Source: Bacillus bingmayongensis (GTDB lineage: Bacteria; Bacillota; Bacilli; Bacillales; Bacillaceae_G). Taken from it: 64,000 bases of DNA. Each line of letters opens with the position of its first letter. Positions within the stretch are counted from its first letter, which is position 1. Location of the stretch: contig NZ_JH921517.1 in the NCBI RefSeq assembly GCF_000299035.1, forward strand, positions 733,317 to 797,316, given 5' to 3'. Below are positions 1 through 64,000 of this stretch, one piece after another. Both the position numbers and the translations under genes were made by a program. Below the pieces are notes generated by a model. That model did no database searches and was not told the DNA's origin. It saw only the letters and a list, made by a program, of their open reading frames with translations.

Positions 1-662
1 AAGCAAAGCAGCCTGAGCTTCCATACATTGTTGTCATTGTGGACGAGTTGGCTGATTTAATGATGGTTGCTTCTTCAGATGTGGAAGATGCAATTATGCG
101 CTTAGCACAGATGGCACGTGCTGCTGGTATTCACTTAATTATTGCAACGCAGCGTCCATCTGTTGATGTTATTACAGGTGTTATTAAAGCGAATATTCCA
201 TCTCGAATTGCGTTTGCTGTGTCTTCACAAACTGATTCCCGGACAATTCTTGATAGCGGAGGCGCTGAGAAATTATTAGGACGAGGAGATATGTTATTCA
301 TACCAATTGGTGCATCAAAACCAGTTCGTGTACAAGGAGCATTTCTATCAGATGACGAAGTGGAAAGAGTTGTAGAATATGTTATTGGACAACAAAAAGC
401 GCAATATCAAGAAGATATGATACCGCAAGATGTACCGGAAACAAAGCAAGAAGTAGAAGATGAATTATACGATGAGGCGGTTCAGCTCGTTGTAGAAATG
501 CAAACAGCTTCTGTTTCTATGCTGCAACGTAGATTCCGAGTAGGATATACGCGTGCAGCGCGTCTTATTGATGCGATGGAAATGAATGGTGTAGTTGGAC
601 CTTATGAAGGTAGTAAACCGAGAGAAGTATTAATTAAAGATATACAAGAAAAAAGTTCTTGA
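1..662 (+). CDS. spoIIIE: DNA translocase SpoIIIE/FtsK, 3' part only
   Basis: This is the C-terminal part of the septal DNA pump that moves the chromosome into the forespore or across the division septum. The frame enters from the left edge (first full codon at 3), so the GTG at 39 is internal and not a start. Visible are the Walker B strand ([11 protein letters not shown]), the motor core ([23 protein letters not shown]) and, over the last 60 residues, the gamma winged helix with [13 protein letters not shown], which reads the DNA polarity signals. It is followed by a strong terminator. The neighbouring GntR gene and the ymf genes fit the B. subtilis spoIIIE locus, which favours SpoIIIE over SftA. 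The N-terminal membrane part lies outside the window. Confidence 0.93.
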
Positions 663-664
663 TA

Positions 665-697
665 AAAAAGCCTAATTGTTTACAATTAGGCTTTTTT
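665..697 (+). terminator. Intrinsic terminator after spoIIIE
   Basis: GCCTAATTG and CAATTAGGC form a perfect stem followed by a run of T, three bases after the spoIIIE stop codon. Confidence 0.9.
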
Positions 698-835
698 ATA
701 TGGCATTTTTGTTATATACTATACTCAACTTCAAAGAAAGGGCTTACATTTTATTCAGTTCTTTAGAATACGAATGCTTTTGATATTATTTTTGAAAAAT
801 GTTCGAGATTCACTATAGAAAAGAGTTGAATTATG

Positions 836-864
836 TTGACACATATGGGGGCAAGTGGTAAGAT
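836..864 (+). promoter_or_regulatory. Sigma-A promoter of the guanine-riboswitch transcript
   Basis: TTGACA at 836-841 and TAAGAT at 859-864 are separated by 17 bases. The predicted start near 871 lies just upstream of the riboswitch aptamer, so the aptamer would be the first structure transcribed. Confidence 0.8.
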
Positions 865-884
865 TACTTCGAAAAGAATCACTG

Positions 885-953
885 CCTCATATAATCTTGG
901 AGATAAGGTCCATAAGTTTCTACCTGGCAACCATGAATTGCTAGACTATGAGG
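885..953 (+). promoter_or_regulatory. Purine riboswitch aptamer, guanine class
   Basis: The conserved core is present in order. P1 pairs CCTCATA (885-891) with TATGAGG (947-953). TATAATC forms J1/2, and the loop GATAAGG is L2. AAGTTTCTACC follows, then P3 pairs TGGCAA with TTGCTA around loop CCATGAA, and GACTATG closes the fold. The specificity base before TATG is C (946), which selects guanine or hypoxanthine rather than adenine. It precedes a GntR regulator and a NupNOPQ-like nucleoside importer, matching the usual purine-transport regulon. An expression platform is less clear: ACAAAG (968-973) could pair with CTTTGT (984-989), followed by a T-rich stretch. Confidence 0.93.
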
Positions 954-1190
954 GGAAAAGTGTGTAACAAAGGATGTAAGGAATCTTTGTATCTAACTTT
1001 TTCTCTATATGAGGAATGTTATGGTGCAAAGTTTTTTTTATGAAATAAAAATAGAAAATTTCATTTTAAAAAATTATTAACATTTATTCGACAAATTTTA
1101 TTTTATTGCAGCGTTATTATGTTGTTGGTTGAAAAAAGAGAACAGAAGTCTTACATCAGAGGTCGAATAATTGGAATGCGGGGGAGTCTT

Positions 1191-1916
1191 ATGTCAGTTA
1201 AATCGGATAGTCGACACTTATATTTACGAGTGATCGATCACATTAAAGAAAAAATCAAAAGCGGGGCATATAAAGAAAAACAAAAGTTGCCTTCAGAGTT
1301 TGATTTAGCGAAAGAACTTGGCGTAAGTAGAGCGACTTTACGGGAAGCATTGCGTATTTTAGAAGAAGAAAATGTTGTCATTCGCAGACATGGCGTTGGT
1401 ACTTTTGTGAATGCAAAACCGCTGTTTTCTTCTGGAATTGAACAGCTTTCTAGTATTACAGATATGATTTCTGGTGCGGGAAAAACACCAGGAACAATCT
1501 TTTTATCATCATCTACTACGAGCCTAACAGAAGAGGAAAAAGAAAAGTTTAATAGTGATGAAGGCTTTGAGGCTGTAATGATTGAGCGTGTTCGTACAGC
1601 AGACGGGGAACCTGTTGTCTATTGCATTGACAAGTTAGCGAAAGAAGTACTGCCAGATTTATCTGATTATAATGAGGAATCATTGCTTACTGTTATTCAT
1701 AATAACACGCATAAACGTATTACATATGCGGTTGCTCATATTGAACCAATTGGTTATCATCCGAAAATATCACCAATTTTACAATGCGAGCCAGAGACAG
1801 CGCTACTGATTTTAAAGCAAATGCACTATGATCAAAATGATGAGCCGATTTTATATTCTATTAATTATTTTAGAGCAGATAAATTTAGCTTCCACGTATT
1901 ACGAAAACGTATGTAA
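1191..1916 (+). CDS. GntR-family regulator with UTRA domain (YmfC-like)
   Basis: This is a transcriptional regulator of the HutC/UTRA branch of GntR. The first 70 residues form a winged helix ([22 protein letters not shown]) and the remainder is a ligand-binding UTRA domain with the typical ending [12 protein letters not shown]. The ATG at 1191 was chosen because GGGGGA lies seven bases upstream; the frame is open further upstream (1119) without a ribosome site. B. subtilis has ymfC, also GntR, right after spoIIIE. Here the gene sits between a guanine riboswitch and the nucleoside importer genes, so a role in purine or nucleoside uptake is likely, but the effector is not visible. Confidence 0.85.
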
Positions 1917-2004
1917 TCAGTTCCTTTTTAGGGAGGTGACAGCAAGAAGAAGGGGACACTAGCATATTAATAGATACACATATCATTTAGGAGGGGTTTC
2001 TAGT

Positions 2005-3081
2005 ATGAAGAAAAAAGCAGGTCTTTTATTATCATTAACGTTAGCAGCAAGCACAGTGTTAGGTGCATGTGGTAACTCGGATAAGGCAAGTAGTGACAAA
2101 AAAAGTGATAAAGATTTCAAAGTTGGTATGGTTACGGACGTTGGGGGCGTTGATGATAAATCATTTAACCAATCAGCTTGGGAAGGCTTAACGAAGTTTG
2201 GTAAAGATAACGACTTGAAAAAAAATGAAGGATATCGTTTCCTACAATCCAATAAGGATTCAGATTATATTCCAAACTTAACAAAATTTGCGAAGGCCAA
2301 TTATAATGCAACATTTGGTATTGGATATTTAATGCAAGATTCAATTGAAAAAGTGGCAGATCAATATCCAAAACAACAATTCGCAATTGTAGATACTGTT
2401 GTGGAAAAACCAAACGTAACAAGCATTACATTTAAAGACCATGAAGGTTCTTTCCTTGTTGGAGCTGTAGCAGCGATGACTACGAAATCAAATAAAGTTG
2501 GCTTTATTGGTGGTGTGAAGAGTCCACTGATTACAAAGTTTGAATCAGGTTTTAAAGCTGGAGCAAAAGCAGTAAATCCAAACATTGAAATTGTAGCGCA
2601 ATATGCGGATGCGTTTGATAAACCGGAAAAAGGATCAGTATTAGCATCTGCAATGTATGGTCAAGGTATTGACGTAATTTATCATGCTTCTGGTGCAACA
2701 GGTAACGGTGTATTTACAGAAGCGAAAAACCGTAAGAAAAAAGGTGAAAACGTTTGGGTAATTGGTGTTGACCGTGATCAAAACCAAGAAGGTATGCCTG
2801 AAAATGTAACGTTAACTTCTATGGTGAAACGTGTTGATGTTGCGGTTGCGAAAGTAGCACAAGAAGCAAAAGATGGTAAGTTAAAAGGTGGAAAAGTAGA
2901 AGAGTTTGGTTTGAAAGATGACGGTATTGGAATTGCAAAAACAACTGATAACGTGAAAAAAGTAAATCCAGAAATTTTAACAAAAGTAGAAGAGTTTGAA
3001 AAGAAAATTACTGCTGGTGAAATTAAAGTACCTGCCACTGATGATGAGTACAAAGAATACGAGGCTTCTCTTAAGAAATAA
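2005..3081 (+). CDS. nupN: BMP-family nucleoside-binding lipoprotein (NupN-like)
   Basis: This is the extracellular substrate-binding lipoprotein of an ABC importer. A signal peptide ends in the lipobox LGAC, so Cys21 would be lipidated. A Ser/Lys-rich linker follows, then the Bmp/PnrA fold (MVTDVGGVDDKSFNQSAWEG, GFIGGVKSPL, VIGVDRDQNQEG). At 358 residues it has normal length for the family. The ribosome site TAGGAGGGG lies before ATG 2005. With the ATPase and two permeases downstream it forms a NupNOPQ-type guanosine or purine nucleoside transporter. The guanine riboswitch upstream supports that substrate. The symbol is by homology and context only. Confidence 0.88.
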   Translation: MKKKAGLLLSLTLAASTVLGACGNSDKASSDKKSDKDFKVGMVTDVGGVDDKSFNQSAWEGLTKFGKDNDLKKNEGYRFLQSNKDSDYIPNLTKFAKANYNATFGIGYLMQDSIEKVADQYPKQQFAIVDTVVEKPNVTSITFKDHEGSFLVGAVAAMTTKSNKVGFIGGVKSPLITKFESGFKAGAKAVNPNIEIVAQYADAFDKPEKGSVLASAMYGQGIDVIYHASGATGNGVFTEAKNRKKKGENVWVIGVDRDQNQEGMPENVTLTSMVKRVDVAVAKVAQEAKDGKLKGGKVEEFGLKDDGIGIAKTTDNVKKVNPEILTKVEEFEKKITAGEIKVPATDDEYKEYEASLKK

Positions 3082-3095
3082 TAATAGAGAAATAG

Positions 3096-3130
3096 CAAAG
3101 GTTAGTTCTAAGAACTAACCTTTGTATATA
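3096..3130 (+). terminator. Strong hairpin between nupN and nupO
   Basis: Two perfect 14-base arms (CAAAGGTTAGTTCT and AGAACTAACCTTTG) are followed by an A/T-rich tail rather than a clean T run. It probably stops or pauses part of the transcription, or protects the upstream mRNA, giving more binding protein than ATPase as is common for ABC importers. Confidence 0.75.
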
Positions 3131-3189
3131 TAAAATTACTTTTAATAGAGTGTAATAGGGGACGGTTCCCTGCTAAAAGGAGGAACAAA

Positions 3190-4722
3190 ATGGAATACGT
3201 AATTGAGATGAATAATATTACAAAAGTATTCCCAGGCATTGTAGCAAACGATAATATTACGCTACAAGTAAAACAGGGAGAAATACATGCTTTACTCGGA
3301 GAAAATGGTGCAGGGAAGTCAACGTTAATGAACGTTCTTTTTGGATTATATCAACCAGAACAAGGAGAAATTAAAATTAAAGGGAACCCTGTGAAAATTA
3401 CAAATCCTAATATTGCAAATGACTTCGGGATTGGTATGGTTCATCAACATTTTATGCTCGTTCATAATTTTACAGTTACAGAGAATATTATTCTTGGAAA
3501 TGAACCGAAGAGAAAAGGGAAAATTGCTGTTGATGAAGCAGCTAAAGAGATTAAACAGTTATCGGAACAATATGGTTTAGCGGTAGATCCATATGCGAAA
3601 ATTGAGGATATCTCGGTTGGTATGCAGCAGCGCGTTGAGATTTTAAAAACGCTCTATCGCGGGGCAGAAATTTTAATATTTGATGAACCGACGGCAGTGT
3701 TAACTCCCCAAGAGATTCATGAGCTCATTCAAATTATGAAAAAGCTTGTACAAGAAGGTAAATCTATTATTCTTATTACACATAAGTTAAAAGAAATTAT
3801 GGAAGTTTGTAATCGCTGTACGATTATTCGAAAAGGAAAAGGGATTGGAACTGTTGACGTTGCAAATACAAATGAACATAAACTTGCAGAATTAATGGTC
3901 GGACGTCAAGTGAATTTTAAAACAGAAAAATCGGACGCCATACCTGAGGAAGGTGTACTCTCCATTGCAAACCTTGTGGTTCATGATGCGCGTCAATTAC
4001 CTGCTGTAAAAGGCCTTGACTTAACTGTTCGTGCAGGAGAAATTGTCGGTATTGCAGGGATTGATGGGAATGGACAAAGTGAACTTATAGAAGCGATTAC
4101 TGGTTTACGAAAAGTTGAGTCAGGTTCTATTGCAATTAAAGGGAAAGAAATAACAAATTGGCCAGTTAGACGTATTACAGAAGAAGGAATTGGTCATATT
4201 CCAGAGGACCGTCATAAACATGGTCTCGTTCTTGATTTTTCAGTAAGAGATAATATGGTCTTGCAAACGTATTATAAAAATCAATTTTCGAAAAAAGGGA
4301 TTTTAAATTTCGCTAAAATTACGGAGAAAGCAAAAGCTCTAATCGAACAGTTTGATGTGCGCACACCAAGTGAACAAACATTAGCGCGTGCCCTATCTGG
4401 TGGGAACCAGCAAAAGGCAATTATTGCACGTGAAATAGATCGTGATCCAGATTTATTAATTGCAGCGCAGCCGACACGTGGTTTAGATGTTGGAGCGATT
4501 GAGTTTATTCATAAGAAATTAATCGAGCAGAGAGATAAAGGGAAAGCAGTACTTCTCCTATCTTTAGAACTCGATGAGATTTTAAATGTGAGTGATCGCG
4601 TTGCTGTTATTTATGAAGGGAAAATCGTTGCGGTTGTGAATGCAAAAGAAACGAATGAAAAGCAACTAGGTCTGTTAATGGCTGGTGGAACAGGGGAAGA
4701 GAAGGTGAATACAAATGGCTAA
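3190..4722 (+). CDS. nupO: Nucleoside ABC importer ATPase (NupO-like)
   Basis: This is a double-NBD ATPase of the RbsA/NupO type, 510 residues. The first half has Walker A GENGAGKST, signature SVGMQQRVEIL and Walker B ILIFDEPTAVL. The second half has the degenerate P-loop GIDGNGQSE, signature LSGGNQQKAIIARE and LLIAAQPTRGLD, as usual in this subfamily. The ribosome site AAAGGAGGAAC precedes ATG 3190. The stop overlaps the nupP start by eight bases, implying translational coupling. It would power nucleoside uptake through NupP and NupQ. Confidence 0.9.
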   Translation: MEYVIEMNNITKVFPGIVANDNITLQVKQGEIHALLGENGAGKSTLMNVLFGLYQPEQGEIKIKGNPVKITNPNIANDFGIGMVHQHFMLVHNFTVTENIILGNEPKRKGKIAVDEAAKEIKQLSEQYGLAVDPYAKIEDISVGMQQRVEILKTLYRGAEILIFDEPTAVLTPQEIHELIQIMKKLVQEGKSIILITHKLKEIMEVCNRCTIIRKGKGIGTVDVANTNEHKLAELMVGRQVNFKTEKSDAIPEEGVLSIANLVVHDARQLPAVKGLDLTVRAGEIVGIAGIDGNGQSELIEAITGLRKVESGSIAIKGKEITNWPVRRITEEGIGHIPEDRHKHGLVLDFSVRDNMVLQTYYKNQFSKKGILNFAKITEKAKALIEQFDVRTPSEQTLARALSGGNQQKAIIAREIDRDPDLLIAAQPTRGLDVGAIEFIHKKLIEQRDKGKAVLLLSLELDEILNVSDRVAVIYEGKIVAVVNAKETNEKQLGLLMAGGTGEEKVNTNG

Positions 4723-5773
4723 AAAATTTTTAACGGAGCGAACAATTAATATTTTAGTACCTGTGTTGTCCGTTATTTTTGGTTTAATTGTTGGAGCCAT
4801 TGTAATGGTAGCTAGTGGATATGATCCAATTGTTGGTTATGCAGCATTATGGGAGGGGATGGTCGGAAATCCGCAAGCTATAGGAGAAACGCTTCGGACG
4901 ATGATTCCACTTGTTTTAGCTGGCTTGTCTGTTGCATTTGCGTTCCGTACGGGATTATTTAATATCGGAGTAGAAGGTCAGTTGTTAGTTGGTTGGCTTG
5001 CGGCAGTTTGGTTTGGCTATGCGGTGTCTTTACCAGCATTTTTGCATATTCCATTATCTATATTAGTTGCAGCTATCGTTGGTGGGTTATGGGGATTTGT
5101 CCCAGGATATTTAAAAGGTAAATTTAAAGTAAATGAAGTTATTGTTACAATTATGATGAACTACATTGCGCTTTATGTTACATATGACCTGATTAAGCGA
5201 TTTTTACATGAAGCAAATGAGAAATCATATGATATTCAACCGAGTGCTTCGTTAGCATCAGAGTGGTTAGCATCTATGACAGATGGATCCCGTCTTCACT
5301 GGGGAATTGTCGTTGCAATTTTAGTTGCAATTTTGATGTGGTTCTTACTAGATCGGACAACTTTAGGGTATGAATTGAAATCAGTTGGGTTTAACCAGCA
5401 TGCTTCGCAGTATGCTGGAATGCAAGTATCTCGTAATGTTGTATTATCCATGACAATCGCCGGTGCATTTGCCGGTATTGGTGGTGCAATGGAAGGGCTT
5501 GGGACATTTCAAAATATGACGGCGATGTCTTCGTTTACTGGAATTGGATTTGATGGAATTGCGGTAGCGCTTCTTGGTGGGAATAATCCATTTGGTATTT
5601 TACTTGCAGCTTTACTATTTGGTGGTTTAAAAAGTGCAGCGCCGCAAATGAACTTTGAAGCAGATGTTCCATCAGAGCTAATTAACGTAATTATTGCATG
5701 TATTATCTTCTTTGTTGCATGTAGTTATGTTTTAAGATGGGCGCTTACTCGCATGAGCAAGGAGGGGAAATAA
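4715..5773 (+). CDS. nupP: Nucleoside ABC importer permease (NupP-like)
   Basis: This is an integral membrane subunit of the BPD_transp_2 family (LivH/RbsC type), 352 residues with about eight to ten hydrophobic segments. Typical family stretches are visible: FRTGLFNIGVEGQ, NEVIVTIMMNYIA and GFDGIAVALLG. It overlaps the ATPase gene by eight bases and ends immediately before nupQ, so the three genes form one translational unit. It would pair with NupQ as a heterodimeric channel. Confidence 0.9.
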   Translation: MAKKFLTERTINILVPVLSVIFGLIVGAIVMVASGYDPIVGYAALWEGMVGNPQAIGETLRTMIPLVLAGLSVAFAFRTGLFNIGVEGQLLVGWLAAVWFGYAVSLPAFLHIPLSILVAAIVGGLWGFVPGYLKGKFKVNEVIVTIMMNYIALYVTYDLIKRFLHEANEKSYDIQPSASLASEWLASMTDGSRLHWGIVVAILVAILMWFLLDRTTLGYELKSVGFNQHASQYAGMQVSRNVVLSMTIAGAFAGIGGAMEGLGTFQNMTAMSSFTGIGFDGIAVALLGGNNPFGILLAALLFGGLKSAAPQMNFEADVPSELINVIIACIIFFVACSYVLRWALTRMSKEGK

Positions 5774-6733
5774 ATGAGCTTCCTAGATATTTTAGCCATT
5801 CTTGTGACAGGTACATTATATACGGCGGCACCGCTTATTTTTACAGCGCTAGGTGGAGTGTTTAGTGAACGTTCTGGTGTTGTAAATATTGCATTAGAAG
5901 GATTAATGTTATTTGGTGCATTTGTTGGTATAGTTACAACATTGTTAATGGGAGATACATGGGGAACGATGACTCCTTGGATTGCACTTGTTTTTGCAGC
6001 AATTGGTGGTGGGTTATTTGCGCTCCTTCATGCAGTTGCATCGATTACGTTCCGCGCTGATCAAGTTGTTAGTGGGGTTGCCATCAACTTTTTAGCCCTT
6101 GGTTTAACAGTGTTTGCGATTAAGAAGATCTTTGGCAAAGGACAAACTGATTTTATTCAATACAGAATTGAAAAAATTGATGTTCCAGGGCTTTCAGATA
6201 TTCCGGTTATCGGAAAAATCTTTTTCTCAAATGTACCATTAACATCGTATATTGCCATTATTTTAGCATTTGTTGTTTGGTATATTATTTATAAAACTCC
6301 GTTTGGTCTTCGCTTACGTGCGGTAGGTGAACATCCTATGGCAGCAGATACAATGGGAATTAATGTATATAAAATGCGCTATCTCGCTGTTTGTATTTCA
6401 GGAATGTTTGCGGGAGTAGGTGGTGCGATTTTTGCAATGTCAATCTCGAATAACTTCTCAGGCGCAACGATTACAGGACAAGGTTTCTTAGCATTAGCTG
6501 CGATGATCTTTGGTAAATGGAATCCGCTAGGGGCGCTTGGAGCTGCTTTATTCTTTGGATTTGCTCAATCTCTTGGAGTAACTGGTGGTACAATTCCTGT
6601 ATTAAAAGAGATTCCAAGTGTGTTCTTAACGATATTACCATATGTGTTCACAATTTTAGCGCTTGTTGGTTTTGTCGGACGTTCAGAAGCTCCAAAGGCA
6701 CTTGGAACACCGTATGAAAAAGGAAAAAGATAA
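5774..6733 (+). CDS. nupQ: Nucleoside ABC importer permease (NupQ-like)
   Basis: This is the second BPD_transp_2 permease of the importer, 319 residues. FSERSGVVNIALEGLML and the FRADQVVSGVAINFLAL stretch are hallmark segments of the CbsC/NupQ branch. Its ATG follows the nupP stop with no gap and has its own ribosome site, AAGGAGGGG. A terminator directly after it ends the operon. Confidence 0.9.
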   Translation: MSFLDILAILVTGTLYTAAPLIFTALGGVFSERSGVVNIALEGLMLFGAFVGIVTTLLMGDTWGTMTPWIALVFAAIGGGLFALLHAVASITFRADQVVSGVAINFLALGLTVFAIKKIFGKGQTDFIQYRIEKIDVPGLSDIPVIGKIFFSNVPLTSYIAIILAFVVWYIIYKTPFGLRLRAVGEHPMAADTMGINVYKMRYLAVCISGMFAGVGGAIFAMSISNNFSGATITGQGFLALAAMIFGKWNPLGALGAALFFGFAQSLGVTGGTIPVLKEIPSVFLTILPYVFTILALVGFVGRSEAPKALGTPYEKGKR

Positions 6734-6750
6734 GCGTTTTAAAAGTATGG

Positions 6751-6781
6751 AAAAAGCTCGCACATTAGTGCGGGCTTTTTT
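6751..6781 (+). terminator. Terminator of the nup operon
   Basis: AAAAAGCTCGCAC and GTGCGGGCTTTTT pair around ATTA and end in a T run. Confidence 0.9.
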
Positions 6782-6934
6782 ACATAGAATATGCTTAATA
6801 CAGAAATTTTCTTTCTCTCTTTAATTGGTAAACTGTTTGAGGAGAAAGTATGTAAGGGAGAAAAGTTGATTTTTCGTTTCTAAAAACTGTATATTGAAGA
6901 GGAATATTCCTATATACGTAAAGGAGGGCTATTA

Positions 6935-8209
6935 ATGAGACTGATGGAACAGCAAATGCATGAATTAGGTGGTTTGCGTGTACATATGATTCCGACAGAT
7001 AAATATAAAACAAATACATTTGTATTTCGCTTTAAAGCACCATTGAATGAAGAAACGGTGACAGAGCGTGCTTTATTACCATATGTATTGCAGAGTGCAA
7101 CAGAAAAATTACCATCCGTAATTCGTCTTCGCCAATATTTAGAGGAATTGTACGGTTCTTCCCTAGCGGTAGATGTAAGTAAAAAAGGGGAAGATCATAT
7201 CATCTCCATTTATGTGGATATTGCCAATGAAACCTATTTACAGGATGCACCACCACTCTTCGAAAAGGCACTGTCTATGCTGTCGGATATCGTATTACAT
7301 CCAGCAACGGAAGGAAGCGGTTTTTTACAGTCAATTGTAGAAAGTGAAAAAAGAGCGCTCGTGCAACGGATTGAAGCTACATATGATGATAAAATGCGCT
7401 ATGCTAATGAACGATTAATTGAAGAAATGTGTAAAGTAGAACCGTATCGTTTAAGTGCAAATGGTCAAAAAGAGCGCGTTGCTTCCATTACGAATGAAAC
7501 GTTATACCGCTATTATCAAAAGGTGTTAGCGGAAGATGAAATGGATCTATATATCATTGGTGATATAGCTGAAGAGGCGATTGGTCTAGTAGGTAAATAC
7601 TTTTCAATTGCACCTCGTACAGCAAAAGAGAAAAATGTCATTCTTCATAAGCGAAATAATGAAGAAAAAGAAATTGTCGAAAAACAAGAATTAAAGCAGA
7701 GTAAGTTAAATATCGGATATCGCACATATATTACGTACCGTGATGAAGATTATTTTGCGCTGCAGCTGTTTAATGGATTATTTGGCGGATTCTCACACTC
7801 AAAATTATTTGTGAATGTACGCGAAAAAAATAGTTTAGCGTATTATGCAGCATCGCGTTTTGAAAGCCATAAAGGTCTTCTCTTTGTTATGTCTGGAATT
7901 GAAGCGAAAAATTATGAAAAAGCGGTCGAGATTATTAAAGAACAAATGAAAGCGATGCAAAGCGGTGACTTTTCAGAAGAAGAGATTCATCAAACAAAAA
8001 GTGTTATTCAAAATCAAATTTTAGAGGCGATTGATACACCGCGTGGTTTCGTGGAAATGCTTTATCATGGCATCATAGCAGAACGTACGCGTCCAGTAGA
8101 GGAATGGTTAACTGGGATTGAACGTGTTACAAAAGAGGAAATTGTAAAGGTTGCCAATAGCATTGAGCTAGATACGATTTACTTTTTACACGGGACGGAG
8201 GGCGAATAG
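6935..8209 (+). CDS. ymfF: M16-like protein YmfF, probably non-catalytic
   Basis: This is an insulinase (M16) family protein of 424 residues. The zinc motif HxxEH is not found near the N-terminus, where RLRQYLEELYG occupies the expected place, so it is probably the inactive partner of YmfH. In Bacillus this gene, ymfH and ymfI are linked to the 5-aminopentanol modification of elongation factor P; the peptidase substrate is not settled. AAAGGAGGG precedes ATG 6935. Its stop touches the ymfH start, so the two are co-translated. Confidence 0.88.
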   Translation: MRLMEQQMHELGGLRVHMIPTDKYKTNTFVFRFKAPLNEETVTERALLPYVLQSATEKLPSVIRLRQYLEELYGSSLAVDVSKKGEDHIISIYVDIANETYLQDAPPLFEKALSMLSDIVLHPATEGSGFLQSIVESEKRALVQRIEATYDDKMRYANERLIEEMCKVEPYRLSANGQKERVASITNETLYRYYQKVLAEDEMDLYIIGDIAEEAIGLVGKYFSIAPRTAKEKNVILHKRNNEEKEIVEKQELKQSKLNIGYRTYITYRDEDYFALQLFNGLFGGFSHSKLFVNVREKNSLAYYAASRFESHKGLLFVMSGIEAKNYEKAVEIIKEQMKAMQSGDFSEEEIHQTKSVIQNQILEAIDTPRGFVEMLYHGIIAERTRPVEEWLTGIERVTKEEIVKVANSIELDTIYFLHGTEGE

Positions 8210-9496
8210 ATGGAGAAAATTCCTTATGAACAATTAAAAGAAACGCTTTATTATGAAAAGCTTCCGAATGGATTAGATGTATATATATTGCCGAAGCAAG
8301 GATTTAACAAAACTTTTGCAACGTTTACAACAAAATATGGTTCCATTGATAATACGTTTGTCCCGCTTGGAAAAGAAGAAATGGTTCGAGTGCCAGATGG
8401 GATTGCTCATTTTCTTGAGCATAAATTGTTTGAAAAAGAAGATCATGACGCGTTTCAATTGTTTAGTAAACAAGGTGCTTCTGCGAATGCCTTTACGTCA
8501 TTTACGAGAACAGCGTATTTGTTTTCGTGTACATCAAATGTAGAACAAAATTTAAATACATTATTAAATTTTGTTCAGGAACCTTATTTCTCTGAAAAAA
8601 CAGTTGAGAAAGAAAAGGGGATTATTGGTCAAGAAATTCAAATGTATCAAGATAATCCAGATTGGCGTTTGTATTTTGGTTTAATCGATAGTTTATTTGT
8701 TAAACATCCAGTTAAAATTGATATTGCAGGAACGATTGAGTCTATTAGTAAAATTACAAAAGACTTATTGTATGAGTGCTATGAGACATTTTATCATCCT
8801 AGCAATATGTTGTTATTTGTTGTAGGAGCAATTGATCCAGAAAAAACAATGAATGTAGTACGTGAAAACCAAGCGAAAAAAGATTATAAAAATCAACCAG
8901 AAATCGCACGTTCATTTGAAGATGAACCAGAATCAGTAAATGAAAAGAAAAAAATTATTTCTATGCCTGTTCAAACACCCAAATGTTTAGTCGGTATTAA
9001 AGCGACTGGACTTAAAGAAAAAGGGCAAGAGCTTTTGAAACAAGAGATTGCGCTTACATTACTTTTAGATTATTTATTTGGAAAAGGATCAGCTCATTAT
9101 GAGTCATTATATAATGAAGGACTCATTGATGATTCATTCTCTTATGATTATACAGAAGAGAGCAACTTTGGTTTTGCAATGGTTGGTGGTGATACGAAAC
9201 AGCCTGATGAGCTGGCAGATCGATTGAAAAGTATTCTACTACAGACAAATTATGGTGAGTTAGATAAGGAGACGCTAGAGCGTGTAAAGAAAAAGAAAAT
9301 TGGTGGATTCTTACGCTCGCTTAACTCACCTGAATATATTGCAAACCAATTCACAAGGTATGCGTTTAATGAATCTAGTTTGTTTGATGCTCTTTCTGTT
9401 TTAGAGGGCTTAACTGTTCAAGATTTACAAGAAGCAGCAAAAGTATTTTTATCTGAGGAAAGAATGAGTATTTGCCAAGTCTTGCCAAAGAAATAA
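8210..9496 (+). CDS. ymfH: M16 zinc peptidase YmfH
   Basis: This is an active-type M16 metallopeptidase of 428 residues. The inverted zinc motif HFLEH lies at about residues 66-70 in GIAHFLEHKLF, with the third ligand region EKGIIGQEIQMYQD further on. It starts right behind ymfF and probably forms a heterodimer with it, as in other two-subunit M16 peptidases. Annotated relatives are associated with EF-P 5-aminopentanol modification. The pair precedes the reductase ymfI. Confidence 0.9.
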   Translation: MEKIPYEQLKETLYYEKLPNGLDVYILPKQGFNKTFATFTTKYGSIDNTFVPLGKEEMVRVPDGIAHFLEHKLFEKEDHDAFQLFSKQGASANAFTSFTRTAYLFSCTSNVEQNLNTLLNFVQEPYFSEKTVEKEKGIIGQEIQMYQDNPDWRLYFGLIDSLFVKHPVKIDIAGTIESISKITKDLLYECYETFYHPSNMLLFVVGAIDPEKTMNVVRENQAKKDYKNQPEIARSFEDEPESVNEKKKIISMPVQTPKCLVGIKATGLKEKGQELLKQEIALTLLLDYLFGKGSAHYESLYNEGLIDDSFSYDYTEESNFGFAMVGGDTKQPDELADRLKSILLQTNYGELDKETLERVKKKKIGGFLRSLNSPEYIANQFTRYAFNESSLFDALSVLEGLTVQDLQEAAKVFLSEERMSICQVLPKK

Positions 9497-9562
9497 CGTG
9501 AAACATGAATAAGTTGGGCTTAAGCTTTACAATTTAGAATTTTACGGACAGTTTATCCATCT

Positions 9563-9612
9563 CCCTCACCTAACTTTTTGGTTATTGCCGAATTGTAAGG
9601 TGAGGGTATTAT
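9563..9612 (+). terminator. Putative terminator after ymfH
   Basis: CCCTCACCT (9563-9571) and AGGTGAGGG (9598-9606) are perfect arms around a 26-base loop, followed by TATTATTTG. The loop is long and the T run broken, so strength is uncertain. Confidence 0.6.
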
Positions 9613-9679
9613 TTGTTTGTGAATACATGATAAAATTAATGATTTGAAAGAGTTTCTCTGTAGAGGAAAGAGGATACAT

Positions 9680-10393
9680 ATGACAAAGTTTGCGTTAGTG
9701 ACTGGAGGAAGCGGTGGAATCGGCTCCGCAATTTCAAAACAATTAGTTGAAGATGGGTATACGGTGTATGTTCATTACAACAAGAGTGAAGAGAAAATAA
9801 AAGAATTAAAGCTAGAGCTTGGTGCAATTATTCCAGTTCAAGCTAATTTGGCAATAGCAGATGGCGTGCAAAAGCTATGGGAACAAATACATCATCCTAT
9901 TGATGTGATTGTGTATGCAGCTGGAAAGAGTATATTTGGTTTGGCGACAGATGTGACAAATGGGCAATTGAATGAAATGGTGGAATTGCAAGTGAAGAGT
10001 GTCTATAATCTTCTTTCACTCGCGCTTCCATCGATGATTCGCCTCAGAAGTGGGAATATCGTTGTTATTTCATCTATATGGGGACAAGTAGGAGCGTCTT
10101 GTGAGGTGCTATATTCTATGGTAAAAGGTGCACAAAATTCTTATGTGAAAGCACTCGCAAAAGAGGTTGCACTAAGTGGTATACGTGTAAATGCAGTGGC
10201 ACCAGGAGCAATAGAGACAGAAATGTTAAGCGTGTTTTCAGAAGAGGACAAGAAAGGAATTGCAGAAGAAATTCCAGTTGGAAGGATTGGATTTCCAGAA
10301 GAAGTCGCAAAAACTGTTTCTTTCCTAGTATCATCAGGGGCTTCGTATATAACAGGGCAAATTATTGGGGTGAATGGTGGCTGGCATTGTTAA
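9680..10393 (+). CDS. ymfI: SDR reductase YmfI (EF-P 5-aminopentanone reductase)
   Basis: This is a short-chain dehydrogenase of 237 residues. It has the NAD(P) motif TGGSGGIGSAI near the N-terminus and the catalytic S...YxxxK set (VVISSIWG, LYSMVKGAQNSY). It ends in GGASYITGQ-like SDR sequence and GVNGGW. The family member in Bacillus reduces 5-aminopentanone to 5-aminopentanol on the EF-P lysine. ATG 9680 is preceded by AGAGGAAAGAGGA; an upstream in-frame ATG at 9644 lacks a ribosome site. It fits functionally with ymfF and ymfH upstream. Confidence 0.88.
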   Translation: MTKFALVTGGSGGIGSAISKQLVEDGYTVYVHYNKSEEKIKELKLELGAIIPVQANLAIADGVQKLWEQIHHPIDVIVYAAGKSIFGLATDVTNGQLNEMVELQVKSVYNLLSLALPSMIRLRSGNIVVISSIWGQVGASCEVLYSMVKGAQNSYVKALAKEVALSGIRVNAVAPGAIETEMLSVFSEEDKKGIAEEIPVGRIGFPEEVAKTVSFLVSSGASYITGQIIGVNGGWHC

Positions 10394-10399
10394 AATAAA

Positions 10400-10434
10400 A
10401 ATTTGTACATAAAAAATAAGAAATTGTACAAATT
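10400..10434 (+). repeat. Inverted repeat before ymfJ
   Basis: AATTTGTAC (10400-10408) and GTACAAATT (10426-10434) are perfect 9-base arms with a 17-base spacer. It could be an operator, or a promoter whose TTGTAC and TACAAA boxes happen to be symmetric. Confidence 0.5.
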
Positions 10435-10472
10435 AAGCATGATTCTATTACTTAATAGTGAGGTGCTTAATC

Positions 10473-10721
10473 ATGTCAGTACTAGATAATTTTGACCAGT
10501 GGAAAAGCTTTTTAGGAGAGCGCTTAGAACAGGCGCAAGGAAAAGGACTTGATGGTGGTGCAGTTTCAGATATGGCATTCCGTGTAGGTGATTATTTGGC
10601 AAATGAAGTAGAGGCGCGAAATGATCAAGAAAAATTATTAGCGGAGCTTTGGAAAGTCGCTGATGAACAAGAACAACATACAATCGCTAATTTAATGGTA
10701 AAGTTTGTGCAACATAAGTAA
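10473..10721 (+). CDS. ymfJ: DUF3243 small protein YmfJ
   Basis: This is an 82-residue soluble protein, all-helical in appearance, matching the DUF3243 family (MSVLDNFDQWKSFLG... GDYLANEVEARNDQEKLL). Function is unknown. ATG 10473 follows GAGGTG; an earlier in-frame start at 10458 has no ribosome site. It has its own terminator, so it is probably monocistronic between ymfI and ymfK. Confidence 0.85.
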   Translation: MSVLDNFDQWKSFLGERLEQAQGKGLDGGAVSDMAFRVGDYLANEVEARNDQEKLLAELWKVADEQEQHTIANLMVKFVQHK

Positions 10722-10752
10722 AAAAAGAGAGGAGAAAATCCTCTCTTTTTTT
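10722..10752 (+). terminator. Terminator of ymfJ
   Basis: AAAAAGAGAGGA and TCCTCTCTTTTT form a perfect stem with a T run, directly after the stop codon. Confidence 0.9.
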
Positions 10753-10859
10753 TAGGTATTGAAAATACCATGCTTCAATTATACATTTATCTTCCCTATT
10801 AACGTAAAATCATATAATATAGTACGTAGGTGTAAAGTAAGCAAGGGGAGTGACGTCTG

Positions 10860-11645
10860 ATGATTGAATGGTATTTTGAATATGAAATACATAAAAACCG
10901 ACCTGGCTTGCTTGGTGACGTTTCTTCGTTAATCGGTATGCTTGGCATTAATATTGTCACAATTAATGGTGTAGATAATGCTCGGCGTGGACTGTTGCTT
11001 ATGTGTGATAATCAAGAGCAAATCTCTAGACTTGAATCAATTTTGAATACGATGGATAATATAACGGTAACGAAATATCGTCCGCCAAAGCTCAGAGATA
11101 GGTTGGCAGTTAGGCACGGTAGGTACATACAGCGAGATGCAGATGATAAGAAGACATTTCGTTTTGTGCGTGATGAATTGGGTTTACTCGTTGATTTTAT
11201 GGCAGAAATAATGAAAAAAGAAGGACATAAACTCATCGGGATAAGAGGGATGCCTCGCGTTGGAAAAACAGAATCTATCGTTGCTGCAAGCGTTTGTGCA
11301 AATAAGCGTTGGCTTTTTGTTTCGTCTACTCTTATTAAGCAAACTGTACGCAGTCAACTGATTGAAGATGAGTATAGTGACGACAATATTTTTATATTAG
11401 ATGGCATTGTTTCAACAAAGCGTGCAAATGAAAGACATTGGCAACTTGTTCGTGAAATTATGAGATTACCTGCAACTAAAGTCGTCGAACATCCAGATGT
11501 ATTTGTGAGTCAATCAGAATATACACTTGATGATTTTGATTATATTATTGAATTGCGTAACGATTATGATGAAGAAATTCAATATAATTTAGTAGATGAA
11601 ATTGAGCAAGGAACGCAAAATAATTTCTCTATGTTTGACTTTTAA
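10860..11645 (+). CDS. ymfK: DUF3388 protein YmfK
   Basis: This is a 261-residue cytosolic protein. The first 75 residues look like an ACT-type regulatory domain (HKNRPGLLGDVSSLIGMLGI). The rest is the DUF3388 region with a possible P-loop-like stretch GMPRVGKTE, so nucleotide binding is conceivable but unproven. Start ATG 10860 follows AAGGGGAGTGACG. It precedes the rodZ-like gene by about 20 bases and the two are probably co-transcribed. Confidence 0.82.
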   Translation: MIEWYFEYEIHKNRPGLLGDVSSLIGMLGINIVTINGVDNARRGLLLMCDNQEQISRLESILNTMDNITVTKYRPPKLRDRLAVRHGRYIQRDADDKKTFRFVRDELGLLVDFMAEIMKKEGHKLIGIRGMPRVGKTESIVAASVCANKRWLFVSSTLIKQTVRSQLIEDEYSDDNIFILDGIVSTKRANERHWQLVREIMRLPATKVVEHPDVFVSQSEYTLDDFDYIIELRNDYDEEIQYNLVDEIEQGTQNNFSMFDF

Positions 11646-11666
11646 GGAAATATTGAGGTGTTAGCA

Positions 11667-12569
11667 GTGACGGAATTAGGACAAAAGCTGAAGGAAGCAA
11701 GAGAAGCGAAAGGCTTGTCTATTGATCAGCTACATGAGGTTACGAAAATTCAAAAACGTTATTTAGTAACAATTGAAGAGGGCGATTATAGTATATTGCC
11801 CGGTGCATTTTATGCACGTGCATTTATTAAACAATATGCGGATGCGGTTGGTCTGAACGGAGAAGAGTTACTTGTAGAGTATCAGAGTATAATACCACAA
11901 TCTGAGTCTCATGATGTACCACAAGTATCAACAAGTCAAAAGACACAAGAAACCATGCAAAAAGCAGCATCGCTTCCAATAGCAGATCATATGCCTAAAA
12001 TATTGATTGCATTATTGGTAATTGCAGTAGGGGTAGCTGTGTGGTTTATTTTCCAATGGTTAGCTGGAAAAGATGAAGGGCAAGTAAAACAAACGAAAAG
12101 TGAACAAATAGAAGTACAGAAGGCGAAAAATTCTCCGCTGGATCAAAAGGAAGAAGATGTAAAAGCAGAAGAATCTAAAAAAGAAGAACCAAAGAAAGAA
12201 GAAACACCAGCGCAACAACCGCCTGATGGACAAGAAGAAGTGAAGGTTGTTGGAACAAGTGGTAAGGTATCTACTTTGGAAATTCATAATAATAAAGCAC
12301 TGGAGTTAGAAATTACAGCGAAGGGTGCAAGTTATGTAGATGTTAAAAATGAAGGTGGAAATGTCATTTTTAATGGTACACTTCAAGAAGGTCAAACAGA
12401 GAAACATGATTTAACAACAGCAAAAGAAGTACTTCTCAACATTGGAAGTGCACCGAATGTTGAAATTAAACTGAATGGCCAAGTTGTTGCTTTCCCACTA
12501 GATCCAGAAAAGGAATATCACCAAAGATTAGTGATTAAAAATCTAGGGGTAGGGCAACCTGCACAATAA
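11667..12569 (+). CDS. RodZ-like cell-shape protein YmfM
   Basis: This is a membrane-anchored helix-turn-helix protein of the RodZ family, 300 residues. Residues 1-65 form the HTH_25 domain (LGQKLKEAREAKGLSIDQL), which in RodZ binds MreB. A single membrane segment (KILIALLVIAVGVAVWFIF) lies around 110-130, then a Lys/Glu/Gln-rich linker, then an external DUF4115 domain (VDVKNEGGNVIFNGTLQEG). GTG 11667 was chosen because GAGGTG sits six bases upstream; the alternative GTG at 11658 overlaps that site. It belongs with pgsA downstream, the usual Bacillus order. Confidence 0.85.
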   Translation: MTELGQKLKEAREAKGLSIDQLHEVTKIQKRYLVTIEEGDYSILPGAFYARAFIKQYADAVGLNGEELLVEYQSIIPQSESHDVPQVSTSQKTQETMQKAASLPIADHMPKILIALLVIAVGVAVWFIFQWLAGKDEGQVKQTKSEQIEVQKAKNSPLDQKEEDVKAEESKKEEPKKEETPAQQPPDGQEEVKVVGTSGKVSTLEIHNNKALELEITAKGASYVDVKNEGGNVIFNGTLQEGQTEKHDLTTAKEVLLNIGSAPNVEIKLNGQVVAFPLDPEKEYHQRLVIKNLGVGQPAQ

Positions 12570-12570
12570 C

Positions 12571-12595
12571 AGTCATCGCTTCGATGACTTTTTTC
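12571..12595 (+). terminator. Terminator after ymfM
   Basis: AGTCATCG and CGATGACT pair around CTT and are followed by six T. Confidence 0.85.
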
Positions 12596-12633
12596 CAATG
12601 AACAAATGTTTTTGACATGATGGAGGAATAGCT

Positions 12634-13212
12634 GTGAATTTACCAAATAAAATTACAATATCTCGAATCTGCTTAATTCCAATTTTTTTAGTAATTATGT
12701 TAGCTCCTTTTAACTGGGGAACATATACAGTTGGAAATGTAGATTTACCAATTCAACATTTAGTAGGAGCGATCATTTTTATTATTGCTTCAGCTACAGA
12801 TTGGATTGATGGACATTATGCAAGAAAACACAACCAAGTGACGAATTTAGGGAAGTTTTTAGATCCATTAGCAGACAAATTATTAGTATCTGCAGCGTTA
12901 ATTACACTTGTAGATTTACATTATGTAGCAACATGGATAGCGATTGTTATTATTAGTCGTGAATTTGCAGTTACAGGGCTTCGCCTTGTGTTGGCTGGTA
13001 CAGGAGAAGTAGCTGCTGCGAAAATGCCTGGTAAAATAAAAATGTGGATGCAAGTAGTTGCGATTTCTGCATATTTACTTCACGATGTACCATTAAATTT
13101 AATTCATATTCCAGTTGCAGAGATTACAATATGGATTGCACTTATTTTTACGATTATTTCAGGATGGGATTATTTCTGGAAAAATAGAGCTGTGTTTAAG
13201 AATTCAAAATAA
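12634..13212 (+). CDS. pgsA: CDP-diacylglycerol--glycerol-3-phosphate 3-phosphatidyltransferase
   Basis: This enzyme makes phosphatidylglycerol phosphate from CDP-diacylglycerol and glycerol-3-phosphate at the membrane, the committed step to phosphatidylglycerol. The CDP-alcohol phosphotransferase signature is complete: DWIDGHYAR followed by [10 protein letters not shown]. It has 192 residues and several membrane segments, normal for PgsA. GTG 12634 is preceded by TGGAGGAATA. It lies between ymfM and cinA, as in other bacilli. Confidence 0.95.
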
Positions 13213-13232
13213 CAGCTTATGGGGGAATCGGA

Positions 13233-14471
13233 ATGAATGCCGAAATTATTGCGGTTGGAACAGAATTGTTACTCGGACAAATTACAAATACAAATGCAAA
13301 GTTTTTATCGGAAAAGTTAGCTTCCATTGGAATTAATGTGTATTATCATACTGTTGTGGGTGATAATAATCATCGTTTACAAGAAGCGATTCAAATTGCT
13401 GAGAAGCGTGCAGATATACTCATTTTTACTGGTGGATTAGGACCGACAAAAGATGATTTAACGAAAGAAACAATTGCGTCAACTTTACAAGAAGAACTTG
13501 TTTATGATGAAGTGGCATTAACGTCAATTGGTGAGTATTTTAAACGTACAGGACGCGAGTTCACAGAAAATAATAAGAAACAAGCACTTGTTTTAAAAGG
13601 GTCGACTGTATTTGCAAATGATCATGGTATGGCTCCGGGTATGGGGTTAGCTAAGAACGAGAAGGTTTATATTCTATTACCAGGACCGCCAAAAGAAATG
13701 AAACCGATGTATACAAATTACGTAGAGCCATTTTTACGTAACTTTACAACTGAAGAGCATATATATTCCCGTGTTCTTCGCTTTTTCGGCATTGGAGAAT
13801 CCCAACTGGAAGTGAAAGTTCAAGACTTAATTGACGGGCAAACGAATCCAACAATTGCTCCGTTAGCTTCAGATGGAGAAGTAACGCTTCGTTTGACCGC
13901 TAAACATCAGGATGTAAAAAAAGCGGAAATGCTCATTCAACATGTAGAAGATTTGATCTTAGAACGAGTAGGGGAATTTTTCTACGGATATAATCAAGAT
14001 TTTCTTCATAATAAAGCAATTGATTTATTGAAGAAAAAAGATTTAACTTTAGCGTGTGCGGAAAGTTTAACGGGCGGTCTGTTTGGAAATCAAGTAACAG
14101 AAAATGCCGGCGTATCTTCTGTGTTTAAAGGCGGCGTGATTTGCTATCATAACCATGTGAAACAACATGTTTTACAAGTACCTGAAGAAACACTACAAAC
14201 GGTCGGTGCTGTTAGCGAACAATGTGCTCGTTATCTTGCTGAAAATGTTAAAATACTTTTAAAAGCAGATATCGGAATTAGTTTCACTGGAGTAGCAGGG
14301 CCGGATGCTTCGGAAAATAAAGAACCAGGGACTGTATTTGTTGGGTTAGCGATAAAGGGTGAACCGACAGTAGTATTTCCTCTTAAATTGAGTGGAAGTC
14401 GTCAGCAAATAAGAGAACGCTCTACAAAATATGGATTTTATCATTTATATAAAAAACTAGAAGAGATGTGA
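13233..14471 (+). CDS. cinA: CinA, competence/damage-inducible and NMN-deamidase protein
   Basis: This is a two-domain protein of 412 residues. The N-terminal MoaB/MogA-like domain ([29 protein letters not shown]) is joined to the C-terminal CinA domain ([17 protein letters not shown]), which in characterised homologues removes the amide from nicotinamide mononucleotide. It lies directly upstream of recA, an order conserved in Gram-positive bacteria and linked to competence. GGGGGAATCGG precedes ATG 13233. Confidence 0.93.
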
Positions 14472-14489
14472 GTTTCTTCTAGTTTTTTT
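14455..14489 (+). terminator. Terminator of cinA
   Basis: AACTAGAAGA (inside the last codons) pairs with TCTTCTAGTT and runs into seven T. It separates cinA from the recA promoter. Confidence 0.85.
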
Positions 14490-14529
14490 GTGGGGAAAAA
14501 TGAAAGATTTTCCATGGAAAACAAAAAAA

Positions 14530-14543
14530 CGAATAAATGTTCG
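14530..14543 (+). promoter_or_regulatory. LexA (SOS) box of recA
   Basis: CGAATAAATGTTCG closely matches the Bacillus LexA operator CGAACNNNNGTTCG, with one arm base changed. It sits seven bases before the -35 element of recA. Confidence 0.85.
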
Positions 14544-14550
14544 ATTTTTG

Positions 14551-14580
14551 TTGGCAAATTGATATAGAAATAGGTATAAT
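14551..14580 (+). promoter_or_regulatory. recA promoter
   Basis: TTGGCA (14551-14556) and TATAAT (14575-14580) have an 18-base spacer. The start would lie about 25 bases before the recA ATG. Confidence 0.8.
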
Positions 14581-14613
14581 AAGATTAGCAATTCAGTTAA
14601 GGAGGAATTTTGA

Positions 14614-15645
14614 ATGAGTGATCGTCAAGCGGCATTAGATATGGCGTTAAAACAAATAGAGAAGCAATTTGGTAAAGGTTCAATTATGAAATTAGGAGAA
14701 CAGGCAGAACGTAGAGTTTCTACGGTGCCAAGCGGTTCGTTAGCACTTGATGTAGCTTTAGGTGTTGGTGGTTACCCAAGAGGGCGTATTATTGAAATCT
14801 ACGGACCTGAAAGTTCAGGTAAAACAACGGTTTCCTTACATGCGATTGCAGAAGTGCAACGTCAAGGTGGACAAGCAGCATTTATTGATGCGGAACATGC
14901 AATGGATCCGGTATATGCACAAAAGTTAGGTGTTAATATTGATGAGCTACTATTATCACAGCCTGATACAGGAGAACAAGGTCTAGAAATTGCAGAAGCA
15001 TTAGTACGAAGCGGTGCAATTGATATTATCGTAATTGACTCTGTAGCGGCTCTTGTACCAAAAGCGGAAATCGAAGGGGAAATGGGTGACTCTCACGTTG
15101 GTTTACAAGCACGTTTAATGTCACAAGCACTTCGTAAGCTTTCTGGTGCGATTAACAAATCAAAAACAATTGCAATCTTTATTAACCAAATTCGTGAAAA
15201 AGTTGGGGTTATGTTCGGGAACCCAGAAACAACTCCAGGTGGTCGTGCGTTGAAATTCTATTCAACAGTTCGTCTTGAAGTGCGTCGCGCTGAGCAATTA
15301 AAGCAAGGTAACGACATTGTTGGTAACAAAACAAAAGTAAAAGTAGTAAAAAATAAAGTAGCACCTCCTTTCCGTGTTGCTGAAGTTGATATTATGTACG
15401 GAGAAGGAATTTCAAGAGAAGGCGAAATTTTAGATATGGCTTCTGAACTTGATATCGTTCAAAAAAGTGGCGCTTGGTATTCTTATAATGAGGAACGTTT
15501 AGGACAAGGGCGCGAGAATGCAAAACAATTCTTAAAAGAAAACCCAGAATTAAGAGATGAAATTGCATTCTTTATTCGTGAGCATCATGGTATTGGTGAA
15601 GCTGCTGCTTCTGAAAACTTAGAAGAAAGTACTCTTCTGGATTAA
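14614..15645 (+). CDS. recA: Recombinase RecA
   Basis: This is the ATP-dependent strand-exchange protein that also triggers LexA self-cleavage. It has 343 residues with Walker [33 protein letters not shown] and the L2 loop region [17 protein letters not shown]. The C-terminus is a normal acidic tail. The reading frame is uninterrupted; no intron is seen. AAGGAGG precedes ATG 14614, and a LexA box controls the promoter. Confidence 0.98.
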
Positions 15646-15646
15646 T

Positions 15647-15676
15647 AAAAGACACGATTCCGTGTCTTTTATTTTT
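15647..15676 (+). terminator. Terminator of recA
   Basis: AAAAGACACG and CGTGTCTTTT pair around ATTC, followed by ATTTTTAT. Confidence 0.92.
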
Positions 15677-15829
15677 ATCCCACAATAATATGTAGCAAAA
15701 TCTTTCGTTAAGATCCTCTCGTTTGTTAGAACTGATTTGGTAAGGGTTGTCATCATTGGTGAATATAAACTTTCTTCGTTAAAAGAAGATTTACATGACA
15801 AAGGTAAAGAAAGTAAAAGTAGACAACGC

Positions 15830-15858
15830 TTGACAATGAAAAATGCGATAGATACAAT
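15830..15858 (+). promoter_or_regulatory. Sigma-A promoter of rny
   Basis: TTGACA (15830-15835) and TACAAT (15853-15858) are 17 bases apart. This leaves a leader of about 210 bases before the rny start codon. Confidence 0.8.
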
Positions 15859-15998
15859 GAGAATGTATATTTTTTCTTATATACGATACACTCTTCTCTA
15901 GAAGAGAAGTAACATTCGGAGTAGGTTCTATACCTTTTCGAAATAATAATATGACATTTTAATTGTGAAATGAAGAAAATCCCTTAAAAAAGCGGGGC

Positions 15999-16050
15999 GA
16001 CGGTCTTTGCTGTACGTTGCAAATCAATGTACATGCCGACAGTCTTTTTT
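15999..16050 (+). terminator. Terminator-like hairpin in the rny leader
   Basis: GACGGTC (15999-16005) pairs with GACAGTC (16038-16044) apart from the central base. An inner stem TGTAC/GTACA follows, and six T come directly after the outer stem. It ends 27 bases before the start codon and looks like an attenuator in the long leader of RNase Y mRNA. The stem is imperfect, so this is inference. Confidence 0.5.
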
Positions 16051-16076
16051 CATTCATAGCAAGGGGAGGTGAAATC

Positions 16077-17639
16077 ATGAGTAGTACAGTTTGGGTACTC
16101 ATCTCCATTTTGCTTGCAACAGTCGGTGCAGTTGTTGGCTTTTTTGTTCGAAAGTCTATTGCAGAAGCGAAGATTAATGGTGCAGCAAACGAAGCGAGAC
16201 GTATTTTAGAAGATGCAAATCGCGAAGCAGAGGCACTTAAGAAAGAAGCGCTTTTAGAAGCAAAGGATGAAATTCATACACTTCGTACAGAAGCTGAATT
16301 AGAAATTCGTGACCGTAGAAGCGAATTACAAAAACAAGAAAATCGTTTAATGCAAAAAGAAGAGAACCTTGATCGTAAAGACGAAACGCTCGATAAGCGC
16401 GAGCAAATGTTAGAAAAGAAAGAGGAATCTCTTGTAGCGAGACAACAACAGATTGAAGAGTTGGAAAGCAAAGTGGGAGAGTTAGTTCAAAAGCAACAAA
16501 CGGAATTAGAGCGCATTTCCAATCTGACACGCGAACAAGCGAAAGCAATCATTTTAGGGAAAGTGGAAAGTGAAATTTCTCATGAAATTGCCGTTATGGT
16601 AAAAGAAAGTGAAGTTCGTGCGAAAGAAGAGGCGGATAAGAAAGCAAAAGAGATTTTATCTCTTGCAATGCAAAGATGTGCAGCTGATCATGTTGCTGAA
16701 ACAACCGTTTCGGTTGTAAATCTTCCAAATGACGAAATGAAAGGACGTATCATCGGACGAGAAGGACGTAATATTCGTACGCTAGAAACGTTAACGGGTA
16801 TTGATCTTATTATTGATGATACGCCAGAAGCGGTAATCCTATCAGGATTTGATCCAATTCGTCGTGAAACTGCTCGTATCGCTCTTGATAAGCTCGTACA
16901 GGATGGGCGTATTCACCCAGCACGGATTGAGGAAATGGTTGAAAAGTCAAGACGTGAAGTGGATGAGTATATTCGTGAAGTGGGAGAACAAACGACATTT
17001 GAAGTAGGTGTACATGGATTACATCCAGATTTAATCAAAATTTTAGGTCGTTTGAAATTCCGTACAAGTTATGGTCAAAACGTGTTAAAACATTCTATGG
17101 AAGTAGCGTATTTAGCAGGGCTTATGGCAGCTGAGCTTGGCGAGGACGAAAAGTTAGCGAGACGTGCAGGTCTATTGCATGATATCGGAAAAGCAATTGA
17201 TCATGAAGTAGAGGGAAGTCACGTTGAAATTGGTGTTGAACTCGCAACGAAATATAAAGAGCATCCAGTTGTTATTAATAGTATCGCATCTCACCATGGT
17301 GATACAGAGCCAACTTCTATCATTGCCGTTTTAGTTGCAGCAGCGGATGCGTTATCAGCTGCAAGACCAGGAGCTCGTAGTGAGACACTGGAAAACTATA
17401 TTCGCCGTCTTGAAAAGTTAGAAGAGATTTCAGAATCCTATGAAGGAGTAGAGAAATCCTTTGCAATTCAAGCAGGACGCGAAGTTCGCATCTTGGTAAA
17501 ACCGGATACAATTGATGATTTAGAAGCTCATCGTTTAGCACGTGATATTCGAAAACGTATTGAAAATGAACTGGATTATCCAGGACATATTAAAGTAACA
17601 GTTATTCGTGAAACACGTGCAGTGGAATACGCAAAATAA
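16077..17639 (+). CDS. rny: Ribonuclease Y
   Basis: This is a membrane-anchored endoribonuclease that starts mRNA decay. One N-terminal membrane helix ([19 protein letters not shown]) is followed by a charged coiled coil over residues 30-190. Then come a KH domain ([15 protein letters not shown]) and an HD domain with [12 protein letters not shown]. The 520-residue length is standard. The start at 16077 follows AAGGGGAGGTG; an upstream in-frame ATG at 16017 lies inside the leader hairpin. ymdB follows, as in B. subtilis. Confidence 0.96.
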
Positions 17640-17667
17640 AGTGGTGAAACACCACTTTATTTTTTTG
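17640..17667 (+). terminator. Terminator of rny
   Basis: AGTGGTG and CACCACT form a short stem around AAA, followed by a T run. Confidence 0.85.
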
Positions 17668-17837
17668 TGTTGGGATTGGGCAATATAAAATAAAACGCTT
17701 GCAAATCAGCTTTATCCAATTTCAATTCTAATTGGCTAGAATAGAAGAAAAGTTTAAATGAGCAGTTTGTTTTTCTTATAAGTGAATAGCTTGTAAGGTA
17801 GTAATAAAATAAGTAGTACATAGAAAGGGTAAGACAT

Positions 17838-18632
17838 ATGAGAATTTTATTTGTTGGAGATGTAGTAGGATCCCCTGGAAGAGGTATGATTCAACAATAC
17901 GTACCGGCGTTAAAAAAGAAATATACGCCTACAGTAACAATTATTAATGGAGAAAATGCTGCAGGTGGTCGTGGTATTACAGAGAAAATTTACCGAAACT
18001 TTTTAGAGTGTGGTGCACAAGCAGTTACGCTTGGGAATCATGCTTGGGATAACCGTGAAGTGTTTGAATTTATTGATGATGCAAAATATCTTGCAAGACC
18101 AGCCAATTTCCCAGAGGGAACACCAGGAAAAGGACTTATTTTTGTAAATTGTAACGGTACAGAAGTAGCGGTAATTAACTTACAAGGACGTACGTTCCTT
18201 CCGCCAATTGATTGTCCGTTCCGAAAAGTGGATGAATTAATTAACATTGCGAAAAAGCGCACAAATATTATCTTTATTGATTTTCATGCTGAGACAACAA
18301 GTGAAAAACAAGCACTTGGTTGGTACGTAGACGGACGTGCTACAGCGGTAGTAGGCACACATACGCATGTTCCAACAGCAGATAATCGTATTTTACCAAG
18401 CGGGACAGCTTACATTACAGATGTTGGAATGACTGGTCCATATGATGGGATTTTAGGTATGGATCGTGAAGCTGTACTGAAGAAGTTTTTAACGAATTTA
18501 CCTGTACGTTTTGAAGTAACAAATGGGAGAACGCAGTTAAGTGCAGTATTAATTGATGTGGATCCGAATACAGGAAAAGCGAAAAAAATTGAACGTATTT
18601 TAATCAATGATGATCAGCCATTTTTTGAATAA
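17838..18632 (+). CDS. ymdB: Phosphodiesterase YmdB
   Basis: This is a metallophosphoesterase of the YmdB family, 264 residues, needed in B. subtilis for biofilm and motility cell-fate decisions. Metal-binding motifs are visible: FVGDVVGSPGR, NGENAAGG, LGNHAWDN, DFHAETTSEK and VGTHTHVPTAD. The usual NHTWD reads NHAWD here, leaving the ligands intact. The gene has its own intergenic region behind the rny terminator and a GAAAGGGTAAG ribosome site. Confidence 0.92.
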   Translation: MRILFVGDVVGSPGRGMIQQYVPALKKKYTPTVTIINGENAAGGRGITEKIYRNFLECGAQAVTLGNHAWDNREVFEFIDDAKYLARPANFPEGTPGKGLIFVNCNGTEVAVINLQGRTFLPPIDCPFRKVDELINIAKKRTNIIFIDFHAETTSEKQALGWYVDGRATAVVGTHTHVPTADNRILPSGTAYITDVGMTGPYDGILGMDREAVLKKFLTNLPVRFEVTNGRTQLSAVLIDVDPNTGKAKKIERILINDDQPFFE

Positions 18633-18694
18633 TATTATTTAAAAGTTAGAAAAAACATTATATTTTAATTTTTTAGAAAAATTACAGAAATTTA

Positions 18695-18722
18695 GCAGGA
18701 ATACATGTCTTTCCTCGTGAAT
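18695..18722 (+). promoter_or_regulatory. Sigma-H-like promoter of spoVS
   Basis: GCAGGAATA (18695-18703), a 12-base spacer and CGTGAAT (18716-18722) match the sigma-H consensus RNAGGAWWW / RNNGAAT except for one base. spoVS of B. subtilis is a sigma-H gene, which supports the reading. Confidence 0.7.
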
Positions 18723-18780
18723 ATAAGTTAAAGTGAAATAATCGCTAATACTTTTTAAAGAAACGAGGAGGAAACGAGGA

Positions 18781-19041
18781 ATGGAAATATTAAAAGTTAA
18801 AGCAACTTCGGTCCCTAACTCTGTAGCCGGTGCACTTGCTGGAGTTATTCGCGAACGCGGAACAGCAGAAATCCAAGCTATTGGCGCAGGTGCATTAAAT
18901 CAAGCCGTGAAGGCAGTAGCAATTGCAAGAGGGTTTGTAGCGCCTAGTGGTTTGGATTTGATTTGTATCCCAGCTTTTACAGACATTATGATTGATGGTG
19001 AAGAACGTACAGCAATAAAATTAATTGTAGAACCTCGTTAA
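18781..19041 (+). CDS. spoVS: Stage V sporulation protein S
   Basis: This is an 86-residue Alba-like protein needed for spore coat and core maturation and acting early in sporulation control. The sequence is nearly family-consensus throughout (MEILKVKATSVPNSVAGALA, GAGALNQAVKA). It is preceded by a double GAGGA ribosome site and followed by a strong terminator. Confidence 0.96.
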   Translation: MEILKVKATSVPNSVAGALAGVIRERGTAEIQAIGAGALNQAVKAVAIARGFVAPSGLDLICIPAFTDIMIDGEERTAIKLIVEPR

Positions 19042-19046
19042 GTTTA

Positions 19047-19083
19047 AACAACCTGTTTGCTTTTATGCAAACAGGTTGTTTTT
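19047..19083 (+). terminator. Terminator of spoVS
   Basis: AACAACCTGTTTGC and GCAAACAGGTTGTT form 14 perfect pairs with a T run. It lies immediately before the dipeptidase ribosome site. Confidence 0.92.
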
Positions 19084-19103
19084 ATGGAGAAGGAGGAATA
19101 AAA

Positions 19104-20027
19104 GTGAAAGTGTTTGATGCACATTGTGATGTATTATGGCAACTATGGAATGCAAAAGGAAAGAAGGATTTTCAAAATGATCCGTCTTTACATATTACAT
19201 TTGAACAATTGGAGCAAAGAAAGGGAAGTGTACAATGCTTTGCGATATATGTACCTGAAACAGTACCATATGAACAACGTTTTGAAGCCGCGCTAGCTAT
19301 GGTAGATATATTTTATAAGCAGGTTTTATCGTTACCAAACATGAAATTGATTCAGACAAAAAAAGATATAGAGCAGTTAGGACCAAATGAAGTCGGCGCC
19401 ATTTTAACATTAGAAGGTGGCGAAGCAGTTGGAAAAGACATGATGAAATTACGCACTCTCTATCGTTTAGGAGTCCGTTCTATGGGACTCACGTGGAATC
19501 ATGCGAATTTATTAGCTGATGGAGCACTGGAAACAAGAGGAGCTGGACTTACTACTTTTGGTAAGAAGATTGTAGAAGAGCTGAATTCATTTCGTTTATG
19601 GACAGATATGTCTCACTTAAATGAAAAAGGATTTTGGGATGTGATGGAAATTGCTCGATATCCAATTGCATCACATTCAAATTGTTATGAGCTTTGTCAG
19701 CACCCGCGTAATCTGAAGGATGAACAAGTACAAGCACTTATTCAAAAAGATGGTGTAATTGGTGTAACGTTCGTTCCAGAGTTTTTAACCAATCATAGAC
19801 CTGCTTATATGGATGACATATTACGGCATGTGGAACGCATTTGTTCACTTGGAGGAGAGCGTAATATAGGATTTGGTTCGGATTTTGATGGTATCACAGA
19901 AACGGTTGTCGGTGTGGAAGCATATCGGCGTTATGAATATGTAATCAATGAACTGAGTAAGCGATACAGTGAAACGAATGTCCAAAGTTTTCTGTATAAT
20001 AATTTTATTAATCATATTTCTTTTTAG
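19104..20027 (+). CDS. Membrane dipeptidase family (M19) peptidase
   Basis: This is a zinc dipeptidase of the renal dipeptidase family, 307 residues. Metal-site signatures are present in order: FDAHCDVLW (HxD), TLEGGEAVG (bridging Glu), DMSHLNEKGF and PIASHSNC (His ligands), and GFGSDFDGI (Asp). GTG 19104 was chosen because AGGAGGAATAAAA precedes it; the open frame upstream crosses the spoVS terminator. In bacilli this gene commonly sits between spoVS and the 2-oxoacid oxidoreductase genes. The physiological substrate is unknown. Confidence 0.88.
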   Translation: MKVFDAHCDVLWQLWNAKGKKDFQNDPSLHITFEQLEQRKGSVQCFAIYVPETVPYEQRFEAALAMVDIFYKQVLSLPNMKLIQTKKDIEQLGPNEVGAILTLEGGEAVGKDMMKLRTLYRLGVRSMGLTWNHANLLADGALETRGAGLTTFGKKIVEELNSFRLWTDMSHLNEKGFWDVMEIARYPIASHSNCYELCQHPRNLKDEQVQALIQKDGVIGVTFVPEFLTNHRPAYMDDILRHVERICSLGGERNIGFGSDFDGITETVVGVEAYRRYEYVINELSKRYSETNVQSFLYNNFINHISF

Positions 20028-20199
20028 AGACTTATTTTATGCTGTGTTTTCGATTTAAAATAAGAAGTTAGAAAAATTAAAAAATTTGAATAAAATCAAG
20101 CCGAAATATTGCATTTTTTTCATTGTAAGGCTAGAATTGTAGACGAATTAAGATTACGCAAAACATTCAGGTAAGTCTGAAGAGGTATAATTTGCGTCC

Positions 20200-20259
20200 A
20201 TTGTAGTTTCTTTGCATAAAAAGTGCTACACTATTACTGTAAAAAAATACACTACAATG
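20200..20259 (+). promoter_or_regulatory. Inverted repeat in the korA upstream region
   Basis: CATTGTAG (20200-20207) and CTACAATG (20252-20259) are perfect arms about 45 bases apart. A possible promoter (TTGCAT near 20213, TACTGT 17 bases on) lies between them. It could bind a regulator by looping, or be chance. Confidence 0.4.
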
Positions 20260-20284
20260 AATGCAGCCAAAAGGGGTGTAGGAG

Positions 20285-22042
20285 ATGATTAGTCAACTTT
20301 CATGGAAAGTTGGAGGACAACAAGGTGAAGGAATTGAAAGTACAGGAGAAATCTTCTGTATTGCATTAAACCGCTTAGGGTATTACCTATACGGTTACCG
20401 CCACTTTTCATCACGAATTAAGGGTGGTCATACAAATAATAAGATTCGCGTAAGTACAACTGAAGTACGCGCAATATCAGATGATTTAGATATTTTAATT
20501 GCTTTTGATCAAGAAACAATTGATTTTAACTTCCACGAACTACGACCAGGTGGAATTGTCGTTGCAGACGCAAAATTTAATCCAACTATACCAGAAAATT
20601 CAGATGTAAATCTATATGCAATACCGTTTACAGATATTGCTTCTGAGCTAGGTACATCATTAATGAAAAACATGGTTGCTGTCGGGGCATCTAGTGCAGT
20701 ATTAGGATTAGATGAAACTGTATATCTAGAAGTTGTTGATGAAATTTTCGGCCGCAAAGGAGAGCAAGTTGTTGCGAAGAATATGGAAGCAATTAAACGC
20801 GGCTCTCAATACATGAAAGAATTGCTTGGTGAAAAAGTAAACATGATGCAGCTTGAAAAAGCTGATGGTCAAAAACGTATGTTTATGATTGGTAACGATG
20901 CAATTGCATTCGGAGCAGTAGCTGGCGGTGCTCGCTTTATGTCAGCATATCCAATTACACCTGCATCTGAAATTATGGAATATTTAATTAAAAAACTTCC
21001 AAAAGTAGGCGGAACAGTCATCCAAACTGAGGATGAAATTGCTGCTTGTACAATGGCAATTGGTGCAAACTATGCTGGTGTACGTACACTAACAGCATCA
21101 GCAGGACCTGGTCTATCTTTAATGATGGAAGCAATCGGTTTAGCTGGTATTACAGAAACACCGCTTGTTATCGTTGATACACAGCGTGGTGGTCCAAGTA
21201 CTGGTTTACCAACAAAACAAGAACAATCGGATTTAATGGCAATGATTTACGGTACGCATGGTGAAATTCCAAAAATCGTAATGGCGCCAAGTACTGTTGA
21301 AGAAGCGTTTTATGATATTGTCGAAGCATTTAACTTAGCGGAAGAATATCAAGTACCTGTTATTTTCTTAACAGACTTACAGCTTTCTTTAGGAAAACAA
21401 ACAGTAGAACCACTGAAGTTAGACAGAGTAGAAATTCGCCGCGGTAAGCTTGATTTACAAGCAGAGTTACCAGAGCGTGAAAATAAAGCTTACTTTAAAC
21501 GTTACGAAGTAACAGAAGATGGTGTTTCACCACGCGTTTTACCTGGTATGAAAAATGGTGTTCATCATGTTACAGGTGTAGAACATGATGAAACTGGTAA
21601 ACCATCTGAATCAGCACTGAATCGTAAAGCACAAATGGACAAACGTTTCCGTAAAATGGAGAATCTAAAATTTAATACCCCTGTATACAAAAATGCCAAG
21701 TATGATGACGCTGATGTATTATTAGTAGGTTTTAACTCTACTCGTGGTGCAATTGAAGAAGCGATGGAGCGTTTAGAGCAAGAAGGATTAAAAGTAAATC
21801 ATGCTCATGTTCGTTTAATTCATCCGTTTCCAACACATGAAATCCTTCCACTTGTGAAGAGTGCAAAGCGCGTTGTTGTTGTGGAAAATAATGCAACAGG
21901 CCAGCTTGCTAACATTATGAAGATGAATCTTGGCAGTGGAGAGAAAATTTCTAGTCTGTTAAAATACGACGGAAATCCATTCTTACCAAAAGAAATTTAC
22001 AACGAATGCAAAAAAGGGGTTGTATTAAATGGCAACATTTAA
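20285..22042 (+). CDS. korA: 2-oxoacid:ferredoxin oxidoreductase, alpha subunit (gamma fused)
   Basis: This subunit of a ferredoxin-dependent 2-oxoacid dehydrogenase converts a 2-oxoacid and CoA to acyl-CoA and CO2. Residues 1-190 are the gamma domain (WKVGGQQGEGIESTGEIF) and the rest is the alpha domain (GAVAGGARFMSAYPITPASE, RTLTASAGPGLSLMMEA). At 585 residues it is the fused form common in Bacilli. The 3' end overlaps korB by 14 bases. The substrate is most likely 2-oxoglutarate, but pyruvate cannot be excluded from the sequence. Confidence 0.9.
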   Translation: MISQLSWKVGGQQGEGIESTGEIFCIALNRLGYYLYGYRHFSSRIKGGHTNNKIRVSTTEVRAISDDLDILIAFDQETIDFNFHELRPGGIVVADAKFNPTIPENSDVNLYAIPFTDIASELGTSLMKNMVAVGASSAVLGLDETVYLEVVDEIFGRKGEQVVAKNMEAIKRGSQYMKELLGEKVNMMQLEKADGQKRMFMIGNDAIAFGAVAGGARFMSAYPITPASEIMEYLIKKLPKVGGTVIQTEDEIAACTMAIGANYAGVRTLTASAGPGLSLMMEAIGLAGITETPLVIVDTQRGGPSTGLPTKQEQSDLMAMIYGTHGEIPKIVMAPSTVEEAFYDIVEAFNLAEEYQVPVIFLTDLQLSLGKQTVEPLKLDRVEIRRGKLDLQAELPERENKAYFKRYEVTEDGVSPRVLPGMKNGVHHVTGVEHDETGKPSESALNRKAQMDKRFRKMENLKFNTPVYKNAKYDDADVLLVGFNSTRGAIEEAMERLEQEGLKVNHAHVRLIHPFPTHEILPLVKSAKRVVVVENNATGQLANIMKMNLGSGEKISSLLKYDGNPFLPKEIYNECKKGVVLNGNI

Positions 22043-22895
22043 GGACTTTCGTAACAGCGTAAAACCAAACTGGTGTCCAGGTTGCGGTGACTTCTCAGTG
22101 CAAGCGGCAATTCAACGTGCAGCTGCGAACGTTGGTTTAAATCCAGATGATTTAGCTGTTATTTCAGGTATCGGCTGTTCTGGTCGTATTTCAGGTTATA
22201 TCAATTCATATGGCGTTCATAGTATTCATGGACGTGCACTTCCAATTGCACAAGGTGTGAAAATGGCAAACCGTGATTTAACGGTCATCGCATCTGGTGG
22301 TGACGGAGATGGCTTTGCAATCGGTATGGGACATACCATTCATTCAATTCGTCGTAACATCGACATTACGTACATCGTTATGGATAACCAAATTTACGGT
22401 TTAACAAAAGGTCAAACTTCACCACGTAGTGAAGCAGGATTTAAAACGAAAAGTACACCACAAGGTTCAATTGAGCCAGCATTATCTGTAATGGAAATGG
22501 CATTAACAGCTGGTGCGACATTTGTTGCACAAAGTTTCTCTAGTGATTTAAAAGAATTAACACAGCTAATTGAAGCTGGTATTAAGCATAAAGGATTCTC
22601 TTTAATTAACGTATTTAGCCCATGCGTAACTTATAATAAAGTAAATACGTATGATTGGTTTAAAGAGAATTTAACAAAACTAAGCACAGTAGAAGGATAC
22701 GATCCATCTAATCGTATGATTGCTATGCAAACATTGATGGAAAACAAAGGTTTAGTAACGGGATTGATTTATCAAAATACAGAACAGCCTTCTTACCAAG
22801 AACTTGTAAAGGGATATAGTGAAAAACCTTTAGTGCAAGCTGATTTACAGATGGATCAAAAAATGTTCGATGAACTCGTTGCTGAATTTATGTAA
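22029..22895 (+). CDS. korB: 2-oxoacid:ferredoxin oxidoreductase, beta subunit
   Basis: This is the thiamine-diphosphate-binding subunit, 288 residues. The motif WCPGCGDFSVQAA near the N-terminus and the TPP motif GGDGDGFAIGMGHTIH followed by MDNQIYGLTKGQTSP are typical. It overlaps korA and ends in a clear terminator, so korAB is a two-gene operon. The electron acceptor is expected to be ferredoxin. Confidence 0.93.
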   Translation: MATFKDFRNSVKPNWCPGCGDFSVQAAIQRAAANVGLNPDDLAVISGIGCSGRISGYINSYGVHSIHGRALPIAQGVKMANRDLTVIASGGDGDGFAIGMGHTIHSIRRNIDITYIVMDNQIYGLTKGQTSPRSEAGFKTKSTPQGSIEPALSVMEMALTAGATFVAQSFSSDLKELTQLIEAGIKHKGFSLINVFSPCVTYNKVNTYDWFKENLTKLSTVEGYDPSNRMIAMQTLMENKGLVTGLIYQNTEQPSYQELVKGYSEKPLVQADLQMDQKMFDELVAEFM

Positions 22896-22905
22896 TTATA
22901 ATAAA

Positions 22906-22932
22906 AGAGCTGCTTAACGGCAGCTTTTTTTA
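22906..22932 (+). terminator. Terminator of korAB
   Basis: AGCTGC and GCAGCT pair around TTAACG and run into seven T. Confidence 0.88.
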
Positions 22933-23032
22933 TTTACTCAGAAAATTCAGAATGATAAAATGGTAGTGTATCGTCTTGTCAGAAAAAATTAGTTTGTGCG
23001 CTGTAGTACGTGGGTATGATACTGTCTCTTTG

Positions 23033-23061
23033 TTGTTAAATTTGGATAAACATCTTATACT
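23033..23061 (+). promoter_or_regulatory. Sigma-A promoter of miaB
   Basis: TTGTTA (23033-23038) and TATACT (23056-23061) are 17 bases apart. The start near 23068 leaves a leader of about 228 bases. Confidence 0.7.
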
Positions 23062-23117
23062 ATGATAGTGTGTATAGAAATAAAGTAATATGTTTTTAAA
23101 GGACAAGGTTAAAACAA

Positions 23118-23205
23118 CAAAAAAGGGAATGTCTATTGGTGTCGGGAAGACCCCATTCTTATGGATGGTTAGATCGATTACTTGGGTTTCAAGGGGCAAG
23201 CCATC
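23118..23205 (+). promoter_or_regulatory. Folded leader segment upstream of miaB
   Basis: Two stem-loops can be drawn in the untranslated leader. The first pairs GAATG (23127-23131) with CATTC, with GGTGTC facing GACCCC inside (one mismatch). The second pairs GATGG with CCATC around CTTG/CAAG. It matches no riboswitch class I know. A 30-codon ORF (23129-23221) runs through it without a convincing ribosome site. Confidence 0.4.
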
Positions 23206-23295
23206 TCTCAAACTATTCTAATCTTTAAGATGGGTCTGATTGTCATTAAAATGGACTACAGAGTGTGTATAGTTAAGGTTGAAAGGAGATTACCC

Positions 23296-24825
23296 ATGAA
23301 CGAGCAACAACGATTAGCAAGTCAACAAGCGAATTCTTCTATGAAAAAAGAAGAAAAAGATTATAGCAAATACTTTGAAAGTGTATATCAGCCACCTTCC
23401 TTGAAGGATGCGAAAAAACGCGGGAAAGAAGAAGTGAAAATCGAGCGTGATTTTGGTTTACCAGAAGAGTTTCGTAACTTTGGTGCTGGAAGAAAGTTTT
23501 ATATCCGTACTTATGGATGTCAAATGAATGAGCATGATACAGAAGTAATGGCTGGTATTTTTACAGCGCTTGGATATGAACCAACATTTTCGACAGAAGA
23601 TGCAGATGTGATTCTATTAAATACTTGTGCCATTCGTGAAAATGCTGAGAATAAAGTATTTGGTGAACTTGGTCATTTAAAACCATTAAAACAAAGAAAC
23701 CCTGATCTTTTAATCGGTGTTTGTGGTTGTATGTCTCAAGAAGAATCTGTTGTAAACAAAATTATGCAAAAAAACCAACATGTAGATATGGTATTTGGTA
23801 CACATAATATTCATCGTTTGCCGTACATTTTAAAAGATGCGATGTTCTCAAAAGCGACAGTTGTTGAAGTATGGTCAAAAGAAGGGGATGTAATTGAAAA
23901 CCTTCCGAAGGTGCGTCGTGGTGATATTAAGGCATGGGTAAATATTATGTATGGATGCGACAAATTCTGTACATATTGCATCGTACCATATACACGTGGT
24001 AAAGAACGTAGTCGCCGCCCAGAAGATATTATTAATGAAGTCCGTCATTTAGCGGCAAATGGGTATAAAGAAATTACGTTGCTTGGTCAGAACGTAAACG
24101 CATATGGTAAAGACTTTGAAGATTTAGAATATGGTCTTGGCGATTTAATGGATGAACTTCGTAAGATTGATATAGCACGTGTTCGTTTTACAACAAGTCA
24201 CCCGCGTGATTTCGATGATCACTTAATTGAGGTGCTTGGAAAAGGCGGTAATTTAGTTGAACATATCCACTTACCAGTGCAATCTGGAAGTACAGATATG
24301 CTAAAAATTATGGCACGTAAATATTCACGAGAACATTATCTAGAACTTGTACGTAAGATTAAAGAAGCGATCCCGAATGCAGTATTAACAACTGATATTA
24401 TCGTAGGTTTCCCAAATGAAACTGATGAGCAGTTTGAAGAAACGATGTCGTTATATCGTGAAGTAGGTTTTGATAGTGCATTTACATTTATTTATTCTCC
24501 ACGTGAAGGTACACCTGCTGCAAAAATGAAGGATAATGTACCGATGGAAGTAAAAAAAGAGCGTTTACAACGTTTAAATGCATTAGTTAATGAGTATTCT
24601 ATGGAAAAGAATAAACGATATAAAGGCCAAATCGTTGAAGTACTAGTTGATGGAGAGAGTAAGAATAATCCTGATGTGCTTGCAGGCTATACGCGTGCAA
24701 ATAAGCTTGTAAACTTCGTAGCTCCAAAATCTGCAATCGGTCAGCTTGTAAAAGTAAAAGTAACAGAAGCAAAAACTTGGTCTCTAAACGGGGAATTGGT
24801 TGAGGAGCCGATCGAGGTGAAATAA
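23296..24825 (+). CDS. miaB: tRNA methylthiotransferase MiaB
   Basis: This radical-SAM enzyme adds the 2-methylthio group to i6A37 of tRNAs reading U-starting codons. It has an N-terminal MTTase domain ([36 protein letters not shown]) carrying one cluster. The radical SAM loop [16 protein letters not shown] follows, and a C-terminal TRAM domain. It has 509 residues, with the extra N-terminal extension usual in Bacillus. ATG 23296 follows GAAAGGAGATT. ricA follows after three bases, and in B. subtilis the neighbouring Ric proteins interact with the RNA-processing machinery. Confidence 0.95.
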
Positions 24826-24828
24826 TAG

Positions 24829-25260
24829 ATGAAAGTTTATACAAAAGATGAAATTGTTGAGCAAGCGAAAGAATTAGCGAAAATGATTTCTGAAACAGAA
24901 GAAGTGGATTTCTTTAAACGTGCGGAAGCACAAATTCATAAAAATGAAAATGTAAAATATGCAATTGATGAAATTAAAGCATTGCAAAAACAAGCAGTAA
25001 ACTTACAGCATTATGGAAAATGGGAAGCGTTGAAAAAAGTAGAAGCGGAAATAGATGCTCTGCAAGATAAACTTGATAGCATTCCGGTTGTACAGGAATT
25101 TAAATCTTCACAAACATATGTAAATGATTTACTGCAACTTGTAGCAAGTACCATTTCTAATAACGTCACGGATGAAATTTTAATTTCAACTGGTGGCAAT
25201 GTGTTAAAAGGCGAAACAGGTGCTGAAGTAGAGAGTAAAAAAGGCAACTGTGGTTGTTAA
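24829..25260 (+). CDS. ricA: RicA (YmcA), Fe-S and RNA maturation adaptor
   Basis: This is a 143-residue member of the YlbF/YmcA family, a subunit of the RicAFT complex that stimulates RNase Y and is needed for competence, sporulation and biofilm. The helical body is typical (VDFFKRAEAQIHKNENVKYA). The C-terminus ends in GNCGC, the Cys pair that helps bind the [4Fe-4S] clusters. It is co-transcribed with miaB, whose product is also Fe-S dependent, and its partner enzyme RNase Y is encoded 7 kb upstream. Confidence 0.93.
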   Translation: MKVYTKDEIVEQAKELAKMISETEEVDFFKRAEAQIHKNENVKYAIDEIKALQKQAVNLQHYGKWEALKKVEAEIDALQDKLDSIPVVQEFKSSQTYVNDLLQLVASTISNNVTDEILISTGGNVLKGETGAEVESKKGNCGC

Positions 25261-25262
25261 GG

Positions 25263-25290
25263 GAGATGTCCTATGGACATCTCTTTTTTT
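25263..25290 (+). terminator. Terminator of miaB-ricA
   Basis: GAGATGTCC and GGACATCTC pair around TAT with a run of T. Confidence 0.92.
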
Positions 25291-25390
25291 GTTTTTATTC
25301 TGCTCTATAGTCTTTTGTCAAAAAAAGAATGACACATTCCGCTATTGTCACGCATATGATTAAGTGAATATTGATTGAGGAGGGTTCCGA

Positions 25391-25933
25391 ATGTCCGAAT
25401 TTAGAGAGATTATTACAAAAGCGGTAGTGGGAAAAGGACGTAAGTATACAAAGTCAACGCATACATGTGAATCAAATCATGAGCCGACAAGTATTCTCGG
25501 ATGTTGGGTAATTAATCACACATATGAAGCGAGAAAGAATGGGAAGTCTGTAGAAATTGAAGGATACTACGATGTGAATACGTGGTACTCATTTGATGAA
25601 AACACAAAAACAGAAGTTGTAACAGAACGTGTTAGTTACACGGATGAAGTGAATGTTGGATATCGTGACAAAAACTTTTCAGGTGAAGATTTAGAAATTA
25701 TTGCCCGCGTTATTCAACATCCAAATTGTTTAGAAGCAATCGTTTCACCAAATGGTAATAAAATTGTTGTAACTGTAGAGCGTGAATTTGTAACAGAAGT
25801 TGTCGGTGAAACAAAAATTTGTGTAAATGTAAATCCAGATGGATGTCCAGAGGATGAGGATAACTTTGAAGTAGATGATGATGAATTTGAAGAGTTAGAT
25901 CCAAACTTTATTGTAGATGCAGAAGAAGAGTAA
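25391..25933 (+). CDS. cotE: Outer spore coat morphogenetic protein CotE
   Basis: This 180-residue protein assembles the outer coat; in the cereus group it also attaches the exosporium. The N-terminus ([20 protein letters not shown]) and the acidic C-terminal tail ([13 protein letters not shown]) are characteristic. It lies between ricA and mutS as in B. subtilis. GAGGAGGG precedes ATG 25391. This spore-surface gene is relevant to the oxidase cluster near 48-52 kb, which may depend on the same layer. Confidence 0.95.
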
Positions 25934-25939
25934 GAAGAG

Positions 25940-25968
25940 GCTAGGAAGAAATTCTTCCTAGCTTTTTT
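25940..25968 (+). terminator. Terminator of cotE
   Basis: GCTAGGAAGAA and TTCTTCCTAGC form a perfect stem followed by six T. Confidence 0.92.
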
Positions 25969-26009
25969 ACATAGTATAAGTGATATTGAATAGAACTGTT
26001 TTGTATCGG

Positions 26010-26091
26010 AAATGTGCTATAATGAAGAGAGACTCCTATAAGTGGAGAGAAAATTGTCCGTGAAGTACGGCATATAATATATAGCACATTT
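26010..26091 (+). repeat. 12-base inverted repeat enclosing two hairpins before mutS
   Basis: AAATGTGCTATA (26010-26021) and TATAGCACATTT (26080-26091) are perfect arms. Between them CTCC/GGAG and CCGT/ACGG form two small hairpins, giving a three-way junction on paper. A -10-like TATAAT (26018-26023) overlaps the left arm, so a transcript from that promoter would lack it. Confidence 0.45.
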
Positions 26092-26113
26092 TTATGAAGT
26101 ATGGAGGAAACAA

Positions 26114-28786
26114 ATGGCTCAGTATACCCCTATGATACAACAATATTTAAAGGTCAAGGCAGACTATCAAGATGCCTTTTTATTTTTTCGTTTAGGTGAT
26201 TTTTATGAAATGTTCTTTGAAGATGCGGTTAAGGCAGCTCATGAACTTGAAATTACGCTAACAAGCCGAGATGGTGGAAGTAGTGATCGAATACCGATGT
26301 GTGGTGTTCCGTACCATGCTGCGAAAAATTATATTGAACAGCTTGTTGAAAAAGGATATAAAGTTGCAATTTGTGAACAAGTAGAAGATCCGAAAACAGC
26401 AAAAGGTGTTGTACGTCGTGAAGTCGTTCAATTAATTACGCCAGGAACCATGATGGAGGGGCGGACGATTGATGAAAAAGAAAATAACTTCTTAGCTGCG
26501 TTAACTCATTTTGAAGATGGCTCTTATGCATTAGCTTGTAATGATTTAACAACAGGGCAAAATACAGTCACATTGTTAACAGGTTCTGTAGAAGATGTAT
26601 TATTAGAAGTCTACGCAACAGGTTCAAAAGAAATTGTTGTAGATTCTACATTTTCAAAAGATGAGCTAAACAAGTTGACGGAAACATTAAAGATGACAAT
26701 CTCTTATGAAGATGAAACGAAAGTTCCTGAAGGATTACAGCATCTTGTGAGAAATGTAACTCAAACGAAATTAGTTACAGCAGTAGGGCGCTTATTGAAT
26801 TATGTACTAAGAACGCAAAAACGTTCATTAGATCATTTACAGCCAGTAGATATTTATTATACAAATCAATTTATGAAAATTGATGTGCATTCAAAGCGTA
26901 ATTTAGAGTTAACAGAAACCCTTCGAACAAAAGAGAAAACAGGATCCCTCCTATGGCTATTAGATAAAACAAAAACAGCGATGGGTGGACGGATGTTAAA
27001 ACAGTGGATGGAACGCCCGCTTATACAAAAAGACAAGATTGAAGAGCGTTTAGAAATGGTTGAAACATTTGTGAATGACTATTTCTTACGTGAAGATTTA
27101 AAAGAAAAACTAAAAGAAGTGTATGACTTAGAGCGCTTAGCGGGAAAAGTCGCATATGGTAGCGTTAATGCGCGCGATTTACTGCAATTAAAACGTTCTC
27201 TACTGCAGGTTCCGACCATTTTAGAGGCGGTTAGTTTGATAGATAATTCTTATGCGGCAAGATTAATTCAAGGCGTTGATCCATGTGAAAGTTTAACAGA
27301 GTTACTAGATAGAAGTATTCAAGAAAACCCGCCGCTGTCTATAAAAGATGGGGATATTATAAAAGATGGTTATAATGACAAGCTAGATGAATATCGTTAT
27401 GTTAGTAAGAACGGAAAAACATGGATTGCAGAGCTTGAAAAACGTGAACGTGACATTACGGGAATTAAATCGTTAAAGATTGGTTACAACCGTATTTTTG
27501 GCTACTATATTGAAGTGACAAAGGCAAACCTTGCTTCGCTTCCAGAAGGGCGTTATGAGCGCAAACAGACGCTTGCAAATGCGGAGCGCTTCATTACAGA
27601 TGAATTAAAAGAAAAAGAAACATTGATTTTAGAGGCAGAAGAAAAAATTGTACAGTTAGAATATGATTTATTTACTGCACTTCGTGAAGAAGTAAAAGTG
27701 TTTATTCCGAAATTACAGCATCTAGCCAAAGTGATTAGTGAACTAGATGTACTGCAAAGTTTTGCTACAGTGAGTGAAGAAGAACAATTTGTAAAGCCAG
27801 TTTTAACAGATAAGCGTGAAATCTTTATTAAAGATGGGCGCCATCCTGTTGTAGAAAAAGTATTGAACGGCAAATTGTATGTTCCGAACGATTGTGTGAT
27901 GCCTGAAAACATGGATGTCTTTTTAATTACAGGTCCAAACATGTCTGGTAAAAGTACGTATATGCGTCAATTAGCACTTGTTACTGTTATGTCGCAAATC
28001 GGTTGCTTTGTACCTGCAACAGAAGCTATATTACCAGTCTTCGATCAAATCTTTACGAGAATTGGTGCAGCAGATGATTTAATTTCAGGTCAAAGTACGT
28101 TTATGGTCGAAATGTTAGAAGCAAAAAATGCGATTGCAAATGCATCAGAAAGAAGTTTAATTTTATTTGATGAAATCGGACGCGGTACATCTACGTATGA
28201 CGGTATGGCACTCGCACAAGCAATCATCGAGCATATTCATGACCAAATTGGAGCGAAGACACTATTCTCAACACATTACCATGAGTTAACTGTATTAGAA
28301 GAAAGCTTAGAGCAACTGAAAAACGTACACGTTTCAGCTATTGAAGAAAACGGAAATGTTGTTTTCTTGCATAAGATTCAAGACGGTGCAGCGGATAAAA
28401 GTTATGGTATTCATGTTGCCCAGCTTGCAGAGCTTCCAGATAGCTTAATTGCGCGTGCAAAAGAAGTATTGGCCCAGCTAGAAGGACAAGAGGAAATCAT
28501 TATTCCGAAACGAACGGAAGTGAAAGTACAAGAAGAAATTGTCCAAGAACCAGTAGTTGTAAAAGAAGAATCAGAACCACTGCCAGAGGAAAAAGAAGAC
28601 TCTGCAGAATCACAACTATCTTTCTTTGCTACAGAACAGCCTGTGAAAAAAGAAGACAAGCCTACGTTTGATCAAAAAGAAACAGCTGTATTAACGCAAA
28701 TTAAAAAAATCGATTTACTTGATATGACGCCTTTAGAAGCGTTAAATGAATTGTATCGTTTACAGAAAAAGCTAAAGAAAGGATGA
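26114..28786 (+). CDS. mutS: DNA mismatch repair protein MutS
   Basis: This is the mismatch-recognition ATPase, 890 residues. The N-terminal mismatch-binding motif [14 protein letters not shown] holds the Phe-x-Glu wedge. The ATPase has Walker [10 protein letters not shown] and Walker [13 protein letters not shown]. An acidic linker and a C-terminal beta-clamp/dimerisation tail follow (residues 790-890). GGAGG precedes ATG 26114. mutL follows after eight bases, forming the standard mutSL operon. Confidence 0.97.
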
Positions 28787-28794
28787 GTAAGTAG

Positions 28795-30726
28795 ATGGGG
28801 AAAATTCGCAAACTCGATGACCAACTCTCCAACTTAATTGCGGCAGGGGAAGTAGTTGAACGCCCTGCTTCAGTTGTAAAAGAACTTGTCGAAAATTCCA
28901 TCGATGCGAATAGTACATCTATTGAAATCCACTTAGAAGAAGCTGGATTATCGAAAATTCGCATCATTGATAATGGAGATGGCATTGCTGAAGAAGATTG
29001 TATTGTTGCATTTGAACGTCATGCAACAAGCAAAATTAAGGATGAAAATGATCTATTTCGCATACGGACGTTAGGTTTCCGTGGTGAGGCATTGCCAAGT
29101 ATCGCATCTGTTAGTGAACTAGAGCTCATTACAAGTACAGGGGATGCACCGGGTACGCATCTGATTATTAAAGGCGGAGACATTATAAAGCAGGAAAAAA
29201 CAGCGAGCCGTAAAGGAACGGACATTACGGTTCAAAACCTGTTTTTTAACACGCCAGCACGTCTTAAATATATGAAAACAATTCATACAGAGCTTGGGAA
29301 TATTACAGACATTGTGTATCGCATTGCAATGTCTCATCCAGAAGTATCTTTGAAACTGTTTCATAATGAGAAAAAATTGCTTCATACATCAGGAAATGGT
29401 GACGTGAGACAAGTTCTTGCCGCAATTTATAGTATTCAAGTTGCGAAAAAATTGATTCCAATTGAAGTAGAATCATTAGACTTTACAATTCGTGGTTATG
29501 TAACGTTACCTGAAGTAACGAGAGCATCTCGTAACTACATGTCAACGATTGTAAATGGTCGTTACGTTCGTAACTATGTCTTAATGAAAGCTATTCAGCA
29601 AGGATATCACACATTACTTCCAGTTGGTCGCTATCCAATCGGTTTCTTATCAATTGAAATGGATCCAATGCTAGTTGATGTCAACGTTCATCCAGCGAAA
29701 TTAGAGGTGCGCTTCAGTAAAGAGCAGGAATTACTGCAATTAATTGAAAAGACATTACAGGATGCCTTTAAAAAGATTCAGTTAATTCCAGATGCTGGTG
29801 TTACAACGAAGAAAAAAGAAAAAGATGAAAGTGTACAAGAGCAATTTCATTTTGAACATACAAAACCGAAAGAACCACCAATGCCCAATATTGTCTTACC
29901 GACTGGGATGGATGAAAAGCAAGAAGAAGTTCAAGCAAAACCACAAAACCAAAATCTACTTTGGCAACCACCAAAGCAAGAATGGCAATCTCCTGAGTCT
30001 TTAGTAAGAGAAGAAAATAATTGGCAACCGTCTAAACCAATCATTGAAGAGCCTCTTCAAGAAGAAAAAGACTGGGACAGTAGCGATGAAGACTTTGAAT
30101 TAGAGGAATTAGAAGAAATCCAAGAAGTCAAAATGAACGGAAATGATTTACCACCGCTTTATCCAATTGGGCAAATGCATGGAACTTATATTTTCGCCCA
30201 AAATGATAAAGGATTATATATGATTGATCAACATGCGGCGCAAGAACGAATCAATTATGAATATTTCCGTGACAAAGTAGGGCAGGTTACGCAAGAAGTA
30301 CAAGAATTACTTGTACCATATCGTATTGACTTATCTCTCAATGAATTTTTACGTGTTGAAGAACAATTAGAGGAATTAAAAAAAGTAGGATTATTCCTAG
30401 AACAATTCGGCCATCAATCTTTTATTGTTCGCTCGCATCCAACATGGTTTCCAAAAGGAAAGGAAACAGAGATCATCGATGAAATGATGCAGCAAGTCGT
30501 CAAACTAAAAAAAGTCGATATAAAAAAACTGCGTGAAGAAGCAGCGATTATGATGAGCTGTAAAGCATCGATCAAAGCAAACCAATATTTAACGAACGAT
30601 CAAATTTTTGCTTTGCTAGAAGAACTTCGCACAACAACAAATCCTTATACGTGTCCGCACGGTAGACCTATACTTGTACATCATTCGACGTATGAACTGG
30701 AGAAGATGTTTAAGCGGGTGATGTAG
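28795..30726 (+). CDS. mutL: DNA mismatch repair protein MutL
   Basis: This is a GHKL ATPase with endonuclease activity, 643 residues. N-terminal motifs [15 protein letters not shown] and [10 protein letters not shown] are intact. The C-terminal nuclease motif [12 protein letters not shown] is present, together with [11 protein letters not shown] and CPHGRP, so this is the nicking type of MutL found where MutH is absent. A long Gln/Glu/Lys-rich linker lies between about residues 340 and 445. Confidence 0.97.
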
Positions 30727-30825
30727 GGGTGCTGTGTTGAGGTGAAAATTATCTTTACTGAGATAAAAATGGACATTGTATAATAAAATATTAGATTAAA
30801 CTATTAAAACTTAATGTTAATTTAT

Positions 30826-30858
30826 AAAAAACAAGGCGTAGTTATGCCTTGTTTTTTA
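30826..30858 (+). terminator. Terminator of mutSL
   Basis: AAAAAACAAGGC and GCCTTGTTTTTT pair around GTAGTTAT, about 100 bases after the mutL stop. Confidence 0.9.
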
Positions 30859-31211
30859 TTTTTTTGTTTTTGTTTGGATACATCTTAATTAATAGCGTTC
30901 AATAATTGTGAATTTAAAAGAAAGTTGTACATTGAATAATGCAATTGTTTGATAAATTATTGTGATAGATTAACTTATTTATAAAAAAGTTTGGTCGTTT
31001 TTGAAGGCCTTGTTGTATTAAAGCACTGTTTCATTAAAAAATGTATTAGATTAAACCTAGTTGATTTAAACATGTTTCTCGTCACTCATCCTTATAATTT
31101 AATGATTATTAAAATGTAGACTGATGATGAGATTTCATATCATAAAAAAGTTTTTATTAAAATAAAATATTAGACTCAAATCCAACCCGTCACTCTATTT
31201 GGTTAGATAAG
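30859..31211. other. A/T-rich intergenic region
   Basis: This is a convergent gap between mutL and the leftward membrane protein gene. No ORF, strong hairpin or recognisable remnant was seen. Confidence 0.6.
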
Positions 31212-31604
31212 TTATTTATCACAAAAATTATCAATCGCTTGAATAGCTAGTTTCAACGCTTTTATTCTTCTTTCTAAAAGCGTTCTTTGGGGACTACCAG
31301 CCTTTGACTTATCATAAATGTTCTCAATTGATGGAAGCAAACCAGTAAGAAAATTGCGAGCTTCTGCTAAATCTTCCTGGATATAATGTTGGGTTCCTTG
31401 ATTCCAAACGTTTTCTAGCATTGCTAAGCCGATGCAAACAGCTAAAAAAGTGATTGCTGAAATAGAAGTTATGCATATGAACAAAAAAGGACAAACTCTC
31501 CAGGGGGAGAAGTCTGTCCAAAAACAGATATATCTTATCCATGATCTCTTTGGTTTAACAACATAAAATTCAATTCCACTAGGAATCTTTCGTTCTTTTT
31601 TCAT
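31212..31604 (-). CDS. Small membrane protein of unknown function
   Basis: This 130-residue protein has a basic N-terminus and one membrane helix around residues 38-62 (FLFICITSISAITFLAVCIG). A hydrophilic helical tail follows, probably inside or outside as a coiled segment (LLERRIKALKLAIQAID). I do not recognise the family. It lies 37 bases downstream of the amino acid permease gene on the same strand, so co-transcription is likely. The ribosome site is weak (GTGGG). Confidence 0.6.
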   Translation of the reverse strand: MKKERKIPSGIEFYVVKPKRSWIRYICFWTDFSPWRVCPFLFICITSISAITFLAVCIGLAMLENVWNQGTQHYIQEDLAEARNFLTGLLPSIENIYDKSKAGSPQRTLLERRIKALKLAIQAIDNFCDK

Positions 31605-31641
31605 ATCCCACTATTTTTACACTAGAACCAACAATAGTGAA

Positions 31642-32961
31642 TTAGAATAATGACTTAATACTTGCTAGGACAGTAAGTACACCTATAACAATGACAAATA
31701 CATTGCTCATTTTCCCTCTGTATTTAGCTAGTACTGGTACTTTACGGATGGCATACATTGGTAATAGACATAAGATAGCAGCAACTAACGGACCGCTAAG
31801 GGCATCAATGAGTCCAAGAATACTTGGATTTGTATAAGCAACATACCAGCATGTTAATACGACAAAAGCAAGGATCATTGTCTTAACTGTTTTTTCTTCT
31901 ATATCTTTTCCGCGTGTTTTACTGAACTTGATAATCATGTCACGCATTACCTCATATGCTCCTATATAATGGCCAAGGAAGGACTTTGTTATAGCCATAA
32001 AAGCAATGATAGGAGCTGCAATAGTGATTAGAGGCGAATTAAGCTCATTAGCAAGATATGATAGGATTGACAAGTTCTGTTCTTTTGCCATTATAAGATC
32101 ATTTGGAGTCAAACTCAATGCACTGCTCCAAACAAAGAACATAACAACAGCGAATGTCATGATATAACAAACTTTTTGTATTTGAGCACATTTGGCATCA
32201 GTAGCTTCTATTCCATAGGTAGCTCTCTGTTTCACAACAAATGACGAAATAAGAGGAGAATGGTTAAACGAGAATACTATGATTGGTAGTATCATCCATA
32301 TCGTTCCAAAATATCCTGTTCCTGTTGAAGCAGTAGAAACACTTGAAAAACTAAGCATTGACGTATTCCACTGTGGAATCAAAGATATTGCGATAAAAAG
32401 TAGAGAAGCTATGAAAGGATATACTAGCATGCTCATTATCTTTACAGTGATATCTTGACCAAAATTTAGTATAGCTATAAGACCGAGTACTAATACAAGC
32501 GATAAAATGGCCCTTGGAGGCTCCTTCATGTGCAATTGATTCACGATAAAACTACTTGCAGTATTTGTAAGTGCAACCGAATACATCAGCACAATAGTAT
32601 AAATTGAGCCGAAATATACTATGTTAAAAATTATACTTGCCTTATTTCCAAAATACTCTCTTATTGTACCTGTAATCCCCTCATCAGCAGAATTGGAAGC
32701 GTATATCATTTTAGCAAGCGCCCTATGTGAGTAATACATAACAGGATATGCAAGTATGGTAATTAACAGTAATGATAATAAACCACCTGAACCTGCATTA
32801 ATAGGTAAAAAGAGTACTCCTGCTCCAATTGCTGTTCCAAAAAGGCTCAATGCCCAGGTAGTATCCTGTTTATGCCACTTTTTAGGATCTGGATATTTCT
32901 CATTTTTTACTGCAGTATTTTCAGCTTGAAATTCTATTTTTTTTGCAGTATTCCCATTCAT
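31642..32961 (-). CDS. HAAAP/STP-family amino acid permease, serine-type
   Basis: This is a secondary transporter of the hydroxy/aromatic amino acid permease family (SdaC/YhaO-like), 439 residues with about eleven membrane segments. The first helix region WALSLFGTAIGAGVLFLPINA is the family hallmark. AAGGAGG precedes the start at 32961. The fragment of a serine dehydratase gene upstream on the same strand (33235-33474) suggests the ancestral operon took up and deaminated serine. A cre-like site lies in the upstream region. Confidence 0.83.
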   Translation of the reverse strand: MNGNTAKKIEFQAENTAVKNEKYPDPKKWHKQDTTWALSLFGTAIGAGVLFLPINAGSGGLLSLLLITILAYPVMYYSHRALAKMIYASNSADEGITGTIREYFGNKASIIFNIVYFGSIYTIVLMYSVALTNTASSFIVNQLHMKEPPRAILSLVLVLGLIAILNFGQDITVKIMSMLVYPFIASLLFIAISLIPQWNTSMLSFSSVSTASTGTGYFGTIWMILPIIVFSFNHSPLISSFVVKQRATYGIEATDAKCAQIQKVCYIMTFAVVMFFVWSSALSLTPNDLIMAKEQNLSILSYLANELNSPLITIAAPIIAFMAITKSFLGHYIGAYEVMRDMIIKFSKTRGKDIEEKTVKTMILAFVVLTCWYVAYTNPSILGLIDALSGPLVAAILCLLPMYAIRKVPVLAKYRGKMSNVFVIVIGVLTVLASIKSLF

Positions 32962-33123
32962 TTAATAATTCCTCCTTGTATCCTATTCTTACGTCTCTTT
33001 TTAAGGCTTAGGAATATAGACCATTCTTGAAAAATGAATTGCTTACAGGGTGCGCCACATCGTGTGTCCTTCTTCTAAGTTAATCAAAATCGAAAAATTC
33101 GCGAGTCATCAACCTGATGGATT

Positions 33124-33137
33124 TGTTAGCGTTCACA
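33124..33137 (-). promoter_or_regulatory. CcpA cre-like site
   Basis: TGTTAGCGTTCACA differs at one conserved position from the catabolite-responsive element consensus TGNAANCGNWNNCA. It lies about 165 bases upstream of the permease start, so carbon catabolite control of this uptake gene is plausible. Confidence 0.5.
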
Positions 33138-33234
33138 AAACATTTTAATTGCATAGTAGTATACTTTAGTGATACTGGCTCTCAATATAAAAACACCCTT
33201 AAGGGAACAATAGAGAATAGAATTACTAACTACT

Positions 33235-33474
33235 TCACAATATTTCTAATAACTGTTTATTGCTTTCATTGTTTCTCTCTTTTTTACTTTTAATGGTAAT
33301 ACCTGTATGTGTGTCCGCAATTCCACCTAAACCTGCCTCTCTTAATTTGCGAGGCATTTGTCCTCCAACTCTATACATCGCTTCAATAACTTCGTCAGCA
33401 TTGATGATATTGTTTACGCCAGCTAATGCGATATCCGCTGCTACTAAAGCATTTTGAATAAATTCCCCTTCTGA
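33235..33474 (-). pseudogene. Remnant of L-serine dehydratase alpha chain, C-terminal end
   Basis: On the minus strand, 79 open codons read AADIALAGVNNIINADEVIEA, then MYRVGGQMPRKLREAGLGGIA and an ADTHTG tail. This resembles the end of iron-sulfur L-serine ammonia-lyase alpha (SdaA), where ADEVIEAMYxxGxxMPxxLRExxLGG is typical. A stop codon lies just upstream at 33475-33477, and no N-terminal or Cys-containing cluster region is present, so the gene is dead. It would have preceded the serine-type permease. Confidence 0.75.
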
Positions 33475-33477
33475 TCA

Positions 33478-33939
33478 CACACCTTTCTTAAAGTAATCGT
33501 ATCAGTTTGATATTTTCTCCGAGGTAATAGATTTTCTCTCGACATCCTCATTATAACGTGTATATTTATAAAATTAATATTTTTTTATTTTTAGAAAGAT
33601 TGAATAAACAGAATTTTGAATAGATAATAAATTACAGTTATTATGTAGCAATTGTGTCCATTGTTTGAAGCTGTATTAGTTAGTAGAAAAGCAAAAATAA
33701 CACAGAGTTCCTTTGATTAACACATTGATTATATTGGGAACTCATTATAAAGATACTTATATTTTCCTTTGTTGAAACATCTTATTTTAGACGTGAAAGC
33801 TGTTGTAATATATGATTAATCTAGATGGAAAGGAATAAATTAAGGAAATATAAAATCAGTTTTCCGGATATATATTATTAATATTGAATTTATATACATT
33901 TTTCAGAAAAAAGGAACTTCTTTTCGGGGTGCCGCTCCG
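33478..33939. other. A/T-rich region without recognisable genes
   Basis: No ORF above about 40 codons with a ribosome site, no clear terminator, and no further serine dehydratase sequence was found. It may be the decayed rest of the lost operon. Confidence 0.5.
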
Positions 33940-34185
33940 ATGTCCAAAAAGAATGCTGAGAGGGTAAGGGACATCTTAAATCATAGCAATTTCGAAAAGA
34001 AAGAAGAACTTTTAGCAATCGCTGAGAGATGGGTAAATAGGGATTTTAGTAGAATTGTAGACGACCATAATTATTTTTGAGAATTACAAGATGGCCGCGA
34101 CAGTAAAGCTACTGGTGTAATGAATTTCGTAGATGAACAAGCGTTCATTTTAAACAAATTCGGAGAAAAAATTGCAGGAGATTAA
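33940..34185 (+). pseudogene. Small soluble-protein gene broken by an in-frame TGA
   Basis: An 82-codon frame reads MSKKNAERVRDILNHSNFEK onwards, then stops at TGA (34078-34080) after HNYF. It continues in frame with ELQDGRDSKATGVMNF and NKFGEKIAGD to TAA 34185. The two halves look like one protein with a Trp codon changed to a stop (TGG to TGA). The tail resembles small cereus-group proteins of the DUF6241 kind, a weak recollection. The sequence between the two stops keeps good codon use, so the mutation seems recent. Confidence 0.55.
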
Positions 34186-34232
34186 TTTATGACAGGTGAT
34201 TTGCAAGAGCAACCTCAAAGATAAATTATGAA

Positions 34233-34260
34233 AAGCTTCCCTTTAGGGAGGCTTATTTTT
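34233..34260 (+). terminator. Terminator after the broken small gene
   Basis: AAGCTTCCC and GGGAGGCTT pair around TTTA (one mismatch), followed by ATTTTTT. Confidence 0.8.
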
Positions 34261-34381
34261 TGGTCTAGTAAATTTAAAAGGATTAGTTGCTCAAGATGCA
34301 TATAAACTAAGATACCTGTAGCATTTGAATTAAGTTTGATAAAAAACAAGTTACATAATCTAAACTAGCACACAATATAAA

Positions 34382-34418
34382 AACTCCATTTTGAATAAAG
34401 ATTGATCAAAATGGAGTT
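34382..34418. repeat. 13-base perfect inverted repeat at the epimerase breakpoint
   Basis: AACTCCATTTTGA (34382-34394) and TCAAAATGGAGTT (34406-34418) are perfect arms around an 11-base loop. The right arm contains the first codons of the truncated epimerase frame, so the left arm is an inverted copy of them created at or near the truncation point. Confidence 0.7.
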
Positions 34419-34875
34419 AATTTTAAACAGTGACAGTTTTCTCGAAATTAATTCTTCTCTTATTCCCGCAGGAAAGGTATTACCAGTGGAAGGGACTGTA
34501 TTTGATTTTAGAAAGGGCCGTCAAATATTACAAGGAGTGAATTCTGAACATCTGCAAACTAAAATCGTTGGTGGAGGATATGATCATCCATTTCTAATTA
34601 AAGCTAATAGTCAAAAAGCACTTTCGCTATTAGACAGAGAAAGTGGAAGGAAGATTGAAATAGAGACCGATGAGCCGTGTGTTGTTTTATACTGTGGAAA
34701 TATGTTAGAAAATGATTATTGGATAAGAGGAACACAATCAAAGAAATATTTAGGACTGTGTCTTGAAACACAAAAACCGCCGAATATGATTGATCATCCT
34801 AATTTCCCTTCATATATATTAGAAGCAAATCAAGTTTATACAACTAAGACGAAATATTCTTTTACATTAATCTAA
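34411..34875 (+). pseudogene. Aldose 1-epimerase, C-terminal fragment
   Basis: This 154-codon frame covers about the last 45 percent of galactose mutarotase (full length about 340). Family motifs SFLEINSSLIPAGKVLPVEG, GGGYDHPFLI, LYCGNML and GLCLETQKPPNMIDHPNFPS are intact, including the catalytic Glu in CLETQ. The N-terminal half with the catalytic His is absent, so no epimerase activity is expected. No good ribosome site precedes ATG 34411. The frame can also be opened from TTG 34402. A 13-base inverted repeat marks the breakpoint. Confidence 0.82.
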
Positions 34876-35240
34876 CTTTTATACATTGATTATAGATACA
34901 AGATTTAAAGGGGAAGCAGCTACTCTATCTGAAATAAAAGAAATTGTTGGAGAAAAATAAGTTGTTAAAAATAGTGTTTGATTTTTCCAATTTATGTACA
35001 ATAGAAGTATCATTTAAAGGTTGTTGAATCCATTTTAAACATTAATAGTTAATAAATATCTTAAGTTATTTTTGTGAAATTTTTAACAAAAAAGTGTGCA
35101 ACTAATTCAAAGAACCCTAATCTTATGTGATTTGTTAGTAGCGAACTTTTTTTCTATTTATGTGTGAATATTTTTCGGAATTTATAAATAATGGTAATTT
35201 GAATAAGAGAAATTTATCCAAGGTAAAAATACTAAAAAAT
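34876..35240. other. Intergenic region with a possible short coding remnant
   Basis: A short stretch ending at 34960 reads RFKGEAATLSEIKEIVGEK and then a stop, which looks protein-like but is too short to identify. The rest is A/T-rich with no ORF. Confidence 0.35.
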
Positions 35241-35275
35241 AAAAAAGAGCCATAGCAGGCTCTTTTTTATTTTTT
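35241..35275 (+). terminator. Isolated intrinsic terminator
   Basis: AAAAAAGAGCC and GGCTCTTTTTT pair around ATAGCA. No intact gene precedes it, so it probably belonged to a lost gene upstream. Confidence 0.85.
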
Positions 35276-35539
35276 AGTGGCTGATTTTACGTAGAGCACA
35301 CGGTATTTGTTACGCAGACCCTGGTACATTAAATTACTTTTGAACAATTTTGTTTGCTAACTTTTGTGATTATCTTCATAATAAATTATTTCTTTAGGAG
35401 TCGAGTTAAAATGTTAGTGTTTTTTCTTGTTTCTTCAGTTGAATCAGGTAAATCTGAGAAATGATAAATAAGGAGATCCGTTTATTCATAATAGCTATGT
35501 AGAAAAAGTTTGTAGATTGAGTTATAATTATACTTATTG

Positions 35540-37018
<1,479 letters not shown>

Positions 37019-37048
37019 AAAGGAAAAGAGAATTTTAGGAGACGGAAT

Positions 37049-37756
37049 ATGACTGTAAAGTACAAAAAAATTGCCGATATTTTAGAGAAAGATATTCGCG
37101 ATGGAATGTTCGATGAGACGAAAAAATTACCAACAGAAGAAGCATTAATGAATAGATTTCAAGTGAGCCGAAATACGATACGTAAAGTTGTTAGTCAGCT
37201 TGTCAATAGAGGGTATATTTTTCAAGTACAAGGAAGTGGGATGTTTTTACGAGAAACGTCTGTAACAGATTACATTAATTTAGGAAGTCTACGTGGTTTA
37301 ACAAAAAATCTTGCTTCGCAAAATATTGAAACGAAAGTATTAGAATTAAAGGTAATAGAGGCCAATGAGACAATAGCAAAACGGATGCAATGTCAGTTAG
37401 GAACGAAGCTATATTTTTTAAAACGATTACGAATTGTAGACGGTAAATCGTTTTCTATTGAAATAAGCTTCTTTAAAAAAGATATTGTTCCATATTTAAA
37501 TGAAGAAATTGCATTGAAATCCATATACAGCTATTTAATTGAAGATTTACAGCTCAATATCGGATTTGCTGATAAAGTAATTAGTTGCGAAAAAGCAGAT
37601 AAAGAAAGTGCACAATTATTAGAAATACATGAACATGATCCAGTACTTCTAATCGAAAATACAGTACACCTTGTAAATGGAACGGTCTTTGAGCTATCTC
37701 AATCTATGTTCCACTATCAAAAGACTAAGCTTTTAAATCGAATTAATTTTAAATAA
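37049..37756 (+). CDS. GntR-family regulator with UTRA domain
   Basis: This is a 235-residue HutC-type regulator. The winged helix occupies residues 1-70 (LPTEEALMNRFQVSRNTIRK, GSGMFLRE) and the UTRA domain follows (LYFLKRLRIVDGKSFSIEIS). It directly follows the GH1 gene in the same direction, as do YydK/BglR-type repressors that sense phosphorylated beta-glucosides. TTTAGGAGACGG precedes ATG 37049. It probably represses the GH1 gene through the ATTTGTAC-type sites described nearby. Confidence 0.87.
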   Translation: MTVKYKKIADILEKDIRDGMFDETKKLPTEEALMNRFQVSRNTIRKVVSQLVNRGYIFQVQGSGMFLRETSVTDYINLGSLRGLTKNLASQNIETKVLELKVIEANETIAKRMQCQLGTKLYFLKRLRIVDGKSFSIEISFFKKDIVPYLNEEIALKSIYSYLIEDLQLNIGFADKVISCEKADKESAQLLEIHEHDPVLLIENTVHLVNGTVFELSQSMFHYQKTKLLNRINFK

Positions 37757-37782
37757 AGTGAAGTTTCTCTCGAGATAGAGAA

Positions 37783-37814
37783 GTACAAATTCATCAAGTT
37801 AAAAATATTTGTAC
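37783..37814 (+). promoter_or_regulatory. Second ATTTGTAC inverted repeat
   Basis: GTACAAAT (37783-37790) and ATTTGTAC (37807-37814) are perfect 8-base arms with a 16-base spacer, upstream of the DUF4180 gene. They share the half-site with the glucosidase promoter. A small hairpin TTCTCT/AGAGAA (37764-37781) precedes it. Confidence 0.5.
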
Positions 37815-37855
37815 ACAAAACCTGGTCTTTCCATATAGTTTTTAGGAGGGTAATT

Positions 37856-38224
37856 ATGAATATAGAGAAGGTAGAAGTAGGTGGGAAAAATATTGCCGTC
37901 GTGAGAAGCGATGAGATATTAATACGGGATGTTCAGTCAGCTTTGGATTTTATGGCAACCATACAATATGAAGCAGCTTGCAATCGTATCGTTATAAGCA
38001 AATCTCTACTAAGCGAAAGTTTTTTTGATTTGAAAACACGACTTGCAGGCCAAATCCTTCAGAAGTTCATCAATTATCGAGTGAAGGTTGCAATTATTGG
38101 GGATTTTTCTGCGTATTCAAGTCAAAGCTTAAAAGACTTCATCTATGAATGTAACAGCGGATACGATATCTTTTTCTTACCAACTGAACAACAAGCGATT
38201 GAAAAGTTAAGCACGTTGAAGTAG
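37856..38224 (+). CDS. DUF4180 domain protein
   Basis: This 122-residue soluble alpha/beta protein covers one DUF4180 domain from end to end (ILIRDVQSALDFMATIQYEA, KVAIIGDFSAYSSQSLKDFI). The family is of unknown function and often found beside regulators. TAGGAGGGTAATT gives a good start at 37856. Past its stop another frame stays open (see findings). Confidence 0.85.
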   Translation: MNIEKVEVGGKNIAVVRSDEILIRDVQSALDFMATIQYEAACNRIVISKSLLSESFFDLKTRLAGQILQKFINYRVKVAIIGDFSAYSSQSLKDFIYECNSGYDIFFLPTEQQAIEKLSTLK

Positions 38225-38295
38225 AAGATGGAAAGATCACTTTAGGTCCCGAAGGTATAAGTGAAAGAATTAGAACAATATCGTGTAAAATAATT

Positions 38296-38320
38296 GGCTC
38301 CTTTCATAGGGGCTTTTTTT
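38296..38320 (+). terminator. Terminator after the DUF4180 gene
   Basis: GGCTCC and GGGGC(C) arms around TTTCATA, followed by seven T. One pair is a G-T wobble. Confidence 0.8.
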
Positions 38321-38367
38321 AGTTAAACATAAATAATTTCACGTACTGTATTTACTAATAAAAATAA

Positions 38368-38676
38368 TACTTATTCACTAAGGGGTTCTTATCCTTACCA
38401 GCTTTTTCTAAAGGAGAAAATGATGAAAGCCCAACGCTTGCTGCACTAGCAAAAAAATATAGTCAGTTGCCTGTAATTGTAAATGGCAGTTTCCATGATT
38501 CAGAAAAAGCGAGAGAAATCGTTGGAAAAGGCGAAGCGGATGTGATTACTTTAGGTAGAGGAGCACTGGCTAACCATGATTGGGTCAACAAAGTGAAAAA
38601 TGGAGAGCCAGTAGCAGAGTTTAATCCAGAAAAAGTATTGAGTCCGAATGCAAAAATTAAGGAATTTGAAATATAA
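38368..38676 (+). pseudogene. Old-yellow-enzyme family oxidoreductase, C-terminal remnant
   Basis: An open stretch of about 100 codons reads LPAFSKGENDESPTLAALAK, KYSQLPVIVNGSFHDSEKAR and ADVITLGRGALANHDWVN, ending AKIKEFEI. This is the FMN-phosphate-binding end of an NADH:flavin oxidoreductase. About 70 percent of the usual length, with the substrate-site residues, is missing, and there is no start codon with a ribosome site. Confidence 0.8.
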
Positions 38677-38704
38677 GTCTTATATAAAGTGAGATTGTAT
38701 AATT

Positions 38705-38758
38705 AAAAAGAATGCCGATGAATAGCCTATATAAGAGGCTTTCTAGGTGTTCTTTTTT
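38705..38758 (+). terminator. Terminator after the oxidoreductase remnant
   Basis: AAAAAGAATGCC and GGTGTTCTTTTTT arms with an inner AGCCT/AGGCT stem, then a T run. Confidence 0.75.
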
Positions 38759-39200
38759 GATATTATCCAATGTTATTAATAGAAGCTTGAAGCCGATGCT
38801 TAACATTAGCTTCAATTACAAATGAGCATTCGTCGCGATTTTCTGCGGATGTGAATTTTTTGAGGGAATCTTCACATAAATTCAATTATATTGAAATTAT
38901 GGTTTGTATTTCTAATATAGATGTTATTTTTTATTTAATTTACATATATTAATTTCCAGGAAAAGTAATTGTATTTTTCAGATAAATAAATTATTATGAA
39001 ATAAGTAATTTTTTAATTTTATGACGAAGGAGAGATGGGTGAATTTTCGCACTATTATGAATGATTAGAAGGAAGCGGGGAATGATTTTAGGGCATCTTT
39101 TAAGAGAGAGACAAAAGTGACGCTTGCTTTATGATTTTTTACCTAATAGGAATTGTAGTATCGTATTTCGCTTATGAATCGTGGATGAGGAGGAAATGGA
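38759..39200. other. Upstream region of the AAT permease
   Basis: It is A/T-rich with a possible long leader for the downstream permease. I see no known riboswitch or T-box core and no ORF. Confidence 0.5.
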
Positions 39201-40592
39201 GTGGCAAATAAAGAACTAAAAAGGGGATTGGAAGCGCGTCATATTCAGATGATTGCTTTAGGCGGTACAATTGGTGTTGGTTTATTTATGGGTTCAGCCA
39301 GCACGATTCAATGGACAGGCCCGTCAGTAATGCTTGCTTATGCAATCGCAGGTATTTTTATATTTTTCATTATGCGTGCGATGGGAGAAATGTTGTATGT
39401 AGAGCCAGGAACAGGTTCATTTGCGACATTTGGCCATAAGTATATACATCCATTAGCAGGGTATATGACGGCATGGAGTAACTGGTTCCAGTGGGTAATC
39501 GTCGGAATGTCAGAAATTATAGCGGTTGGGGCATATATGCAGTATTGGTTCCCGGATCTGCCTGCTTGGGTGCCAGGTATTATCACAATGGTGATTCTTG
39601 GTGCGGCGAACTTAATTTCTGTTAAATCATTTGGTGAATTTGAATTTTGGTTTGCAATGATTAAGATCGTTACCATTGTGTTAATGATTATTGCGGGATT
39701 TGGGCTTATTTTCTTCGGATTTGGTAACGGAGGGAATGCAATCGGTTTATCTAACCTTTGGGAAAATGGCGGCTTCTTTACGGGCGGCTGGTCAGGATTC
39801 TTCTTTGCTCTATCACTAGTTGTTGGAGCTTACCAAGGTGTTGAATTAATTGGGATTACAGCTGGTGAAGCAAAAGATCCGAAGAAAACGTTAACGAAAG
39901 CAATTCAAAGTACGATTTGGCGTATTTTAATCTTCTATATTGGTGCAATTTTTGTTATTGTAACTGTTTACCCTTGGGATCAACTAAATTCGATTGGAAG
40001 CCCGTTTGTAGCAACTTTTGCGAAAGTTGGGATTACAGCAGCAGCTGGCCTGATTAACTTTGTCGTAATTACAGCTGCAATGTCTGGCTGTAACAGTGGT
40101 ATTTACAGTGCGGGACGTATGCTTTATACATTAGGAATAAATGGACAAGCACCAAAATACTTCGCAAAAATTTCGCGTAACGGTGTGCCTTTATTTGGTA
40201 CGATTGGTGTGTTAGTTGGTTTAGCGATTGGCGTTATTTTAAGTTATATTGCACCGAAAAACTTATTCGTGTATGTATACAGTGCAAGTGTACTTCCTGG
40301 TATGGTTCCGTGGTTTGTCATTCTGATTAGTCAAATTCGATTCAGAAAAGCAAAAGGAGCTGAAATGGAAAATCATCCGTTCAAAATGCCTTTTGCGCCT
40401 GTTACAAATTATTTAACGATTGTCTTTTTAATTATGGTATTAATTGGTATGTGGTTCAATGAAGATACACAAATCTCACTTATTGTAGGAATTATTTTCC
40501 TAGCGATCGTTGTCATTAGTTTTTATGTTTTTGGAATAGGGAAGCGTGTTCCAGTAGATGTTAAAAAAGAGAATGAAGTGGCTAACCGTTAA
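39201..40592 (+). CDS. AAT-family amino acid permease
   Basis: This is an APC-superfamily proton symporter of 463 residues with twelve predicted membrane helices. The start region [20 protein letters not shown] and TGVG-type helix 1 mark the AAT family (AapA, YtnA, ProY, GabP). The substrate cannot be fixed from sequence; D-alanine/D-serine/glycine or proline are the closest options I can suggest. GTG 39201 follows GAGGAGGAAATG. It stands alone, with its own terminator. Confidence 0.85.
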
Positions 40593-40685
40593 TTCGCTTT
40601 GATTGGTTAACATTTTTCTAATTAATAATTTTAAAAATTTTTGATGTAGGTATAAAGAAGCCCAAATGTATCAGAGAGCTAATAT

Positions 40686-40733
40686 AAAGCAAACAACCGA
40701 TGAGAAAGACTCAGTAGGTTGTTTGCTTTTTTG
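40686..40733 (+). terminator. Terminator of the AAT permease
   Basis: AAAGCAAACAACC and GGTTGTTTGCTTT form a perfect long stem with a T run. Confidence 0.92.
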
Positions 40734-40992
40734 TTGGTATTGTTCTTTTTAATAACTTCAAAAGGAAGTTTACATTTCTTTTTTACTTTTTAGTGGTAGT
40801 AATTCCTTAGAATCCCTATTTTATACTCGTAAAGTGGATGGTCCTTTTTAAATAAATATCCCTTATTATAAAAGAGAAAGATAGTATTCTTTAAGTATCT
40901 CGGTTATGTTCTCATCCGGAAAAATATAAACTTTTAAGTTGAACGATTAGATTTTCTGTTCGAATAGACGGTTTTTAGAGAGGGGGAAGCCA
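40734..40992. other. Upstream region of the small membrane protein
   Basis: A/T-rich, with no recognisable promoter pair or structure that I can defend. Confidence 0.4.
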
Positions 40993-41187
40993 ATGAAATT
41001 TGCAATTTCGTTAGTCGTTATTATTGTAATTGTATCACTCTTGGGAACGGTACTAGTGGCAAGAAACGTGGAGGAAAAATACGGTCAGTCTACGAAGCAA
41101 AATGTGACGAACTTGTCTGCTATTTATATCGTCCTTCTTTTAAGCCTTCTCGTAGGAGTTACGTGGTATGCGGTTGTCGTTTTGTAG
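40993..41187 (+). CDS. Small two-helix membrane protein
   Basis: This 64-residue protein has two membrane helices (FAISLVVIIVIVSLLGTVLV and AIYIVLLLSLLVGVTWYAVV) joined by a charged loop of about 22 residues (RNVEEKYGQSTKQNV). It has no recognised family. GAGAGGGGGAAGCC is a very good ribosome site, so it is probably translated. No partner gene is adjacent. Confidence 0.68.
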   Translation: MKFAISLVVIIVIVSLLGTVLVARNVEEKYGQSTKQNVTNLSAIYIVLLLSLLVGVTWYAVVVL

Positions 41188-41558
41188 TTTTTCTATTTTC
41201 GATAAGTAGATAGTCTAAATTATAATAGTTGGAATGGTTATTTCTTAGCACTATTCTTTGTTATAAGGATGGAAAGATTATATTATCTTTTAACGAAAAG
41301 AAGTTCCATTCCTCAAGTATGTGGGTGTGGTAGAAGAAGGGGTTTATATGTCTGTTTAGTTACTACTATTCACATTGTAGAATGAGTGAATATCTTCATA
41401 ACTAGGAATGAATAGGGAAAACTATATGAACCCCAAACAGGAAATACTTTCAAACTAACTTACTTACAGAAGTATTTAGTATATAACAAGCAGAGGTTAA
41501 CGCTTGAACTTTATTTCAATTAGTAAAAAACCTGCTGATAAGGGGAAGAGGGAATGAG
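41188..41558. other. Region upstream of the MocR gene
   Basis: No ORF or clear terminator. MocR regulators often control a divergent gene, but here the upstream gene points the same way, so the target is not obvious. Confidence 0.4.
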
Positions 41559-42992
41559 ATGGAATGGAGACCCAATCGTGCAGACAAGACGCCGATCTAC
41601 AAACAAATTGCTGACTATATAGAACGGGGGATTTCTTCAGGAGAGTTTTCTTCAGATAGTATGTTACCTTCGGAACGTACTTTGGCGAAAGAGTTGCAAG
41701 TGAACCGCAGTACGATAGTAGCAGCATATGAGGAACTAAAATCACTTGGGGTAGTAGAGCGAAAAAAAGGAAGTGGAACGCGTGTAAACACAGATATATG
41801 GGGGATATCGTGTAAACGTATTCCAAATTGGGGTAGGTATGTAGAAGATGGTTCATTTCTCCCGAATTTGCCATTGGTTCAACAAATTCGAGCGGAAACG
41901 CAAAAGGATGATTTGATTAATTTGGCTAGTGGTGAATTGTCACCAGACTTGTTTCCAACTGATCAGTTTCGTACAATTCTCTCAGAACAAACATTTATAG
42001 GAAATTTAGGCTATGATCATCCACAAGGAAATGAAATGTTAAGGAAAACAATTTCTTCACATGTTGATAAATATAAAAACATAGATGTTAATCCGCATTC
42101 TATTTTAATTACATCAGGAGCTCAACAAGCGCTTAACCTTATCGTTCAATGCTTGCTTAAGCCGGGAGATGCGATTGCGATTGAAGATCCATCTTATTGT
42201 TTTTCGCTTCCAATGTTTAAATCTGCTGGGCTAAAAATATTTCATTTACCAGTGGATCAACATGGCATGAATCCAGATGATTTGATAGATTTACACAGAA
42301 AGCACCGAATTCGAATGGTATTTCTAAATCCAGATTATCAAAATCCAACTGGAACGATCCTTTCATTGTCTCGTCGTAAAAAGATTTTGGGATTGTCATC
42401 TGAATTTGGTATACCAATTGTGGAAGATGATCCTTATAGCTTAACTTCTTTCAATGGAGAAGTAAATCAAACTTTAAAATCCATGGATACGAATGGAAAT
42501 GTTCTATATATTAGTTCATTATCGAAAATCGTAGCATCTGGATTGCGAATTGGGTGGATTATTGGTCCCCCTCGGGTCATTGAACGTTTAGCAGATGCAA
42601 AGCAGCAAGTAGATTTTGGACATAGTGTCTTTCCTCAATGGGTAGCAAATCAATTTTTAGAATCAGAAAATTTTCATGCACATATCTCTATGCTTCGTAA
42701 ACAACTCAAACAGAGAAGGAATCAATTAATTACAAGTCTTGGTGAACTCTTAGGTGATCGAGTTGATTTTCTTGTTCCAGAGGGTGGAATTCATTTATGG
42801 TGTAAAGTGCAGGAGTCAGTTCATGAATATGATTTATTAGGAAGAGCTATACAAAATGGTGTAGCTTTTCTTCCAGGAAGTGTTTTGGGATCAAAAAAAA
42901 ATTATGTACGCTTTACTTTTGGAAGAGAGAATACAAACCATATTGAAGTAGGGATTACAAGATTTGCGGAGACTCTAAACAGCATCCGATGA
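41559..42992 (+). CDS. MocR-type regulator (GntR winged helix plus aminotransferase fold)
   Basis: This is a 477-residue fusion. Residues 1-75 are a GntR winged helix (MLPSERTLAKELQVNRSTIV). The remainder is a fold-type I aminotransferase domain with the PLP lysine in SSLSKIVASGLRIGW, and NPDYQNPTGT and EDDPYS motifs. Such proteins sense PLP or an amino-compound adduct, as in PdxR and GabR. The target is unknown here, because no pdx, gab or similar gene is adjacent. The next gene, yfmQ-like, is 53 bases downstream. Confidence 0.88.
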   Translation: MEWRPNRADKTPIYKQIADYIERGISSGEFSSDSMLPSERTLAKELQVNRSTIVAAYEELKSLGVVERKKGSGTRVNTDIWGISCKRIPNWGRYVEDGSFLPNLPLVQQIRAETQKDDLINLASGELSPDLFPTDQFRTILSEQTFIGNLGYDHPQGNEMLRKTISSHVDKYKNIDVNPHSILITSGAQQALNLIVQCLLKPGDAIAIEDPSYCFSLPMFKSAGLKIFHLPVDQHGMNPDDLIDLHRKHRIRMVFLNPDYQNPTGTILSLSRRKKILGLSSEFGIPIVEDDPYSLTSFNGEVNQTLKSMDTNGNVLYISSLSKIVASGLRIGWIIGPPRVIERLADAKQQVDFGHSVFPQWVANQFLESENFHAHISMLRKQLKQRRNQLITSLGELLGDRVDFLVPEGGIHLWCKVQESVHEYDLLGRAIQNGVAFLPGSVLGSKKNYVRFTFGRENTNHIEVGITRFAETLNSIR

Positions 42993-43045
42993 AAATATGA
43001 GTCATGTAATAACAGGAATTTAGCATGTAACGGAGGTGATAAAAT

Positions 43046-43468
43046 ATGACGACCTGGTTTATAGTTATGTTATTTCTTTTCGGTGGCCTAAAAATATTAG
43101 TGTCGAGCCTTCCAACCTCTGTTGTGGAATCTTTTATCAGTAGATTTGAATTGCATCCACAACTTAATGGTGAGGCTGTCACCGTAACAATTGACGGCAA
43201 CCGATTAGAAGGTGAAGATAAACTTCAAATTATTGATTACTTTAACGAAGCAATATTTTTAGAGAAATATTATTTTCCACCAGAGGGCAGTGGCACTCCA
43301 GTGATCATTGATACGAAGAGGGGGAAAAACGATATTAGATTTTTGGTTTATAGTTATAACGATCATGTTGATGTAGTTAAACAATATAAGAAGAAAGTAG
43401 TTGCGTATAGTTTGCGTTCCAAAAGTCTTCAAAACCGTTCTATGTTAGTAGTGGGAGATGTAGTTTAA
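43046..43468 (+). CDS. YfmQ family protein
   Basis: This 140-residue protein has one N-terminal membrane helix (WFIVMLFLFGGLKILVSSL) and an alpha/beta external or cytosolic domain (AVTVTIDGNRLEGEDKLQII). It matches the Bacillus YfmQ family, of unknown function. CGGAGGTGATAAAAT is an excellent ribosome site. It is followed by a bidirectional terminator shared with the convergent regulator gene. Confidence 0.82.
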   Translation: MTTWFIVMLFLFGGLKILVSSLPTSVVESFISRFELHPQLNGEAVTVTIDGNRLEGEDKLQIIDYFNEAIFLEKYYFPPEGSGTPVIIDTKRGKNDIRFLVYSYNDHVDVVKQYKKKVVAYSLRSKSLQNRSMLVVGDVV

Positions 43469-43521
43469 CGGATTGTCAAAGGGACAGTCTAAAATCCATT
43501 ACAAAGACGAATCATAAAGAG

Positions 43522-43553
43522 AAGGAGCAATTGGAATGAGTTGCTCCTTTTTG
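43522..43553. terminator. Bidirectional terminator
   Basis: AAGGAGCAA and TTGCTCCTT form a perfect stem with T on the plus side and A on the other. It serves the convergent yfmQ-like and Crp-family genes. Confidence 0.85.
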
Positions 43554-43576
43554 AAATGCAACTTAGTATAACGATA

Positions 43577-44266
43577 TTATTCGTATTTTAAACCATTAGA
43601 AAGTCGTTCAATAGTTTCCCAGTCATTAACGATAATTTGTTTGTGTTCTTTGCGAATTGTATCCGTTTCACTTAATTTTTCAATGACACGATTTAAGTGC
43701 CGAGTGGTAGTGCCGATGAGCGAGGCGATTTCATGATGATCTGTAGTGCGAATTTCTCTTCCGAATAGGTTGGAAGTATTCTTTATTGTACATAAATAGC
43801 TAGCAAAACGTGTTTCTACTGAAGCTAGTAAATTGATACGTGAAGCAGTGGTACATGTTTGGAGTTTGTAGGTCACATGGTGTAAAAGCTCTTGTAAAAA
43901 AGCAACGTCATGTAAAAGTGTATTTTGAACATAATGTTTATGAATAACAATAAAATCTGTTTCTTCCTCGGTACTTACATGGGATTGGATATCTACATTT
44001 TGAATGAGTTCAATATCACCCATGATGGAAACGGCAGAACAAAATCGAAGTAGCAATGCTTTTCCTGTAATAACGCTCGTAGTTATTTTCGTACGCCCAG
44101 ACATTTGAATATATAAGCCGTCAATCGATTCTCCCTCGCGTAGTACGACTTCTCTTGCATTGTACCTTTGAATTTGAAATGGATGATGGAGATTAGTAAA
44201 AAGTTTTTGTACATGCTCGTTCTTTAAATAAGTTGCTAGTAATAACTCGTCTTCAATTTTTTTCAT
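43577..44266 (-). CDS. Crp/Fnr-family regulator, YeiL type
   Basis: This is a 229-residue regulator. A cyclic-nucleotide-binding-like beta-roll lies at about residues 20-125 (VVLREGESIDGLYIQMSGRT), a dimer helix follows, and an HTH_Crp domain ends it (HHEIASLIGTTTRHLNRVIE). The start at 44266 follows AAAGGGGAAT; the longer frame from 44302 lacks a ribosome site. It is divergent from a HAD phosphatase gene, an arrangement that suggests shared control. The ligand is unknown, and no Cys cluster of the Fnr type is seen at the N-terminus. Confidence 0.85.
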   Translation of the reverse strand: MKKIEDELLLATYLKNEHVQKLFTNLHHPFQIQRYNAREVVLREGESIDGLYIQMSGRTKITTSVITGKALLLRFCSAVSIMGDIELIQNVDIQSHVSTEEETDFIVIHKHYVQNTLLHDVAFLQELLHHVTYKLQTCTTASRINLLASVETRFASYLCTIKNTSNLFGREIRTTDHHEIASLIGTTTRHLNRVIEKLSETDTIRKEHKQIIVNDWETIERLSNGLKYE

Positions 44267-44283
44267 AATTATTCCCCTTTTTC

Positions 44284-44295
44284 GGACATCTGTCC
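44284..44295. promoter_or_regulatory. Small palindrome GGACATCTGTCC
   Basis: GGACA and TGTCC arms with a two-base centre lie 18 bases upstream of the regulator start and 52 bases upstream of the HAD gene. It is a candidate operator for the divergent pair. Confidence 0.35.
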
Positions 44296-44346
44296 TGTTC
44301 ATTATATAAGAATTCTTTTACATTAAAAAGAAAGGAGAAAGGGGCG

Positions 44347-45105
44347 ATGTATATGAATTTTATTTTTGATATTGATGGTACAATTTGTTTCAAAGGAAAA
44401 CCACTAACAGAAAGTATAGTGCAAGCATTAGATGTTTGTCATGCTAGAGGGCATGAAGTTGTATTTGCATCTGCTAGGCCAATTAGAGATTTACTACCAG
44501 TGCTACCAAGTCATATGCATCATTATTCCATGATTGGAGGGAATGGAGCATTTGTTGCAAAAGAAGGAAAATTTATTGAAGTTATGTCATTTGATGCTCA
44601 GACAATGAATGAGCTCCGTTCTTTAATTGATACATATCAGCTTAATTATTTAATTGATAGTCATTGGGATTATGCCTATACAGGTAGCGAAACCCATCCG
44701 ATTTATTGTAATATAGATCCTCATCAATTAGCTATGAATGTATCAATTGACTGTATCAAAGAGATGGTGAAGATTGTGCTATTTCCTGACGGTAATAAAG
44801 AAAGAGTAGTACAAACACTTAATGACCTTCCCGTTCAAATGTACGAACATCAAGAAGAGGGGATTATTGATATAAGTCCATTAGGTGTTCATAAATGGAA
44901 GGGATTGCAAAGACTAGGAATAGAAGAAGGGACATTCATTGCGTTTGGGAACGATGCAAATGATGTACCAATGTTTTTACATGCAAAAGAGGGAATTTGT
45001 ATTGGTGAGCATAGGATGTTACGATCTATTGCAACGATGAACTTACATAGCGACGAACAATGTATTATGAACAAAATTATTGAGTTATCGGAGATATATG
45101 CATAA
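44347..45105 (+). CDS. HAD-superfamily hydrolase, Cof type
   Basis: This is a sugar-phosphatase-like hydrolase of 252 residues. Motif I IFDIDGT, motif II VFASARP and motif IV FGNDANDVPMFLHA are intact, with a C2B cap between (residues 80-180). The substrate cannot be read from sequence. The start may be ATG 44347 or ATG 44353, both served by GGAGAAAGGGG. It is divergent from the YeiL-type regulator. Confidence 0.87.
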   Translation: MYMNFIFDIDGTICFKGKPLTESIVQALDVCHARGHEVVFASARPIRDLLPVLPSHMHHYSMIGGNGAFVAKEGKFIEVMSFDAQTMNELRSLIDTYQLNYLIDSHWDYAYTGSETHPIYCNIDPHQLAMNVSIDCIKEMVKIVLFPDGNKERVVQTLNDLPVQMYEHQEEGIIDISPLGVHKWKGLQRLGIEEGTFIAFGNDANDVPMFLHAKEGICIGEHRMLRSIATMNLHSDEQCIMNKIIELSEIYA

Positions 45106-45192
45106 TTTTGAACTGTAAATATACAAGAAGGTGTGTACATGCTGAGGGATACAAAAGGTTAGGAGTGAAGGGATTAAATATTAGATTTTTTA

Positions 45193-45243
45193 AGTAATTA
45201 GCACCTCGAGAAAGGGAAAAGAGGTGCTAATTACTATTTTTTA
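45193..45243 (+). terminator. Terminator of the HAD gene
   Basis: AGTAATTAGCACCTC and GAGGTGCTAATTACT form 15 perfect pairs, followed by ATTTTTTTAT. The T run is also the left target sequence of the bcr1-like element that follows. Confidence 0.9.
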
Positions 45244-45396
45244 TTTCGCATTAACGGGCGGCAAGCCCCACACCTCAAGATTCAGAGAGAAACAAGGAAG
45301 GTAGGTGGGGGAACAACTGCCCGTAAAAGCCCGATTGGTGAGGGTTGATAATCAATGGGGGATGAAGAAAACCCACTGATTAAAGTTTCACTTTAT
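45240..45396 (+). repeat. bcr1-like cereus-group repeat, copy 1
   Basis: This 157-base element is bounded by TTTAT at both ends (45240-45244, 45392-45396). It shares GCATTAAC near the left end, the core ACTGCCCGTAAAAGCCCGAT and the right end CACTGATTAAAGTTTCACTT with copy 2 at 58231-58387, in the same orientation. Size, TTTAT ends and dispersed non-coding nature match bcr1 of the B. cereus group. The name is from memory. The right TTTAT is also part of the VOC pseudogene next to it. Confidence 0.8.
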
Positions 45397-45540
45397 GAAG
45401 AAGGATTAGGCTTAAAACGGATAGGTGAGTTTCATAATCACGAAGGATAGGATGGAGTTATGTTTGGATTACCTGATGCAGAATATCATTTAGAGTTTAC
45501 AAGGGCATATAAACGGCAGTCCATGTTCAGCTCCAACACA
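45392..45540 (+). pseudogene. Truncated, inactivated copy of the VOC gene at 56970
   Basis: From TTTATGAAGAAGG on, the sequence is almost identical to 57034-57182 of the intact VOC gene. TAT has become TAG (45448-45450), and the alignment slips after TTTACAAG, giving a frameshift. The first 21 codons are missing. A bcr1-like element ends exactly at the TTTAT where the copy begins, so the element inserted in, or recombined at, this site. Confidence 0.88.
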
Positions 45541-45569
45541 ACTGTACGAATTCGAATTCAAGAAAAGTT

Positions 45570-45610
45570 AAACTACCTGTCCCTTAAAGAATATAGGGAA
45601 CAAGTAGTTT
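45570..45610 (+). terminator. Stem-loop with two nested arms
   Basis: AAACTAC/GTAGTTT encloses TCCCT/AGGGA around TAAAGAATAT. No T run follows, so it may be a remnant terminator or other folded element. Confidence 0.45.
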
Positions 45611-45961
45611 AGGTGTTTTGATGTGTGTCCTATTTTCAAGGTTTACTTCAAAATACTATGCTTTTTGTTGTATAGGTTTGTAATTCGTTGATTGAAAAGA
45701 AAGGTTACAATAAAATGAATGGACTTAAAGAAAAATAGGAAGTAATCTTTTGAGCAGAAAATCCAGATGAAATACGCAGATTACTAATCTGATTATGTTT
45801 TGAAACGAAGTGAACTTGTTAGGATTTCCTATCGAACTGTTTTCTGAAACGTGCGCTTTTTAAAAGAATAAATCATCTATATCGGGATGAGTATATCTAA
45901 TTTTTGATAATCAATATGCATGTTATTTAGGTAGTTTATTGTGTATTATTGATGAGTGTTT
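45611..45961. other. Region without recognisable genes
   Basis: All frames are broken by stops. A stretch near 45715-45790 has codon-like composition and could be a decayed gene, but I cannot name it. Confidence 0.4.
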
Positions 45962-46711
45962 TTAACGGGGACAGACGGAAATAAAACATACGTCATCTAA
46001 ATCAACTTCTACGATTTTATTAGCAACTTTTATTTGTATTTTAGCTGGGGGTCTTAAATCATCATCAATATCTTCTTCCTGAACATCAATTAATATCCCT
46101 TGTATAGGTTCTTCCTCATGTTGCAGTCGAATTGTAATTTTCTTTCCAATAAAGCCTTGTAAGTAAAGTGATAAAGAAATACCAAAGAAAGTATTAATTA
46201 AAAGGGGATTTGCTGCTACTGTTTTTCCAAAATGTAATATTAAATTTTGCCGAATTGGTGGAGTAAAGTTAAATGGTAAAGGTTGAGGTATAGGATTTTG
46301 ATTACAATCTCGTTTCAATAAACAAAGTTGTAGATATGGAATCAGTACTTTTCCTTTTTTTTCGTTTGTTAACTCAATGAAATCTTTCCCTGCATTTGTT
46401 AAAGTTCCTATTAGTTTTTCCTGTGTAGTGTCACATGCAATAGTTGCTTGTACTTTTAAACCACGAAGTGTTAAAAGAAAAAGCTGTAAAGCTCTTGTGT
46501 TTTCTGGATCTCTTGGATTTGAAATAACATGGAGTAAGTTATTTGCTTCTTCAATGCACTCTTGTAATTGATTTAATTCTTCTTGTGGAAGTGAACTGTT
46601 AGGAGAAGGGAAGGCTGGTGGGGCATCCGGAAAGCAAGTAGATAATGGAGGACAGGGAGTGGTATTAAAATAAGTTGGAATCCAAATTGGGTTTGGGTTG
46701 TCCTTTTTCAT
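45962..46711 (-). CDS. Oxidase-cluster protein with two beta-rich modules
   Basis: This 249-residue soluble protein without a signal peptide has a Pro/Cys/Ser-rich N-terminus (residues 1-40). Module one (about 80-130) contains KVQATIACDTTQEKLIGTL, GKDFIEL and IPYLQL. Module two starts with LILHFGKTVA. Both modules are matched in the gene at 53996 (GRDFVVL, IPYTAI, LMLQFGKTVA), so the two are paralogues flanking the multicopper oxidase. GAAAGGAGCC precedes the start, and a sigma-K-like promoter lies upstream. Function unknown; a role in the spore surface oxidase complex is inferred. Confidence 0.72.
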   Translation of the reverse strand: MKKDNPNPIWIPTYFNTTPCPPLSTCFPDAPPAFPSPNSSLPQEELNQLQECIEEANNLLHVISNPRDPENTRALQLFLLTLRGLKVQATIACDTTQEKLIGTLTNAGKDFIELTNEKKGKVLIPYLQLCLLKRDCNQNPIPQPLPFNFTPPIRQNLILHFGKTVAANPLLINTFFGISLSLYLQGFIGKKITIRLQHEEEPIQGILIDVQEEDIDDDLRPPAKIQIKVANKIVEVDLDDVCFISVCPR

Positions 46712-46735
46712 TATTTGAAGGCTCCTTTCGTTTCA

Positions 46736-46764
46736 TAAAATATGACTAGTATAATAAATGCGGT
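46736..46764 (-). promoter_or_regulatory. Sigma-K-like promoter
   Basis: Read on the minus strand, ACC (46764-46762) lies 17 bases before CATATTTTA (46744-46736), which fits the sigma-K pattern AC / CATANNNTA. It would drive the gene at 46711 late in the mother cell. Confidence 0.55.
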
Positions 46765-46803
46765 TTTCATACTTTCTGTGCCATCATTCATCCCGTTGTA
46801 TAC

Positions 46804-46845
46804 GAAAAAAAGGCTATCACCTACTCTTTACAAGTGGGATAGCCT
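46804..46845 (-). terminator. Terminator of the two small oxidase-cluster genes
   Basis: On the minus strand AGGCTATCCCACTTG pairs imperfectly with the AGGTGATAGCCT side and runs into T. It closes the 47588-46852 gene pair. Confidence 0.8.
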
Positions 46846-46851
46846 GCTAAG

Positions 46852-47196
46852 TTAAACTCCTGGGATTTGCTGAATGTTTGGAATTTCAAATTTTCCATCT
46901 TCAATAAAGAACACTTCAATCTCGTCAATGTGTATACGAGCCGTCATATTATCAAATTCATTAATATGAGTTGCTTCAATTTTAATAAAGGCGTAATCTC
47001 CGTTTACTTCAACAATGGTACCGATAATCATAAAAGGAAATTGTGCAATAAGAATGAAAACCCGAGAACCGATGCGGTTATCAAATTCTTGTGTAACATT
47101 AGCACGGCGTAATTCATTAATTAAAGGATTGTTAACTGAACTTCTACACATCGGAGGAAGCGGCTTTTTCTCTTTAAGTTGATCTTGATTTTCCAT
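46852..47196 (-). CDS. Small oxidase-cluster protein, possible MnxE/MnxF-like subunit
   Basis: This is a 114-residue soluble protein. After a polar N-terminus the central part reads FDNRIGSRVFILIAQFPFMI, then GTIVEVNGDYAFIKIEA and ARIHIDEIEVFFIEDG. This alternation of strands suggests a small beta barrel. No signal peptide or Cys cluster is present. Size and company resemble MnxE/MnxF (about 11-12 kDa), which form the copper-binding scaffold of the MnxEFG complex, but I cannot align them from memory. The gene follows its partner after 20 bases. Confidence 0.6.
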   Translation of the reverse strand: MENQDQLKEKKPLPPMCRSSVNNPLINELRRANVTQEFDNRIGSRVFILIAQFPFMIIGTIVEVNGDYAFIKIEATHINEFDNMTARIHIDEIEVFFIEDGKFEIPNIQQIPGV

Positions 47197-47216
47197 TTTT
47201 TACACCACCTTTATTA

Positions 47217-47588
47217 TCATGGAATTGGAAAGCGAGTATTAGGGTCAAAAGGTAAGAAGAAGGCGATCATTTCAATTGCAAAATTGAGAGGTGTAGGAAA
47301 TTGGAAAAATGGTGCATTATTCATTTTAATGATGACAGGATAAAGTGTAATGAAACCATCTGTTACTCTTACAATTTTTCCAGTGAAAATAGGACGGAAT
47401 GTTTGCCCTAAAATATTTAACTGATCAGAACGTGTAGTTAATAAGATGTTTTTTCCTAATAAATCGACAAATACTTGGTTTTCAGGTAGAGTGGCTGTAT
47501 TTTCTAAAGGGATTTTTTTGCTTGGTGAACAACCTTCTGTTTCAGGTGGTCGTTTTTTATGTTGTTGCTTGGAAGTGTTTTTTGACAT
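47217..47588 (-). CDS. Small oxidase-cluster protein, possible MnxE/MnxF-like subunit
   Basis: This protein of about 123 residues has a basic, Lys-rich N-terminus (KNTSKQQHKKRPPETEG) and a beta-rich body (FVDLLGKNILLTTRSDQLNI, FTGKIVRVTDGFITLYPVII). It ends in Pro/Phe-rich sequence (FPTPLNFAIEMIAFFLPFDP). The start is uncertain: 47588, 47609 and 47621 are in frame and none has a clear ribosome site. It forms a pair with the 46852 gene. A structural or scaffold role beside the oxidase is inferred from context only. Confidence 0.58.
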   Translation of the reverse strand: MSKNTSKQQHKKRPPETEGCSPSKKIPLENTATLPENQVFVDLLGKNILLTTRSDQLNILGQTFRPIFTGKIVRVTDGFITLYPVIIKMNNAPFFQFPTPLNFAIEMIAFFLPFDPNTRFPIP

Positions 47589-47761
47589 ACGTATAGCGTG
47601 AAATCTCATGGTATGTACCAAGAGAAAATACGCATATACCCCCTTTCATTATGGATTTTTACTACCAATCTATTATTATGCAGGAGTTTATACTTTTATT
47701 TTGGGGAAAGAAAAAATTTCCTTTTTTTATTTTTGATATGTGTCTTTTTCATTCTCTTTTT

Positions 47762-47770
47762 CATAAGCTA
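47762..47770 (+). promoter_or_regulatory. Sigma-K -10-like element
   Basis: CATAAGCTA fits CATANNNTA, 32 bases before the start of the 47803 gene. No AC dinucleotide lies at the expected -35 distance, so only the -10 half is supported. Confidence 0.4.
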
Positions 47771-47802
47771 AGAAGAGAATGAGTCAAAGGAGAGGTTGTC
47801 TT

Positions 47803-48423
47803 TTGTGGTCGGATAAACAAAATAGTAGGGGATCACGCCCTTTATTAAATATTCCTGGATCAGTAAAAAAGAAAGAAAGTTTAGAAGATAAAACCCGGAA
47901 AATGAAACAACGTAAAATAGAAGCAGAACAAAGAATAGAAAAGAAAGAAGAAGTGGAGCAAAAAATAGAAGTAGAACAAAGAGTAGAAGAGAAACAAGAA
48001 GTAGAGAAAAAAATAGAAATAGAACAAAGAATAGAAGAGAAACAAGAAGTGAAGCAAAAAATCGAAGCAGAACAAAAAACAGAAGTTCCTATAGTTCAAG
48101 ACGAACAAGTGAGCAAGTTGATAGGTAATAGAGATCCTTTATGTAAAGAGTTGGTCCCATTGAATGTTAATGGTTTAAAGGATAGATTAAATTTCCGTCT
48201 TTTAAAAAATATTGGCAATAGAATAGAAGTAACAATACGTTGTGATGAGAATGATGAAAAGGTTATTGTTGGAAAGATTCAAGAAGTGGGAACAGATTTT
48301 ATCGGCGTATTACAAGAACCAAAAGTGATAGTGACAATACTATGGGAAAATATAAGAGAAATTCGTTTTAAAGATGGAGATGTAATTGTGATTGATCAAC
48401 CTGAGGCAGAAGAAGTGATTTAG
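47803..48423 (+). CDS. Oxidase-cluster protein with Glu/Lys repeat and one beta module
   Basis: This 206-residue protein has two parts. Residues 30-100 are a highly charged repeat built from blocks such as EQRIEEKQEVKQKIEAEQ, probably a long single helix or coiled coil. Residues 125-200 carry the module shared with the flanking paralogues (NRIEVTIRCDENDEKVIVGK, GTDFIGVL, ENIREIRF). TTG 47803 was chosen because AAAGGAGAGG precedes it; ATG 47779 has no ribosome site. It is transcribed opposite to its neighbours. Function unknown. Confidence 0.68.
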   Translation: MWSDKQNSRGSRPLLNIPGSVKKKESLEDKTRKMKQRKIEAEQRIEKKEEVEQKIEVEQRVEEKQEVEKKIEIEQRIEEKQEVKQKIEAEQKTEVPIVQDEQVSKLIGNRDPLCKELVPLNVNGLKDRLNFRLLKNIGNRIEVTIRCDENDEKVIVGKIQEVGTDFIGVLQEPKVIVTILWENIREIRFKDGDVIVIDQPEAEEVI

Positions 48424-48448
48424 AGTGTATTTGATACAGAGAATATGA

Positions 48449-48486
48449 AGGCTATCCCTAAAAAAGCAGGGATAGCCTATTTTTTA
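48449..48486 (+). terminator. Terminator after the 47803 gene
   Basis: AGGCTATCCCT and AGGGATAGCCT are perfect 11-base arms followed by ATTTTTTT. It also lies just behind the convergent oxidase gene. The same GGCTATCC stem sequence occurs in the 46804 terminator. Confidence 0.9.
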
Positions 48487-51400
48487 TGGATTTCGTAAAG
48501 GAGGGAGTTTGTTATTATTCTTTTTTAGTACCCGAAGTATACCCCACATACCAAGTTCAATATCCCAGCGAATGTTACCCGAGCGGTACATATAATCCCC
48601 AGGTCTCCCGTTTAGGCCACCAGCTCCATGTGCAATGACGAAATTTGATCTGGAACCGACGCTATTTTCTCCTTGGACAGCGGTAAAGGTTGAGTATAAA
48701 TTATTCTCATTTCGGAGCCATGAATGACCGTGTATTGTAAAAACATGTGCTCGTGGTTTGTCAGCAGGAAAAGTATAACGAAAGATAATTGGATCATTTA
48801 CATGTGCTAAAAAGATCGGTGTAGCAGGATCTCCGTGAATTTTTGTACTAAATACTTTTGAAACATCTCGATTTTTCTTTAAGCGATGAATGATGCGTTC
48901 TGAGCGGTAGTTAAAGCCGCGAGATCCTTGATCTTCTGGATCTTCTAATTCTTCTTCTGGTTCTATAAAAATTGGTTCAGGATCAATAATAAGGTTACCA
49001 TTTTTATCTACGAGGCGAACACCATCATGCATCAATAAAACGAACTCACGAAATTCTGGGAAAAGTGGATGTGAAATAACTGCTTGATTACCAGTTCGAA
49101 TTGGCGTGCGTTTTATAGGATCGAGATGAAGAGCTCCTGCTTGTTCTGTAATTAGCATGCCAAAAGCTCCATGGTGCCGGTGATTACGTAAATCAGCCAT
49201 ACCCCAAAGATTACAAGTACCGATGTTACGATCAATAAACCAACGATACGTAATACTTTCCCCAGGTGCTACGGTTTGATCAGGATTAAATCCAACTGTT
49301 GCCCCATCTGAACCTAGAACGTCATATGCGACCATTTGTGCATGAAGAGACATTCGTCTTGATGGTGTGAAGATAACATCTTCATCAGGCACTTCTGGAT
49401 AACCATGAAGTTCTCCTTCATTATGAAATAGCTCTGTTAATTGGTTGTGAAGTGTAACTTCTACACATTCACCGGTATTTGCACGTAATATAAGTGGTTC
49501 GGGGTTTATTTTTCCGCTTTGTATGTTTTCAACATCTTCTTTTAAAGCGAAAATAATACCAAATGGATCATTATCACCAGCTTTGTTATATTTAATTTTT
49601 GTTTGAAATGCAACAACTTCAAATTTTCGAACCGGTGCATTCGGTGAACAAGGCTTACCAGGATCTGTTGCTGGTGGTGGATTCTCTCCAGTAGGTTTTG
49701 GCAAAGGCTTAGTTCTTTTTGGTGGCTGTGGTCGATCAGGAAGAGGGAATAAATGAGAAACCCGTTCTTTAAATGTGCGTAATATTCCCCAAGCGCCGAG
49801 CCAAATATCATCAATTCCACCGAAATGATATAGCATATCAAAATCGCCATCGCCTTCAATAGCAAATTCAGCTGTAAAAGCTTCTGAAATGCCAATGATT
49901 TGCTGCTGAGTAAATTCTGATTCTAAATCAGGACGATTTCTGTGCCAACGTTGTCTGTGTAAGTTAAAGCTATGAGATTCTTCATGAGCACCTTGGATTA
50001 TACGAAGACGTACTGGATCCCCGTTATAAGTTTGTAATAATGGAGTGACAGGGTCTCCGTGAAGAAAAGAGCTAAAAATAAAAGCTGGATCAGTATCAGG
50101 ATTTACTAACCGAGCTGAGAACGGCTCATTCCGGTAATTAATTGCCATGACACCAGGATCGGCATCAGAACCTGAAAAACCTGGTGGATTAAGCGGTTTA
50201 CCTCGACGATCAAATAGAAGCGAAAAATCATGAACAAATAAGGAAAATTCACGGAAATCAGGAATGAGTGGATTTGTAATGATTGCTTGTGTACCTGATG
50301 GTATTATTTCTCCTGTACGAGGATCGAGAAATTGAGACCCTTTTGGTTCAATACAGACTCCACCAAATAACCCGTGTTGCTGATGCGAATTTGCAAATAG
50401 ATGGTCATGAAAGAAAACAGCTTTTAATTCTGCATCTGCAAACCATTGGAATTGGATTGTTTCGCCTCGTAAAGCGCTGCTATCATAATTCCAACCAACG
50501 TTAGCAGCATCAGAAACGAGGGGGTCAAATTTTACGAAATGTACGTGAGTACCTGCTTCGTATGTTCGTTCTACAAGTTGAAACGCATTTCCACCTAATG
50601 TTTCTGGAAATTTATTTGTAAAGTTAATACGAATACACTCACCGGCATTCGCACGAATGACAAGGGGTTCTGGTTTTTTACGGCCGGATAACACAGCTTC
50701 TTCATCTTCTTCTAATACATATATACGGCCTTCGGGATCATTCCATCCTTCTTTGTTATAGATAATGGGAACTTGAATGCCGACAATATTAAAAACTCGT
50801 TCTACTTTCGTACCTTCTGGACAAGGATTCACAAATACTGCACCAGGACGAGCGTTTGGATCAAATTGATTAATTTCAAGCTTAGTTGACTCGCGGCCTC
50901 CTACAATTCCAAGTGGTGGTCGAGGCGCTTTACAACCAAACACACCAGGAATAAAGTTTGGGAACCCTGGTTTTTCTTTTGTCGGTGCAGGTGGTATTGG
51001 CCGATCAGGAAGCGGCTGTAATGCTGCGATTGGTACACCGTTTGGATAAAATTGGCTACCGTCTTGTAATGTATTAAAAATACGGTTTAGTCCCCACATT
51101 CCCTCGCCAAAATGAGGATAAAGATGACAATGAATAATAACATCACCAAATGCCCCTTGTAAACTTCCCGCGCCGTATAAAGGTGAAACAGTAAATGTAC
51201 TCTGCGGACCGAATGACAATGAGTCAATTAACATAGAATTGACATTATTACGTTCAAATAGCCATTGATGAACATGGTAATGAAAGACATGGGTTTCTTT
51301 TACTCCGCCATGAATAACTCGAATTTTAAGAGGGTCTCCTACGTAAGCTCGTAAAATAGGGGTGGCTGGATCGCCGAATACCCAGGAATCATGATGAACT

Positions 51401-52128
51401 TCTTCGCCCTCACAGTCAGGACATACAATACCCTCTTGAATAAGGCGAACGCGATTTCGCATCGGTTCAGACCGGTAATTAATAGAGTGTGTTTCGCCAT
51501 TTTGTAATGTATGAGGATCAATTGATTTGGCTCCAGTTAAATCTTTTACTTCCATTTCATCGTGGAAAAAACATGCGAATTCCCGAAAGGAAGGCAAAAG
51601 TGGATTATGAATATCTGCATAAACTCCGCTGTTAATAGGTAAGCCTGTTATCGGATCTGTCCATGTAGATCCTTTTGGTTGTGCAATTAATGCTCCAAAT
51701 AAACCATGTACGTTACTTCCTTCTTCGCTGGAAAGAGGATTACCTAAATCAGAAAAAAGATGGATTTCTTCTCGAATGATTTCCCAAGTATAAATTCGTT
51801 TTTGTCCAGGCGGAACAGTAGTATCTTTGTTATTTCCTACAAATGCGCCATCAGAAGTCTGTACATCATACTCCGCTAACTGAATATGCATGGAAGTACT
51901 AAAAGGTAATTGGTTTTCAAAGGTTATTTTCACGGTGTCTCCAACATTTGCACGAATAACGAGTGGTTGCACCAGATCTACCGTTGAAAAGGGATTTTCG
52001 TCTACGAGCTTTTTTATTTTACTGACATTTTCTTTTAAAACATATATCTTGCCTTCAGGATCGTGATCGCCAAAGTTATTAATAACAATACGAATCGGAA
52101 TGGCCACTACATGATACTCCCTCAGCAT
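48484..52128 (-). CDS. mnxG: Giant multicopper oxidase, MnxG-like
   Basis: This protein has 1214 residues and several cupredoxin repeats; the repeat start NDPEGRIYVLEED-like sequence recurs. Ligand motifs lie at HYHVH (283-287), HCH with a distal Met (IIHCHLYPHFGEGMWG, 333-344), HVH (528-530) and FFHDH (573-576). The type 1/type 3 Cys motif thus lies before the other half-sites, the permuted order known for MnxG, the 1217-residue Mn(II) oxidase of Bacillus sp. SG-1 spores. C-terminal domains keep the fold with few ligands. The start at 52128 has GGAGGGGG nine bases upstream. There is no signal peptide, consistent with mother-cell assembly. Mn oxidation is inferred; other metals are possible. 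Confidence 0.85.
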   Translation of the reverse strand: MLREYHVVAIPIRIVINNFGDHDPEGKIYVLKENVSKIKKLVDENPFSTVDLVQPLVIRANVGDTVKITFENQLPFSTSMHIQLAEYDVQTSDGAFVGNNKDTTVPPGQKRIYTWEIIREEIHLFSDLGNPLSSEEGSNVHGLFGALIAQPKGSTWTDPITGLPINSGVYADIHNPLLPSFREFACFFHDEMEVKDLTGAKSIDPHTLQNGETHSINYRSEPMRNRVRLIQEGIVCPDCEGEEVHHDSWVFGDPATPILRAYVGDPLKIRVIHGGVKETHVFHYHVHQWLFERNNVNSMLIDSLSFGPQSTFTVSPLYGAGSLQGAFGDVIIHCHLYPHFGEGMWGLNRIFNTLQDGSQFYPNGVPIAALQPLPDRPIPPAPTKEKPGFPNFIPGVFGCKAPRPPLGIVGGRESTKLEINQFDPNARPGAVFVNPCPEGTKVERVFNIVGIQVPIIYNKEGWNDPEGRIYVLEEDEEAVLSGRKKPEPLVIRANAGECIRINFTNKFPETLGGNAFQLVERTYEAGTHVHFVKFDPLVSDAANVGWNYDSSALRGETIQFQWFADAELKAVFFHDHLFANSHQQHGLFGGVCIEPKGSQFLDPRTGEIIPSGTQAIITNPLIPDFREFSLFVHDFSLLFDRRGKPLNPPGFSGSDADPGVMAINYRNEPFSARLVNPDTDPAFIFSSFLHGDPVTPLLQTYNGDPVRLRIIQGAHEESHSFNLHRQRWHRNRPDLESEFTQQQIIGISEAFTAEFAIEGDGDFDMLYHFGGIDDIWLGAWGILRTFKERVSHLFPLPDRPQPPKRTKPLPKPTGENPPPATDPGKPCSPNAPVRKFEVVAFQTKIKYNKAGDNDPFGIIFALKEDVENIQSGKINPEPLILRANTGECVEVTLHNQLTELFHNEGELHGYPEVPDEDVIFTPSRRMSLHAQMVAYDVLGSDGATVGFNPDQTVAPGESITYRWFIDRNIGTCNLWGMADLRNHRHHGAFGMLITEQAGALHLDPIKRTPIRTGNQAVISHPLFPEFREFVLLMHDGVRLVDKNGNLIIDPEPIFIEPEEELEDPEDQGSRGFNYRSERIIHRLKKNRDVSKVFSTKIHGDPATPIFLAHVNDPIIFRYTFPADKPRAHVFTIHGHSWLRNENNLYSTFTAVQGENSVGSRSNFVIAHGAGGLNGRPGDYMYRSGNIRWDIELGMWGILRVLKKNNNKLPPLRNP

Positions 52129-52220
52129 TATATCAAGCCCCCTCCAATTTAAAAAGGATCGCACTCTATCTCAAATATAAAAAATAATATGAAAAAATAT
52201 TCATACTTCACCGGAAAATT

Positions 52221-53474
52221 TTATAAAAAAAGGTAATTATAAAATCCTATCCATTCATGAATTATAATATTACATAATAAAATACTTAATTGAAAACAGA
52301 GCGAAAGAGAGCTGTTTTTTTTCTGCTTGATAAACATGTGTAGATGTATTAAACAAAGGAGAATGGTTAGTAATTGAATCGTGAAAAATGCTGCTCCAGA
52401 TGTATTTAAATTCATATAAATAAACAAATTATAGGTGAATAAAATCGCTGCTAAAATACAAGCATATAGATGAAATTTAAAAAGAAGAGACTGAATAAAT
52501 AGTTGCTTTTGAAAAACAGTTATAAATAAGTAACCACCTCCCAAAATAGTAACAATATATAAATAGATATTTTCAAAAACTATTGTAAAAAGAGATGGAA
52601 ATATAGTTAGGGTATAGGCTGTCATACTTTTAACAAACAGAATAAAAATTACCCATATAATACAAACTACATTTGAGCGGGAAAGAAAGAAAAAGCCCAT
52701 GAAAGCTAGTGAAAGTAAGAGAATCCAGGCAACTCCATATAATATATCTATAGGTATTGCTACTATTTTTTCATTCATATTGAAATCAATTGTACTAATG
52801 GATTGGATGATGAGTAAAAGTAATGTCGCGAGCAAAAAAAATAATTGGAACATAAAAAGATTAGTTTGATAACGTTTGAAATTTATAGAATTAGTCGATT
52901 TAAGCAAACTTCCCCATATAATCCATCCAATTAACGCAATGATACTAACATACTGAAATACACTCATGAAATAAAGAAGCATAATCCAAGTGTTGTTTGA
53001 GACGGTTGCGAAAATATTTCCGCAAAATTGAGAATCATACTTAAGTTGAAAGAGGGAAAGAAACGAAAAGATGGATCGTTTCGCTGTGTCTTTTGACAGC
53101 GTATCGATTGTAAATATGTAAGAGTCACGAATCACTTCCCCAGTATGCAATGGTATATAATAAATAACGGTATATATCCCGCTTGTTAATGGGGGTAATT
53201 GTATAGATAAAGTTGTTTCGTTATTCGAAAATTCAATCGGACCTTTAACCATGTTCGTTCCTTTTTCATCAAAAATTTGAATAGTAGCTTTTTCTTTATT
53301 GATTTGAGCTGAAAAAGTCATTGAAAGATTTGATGGAGCATTTGTCAGTTTCTGATTAGGCCCAGGGTCCGTTTGTATAGTGTTTGTTTCTGCAAAAACG
53401 GGTTTTGTTTGCAAAAAAAGACAGATAAAACTAAATAAGATGAGTATACGTTTCCATCTAAGAAGTTTGCGCAT
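52221..53474 (-). CDS. CopC/CopD-like copper-handling membrane protein
   Basis: This 417-residue protein has a signal peptide (residues 1-28, ending VFAET), then a CopC-like beta domain (PGPNQKLTNAPSNLSMTFSA, LPPLTSGIYTVIYYIPLHTG). About eight membrane helices of CopD/YcnJ type follow (IIALIGWIIWG). The N-terminal His that binds Cu(II) in CopC is missing: the mature protein begins near Glu-Thr. A single His stays in PLHTGEV. It probably supplies or senses copper for the oxidase encoded next, with which it shares orientation and a short gap. Confidence 0.75.
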   Translation of the reverse strand: MRKLLRWKRILILFSFICLFLQTKPVFAETNTIQTDPGPNQKLTNAPSNLSMTFSAQINKEKATIQIFDEKGTNMVKGPIEFSNNETTLSIQLPPLTSGIYTVIYYIPLHTGEVIRDSYIFTIDTLSKDTAKRSIFSFLSLFQLKYDSQFCGNIFATVSNNTWIMLLYFMSVFQYVSIIALIGWIIWGSLLKSTNSINFKRYQTNLFMFQLFFLLATLLLLIIQSISTIDFNMNEKIVAIPIDILYGVAWILLLSLAFMGFFFLSRSNVVCIIWVIFILFVKSMTAYTLTIFPSLFTIVFENIYLYIVTILGGGYLFITVFQKQLFIQSLLFKFHLYACILAAILFTYNLFIYMNLNTSGAAFFTIQLLTILLCLIHLHMFIKQKKNSSLSLCFQLSILLCNIIIHEWIGFYNYLFL

Positions 53475-53503
53475 AACTGAATCGCTCCTCCACTAAAAAT
53501 TCG

Positions 53504-53917
53504 TTAATTTCGAACGGAAAAGCGTAGCAAAATGAAAGATAAAAATACAACTACGGTTGTGCAAATAATTAAGAAAGCGGGCTGTGTTGAGTGTAAACCA
53601 AGCATCGGTCCCATGAGTCCAGACATAATACCACTTGCGACGCCTGTTAGCAGTGTTTGATAATCAACTAATGCTCCAAACACAATGCCAACAGCAACAG
53701 CAATTATCGTTGTGACAATTGTAATTACTCCTTCATCTAAAGGGAATTGTGATCCGAGAACGGTACCGACAGCTAAACCAATAGCAGTACTAGATAACAT
53801 TGCAATATTCATACCTAAATGATAGCCTATGAGATGCCGAGATTTGTATAAATGGAAGTATGAAATAGTTGCGATAAAAAAGTAGCTAAATAAAATAATT
53901 GCACTTAAAAAATTCAT
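53504..53917 (-). CDS. Four-helix membrane protein of the oxidase cluster
   Basis: This 137-residue integral membrane protein has four helices and small-residue packing motifs (GLAVGTVLGSQFPLDEG, GVASGIMSGLMGPMLGL). I do not recognise a named family. The start at 53917 follows GGAGGTG; the frame from 53935 begins inside that site. It leads a probable leftward operon with the CopC/CopD-like gene and the oxidase gene. The Gly/Met-rich helices would suit a channel or metal-handling role, but this is speculation. Confidence 0.65.
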   Translation of the reverse strand: MNFLSAIILFSYFFIATISYFHLYKSRHLIGYHLGMNIAMLSSTAIGLAVGTVLGSQFPLDEGVITIVTTIIAVAVGIVFGALVDYQTLLTGVASGIMSGLMGPMLGLHSTQPAFLIICTTVVVFLSFILLRFSVRN

Positions 53918-53935
53918 TTGTGTTTTCACCTCCAT

Positions 53936-53964
53936 ACTAAACTATGAGTTACCATCATAAAATA
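53936..53964 (+). promoter_or_regulatory. Sigma-K-like promoter in a palindrome
   Basis: CATAAAATA (53956-53964) matches the sigma-K -10, with AC at 53936-53937. It overlaps a perfect palindrome, CATCATAAA and TTTATGATG around ATA (53953-53973), between the divergent genes. Confidence 0.45.
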
Positions 53965-53995
53965 TTTATGATGAATGAAGAAAAAGGAGGTTTGT

Positions 53996-54772
53996 ATGGA
54001 GGAGAAGGGCATAACAAAGGTTCATACTGAGGATCGTCTTGTTTTGGACTATAAGGAACAAAAAGGAGAAGGATATATATCTCCAGCTAGTGCTTTGCCG
54101 ACTCATGAATTAAAGATGCTCCAAGAATACATGCATGGTGTTAATTTAAAAGTGCTAGGTGAATGCTTACCAGAGCGAAAACAAGTGATGATGCTAATGA
54201 AGTTTTTTAAGCATAAACGTTATCAACGCGTGGAAGTTTTTTCGAATCGGGGTGGGAGTAGCTTACATACAGTAGCGAAAGTAAATGAAATTGGCCGAGA
54301 TTTTGTTGTGCTTACAACATTAATGGAGCGTATTTTTATCCCGTATACAGCGATTCAAAACGCGAATATTCCTTATGCAATACCGAATGTTTCTACATCT
54401 CATCAGCACTTAATATATGATGAAACTCTCCGGAAAAAATTGATGCTACAGTTCGGGAAAACCGTAGCAGAACAAGTAAATTTAAAACAACAATTTTTTG
54501 AAGAGGCTTTTATGAATCATTTGCAATTATGGGAAGGGATGTATATAAAACTATACGATCAAAAAGAGGTTTATACAGGACGAATTACAAAAGTTACGAA
54601 TGAATATGTATATTTAAAGAAACGTAGCAATACACAAGTGATACGAATAAAAGATATTACTTATATGAATATCGTGCGCATTTTTACAATGTTTTCAAGC
54701 CTTGTAAGAAGAACAAAGAGAATGCTTCATCAATTAAGTAAAAAAATAAAAAATCTCATCGTAACACGATAG
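53996..54772 (+). CDS. Oxidase-cluster protein with two beta-rich modules, paralogue
   Basis: This 258-residue soluble protein is divergent from the membrane protein gene. It shares both modules with the 45962 gene: RVEVFSNRG, KVNEIGRDFVVL and FIPYTAI in module one, and LMLQFGKTVA with GRITKVTNEYVYLKK in module two. A basic tail ends it (RRTKRMLHQLSKKIKNL). ATG 53996 follows AAAGGAGG; the in-frame ATG at 53975 has no ribosome site. Its function is unknown, but the paralogue on the other side of the oxidase makes a common complex likely. Confidence 0.72.
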   Translation: MEEKGITKVHTEDRLVLDYKEQKGEGYISPASALPTHELKMLQEYMHGVNLKVLGECLPERKQVMMLMKFFKHKRYQRVEVFSNRGGSSLHTVAKVNEIGRDFVVLTTLMERIFIPYTAIQNANIPYAIPNVSTSHQHLIYDETLRKKLMLQFGKTVAEQVNLKQQFFEEAFMNHLQLWEGMYIKLYDQKEVYTGRITKVTNEYVYLKKRSNTQVIRIKDITYMNIVRIFTMFSSLVRRTKRMLHQLSKKIKNLIVTR

Positions 54773-54783
54773 GAGATTTCTTC
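54751..54783 (+). terminator. Terminator overlapping the end of the 53996 gene
   Basis: AAATCTCATCGT and ACGATAGGAGATTT pair around AAC with one bulge. The tail is only moderately T-rich. Confidence 0.65.
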
Positions 54784-54820
54784 ATCTTTGTTTTCGTAAG
54801 ATGACGACTTTATGCTTTAT

Positions 54821-54853
54821 AAACACTTTGTGATAAACAAGGTGTTTTTTTGT
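54821..54853 (+). terminator. Second terminator
   Basis: AAACACTTTGT and ACAAGGTGTTT pair around GATAA with one mismatch, followed by seven T. Confidence 0.8.
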
Positions 54854-55156
54854 TTTAAAAAATGGTGAATTTATAATATGTAAAACCATTGAGGCATTTT
54901 TGAAAAGTATGGTGTAGAAGTGGACAGTGTTTTATTCGAAAATTAAGCAACTATGTTTTACACTATTCTAAATTCGAATGATGAAAAGGATGTTCGGCTT
55001 ATTTCCTTATTGTAACTGTAAGAAAGAGAGAAATCTCTTTTTTTATGCAGATATACTCTTTTTTATCAGTTAAGAAATGCTTTGTAAATTGATAATATAT
55101 AGTTCCTAAAACATTTTAGGAAATTTGTTTTTAGGTTCGTCGAACACCGTTGCTTA
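54854..55156. other. Region without recognisable genes
   Basis: A small AGAGA/TCTCT hairpin with a T run lies near 55022-55045. No ORF is supported. Confidence 0.45.
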
Positions 55157-55633
55157 TCATTGAAACCATCTATAAATCTTCCATATAAGGAACATGAAGA
55201 GCATATATCCGAAGAAAGAATAAGAATGATACCATTCCCCGCTATGATTGAATAACCCTAAGCTTTCAGCAATTTGTTCAGATATGCTTGCGCAAACTCC
55301 AATCAAAATGATAAACAGAATTCTTAAAAATGCAGATAACGTTTTTGTAATCTGTAAAAAGAGAGCAGTAAAGGCTGGAAGTATTAAGAATGTAAAAGCG
55401 ATATTGATTGTAAATATATTGGGGAATGGTCTTACTGGAAAGTTGTACATTTGTTTGCTCACAAATAGGAAGTCTAAATATGTTCCGATGAAACAAGAAA
55501 GGATCATCGTGATTACAAACGGTAGATGATTACTCTTCTGTTTCTTCTTCTCTGAGAAGAATATTTTTTTTCGCAAGAATTGCAAGTTCAATTTTTTCAA
55601 GTGTTTTGCAATAGTCATCCTGAATCTGTCCAT
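55157..55633 (-). CDS. CBO0543-family membrane protein
   Basis: This protein has about four membrane helices and the family ending GEWYHSYSFFGYMLFMFLIW-KIYRW. The function is unknown, and relatives are found in endospore formers. The frame opens at ATG 55633 behind AAGGGAGA but would then overlap the DUF2515 gene by 104 bases. ATG 55507 would remove the overlap and still keep all membrane helices. The first 40 residues of the longer form are very basic and look like a translation of the neighbour in another frame, so the shorter start is equally likely. Confidence 0.65.
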   Translation of the reverse strand: MDRFRMTIAKHLKKLNLQFLRKKIFFSEKKKQKSNHLPFVITMILSCFIGTYLDFLFVSKQMYNFPVRPFPNIFTINIAFTFLILPAFTALFLQITKTLSAFLRILFIILIGVCASISEQIAESLGLFNHSGEWYHSYSFFGYMLFMFLIWKIYRWFQ

Positions 55634-56720
55634 TTATATTGTCTCCCTTATTAATTAAATAGTCTATGATACGCCAGTCTTCAAACCAGTCGCCTTTTTC
55701 AGCTGCCTCATGTTTTAAATCCTTCCATGCATATATTAACTGAGGGCTATATAAGCGATTCGCGCCTTTTCTAAGCTGACAGTTTTTTGTTCTGCGTTTA
55801 TAAAATTCTCGGGAAAATGCCTCATTTACATCAGAAAATAAATGAGGCCAGTAGTCTTTTCGTGAAGCAGTATGTGGATGATCATGAATCCAACTTATTG
55901 TTTTTGATAAGATGCTTTCATCTCGAAATAACAATGAGTACAAACGTTTACCGAGTAAAATTCGTTCATGCAATGAGGTGAAATGTGTCATAGTATTGCC
56001 CAATAGTAACGTTTTTTGTTTAGTCTCATCTTCATAGAATGGAAAAAGGATATGATTGAATCGGAAAAAGTCAAACAGTTTAAATCCCACACTATTTAGC
56101 ACAGTCTTTTTAAAGTATGTATTTTGAATCACCCTTTTTTCCAAATAATTTTGTTCATTAATAATCGTTGCGATTGCTAGCGTGTATTGATTGCCCGTTC
56201 TCCAAAAATGATTCCACATTGTTTCCATAAACGTTGATACATTGAGGTGTGGTAGAAGGTGAAAGAGATTTTTATATCTTTTGACGCTTTGCTCATATAA
56301 TAAAAATTGCGGATACACATCTTGGAAGATTAACCAGTTTCCTCGTTCTAAGAAAGAGAAGAAAGTAAGTTGATCTTTTTCTGACAATAGCCTTGTATAT
56401 AAATCTCCTTTTAAATCTGTCATATTCCAGCCACCGTTACGTGATACTATATGGCCAAGGAGTGCCCACTGTATTTCAGGGTACCAAAAGTAAAACTGAT
56501 AATAAGCACGTGTTCTCGTTACATTATTTTTGTTAAGTTGTTTTGTTCGCTCTTTAATTTCATGAATTAGCATTTTTTCTTCTTTCGTTAACTTACATGT
56601 TTTAATAGGAATTTGTTTGAGTTTGCTTTTTTTCTTTAACTCATTTTTTACATCTAAAAGAGAAAGCGGGATTAATTTGGAAGATCCGTTCCATTTTCTT
56701 TTTCGATCGTTTTCATACAT
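55530..56720 (-). CDS. DUF2515 protein (YppC-like)
   Basis: This is a 396-residue cytosolic protein. The family stretch VTRTRAYYQFYFWYPEIQWA and HIVSRNGGWNMTDLKGDL identify DUF2515, typical of spore formers; its role is unknown. The start at 56720 follows GGGAGGAAACACA; a longer frame from 56792 lacks a ribosome site. It is followed by the CBO0543-family gene in the same orientation, probably in one transcript. Confidence 0.82.
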   Translation of the reverse strand: MYENDRKRKWNGSSKLIPLSLLDVKNELKKKSKLKQIPIKTCKLTKEEKMLIHEIKERTKQLNKNNVTRTRAYYQFYFWYPEIQWALLGHIVSRNGGWNMTDLKGDLYTRLLSEKDQLTFFSFLERGNWLIFQDVYPQFLLYEQSVKRYKNLFHLLPHLNVSTFMETMWNHFWRTGNQYTLAIATIINEQNYLEKRVIQNTYFKKTVLNSVGFKLFDFFRFNHILFPFYEDETKQKTLLLGNTMTHFTSLHERILLGKRLYSLLFRDESILSKTISWIHDHPHTASRKDYWPHLFSDVNEAFSREFYKRRTKNCQLRKGANRLYSPQLIYAWKDLKHEAAEKGDWFEDWRIIDYLINKGDNINGQIQDDYCKTLEKIELAILAKKNILLREEETEE

Positions 56721-56969
56721 TGTGTTTCCTCCCGTTAACATGAATTTCAAAAAATAGTTTAATAGAACGGTTATCATCATTTTATTACGCACATTTTGAA
56801 TAAATGTGAACTGTTTTTTTAGGTCATAAACAGTGTAATGTTTTTTACGATAAGCCCGATTAAACTTTTGTACTACTGCATCTTCATACGAATGAGGGAT
56901 TTAATAAATGTTGGACTTCTTTATATTAGTAGTTAAGGATGTAATGTGGCTTTATAGGGAGGGAAATGT

Positions 56970-57359
56970 ATGAAGAATTGGGTTCAACTTAGAATTGCAC
57001 GCCCGACAGATAAATTTGAAGAAGTTATCGTATTTTATGAAGAAGGATTAGGTTTAAAACGGATAGGTGAGTTTCATAATCATGAAGGGTATGATGGAGT
57101 TATGTTTGGATTACCTGATGCAGAATACCATCTAGAGTTTACAAGACATGTGGATGGCAGTCCATGCCCAGCTCCAACAAAAGATAATCTACTTGTATTT
57201 TATATGACTCAGAGAGCCGAAATTGAAAAAGTAGCTAACAGGTTACATACAATGGGGCACCATGAAGTTGAGCCAGAAAATCCATACTGGAAAGAAAAAG
57301 GGATTACAATAGAAGATCCTGATGGATGGAGAATTGTACTTATGCATAAAGAGAAATAA
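56970..57359 (+). CDS. VOC-family (glyoxalase/bleomycin resistance-like) protein
   Basis: This is a 129-residue metalloenzyme or binding protein of the vicinal oxygen chelate superfamily. Two beta-alpha-beta-beta-beta units are visible, with YHLEFT (Glu) and the end motif ITIEDPDGWRIVLM. The substrate is unknown. GGGAGGG precedes ATG 56970. A truncated copy lies 11.6 kb to the left (45392-45540) beside a bcr1-like element. Confidence 0.87.
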   Translation: MKNWVQLRIARPTDKFEEVIVFYEEGLGLKRIGEFHNHEGYDGVMFGLPDAEYHLEFTRHVDGSPCPAPTKDNLLVFYMTQRAEIEKVANRLHTMGHHEVEPENPYWKEKGITIEDPDGWRIVLMHKEK

Positions 57360-57377
57360 AAGTAGTATATTCATAAA

Positions 57378-57430
57378 AAAAGAGTCTGTTTTGATGATAA
57401 TCTCTTCAAAATAGACTCCGATATTTTTTG
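57378..57430. terminator. Bidirectional terminator
   Basis: GAGTCTGTTTTGA and TCAAAATAGACTC (one mismatch) are flanked by A on the left and T on the right. It serves the convergent VOC and YczE-like genes. Confidence 0.82.
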
Positions 57431-57449
57431 TAAACGAAGATTTATATGT

Positions 57450-58094
57450 TTATAAATTTGCGCTAACCGGGTCTTTCTTTTTCCTCTCTAAATTATTTAA
57501 AAACATTTGAAATGCTTTAAATGATTGCTGAAATATTGGACTTTGGATAAAAGTATATAAGAATGTCACGATAAAAACAGGACCTCCTAGAATATATCCA
57601 ATTACTAACACAATACTTTCCACAATGATTCTAGCACGACTTACAGATAATCCAGTTTTATCCGAGATGGCAAGCATAAATCCATCTCGTGGTCCTGCAC
57701 CAATTCCCGCAGCAACATACATACCGCCTCCAATCCCTGTAATTATAATTCCAGCCAGTAAAATAAGAAGATTTATCCACAAATAATGAGTGGCTTGAGG
57801 AAGAACGTTCAGTCGTAAGAAAAAGTCCATAATAGGACCGATTAGTAGTGCATTTAAGAATGTCCCTACGTTTATGTACCTTGGATCTACTACTAAAGAA
57901 ACAAGAACGAGAAATAAACCGCATATTACACTCCATGTACCAATTGTCCATCCGAATCGTTGAAATAATGCCATATTTAGAACTTCCCATGGATGCAAAC
58001 CAAGGAATTTAACCTTCACCGCAATAGCGTTACCGAGTCCAAAGAAAGTTAGTCCTAAGAAAAAAAGAAAATACCGAAAGAGTGTGAGCCCCAT
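57450..58094 (-). CDS. YczE/YitT-type membrane protein
   Basis: This 214-residue protein has about five membrane helices. It matches the YczE family (FGLGNAIAVKVKFLGLHPWE, GGGMYVAAGIGAGPRDGFML). B. subtilis YczE affects surfactin production, but a general function is not known. TAGGGGGATTC precedes the start. Confidence 0.8.
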   Translation of the reverse strand: MGLTLFRYFLFFLGLTFFGLGNAIAVKVKFLGLHPWEVLNMALFQRFGWTIGTWSVICGLFLVLVSLVVDPRYINVGTFLNALLIGPIMDFFLRLNVLPQATHYLWINLLILLAGIIITGIGGGMYVAAGIGAGPRDGFMLAISDKTGLSVSRARIIVESIVLVIGYILGGPVFIVTFLYTFIQSPIFQQSFKAFQMFLNNLERKKKDPVSANL

Positions 58095-58230
58095 TTTGAA
58101 TCCCCCTAGTATTGTATATAATTATGTATGTTACATATTAAAATTCAATTATACAAATATTTTGTCTTTTTTATAAAAATAAATAACTTCAGTTTTTATG
58201 TGTGTTTAATAATCAAAAAAAGGAACTATT

Positions 58231-58387
58231 TTTATCCCGCATTAACAGGCAGTAATACTCCCATCTCAAAATTCGGCGAAAGCAAAGAAGTTAGGTGAGA
58301 GATAAACTGCCCGTAAAAGCCCGATTGGTGAGGGCTAATAATCAGTGGGGGATGGAGAACCCCCCACTGATTAAAGTTTCACTTTAT
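58231..58387 (+). repeat. bcr1-like cereus-group repeat, copy 2
   Basis: This 157-base element has TTTAT at both ends (58231-58235, 58383-58387). It shares several identical blocks and the orientation with copy 1 at 45240-45396, though it diverges in the left half. The stem GTGGGGG/CCCCCAC near 58343-58370 is intact here and weaker in copy 1. Confidence 0.8.
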
Positions 58388-58579
58388 TCTTATGGGCTGT
58401 TACTATTTTAAGAAGAATACATATATTTTTATGCTTTAACTAAGGAAGAGCATGCATTTTTATGTGGACAAAATACGAAATGTAACAGAAAAAACGATAT
58501 GGTTACAGTTAAAAACTTTAAAAAATTTCACCATGAGGATTATAATAAAGAGAGATTCATGAAAAAGGAGTGAAATGAT

Positions 58580-59812
58580 TTGAAACAAGAGCTTATAGAA
58601 AGATTTACAAGATATGTGAAGATAGATACACAATCAAATGAAGAAAGTCATACAGTGCCATCAACACCGGGACAAATTGAATTTGGAAAATTATTAGTTG
58701 AAGAATTAAAACAAATTGGTTTGACAGAAGTAACGATGGATGAAAATGGATATGTCATGGCAACACTTCCTGCAAATACGGATAAAGATGTTCCTGTAAT
58801 TGGATTTTTAGCTCACTTAGATACAGCAACTGATTTTACAGGGAAGAATGTGAAACCACAAATTCATGAGAATTTTGATGGTAAGGCAATTACGTTGAAT
58901 AAAGAATTAAATGTAATTTTAACGCCAGAGTTATTTCCAGAATTACAATCATATAAAGGTCATACTTTAATTACAACTGATGGAACAACACTTCTTGGTG
59001 CAGATGATAAAGCAGGTCTTACAGAAATTATGACTGCTATGAATTATTTATTACATAACCCACAAATTAAACACGGGAAGATTAGAGTAGCATTTACGCC
59101 TGATGAAGAAATCGGTCGTGGACCATCTCATTTTGATGTGAAAGCTTTTGGAGCGTCTTTTGCTTACACAATGGACGGAGGTCCACTTGGGGGACTAGAG
59201 TATGAGAGTTTCAATGCTGCAAGTGCAAAGCTTACTTTTAAAGGAAATAATACGCATCCTGGAACAGCAAAAAATAAAATGCTCAATGCAAGTAAATTAG
59301 CGATGGAATTTCATGGGGAATTACCAGGAGAAGAAGCGCCAGAATATACAGAGGGATATGAAGGATTCTATCATCTTATTTCTATAAATGGTGATGTTGA
59401 GCAAAGTAAAGCACATTACATTATTCGAGATTTTGATCGTGAAAATTTTGGAGCCCGTAAAGATAAGATCAAAAGTATTACAAAGCAAATGCAAGAAAAG
59501 TATGGTGAAGAAAATATAATTCTTGAGATGAATGATCAGTATTACAATATGCTTGAGAAAATTGAACCGGTCAGGGAAATTGTTGATATTGCATATGAGG
59601 CGATGAAAAACCTAGATATTGAACCAAACATTCAACCAATCCGTGGGGGAACGGATGGATCTCAATTATCATATATGGGCTTGCCAACGCCAAACATTTT
59701 TACTGGTGGAGAAAACTATCACGGTAAATTTGAATACGTTTCTGTAGATAACATGGAAAAGGCTGTTCAGGTTATTATAGAAATAGCACGATTATTTGAA
59801 GAGCAATCATAA
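58580..59812 (+). CDS. pepT: Peptidase T (tripeptidase)
   Basis: This is a zinc aminotripeptidase of the M20 family, 410 residues. Metal-site motifs are [14 protein letters not shown] (His and Asp), [12 protein letters not shown] (Asp) and [15 protein letters not shown] (catalytic Glu pair). [14 protein letters not shown] is PepT-specific. TTG 58580 follows AAAGGAG. It has its own terminator. B. cereus-group PepT proteins are of this length. Confidence 0.94.
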
Positions 59813-59814
59813 AA

Positions 59815-59856
59815 AAGAAATCCAGGTAGTGAAAAAATGCTGCCTGGATTTCTTTT
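59815..59856 (+). terminator. Terminator of pepT
   Basis: AAATCCAGG and CCTGGATTT arms, extended by inner pairs, around TGAAAAAATG, followed by T-rich sequence. Confidence 0.88.
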
Positions 59857-59886
59857 CGTTGAATTTTAAAATTTTACTTTGTCAGT

Positions 59887-59910
59887 GATATACTTATTTA
59901 TAAGTATATC
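59887..59910. promoter_or_regulatory. 24-base perfect palindrome upstream of the lactonase gene
   Basis: GATATACTTAT and ATAAGTATATC are 11-base arms with a TT centre, 80 bases before the start codon. Arm length and spacing suit a dimeric repressor. No regulator gene is adjacent. Confidence 0.6.
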
Positions 59911-59990
59911 AGGTATTTTCGCTTTCGCACCATATAATTCTTGCATCGATTTTTCATACATAATTTATATGTGAAAGGGGCATAAATGTT

Positions 59991-61049
59991 ATGAATAAGG
60001 ATGAATTTCTCGGATATATAGGCACGTATACAAAAGGAAATAGTAAAGGGATTTATAGATTTGTGCTTGATATAAAAGCAGGGACGATTAAGGATATAAA
60101 AGTAGTAGCGAATATAGGAAGCCCTACTTATTTATCTATTAGTCACGATAATCAGTACCTTTATTCCGTTGTAAGAAAAGATCAATCAGGGGGAGTTGCC
60201 GCTTTTTCAATTAACAGTGAAACAAAAAATCTTGACATAATAAATATGCAAATTTCAGATGGGCCATCACCTTGTCACCTGAGTATAAAGCAAGAAGAGA
60301 TTGCAGTAGTTATGGCTAATTATCATAAAGGAACAATTGAATCCTATATAATAAATAAAGAACAGGGAAGTATAAATCCTGTAACATCAATTGTTCAACA
60401 TAGCGGTTCTGGTCCGAATAAAGAGCGACAAGAAAAGTCGCATGCTCATTATGCAGGTTTTACGCCGGATCAGAAATATGTGGTAGCGATTGATTTAGGA
60501 ATAGATAAATTGATTACATATAAAGAAAGTGACGGGAAACTAACAGAGGTTCATAGCTTATCTGTCAATCCAGGAAGTGGACCAAGGCATCTTGCGTTTC
60601 ATCCAAGTGGAAAATATGCTTACGTAATGACTGAGCTTAGTTCTGAAGTTATTGTTTTAACATACGATGAACAAAATGGTAGCTTTGAAGTCATACAGTA
60701 TATCTCTACATTGCCTAAAAAATATAGTGAAAGTAATTCTGGAAGTGCGATTCATATTACTTCTGATGGACGCTTTGTGTACGCAGCAAACAGAGGACAT
60801 AATAGTATTTCTATCTTTCGTGTGAATCAGGACTCGGGGAAGCTTACTTTTGTTGAAACTGTATCGACAGAAGGGGATTGGCCACGAGATTTTGCTTTAG
60901 ACCCAACTGAAAAATTCGTTGTTGTTTCAAATGAAAAATCTAGTAACCTTGTTTTATTTTTAAGAAATAAATCTACAGGAAAATTAACACTTTTACAATC
61001 GGATGTAATTGTGCCAGACCCAGTATGTATAAAGTTTTTACATGATTGA
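59991..61049 (+). CDS. Lactonase-family beta-propeller (6-phosphogluconolactonase-like)
   Basis: This 352-residue protein of the YkgB/Pgl (YbhE) family has a seven-bladed propeller. Typical blade ends are visible (GYIGTYTKGNSKGIYRFVL, GSGPRHLAFHPSGKYAYVM, EGDWPRDFALDPTEKFVVVS). In E. coli the relative hydrolyses 6-phosphogluconolactone; the substrate here is not tested. AAAGGGG lies eleven bases before ATG 59991, a slightly long spacing. A perfect palindrome upstream suggests regulation. Confidence 0.87.
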   Translation: MNKDEFLGYIGTYTKGNSKGIYRFVLDIKAGTIKDIKVVANIGSPTYLSISHDNQYLYSVVRKDQSGGVAAFSINSETKNLDIINMQISDGPSPCHLSIKQEEIAVVMANYHKGTIESYIINKEQGSINPVTSIVQHSGSGPNKERQEKSHAHYAGFTPDQKYVVAIDLGIDKLITYKESDGKLTEVHSLSVNPGSGPRHLAFHPSGKYAYVMTELSSEVIVLTYDEQNGSFEVIQYISTLPKKYSESNSGSAIHITSDGRFVYAANRGHNSISIFRVNQDSGKLTFVETVSTEGDWPRDFALDPTEKFVVVSNEKSSNLVLFLRNKSTGKLTLLQSDVIVPDPVCIKFLHD

Positions 61050-61070
61050 TTAGAGCTAGTTTATAATATG

Positions 61071-61116
61071 AATAATAGATAGGTTTTACCTATTGAAATG
61101 AAACCTATCTATTATT
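61071..61116. terminator. Bidirectional terminator
   Basis: Perfect 16-base arms, AATAATAGATAGGTTT and AAACCTATCTATTATT, lie between the convergent lactonase and alkA genes. Confidence 0.88.
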
Positions 61117-61128
61117 GTGCTTAAGAAT

Positions 61129-62232
61129 TTAATATAGGACTCGCCATAAATAAAAAGTCGCATAGGATTCCCAATCCTTCCATGCTGAAGCGTACTCTCT
61201 TATTTCTTTTTTTGATGGTTTATTCTCTGATCCTGTTAAAAGTTTAATCACATTATGCAGGCCAACATCATCAATTGGAAAAGCAGAAGGGCATCTTAAA
61301 CAACGCATTAAAACATAATTTGCTGTCCATGGTCCGATACCACGTATGTCAGTTAAGGTTTTTTCAGCATTTTTTAGGTCGATTTGTATGAATGCCTCTT
61401 TATTTAGGCTACCTGTTGTAATGAGTTTTGCGACGTCAATAAGGTATTCGCATTTCCTCGTAGTCATTTTTAATTTTGTTAGATCCTCTACTGTTAGGTT
61501 TGCAATGACCTCTGGTGATGGGAATATCCAATATTTTCGTCCATCCCACTCTATATATTCACCGAATGATTCAACAAATCGCCTTTTTAACGTATAGGCA
61601 AATGTGAGATTAATTTGTTGACCGAGAATACCCCAGCATAGCGCCTCAAATAAATCAGGAATTCCCATATTGCGTAGTCCGTAATATTCTTTGATTGGTT
61701 TAGAAAGAAGTACATCGTTTTTTGCTATAGCGTAAAATGGAGTTAAATCCGTATCTAAATCGAACCATTCTCTTACATATCTCGCTACTGTAGCACGAAC
61801 CCATTTTTTTAAAGGAGCTCTATCTCCTAAAAAGCGGATATGGATGTTTCCTTCAGCATCTATGCTTGTCTCGATTAAAGGATTTACTCCTTCAATCGGA
61901 ACTACTCTATAAATTTTGTTATTTTCAATGTGGAACATACATTCATTTTTGGAACGTGAAAGATAGTGCAAATTCTGTTTAAAGCTAAATTCTTTCGGAA
62001 CAATTAATTTTATGTTTTCACCATAATCTTTCCAGGCTCCATATGGAAGACCAGAACAACAATTTTTACAAGGCTGGTAACCAGTTCGTTCAGCTTCTTT
62101 TCTAGATTTTAATTCTATATTGTTTTTTGTAGAGCGTTTTTGTTTACAATAAGGAAAACAGTAGATTTTCGTTGTTTTTTCACCTATAAAATATGGAGCA
62201 TCCCATTCAAAAGGACTTCTAGTATTCTTCAT
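61129..62232 (-). CDS. alkA: 3-methyladenine glycosylase AlkA with N-terminal Ada zinc domain
   Basis: This is a base-excision glycosylase for alkylated bases, 367 residues. Residues 1-65 are an Ada-type zinc domain with all four Cys (KIYCFPYCKQ, YQPCKNC). Then comes the AlkA N-domain and the HhH-GPD domain with LTDIRGIGPWTANYVLMRCL. The catalytic Asp lies in FPIDDVGL. ATG 62232 follows GGAGGAGG. It is the last gene of the adaA-ogt-alkA operon. The AraC helix-turn-helix found in some Ada-AlkA proteins is absent, so the zinc domain is joined straight to the glycosylase. Confidence 0.9.
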   Translation of the reverse strand: MKNTRSPFEWDAPYFIGEKTTKIYCFPYCKQKRSTKNNIELKSRKEAERTGYQPCKNCCSGLPYGAWKDYGENIKLIVPKEFSFKQNLHYLSRSKNECMFHIENNKIYRVVPIEGVNPLIETSIDAEGNIHIRFLGDRAPLKKWVRATVARYVREWFDLDTDLTPFYAIAKNDVLLSKPIKEYYGLRNMGIPDLFEALCWGILGQQINLTFAYTLKRRFVESFGEYIEWDGRKYWIFPSPEVIANLTVEDLTKLKMTTRKCEYLIDVAKLITTGSLNKEAFIQIDLKNAEKTLTDIRGIGPWTANYVLMRCLRCPSAFPIDDVGLHNVIKLLTGSENKPSKKEIREYASAWKDWESYATFYLWRVLY

Positions 62233-62253
62233 TTGCAACCTCCTCCAGTATTT

Positions 62254-62772
62254 CTAGTGCTTTTTTTCTAGTGTCAATAATTCTCTTTTCATTTCTAAAC
62301 CACCTCTAAACCCAGTTAACTTTCCATTCTTTCCAATTACACGGTGACAAGGGATTGTAATTAATAGAGGATTTGCACCAATCGCGGTACTAACAGCACG
62401 TACTGATTTTGGTTTTTGAATAAGCTTTGCAATATCTGAGTAGGAATAGGTTTTCCCATACGGAATTTCACGTAATGCATTCCAAACAGTTAATTGGAAA
62501 GGAGTTCCGTGAACATCAACAGGACATGTAAATACTTCACGTTGATTTTTTAGGTATTCTACTAGTTCTTGAACATATGGCTGTAGCTTTAGGGGATCTT
62601 GGACTAAAGTATGTTTCGGAAAATGTTTTTTCGTCCAAGTTGTTAATTCTTCAAAAGTTTGATTTTGAGATCCTATAAAGCATAATCCTGTTGATGTTGC
62701 GGCAATATACATATGCCAATTTTCATGAACAAATAGCGTCCAATATATAATTTGATTTGTTTTAGATTTCAT
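62254..62772 (-). CDS. ogt: O6-methylguanine-DNA methyltransferase
   Basis: This suicide enzyme takes the methyl group from O6-methylguanine onto its own Cys. The 172-residue protein has the active-site motif IPCHRVIGKNGKLTGFRGG and ends in a short basic tail. It corresponds to B. subtilis AdaB or Ogt. It starts one base after the adaA stop, with GAGGT in the end of adaA as ribosome site, so translation is coupled. Confidence 0.93.
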   Translation of the reverse strand: MKSKTNQIIYWTLFVHENWHMYIAATSTGLCFIGSQNQTFEELTTWTKKHFPKHTLVQDPLKLQPYVQELVEYLKNQREVFTCPVDVHGTPFQLTVWNALREIPYGKTYSYSDIAKLIQKPKSVRAVSTAIGANPLLITIPCHRVIGKNGKLTGFRGGLEMKRELLTLEKKH

Positions 62773-62773
62773 A

Positions 62774-63370
62774 CTATTGTACCTCGTTTATATGATTCAT
62801 TTTTCGATATTCAGTAGGGGTATACCCCGTTTTTCTTTTAAACAATGTTGCAAAATGTGCAGTGTTGGGTATACCGACAGCAAACCCGATTTCCATAATT
62901 GTTTGATTTGTATCTGTAAGATATTGCATTGCTTTAGTGATCCTTATTTGTTGTATATATTCTAGTGGAGTGATACCTTTCATTCTCTTAAAAGTACGCT
63001 GTAAATGATAGGGACTGCCGTGACACATATCGGCAAGTATTTCGAGAGTTAATGGTTGGCGATAATTGTTATCAATGTACTTTATAATTTGTGTTACCCA
63101 ATCTTCATCAGGTAACTTTAGTCCATTTGGTTTACAACGTTTGCATGGACGAAATTTTTCGGATAATGCTTGCTGTGCATTGAGAAAAATGCGGACATTG
63201 TTTTTGTTAGGTGTTCTAGATTTACATGATGGGCGGCAAAAAATACCTGTTGTTTTTACAGCGTAAAAAAACTTGTCATCATAAGAAGAATCGTTGTGTA
63301 TAATTGCTTGCCAGCGTTCATCCGTCAAATTATTTACACTTGTTTCTAATCGTAATCTCTCATTTTGCAT
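62774..63370 (-). CDS. adaA: Adaptive-response activator AdaA
   Basis: This is the methylphosphotriester sensor and transcription activator. The zinc domain (residues 25-80) has GIFCRPSCKSR and FRPCKRCKP; the first Cys accepts methyl from DNA phosphotriesters. An AraC helix-turn-helix pair follows (LEILADMCHGSPYHLQRTFK, GFAVGIPNTAHFATLFKRKT). At 198 residues it is of AdaA length, without the methyltransferase domain, which is separate (ogt). GGAGGTGATTCC gives a strong start. It probably activates its own operon after alkylation damage. Confidence 0.93.
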   Translation of the reverse strand: MQNERLRLETSVNNLTDERWQAIIHNDSSYDDKFFYAVKTTGIFCRPSCKSRTPNKNNVRIFLNAQQALSEKFRPCKRCKPNGLKLPDEDWVTQIIKYIDNNYRQPLTLEILADMCHGSPYHLQRTFKRMKGITPLEYIQQIRITKAMQYLTDTNQTIMEIGFAVGIPNTAHFATLFKRKTGYTPTEYRKMNHINEVQ

Positions 63371-63574
63371 GGAATCACCTCCGAAATTAGTATACCCTGA
63401 AACAAGTACGTATGTACGTATTTATGAATGTAAGAGCAAGATTACAAAGATGAAAAATGATAGTCTTTTTATCATTTTAACCGAGAAGACCCCTTCTTCT
63501 AAATGGAGTGAAGGTGGGGGAGTTCAATATGTGTTAGCATGTAAGTAGAAAATAAAAATATGGGACAAGTATTG

Positions 63575-63580
63575 TATAAT
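63575..63580 (+). promoter_or_regulatory. -10 element of exoA
   Basis: TATAAT, preceded by a TG-type extension (TTG), lies 28 bases before the exoA start. No good -35 is seen. Confidence 0.55.
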
Positions 63581-63608
63581 GCTATGACATCAAGAGGAGG
63601 AACAAAAA

Positions 63609-64000
63609 GTGAAATTTATTTCGTGGAATGTAAATGGCTTACGAGCGGTTATTGCAAAAGGCGGTTTCATAGAATACTTAGAAGAAACGGATGCGGATAT
63701 TTTTTGTTTACAGGAAATTAAATTGCAGAGTGGGCAAATCAATCTAAATCCTAAGGGGTACCATGTGTATTGGAATTATGCTGTGAAAAAAGGTTATTCA
63801 GGAACTGCTATTTTTACAAAAAAAGAACCACTTTCTGTTACATATGGTTTAGGAATTGAAGAGCATGATCAAGAAGGAAGATTAATCACATTAGAATTTG
63901 AAAAATTTTATATGCTAACGCTCTATACACCGAATGCTAAACGGGGGTTAGAACGTTTAGATTATCGAATGAAATGGGAGGATGCCTTCTTATCTTATAT
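63609..64000 (+). CDS. exoA: Exodeoxyribonuclease III / AP endonuclease, 5' part
   Basis: The frame begins at GTG 63609 behind AAGAGGAGGAAC and runs off the right edge (130 codons). MKFISWNVNGLRAVIAKGGF and FCLQEIKLQ carry the metal-binding Asn and Glu of the exonuclease III family, followed by WNYAVKKGYSGTAIFTKKEP and YTPNAKRGLERLDYR. The product cuts abasic sites, completing the base-excision path after the AlkA glycosylase. The C-terminal half is outside the window. Confidence 0.92.
   Translation, partial: MKFISWNVNGLRAVIAKGGFIEYLEETDADIFCLQEIKLQSGQINLNPKGYHVYWNYAVKKGYSGTAIFTKKEPLSVTYGLGIEEHDQEGRLITLEFEKFYMLTLYTPNAKRGLERLDYRMKWEDAFLSY

What the first reader, a model, noticed from the sequence alone, without database searches (positions are those of the whole stretch)
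48484..52128. MnxG-type giant multicopper oxidase in a cereus-group genome
Length (1214 against 1217), the permuted ligand order with HCH...M before HVH/HDH, and motif positions all match MnxG of Mn(II)-oxidising marine spores. This would give the spores a surface that oxidises Mn(II) or a similar metal. The gene neighbours differ from the classical mnx operon, so the complex may have its own subunits.
Basis: partly seen in the sequence, partly recalled or inferred. Interest (0 to 1): 0.75.

Follow-up and report, generated by a model that had tools for sequence, protein, structure and literature searches.

The report
Sister-lineage spore manganese-oxidase gene cluster
This stretch encodes a second, sister version of the copper enzyme complex known from spores of manganese-oxidising Bacillus, here in a relative of Bacillus cereus, with its core enzyme intact but its helper genes rearranged and partly stripped of metal-binding residues.

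Summary
The protein is real: 1214 aa, minus strand, a full-length MnxG homologue (57% to PL-12 chain 9bxa_A, 58% to SG-1) with all 12 copper ligands in permuted order. The inference from the neighbours is wrong: mnxE, mnxF, mnxA and mnxD homologues lie beside it, plus p249, p214 and a CopC/CopD gene. MnxG splits into two supported lineages: clade I with SG-1, clade II with the window, Priestia megaterium plasmids, Lysinibacillus and others. Sco-type MnxC lies near 38 of 57 clade I and 0 of 25 clade II loci, CopCD near 2 of 57 and 12 of 25. Of 76 loci holding E, F and G, only the window has them not contiguous; its CopCD has lost the CopC copper ligands and its p214 is the poorest in His+Cys of 66. 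Best reading: a working Mnx-type spore oxidase of a sister lineage, probably for Mn(II), with altered metal supply. Substrate, spore location and activity are untested. New variant of a known kind.

The parts
48484..52128 (-). mnxG homologue (clade II), giant multicopper oxidase, 1214 aa
47217..47621 (-). mnxE homologue; start uncertain (TTG 47621, ATG 47609 or ATG 47588; no clear ribosome site)
   Evidence: 9bxa_B E 2.6e-22; 48% over 93 positions to SG-1 MnxE
46852..47196 (-). mnxF homologue, 114 aa
   Evidence: 9bxa_E E 5.7e-14; 34% over 74 positions to SG-1 MnxF
45962..46711 (-). p249: homologue of the gene that follows mnxG in SG-1 (L070:13670); paralogue of mnxD
47779..48423 (+). p214: relative of proteins, many of them His/Cys-rich, beside other mnx loci; here the N-terminal part is a Lys/Glu-rich repeat (48-nt unit, 47914-48085)
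52221..53474 (-). CopC-CopD fusion, 417 aa; lacks copper ligands kept by its relatives
   Evidence: Pfam CopC 42.5 bits vs cut-off 23.3; alignment of 14. The CopD part rests on homology to other loci, not on a Pfam hit
53504..53935 (-). mnxA homologue, small protein, hydrophobic; likely start 53917
   Evidence: 34% over 118 positions, E 5e-21
53975..54772 (+). mnxD homologue; likely start 53996 (AGGAG 6 nt upstream)
   Evidence: 42% over 220 positions
48449..48478 (.). hairpin between the convergent p214 and mnxG genes, probable shared terminator
   Evidence: 11 pairs; but the region has 7 terminator-like sites against 6.0 in shuffles; -20.2 kcal/mol, z -4.98
46736..46765 (-). SigK-like promoter AACC-N17-CATATTTTA before p249
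   Evidence: consensus recalled
53956..53964 (+). SigK-like -10 CATAAAATA before mnxD
53938..53946 (-). SigK-like -10 CATAGTTTA before mnxA
47762..47770 (+). SigK-like -10 CATAAGCTA before p214

Best explanation
A chromosomal, rearranged mnx-type locus of a sister lineage (clade II) of the MnxEFG oxidases. MnxG is held by a ring of MnxE and MnxF, made late in sporulation and placed on the spore surface. A metal ion, most likely Mn(II), docks beside the type 1 copper next to the invariant EEVHHDSW stretch (E242-W249), gives single electrons to that copper (H280, C334, H339, M344), and these pass through the HCH motif to the trinuclear cluster between domains 2 and 3, where O2 is reduced to water; Mn is deposited as oxide. 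MnxA, MnxD, p249 and p214 are coat or assembly parts. Shown: homology, ligands, partners, gene order, lineage. Inferred: complex, spore location, substrate, docking site, sporulation control.
For: MnxG full-length homology and 12 of 12 ligands. MnxE and MnxF present, and mnxEFG is the minimum set for activity in PL-12, where the spores oxidise Mn (PMC5622069, passages). MnxA and MnxD present. E242, E243, H245, H246, D247 are invariant in 86 of 86 clade I and II rows, though only partly kept in the two distant rows, and absent from the aligned stretch of the four two-domain laccases printed; H245 lies 35 residues before T1 His280, the spacing of H940 to H975 at the iron site of ceruloplasmin (recalled, not tested). 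20 of 422 strongly conserved columns are changed, against 22 of 427 and 19 of 423 in two other clade II proteins, so MnxG does not look decayed. SigK-like -10 boxes near 4 of 8 locus genes against 5 of 41 other window genes.
Against: No activity or localisation data. No experimentally tested clade II member was seen in the papers searched. MnxE and MnxF of clade II (22 and 22 proteins) lack a His kept in 48 of 56 (MnxE) and one kept in 36 of 60 (MnxF) clade I proteins, so accessory copper chemistry may differ. The window's CopCD has lost CopC copper ligands, and its p214 is the poorest in His+Cys of 66. E-F-G are not contiguous, unlike 75 of 76 loci. The SigK signal is weak (small numbers; motif hits are not evidence of function); of the four boxes only that of p249 has a matching -35, and mnxG, mnxF, CopCD and mnxE have no such box.
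Confidence: 0.6

Rival explanations
1. Same complex and fold, but the physiological substrate of clade II is not Mn(II): a spore-surface oxidase of Fe(II), Cu(I) or phenols.
For: Clade II is a separate lineage with its own accessory set and lineage-specific residues in MnxG (R492 for His, E292 for Asp, two inserted residues at 764-765, R725 for Gly) and in MnxE/MnxF. Three species carry both lineages, which fits different tasks.
Against: All 12 copper ligands and the EEVHHDSW stretch are the same in both lineages; no lineage-specific change listed falls on a ligand.
Confidence: 0.25
2. A locus in functional decline in this host: the enzyme gene is still open but the rearrangement and loss of metal-binding parts leave it poorly metallated or unused.
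For: Only locus of 76 with E-F-G split; CopCD without CopC ligands and without the CopD His; p214 with 1.4% His+Cys against 6.1-29.9% in 65 homologues; MnxG is second of 85 rows in deviations at conserved columns.
Against: All eight genes are open, with a ribosome site at a likely start for most, not for mnxE; MnxG keeps all ligands; its deviation is within the range of other clade II proteins; a strong hairpin separates p214 and mnxG.
Confidence: 0.12
3. One reading: MnxG-like oxidase with unrelated, new subunits.
For: Gene order and strands do not look like the classical operon.
Against: MnxE, MnxF, MnxA and MnxD homologues are present by direct alignment.
Confidence: 0.03

Closest known systems
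MnxEFG (Mnx) of Bacillus sp. PL-12 (PDB 9bxa) and the mnx locus of Bacillus sp. SG-1 (L070)
   Same: MnxG over its full length, all copper ligands; MnxE, MnxF, MnxA, MnxD and the gene after mnxG all have homologues
   Different: Sister lineage; no MnxC (SCO1/SenC in SG-1); one MnxA/B-type gene where 44 of 57 clade I loci have two; CopCD added; E-F-G split; His and Cys that clade I MnxE and MnxF mostly keep are mostly missing
Clade II mnx loci of Priestia megaterium plasmids (L081, 70% MnxG), Neobacillus niacini (L002), several Lysinibacillus and Ureibacillus species
   Same: p214, CopCD, MnxA, MnxD, E, F, G, p249 set in the fullest ones
   Different: In those the order is p214-CopCD-A-D-E-F-G-p249 with A reversed; CopC ligands are kept where the N-terminus is covered; their p214 proteins have more His+Cys
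Pseudomonas-type MnxG (NCBIfam NF041487, 1894 positions)
   Same: Distant homology, 347 bits
   Different: Far below the family cut-off of 3100 bits; other size. That the model is of the Pseudomonas type is recalled
Two-domain (small) laccases, e.g. 7pu0, 8p9u
   Same: T1/HCH domain aligns with MnxG domain 2
   Different: Lack the EEVHHDSW stretch in the alignments printed; about 280-350 residues long
YcnJ (CopC-CopD-YtkA) of B. subtilis, PMC13344008
   Same: CopC and CopD architecture of the 52221-53474 protein
   Different: YcnJ needs a Cu-binding His in CopC and a conserved His in CopD (passages); the window protein lacks the His at the matching CopC place and a His kept in 12 of 13 relatives in CopD; that this is the YcnJ CopD His is inferred

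Membership tests
Mnx-type (MnxE-MnxF-MnxG) oxidase | Full-length MnxG homologue with all T1 and trinuclear ligands in the permuted order | tested here: met
Mnx-type (MnxE-MnxF-MnxG) oxidase | MnxE and MnxF homologues encoded at the locus | tested here: met
[quoted passage not shown]
   stoichiometry in PL-12 from PMC5622069 (passages)
Mnx-type (MnxE-MnxF-MnxG) oxidase | Oxidation of Mn(II) and Mn(III) | not testable with these tools
   needs protein or spores
Mnx-type (MnxE-MnxF-MnxG) oxidase | Made in sporulation and placed on the spore | tested here: inconclusive
   SigK-like -10 near 4 of 8 genes vs 5 of 41; no localisation data
Classical SG-1-type mnx operon (clade I) | MnxG groups with SG-1 | tested here: not met
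   clade I 62 rows, clade II 23 rows with the window; SH-aLRT 99 and 97 on 32 rows
Classical SG-1-type mnx operon (clade I) | MnxC (SCO1/SenC) beside it | tested here: not met
   no hit in the 64-kb window; but 19 of 57 clade I loci also show none within the stretch held, so this is typical, not strictly defining
NCBIfam NF041487 MnxG equivalog | score at or above 3100 bits | tested here: not met
   347.3 bits
CopC (Pfam PF04234), for 52221-53474 | score above the gathering cut-off | tested here: met
   42.5 vs 23.3
CopC (Pfam PF04234), for 52221-53474 | copper-binding His/Asp residues | tested here: not met
   alignment of 14 CopCD proteins; ligand identity recalled and from PMC13344008 (passages)

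The most novel reading that the evidence does not exclude
Clade II is a second kind of Mnx machine in Bacillota: same catalytic subunit and scaffold, but MnxE/MnxF without most of the His and Cys that clade I keeps, and often with a CopC/CopD gene where clade I has the Sco-type MnxC. The window shows its most reduced form seen here, in which the catalytic subunit would work without the accessory metal-binding parts at its own locus, so the E/F ring would be a scaffold and not an electron or copper carrier; its substrate may not be Mn(II).
Probability: 0.35. Interest if true: 0.7.

Novelty: new variant of a known kind. Interest (0 to 1): 0.5.

Why it matters
According to PMC5622069 (passages) MnxG is the only characterised multicopper oxidase that needs accessory proteins, and what the copper bound by MnxE and MnxF does is not settled. 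A natural lineage that keeps E and F but lacks most of the His and Cys conserved in clade I gives a direct comparison. It also extends Mnx to a relative of the cereus group and to plasmids of Priestia megaterium, and lets the roles of Sco and CopC/CopD in supplying copper to a spore enzyme be tested by comparing the two lineages, three species carrying both.

Tried and rejected
Rejected: unrelated E and F subunits (homologues found). Rejected: membership of the NF041487 equivalog. Not taken as strong evidence: SigK-like boxes alone (4 of 8 vs 5 of 41). Recent island: no clear sign; G+C of the locus is 35.8% against 35.5% for the rest and one search showed no long flanking repeats. But mnxG itself has 40.1% G+C (mutS 36.8, recA-sized gene 39.8), and the lineage is patchy and partly on plasmids, so an older transfer is open. 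Led nowhere: the host genome and an empty site. No own genome is held; six relatives by mutS lack mnxG (0 of 6; the same query matched in 9 of 299 genomes), and in the two of them looked at (G405, G383) only DUF2515 and CBO0543 sit together as in the window. Fold of MnxD/p249: no model obtained; sequence hits to the RimP C-terminal SH3 domain in 11 of 33 p249 and 5 of 36 MnxD members at E 0.01 or less, none for the window's own two at that level, hint at small SH3/Sm-like barrels; MnxE-MnxF, p249-p214 and MnxD-p214 profiles are related (E 2.4e-6, 2.5e-10, 5.5e-10).

Limits of the counts: the genome scan found 115 relatives and kept 80. L014 and L074 have no single ORF of 1000-1700 aa, are not in the tree and were put in clade II by their 68% identity. 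Loci reach about 10 kb on each side, some less, so absences are absences in the stretch held. L003 and L023 overlap on one contig. MnxA/MnxB, MnxD/p249 and p214/p232 labels overlap because these are homologous pairs. The profiles were built from the same loci. The place of the window inside clade II differs between the two trees.

Papers: PMC5622069, PMC3600357, PMC3039467, PMC12410098, PMC13344008: passages only. All others: search listings and abstract starts. No description of the clade II lineage was seen in searches of an open-licence library; most subscription papers, and any on 9bxa, were not seen.
Full report
Observation. The ORF lies on the minus strand at 48484..52128 and codes for 1214 aa. 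It matches the solved MnxG chain 9bxa_A from end to end (E 0, 1645.9 bits), with 57% identity over the residues seen, and SG-1 MnxG with 709 of 1226 positions identical. Pfam passes its cut-off only for one multicopper oxidase domain, at 58-148; NCBIfam's MnxG model of 1894 positions gives 347 bits against a cut-off of 3100. The copper ligands, named by the usual motifs (recalled), are H280, C334, H339, M344 for type 1 and H283, H285, H333, H335, H528, H530, H574, H576 for the trinuclear site. In an alignment of 23 clade II, 63 clade I and 2 distant rows they are all conserved in both clades, but for Ala in place of H339 in the 9bxa chain; since the other 62 clade I rows have His, I infer that the solved chain is an engineered form. 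The two distant rows do not keep all ligands.

Neighbours. 47217-47621 is MnxE (2.6e-22 to 9bxa_B; 48% to SG-1), 46852-47196 is MnxF (5.7e-14 to 9bxa_E; 34%), 53975-54772 is MnxD (42% over 220 positions), 53504-53935 is MnxA (34% over 118). The names A and D follow the gene order of the SG-1 locus (recalled). 45962-46711 (p249) is a relative of MnxD and of the gene after mnxG in SG-1, 47779-48423 (p214) a relative of the protein encoded further on. 52221-53474 is a CopC-CopD-type protein (for CopC; for the rest). MnxC, which in SG-1 is a SCO1/SenC protein (98.8 bits), has no match in the window.

Two lineages. A scan of species genomes found 115 relatives, of which the best 80 were kept; plasmid records added Priestia megaterium at 70%. 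A FastTree of 87 rows separates 62 rows with SG-1 (clade I, support 100) from 23 rows with the window (clade II, support 99); IQ-TREE with a mixture model on 32 of these rows gives 99 and 97. The outgroup rows are long, so the root is less sure than the split, and the place of the window within clade II is not settled. The PL-12 chain was not in the trees; it agrees with clade I at 28 of 28 diagnostic positions seen. Peribacillus cavernae, P. glennii and Oceanobacillus piezotolerans have both lineages. Searching the flanks with profiles (recounted in 113): MnxC in 38 of 57 clade I and 0 of 25 clade II loci; CopCD in 2 of 57 and 12 of 25; no locus has both; two MnxA/B-type genes in 44 of 57 clade I loci (one in 3, none in 10), one in 15 of 25 clade II loci and none in 10. 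These counts are not independent of descent, some loci are cut short, and two of the 25 were put in clade II by identity alone. A sample of 299 genomes of the phylum held 9 with MnxG at E 1e-100 or less.

What is special in this window. Of 76 loci holding E, F and G, 75 have them close together on one strand; only the window does not (6 others incomplete). Here the genes lie as A-CopCD-G and E-F-p249 on the minus strand, with p214 and D on the plus strand, and a strong hairpin between the ends of p214 and mnxG (48449-48478; the number of terminator-like sites in the region, 7, is no more than in shuffles, 6.0). The CopC part lacks the N-terminal His kept in 10 of 10 other proteins that reach that place and the Asp kept in 12 of 12, with the His two places on; the CopD part lacks a His kept in 12 of 13 (L079 lacks it too). 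In B. subtilis YcnJ such residues are needed under copper limitation (PMC13344008, passages); that the positions correspond is inferred. p214 has 1.4% His+Cys against 6.1-29.9% in its 65 homologues, its N-terminal part being a Lys/Glu-rich repeat; several clade II homologues (L002, L005, L071, L081) are also poor in their N-terminal part. MnxE and MnxF lack residues that clade I mostly keeps: MnxE His 48 of 56 vs 0 of 22, MnxE Cys 36 and 37 of 56 vs 5 and 5 of 22, MnxF second His 36 of 60 vs 0 of 22; the first MnxF His is kept in 57 of 60 and 22 of 22. PMC5622069 reports a disulfide in MnxE and a possible copper site of three His in MnxE/F (passages); that these are the same residues is inference.

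Is the gene decaying? 20 of 422 columns that are at least 95% conserved in the others are changed in the window MnxG, second of 85 rows; two other clade II rows have 22 of 427 and 19 of 423. All ligands are kept. I read this as a maintained enzyme in a fast-changing locus; decline is kept as a rival.

Mechanism. PMC5622069 (passages) gives for PL-12: mnxEFG are the minimum for activity, the complex is one MnxG with three MnxE and three MnxF, Mn(II) and Mn(III) are both oxidised, and the spores, not the vegetative cells, oxidise Mn. The window has all three parts. A candidate docking place is E242, E243, H245, H246, D247, invariant in 86 of 86 clade I and II rows and not present in the four aligned laccases printed; its distance to T1 His280 equals that of the iron-site His of ceruloplasmin to its T1 His (recalled). 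Electron path and oxygen reduction follow from the multicopper oxidase family. Sporulation timing rests on SigK-like -10 boxes near 4 of 8 locus genes against 5 of 41 others and on the spore origin of Mnx; it is weak. Substrate and place on the spore are not shown.

Host. PepT is 363 of 409 identical to 3ife, the G+C content is 35.5%, and the left part holds core genes (rny, miaB). The host is near the cereus group, perhaps an outlying member; it could not be named.

Verdict. A real Mnx-type oxidase locus, a new variant of a known kind: sister lineage, different copper-handling partners, split genes. Not a classical mnx operon and not a system with unrelated E and F subunits.

Noticed in passing
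L091 (genome G680), ORF of 236 aa beside mnxG: MnxE and MnxF profiles both match one open frame, so E and F look fused there.
   Followed up: no
L017, L021, L023, L027, L043: Two mnxG genes close together; in L043 each has its own mnxE and mnxF.
   Followed up: no
L092-L095: MnxG relatives (55-57%) in other Bacillota without mnxE or mnxF within the short flanks held, about 1.5 kb a side or less.
   Followed up: partly
L080:10007-14605: MnxG ORF of 1532 aa, about 300 aa longer than most others, with a CopCD gene after it although it groups with clade I.
   Followed up: no
G001:C163:92926-96507 (Neobacillus niacini genome of L002): A second, more distant MnxG relative (45%) in the same genome as a clade II mnxG.
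   Followed up: no
PDB 9bxa chain A, position aligned to window H339: Ala where the other 62 clade I rows have the type 1 copper His; probably an engineered chain.
   Followed up: partly
L070:4150-6758, L002:3533-6104 and others: A collagen-like protein (BclA_C hit below its cut-off) and a PKD-domain protein lie beside 9 of 57 clade I loci each, and beside 4 and 3 of 25 clade II loci, perhaps spore surface parts; no match in the window.
   Followed up: partly
window 47914-48085: 48-nt tandem repeat, 3.6 copies, coding a Lys/Glu-rich stretch in p214.
   Followed up: yes
Priestia megaterium plasmids NZ_CP085418, NZ_CP085429, NZ_CP073298, CP109763 (first one read as L081): Clade II mnxG on four plasmids of about 97-140 kb typed as non-mobilizable; in L081 the full accessory set is there.
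   Followed up: partly
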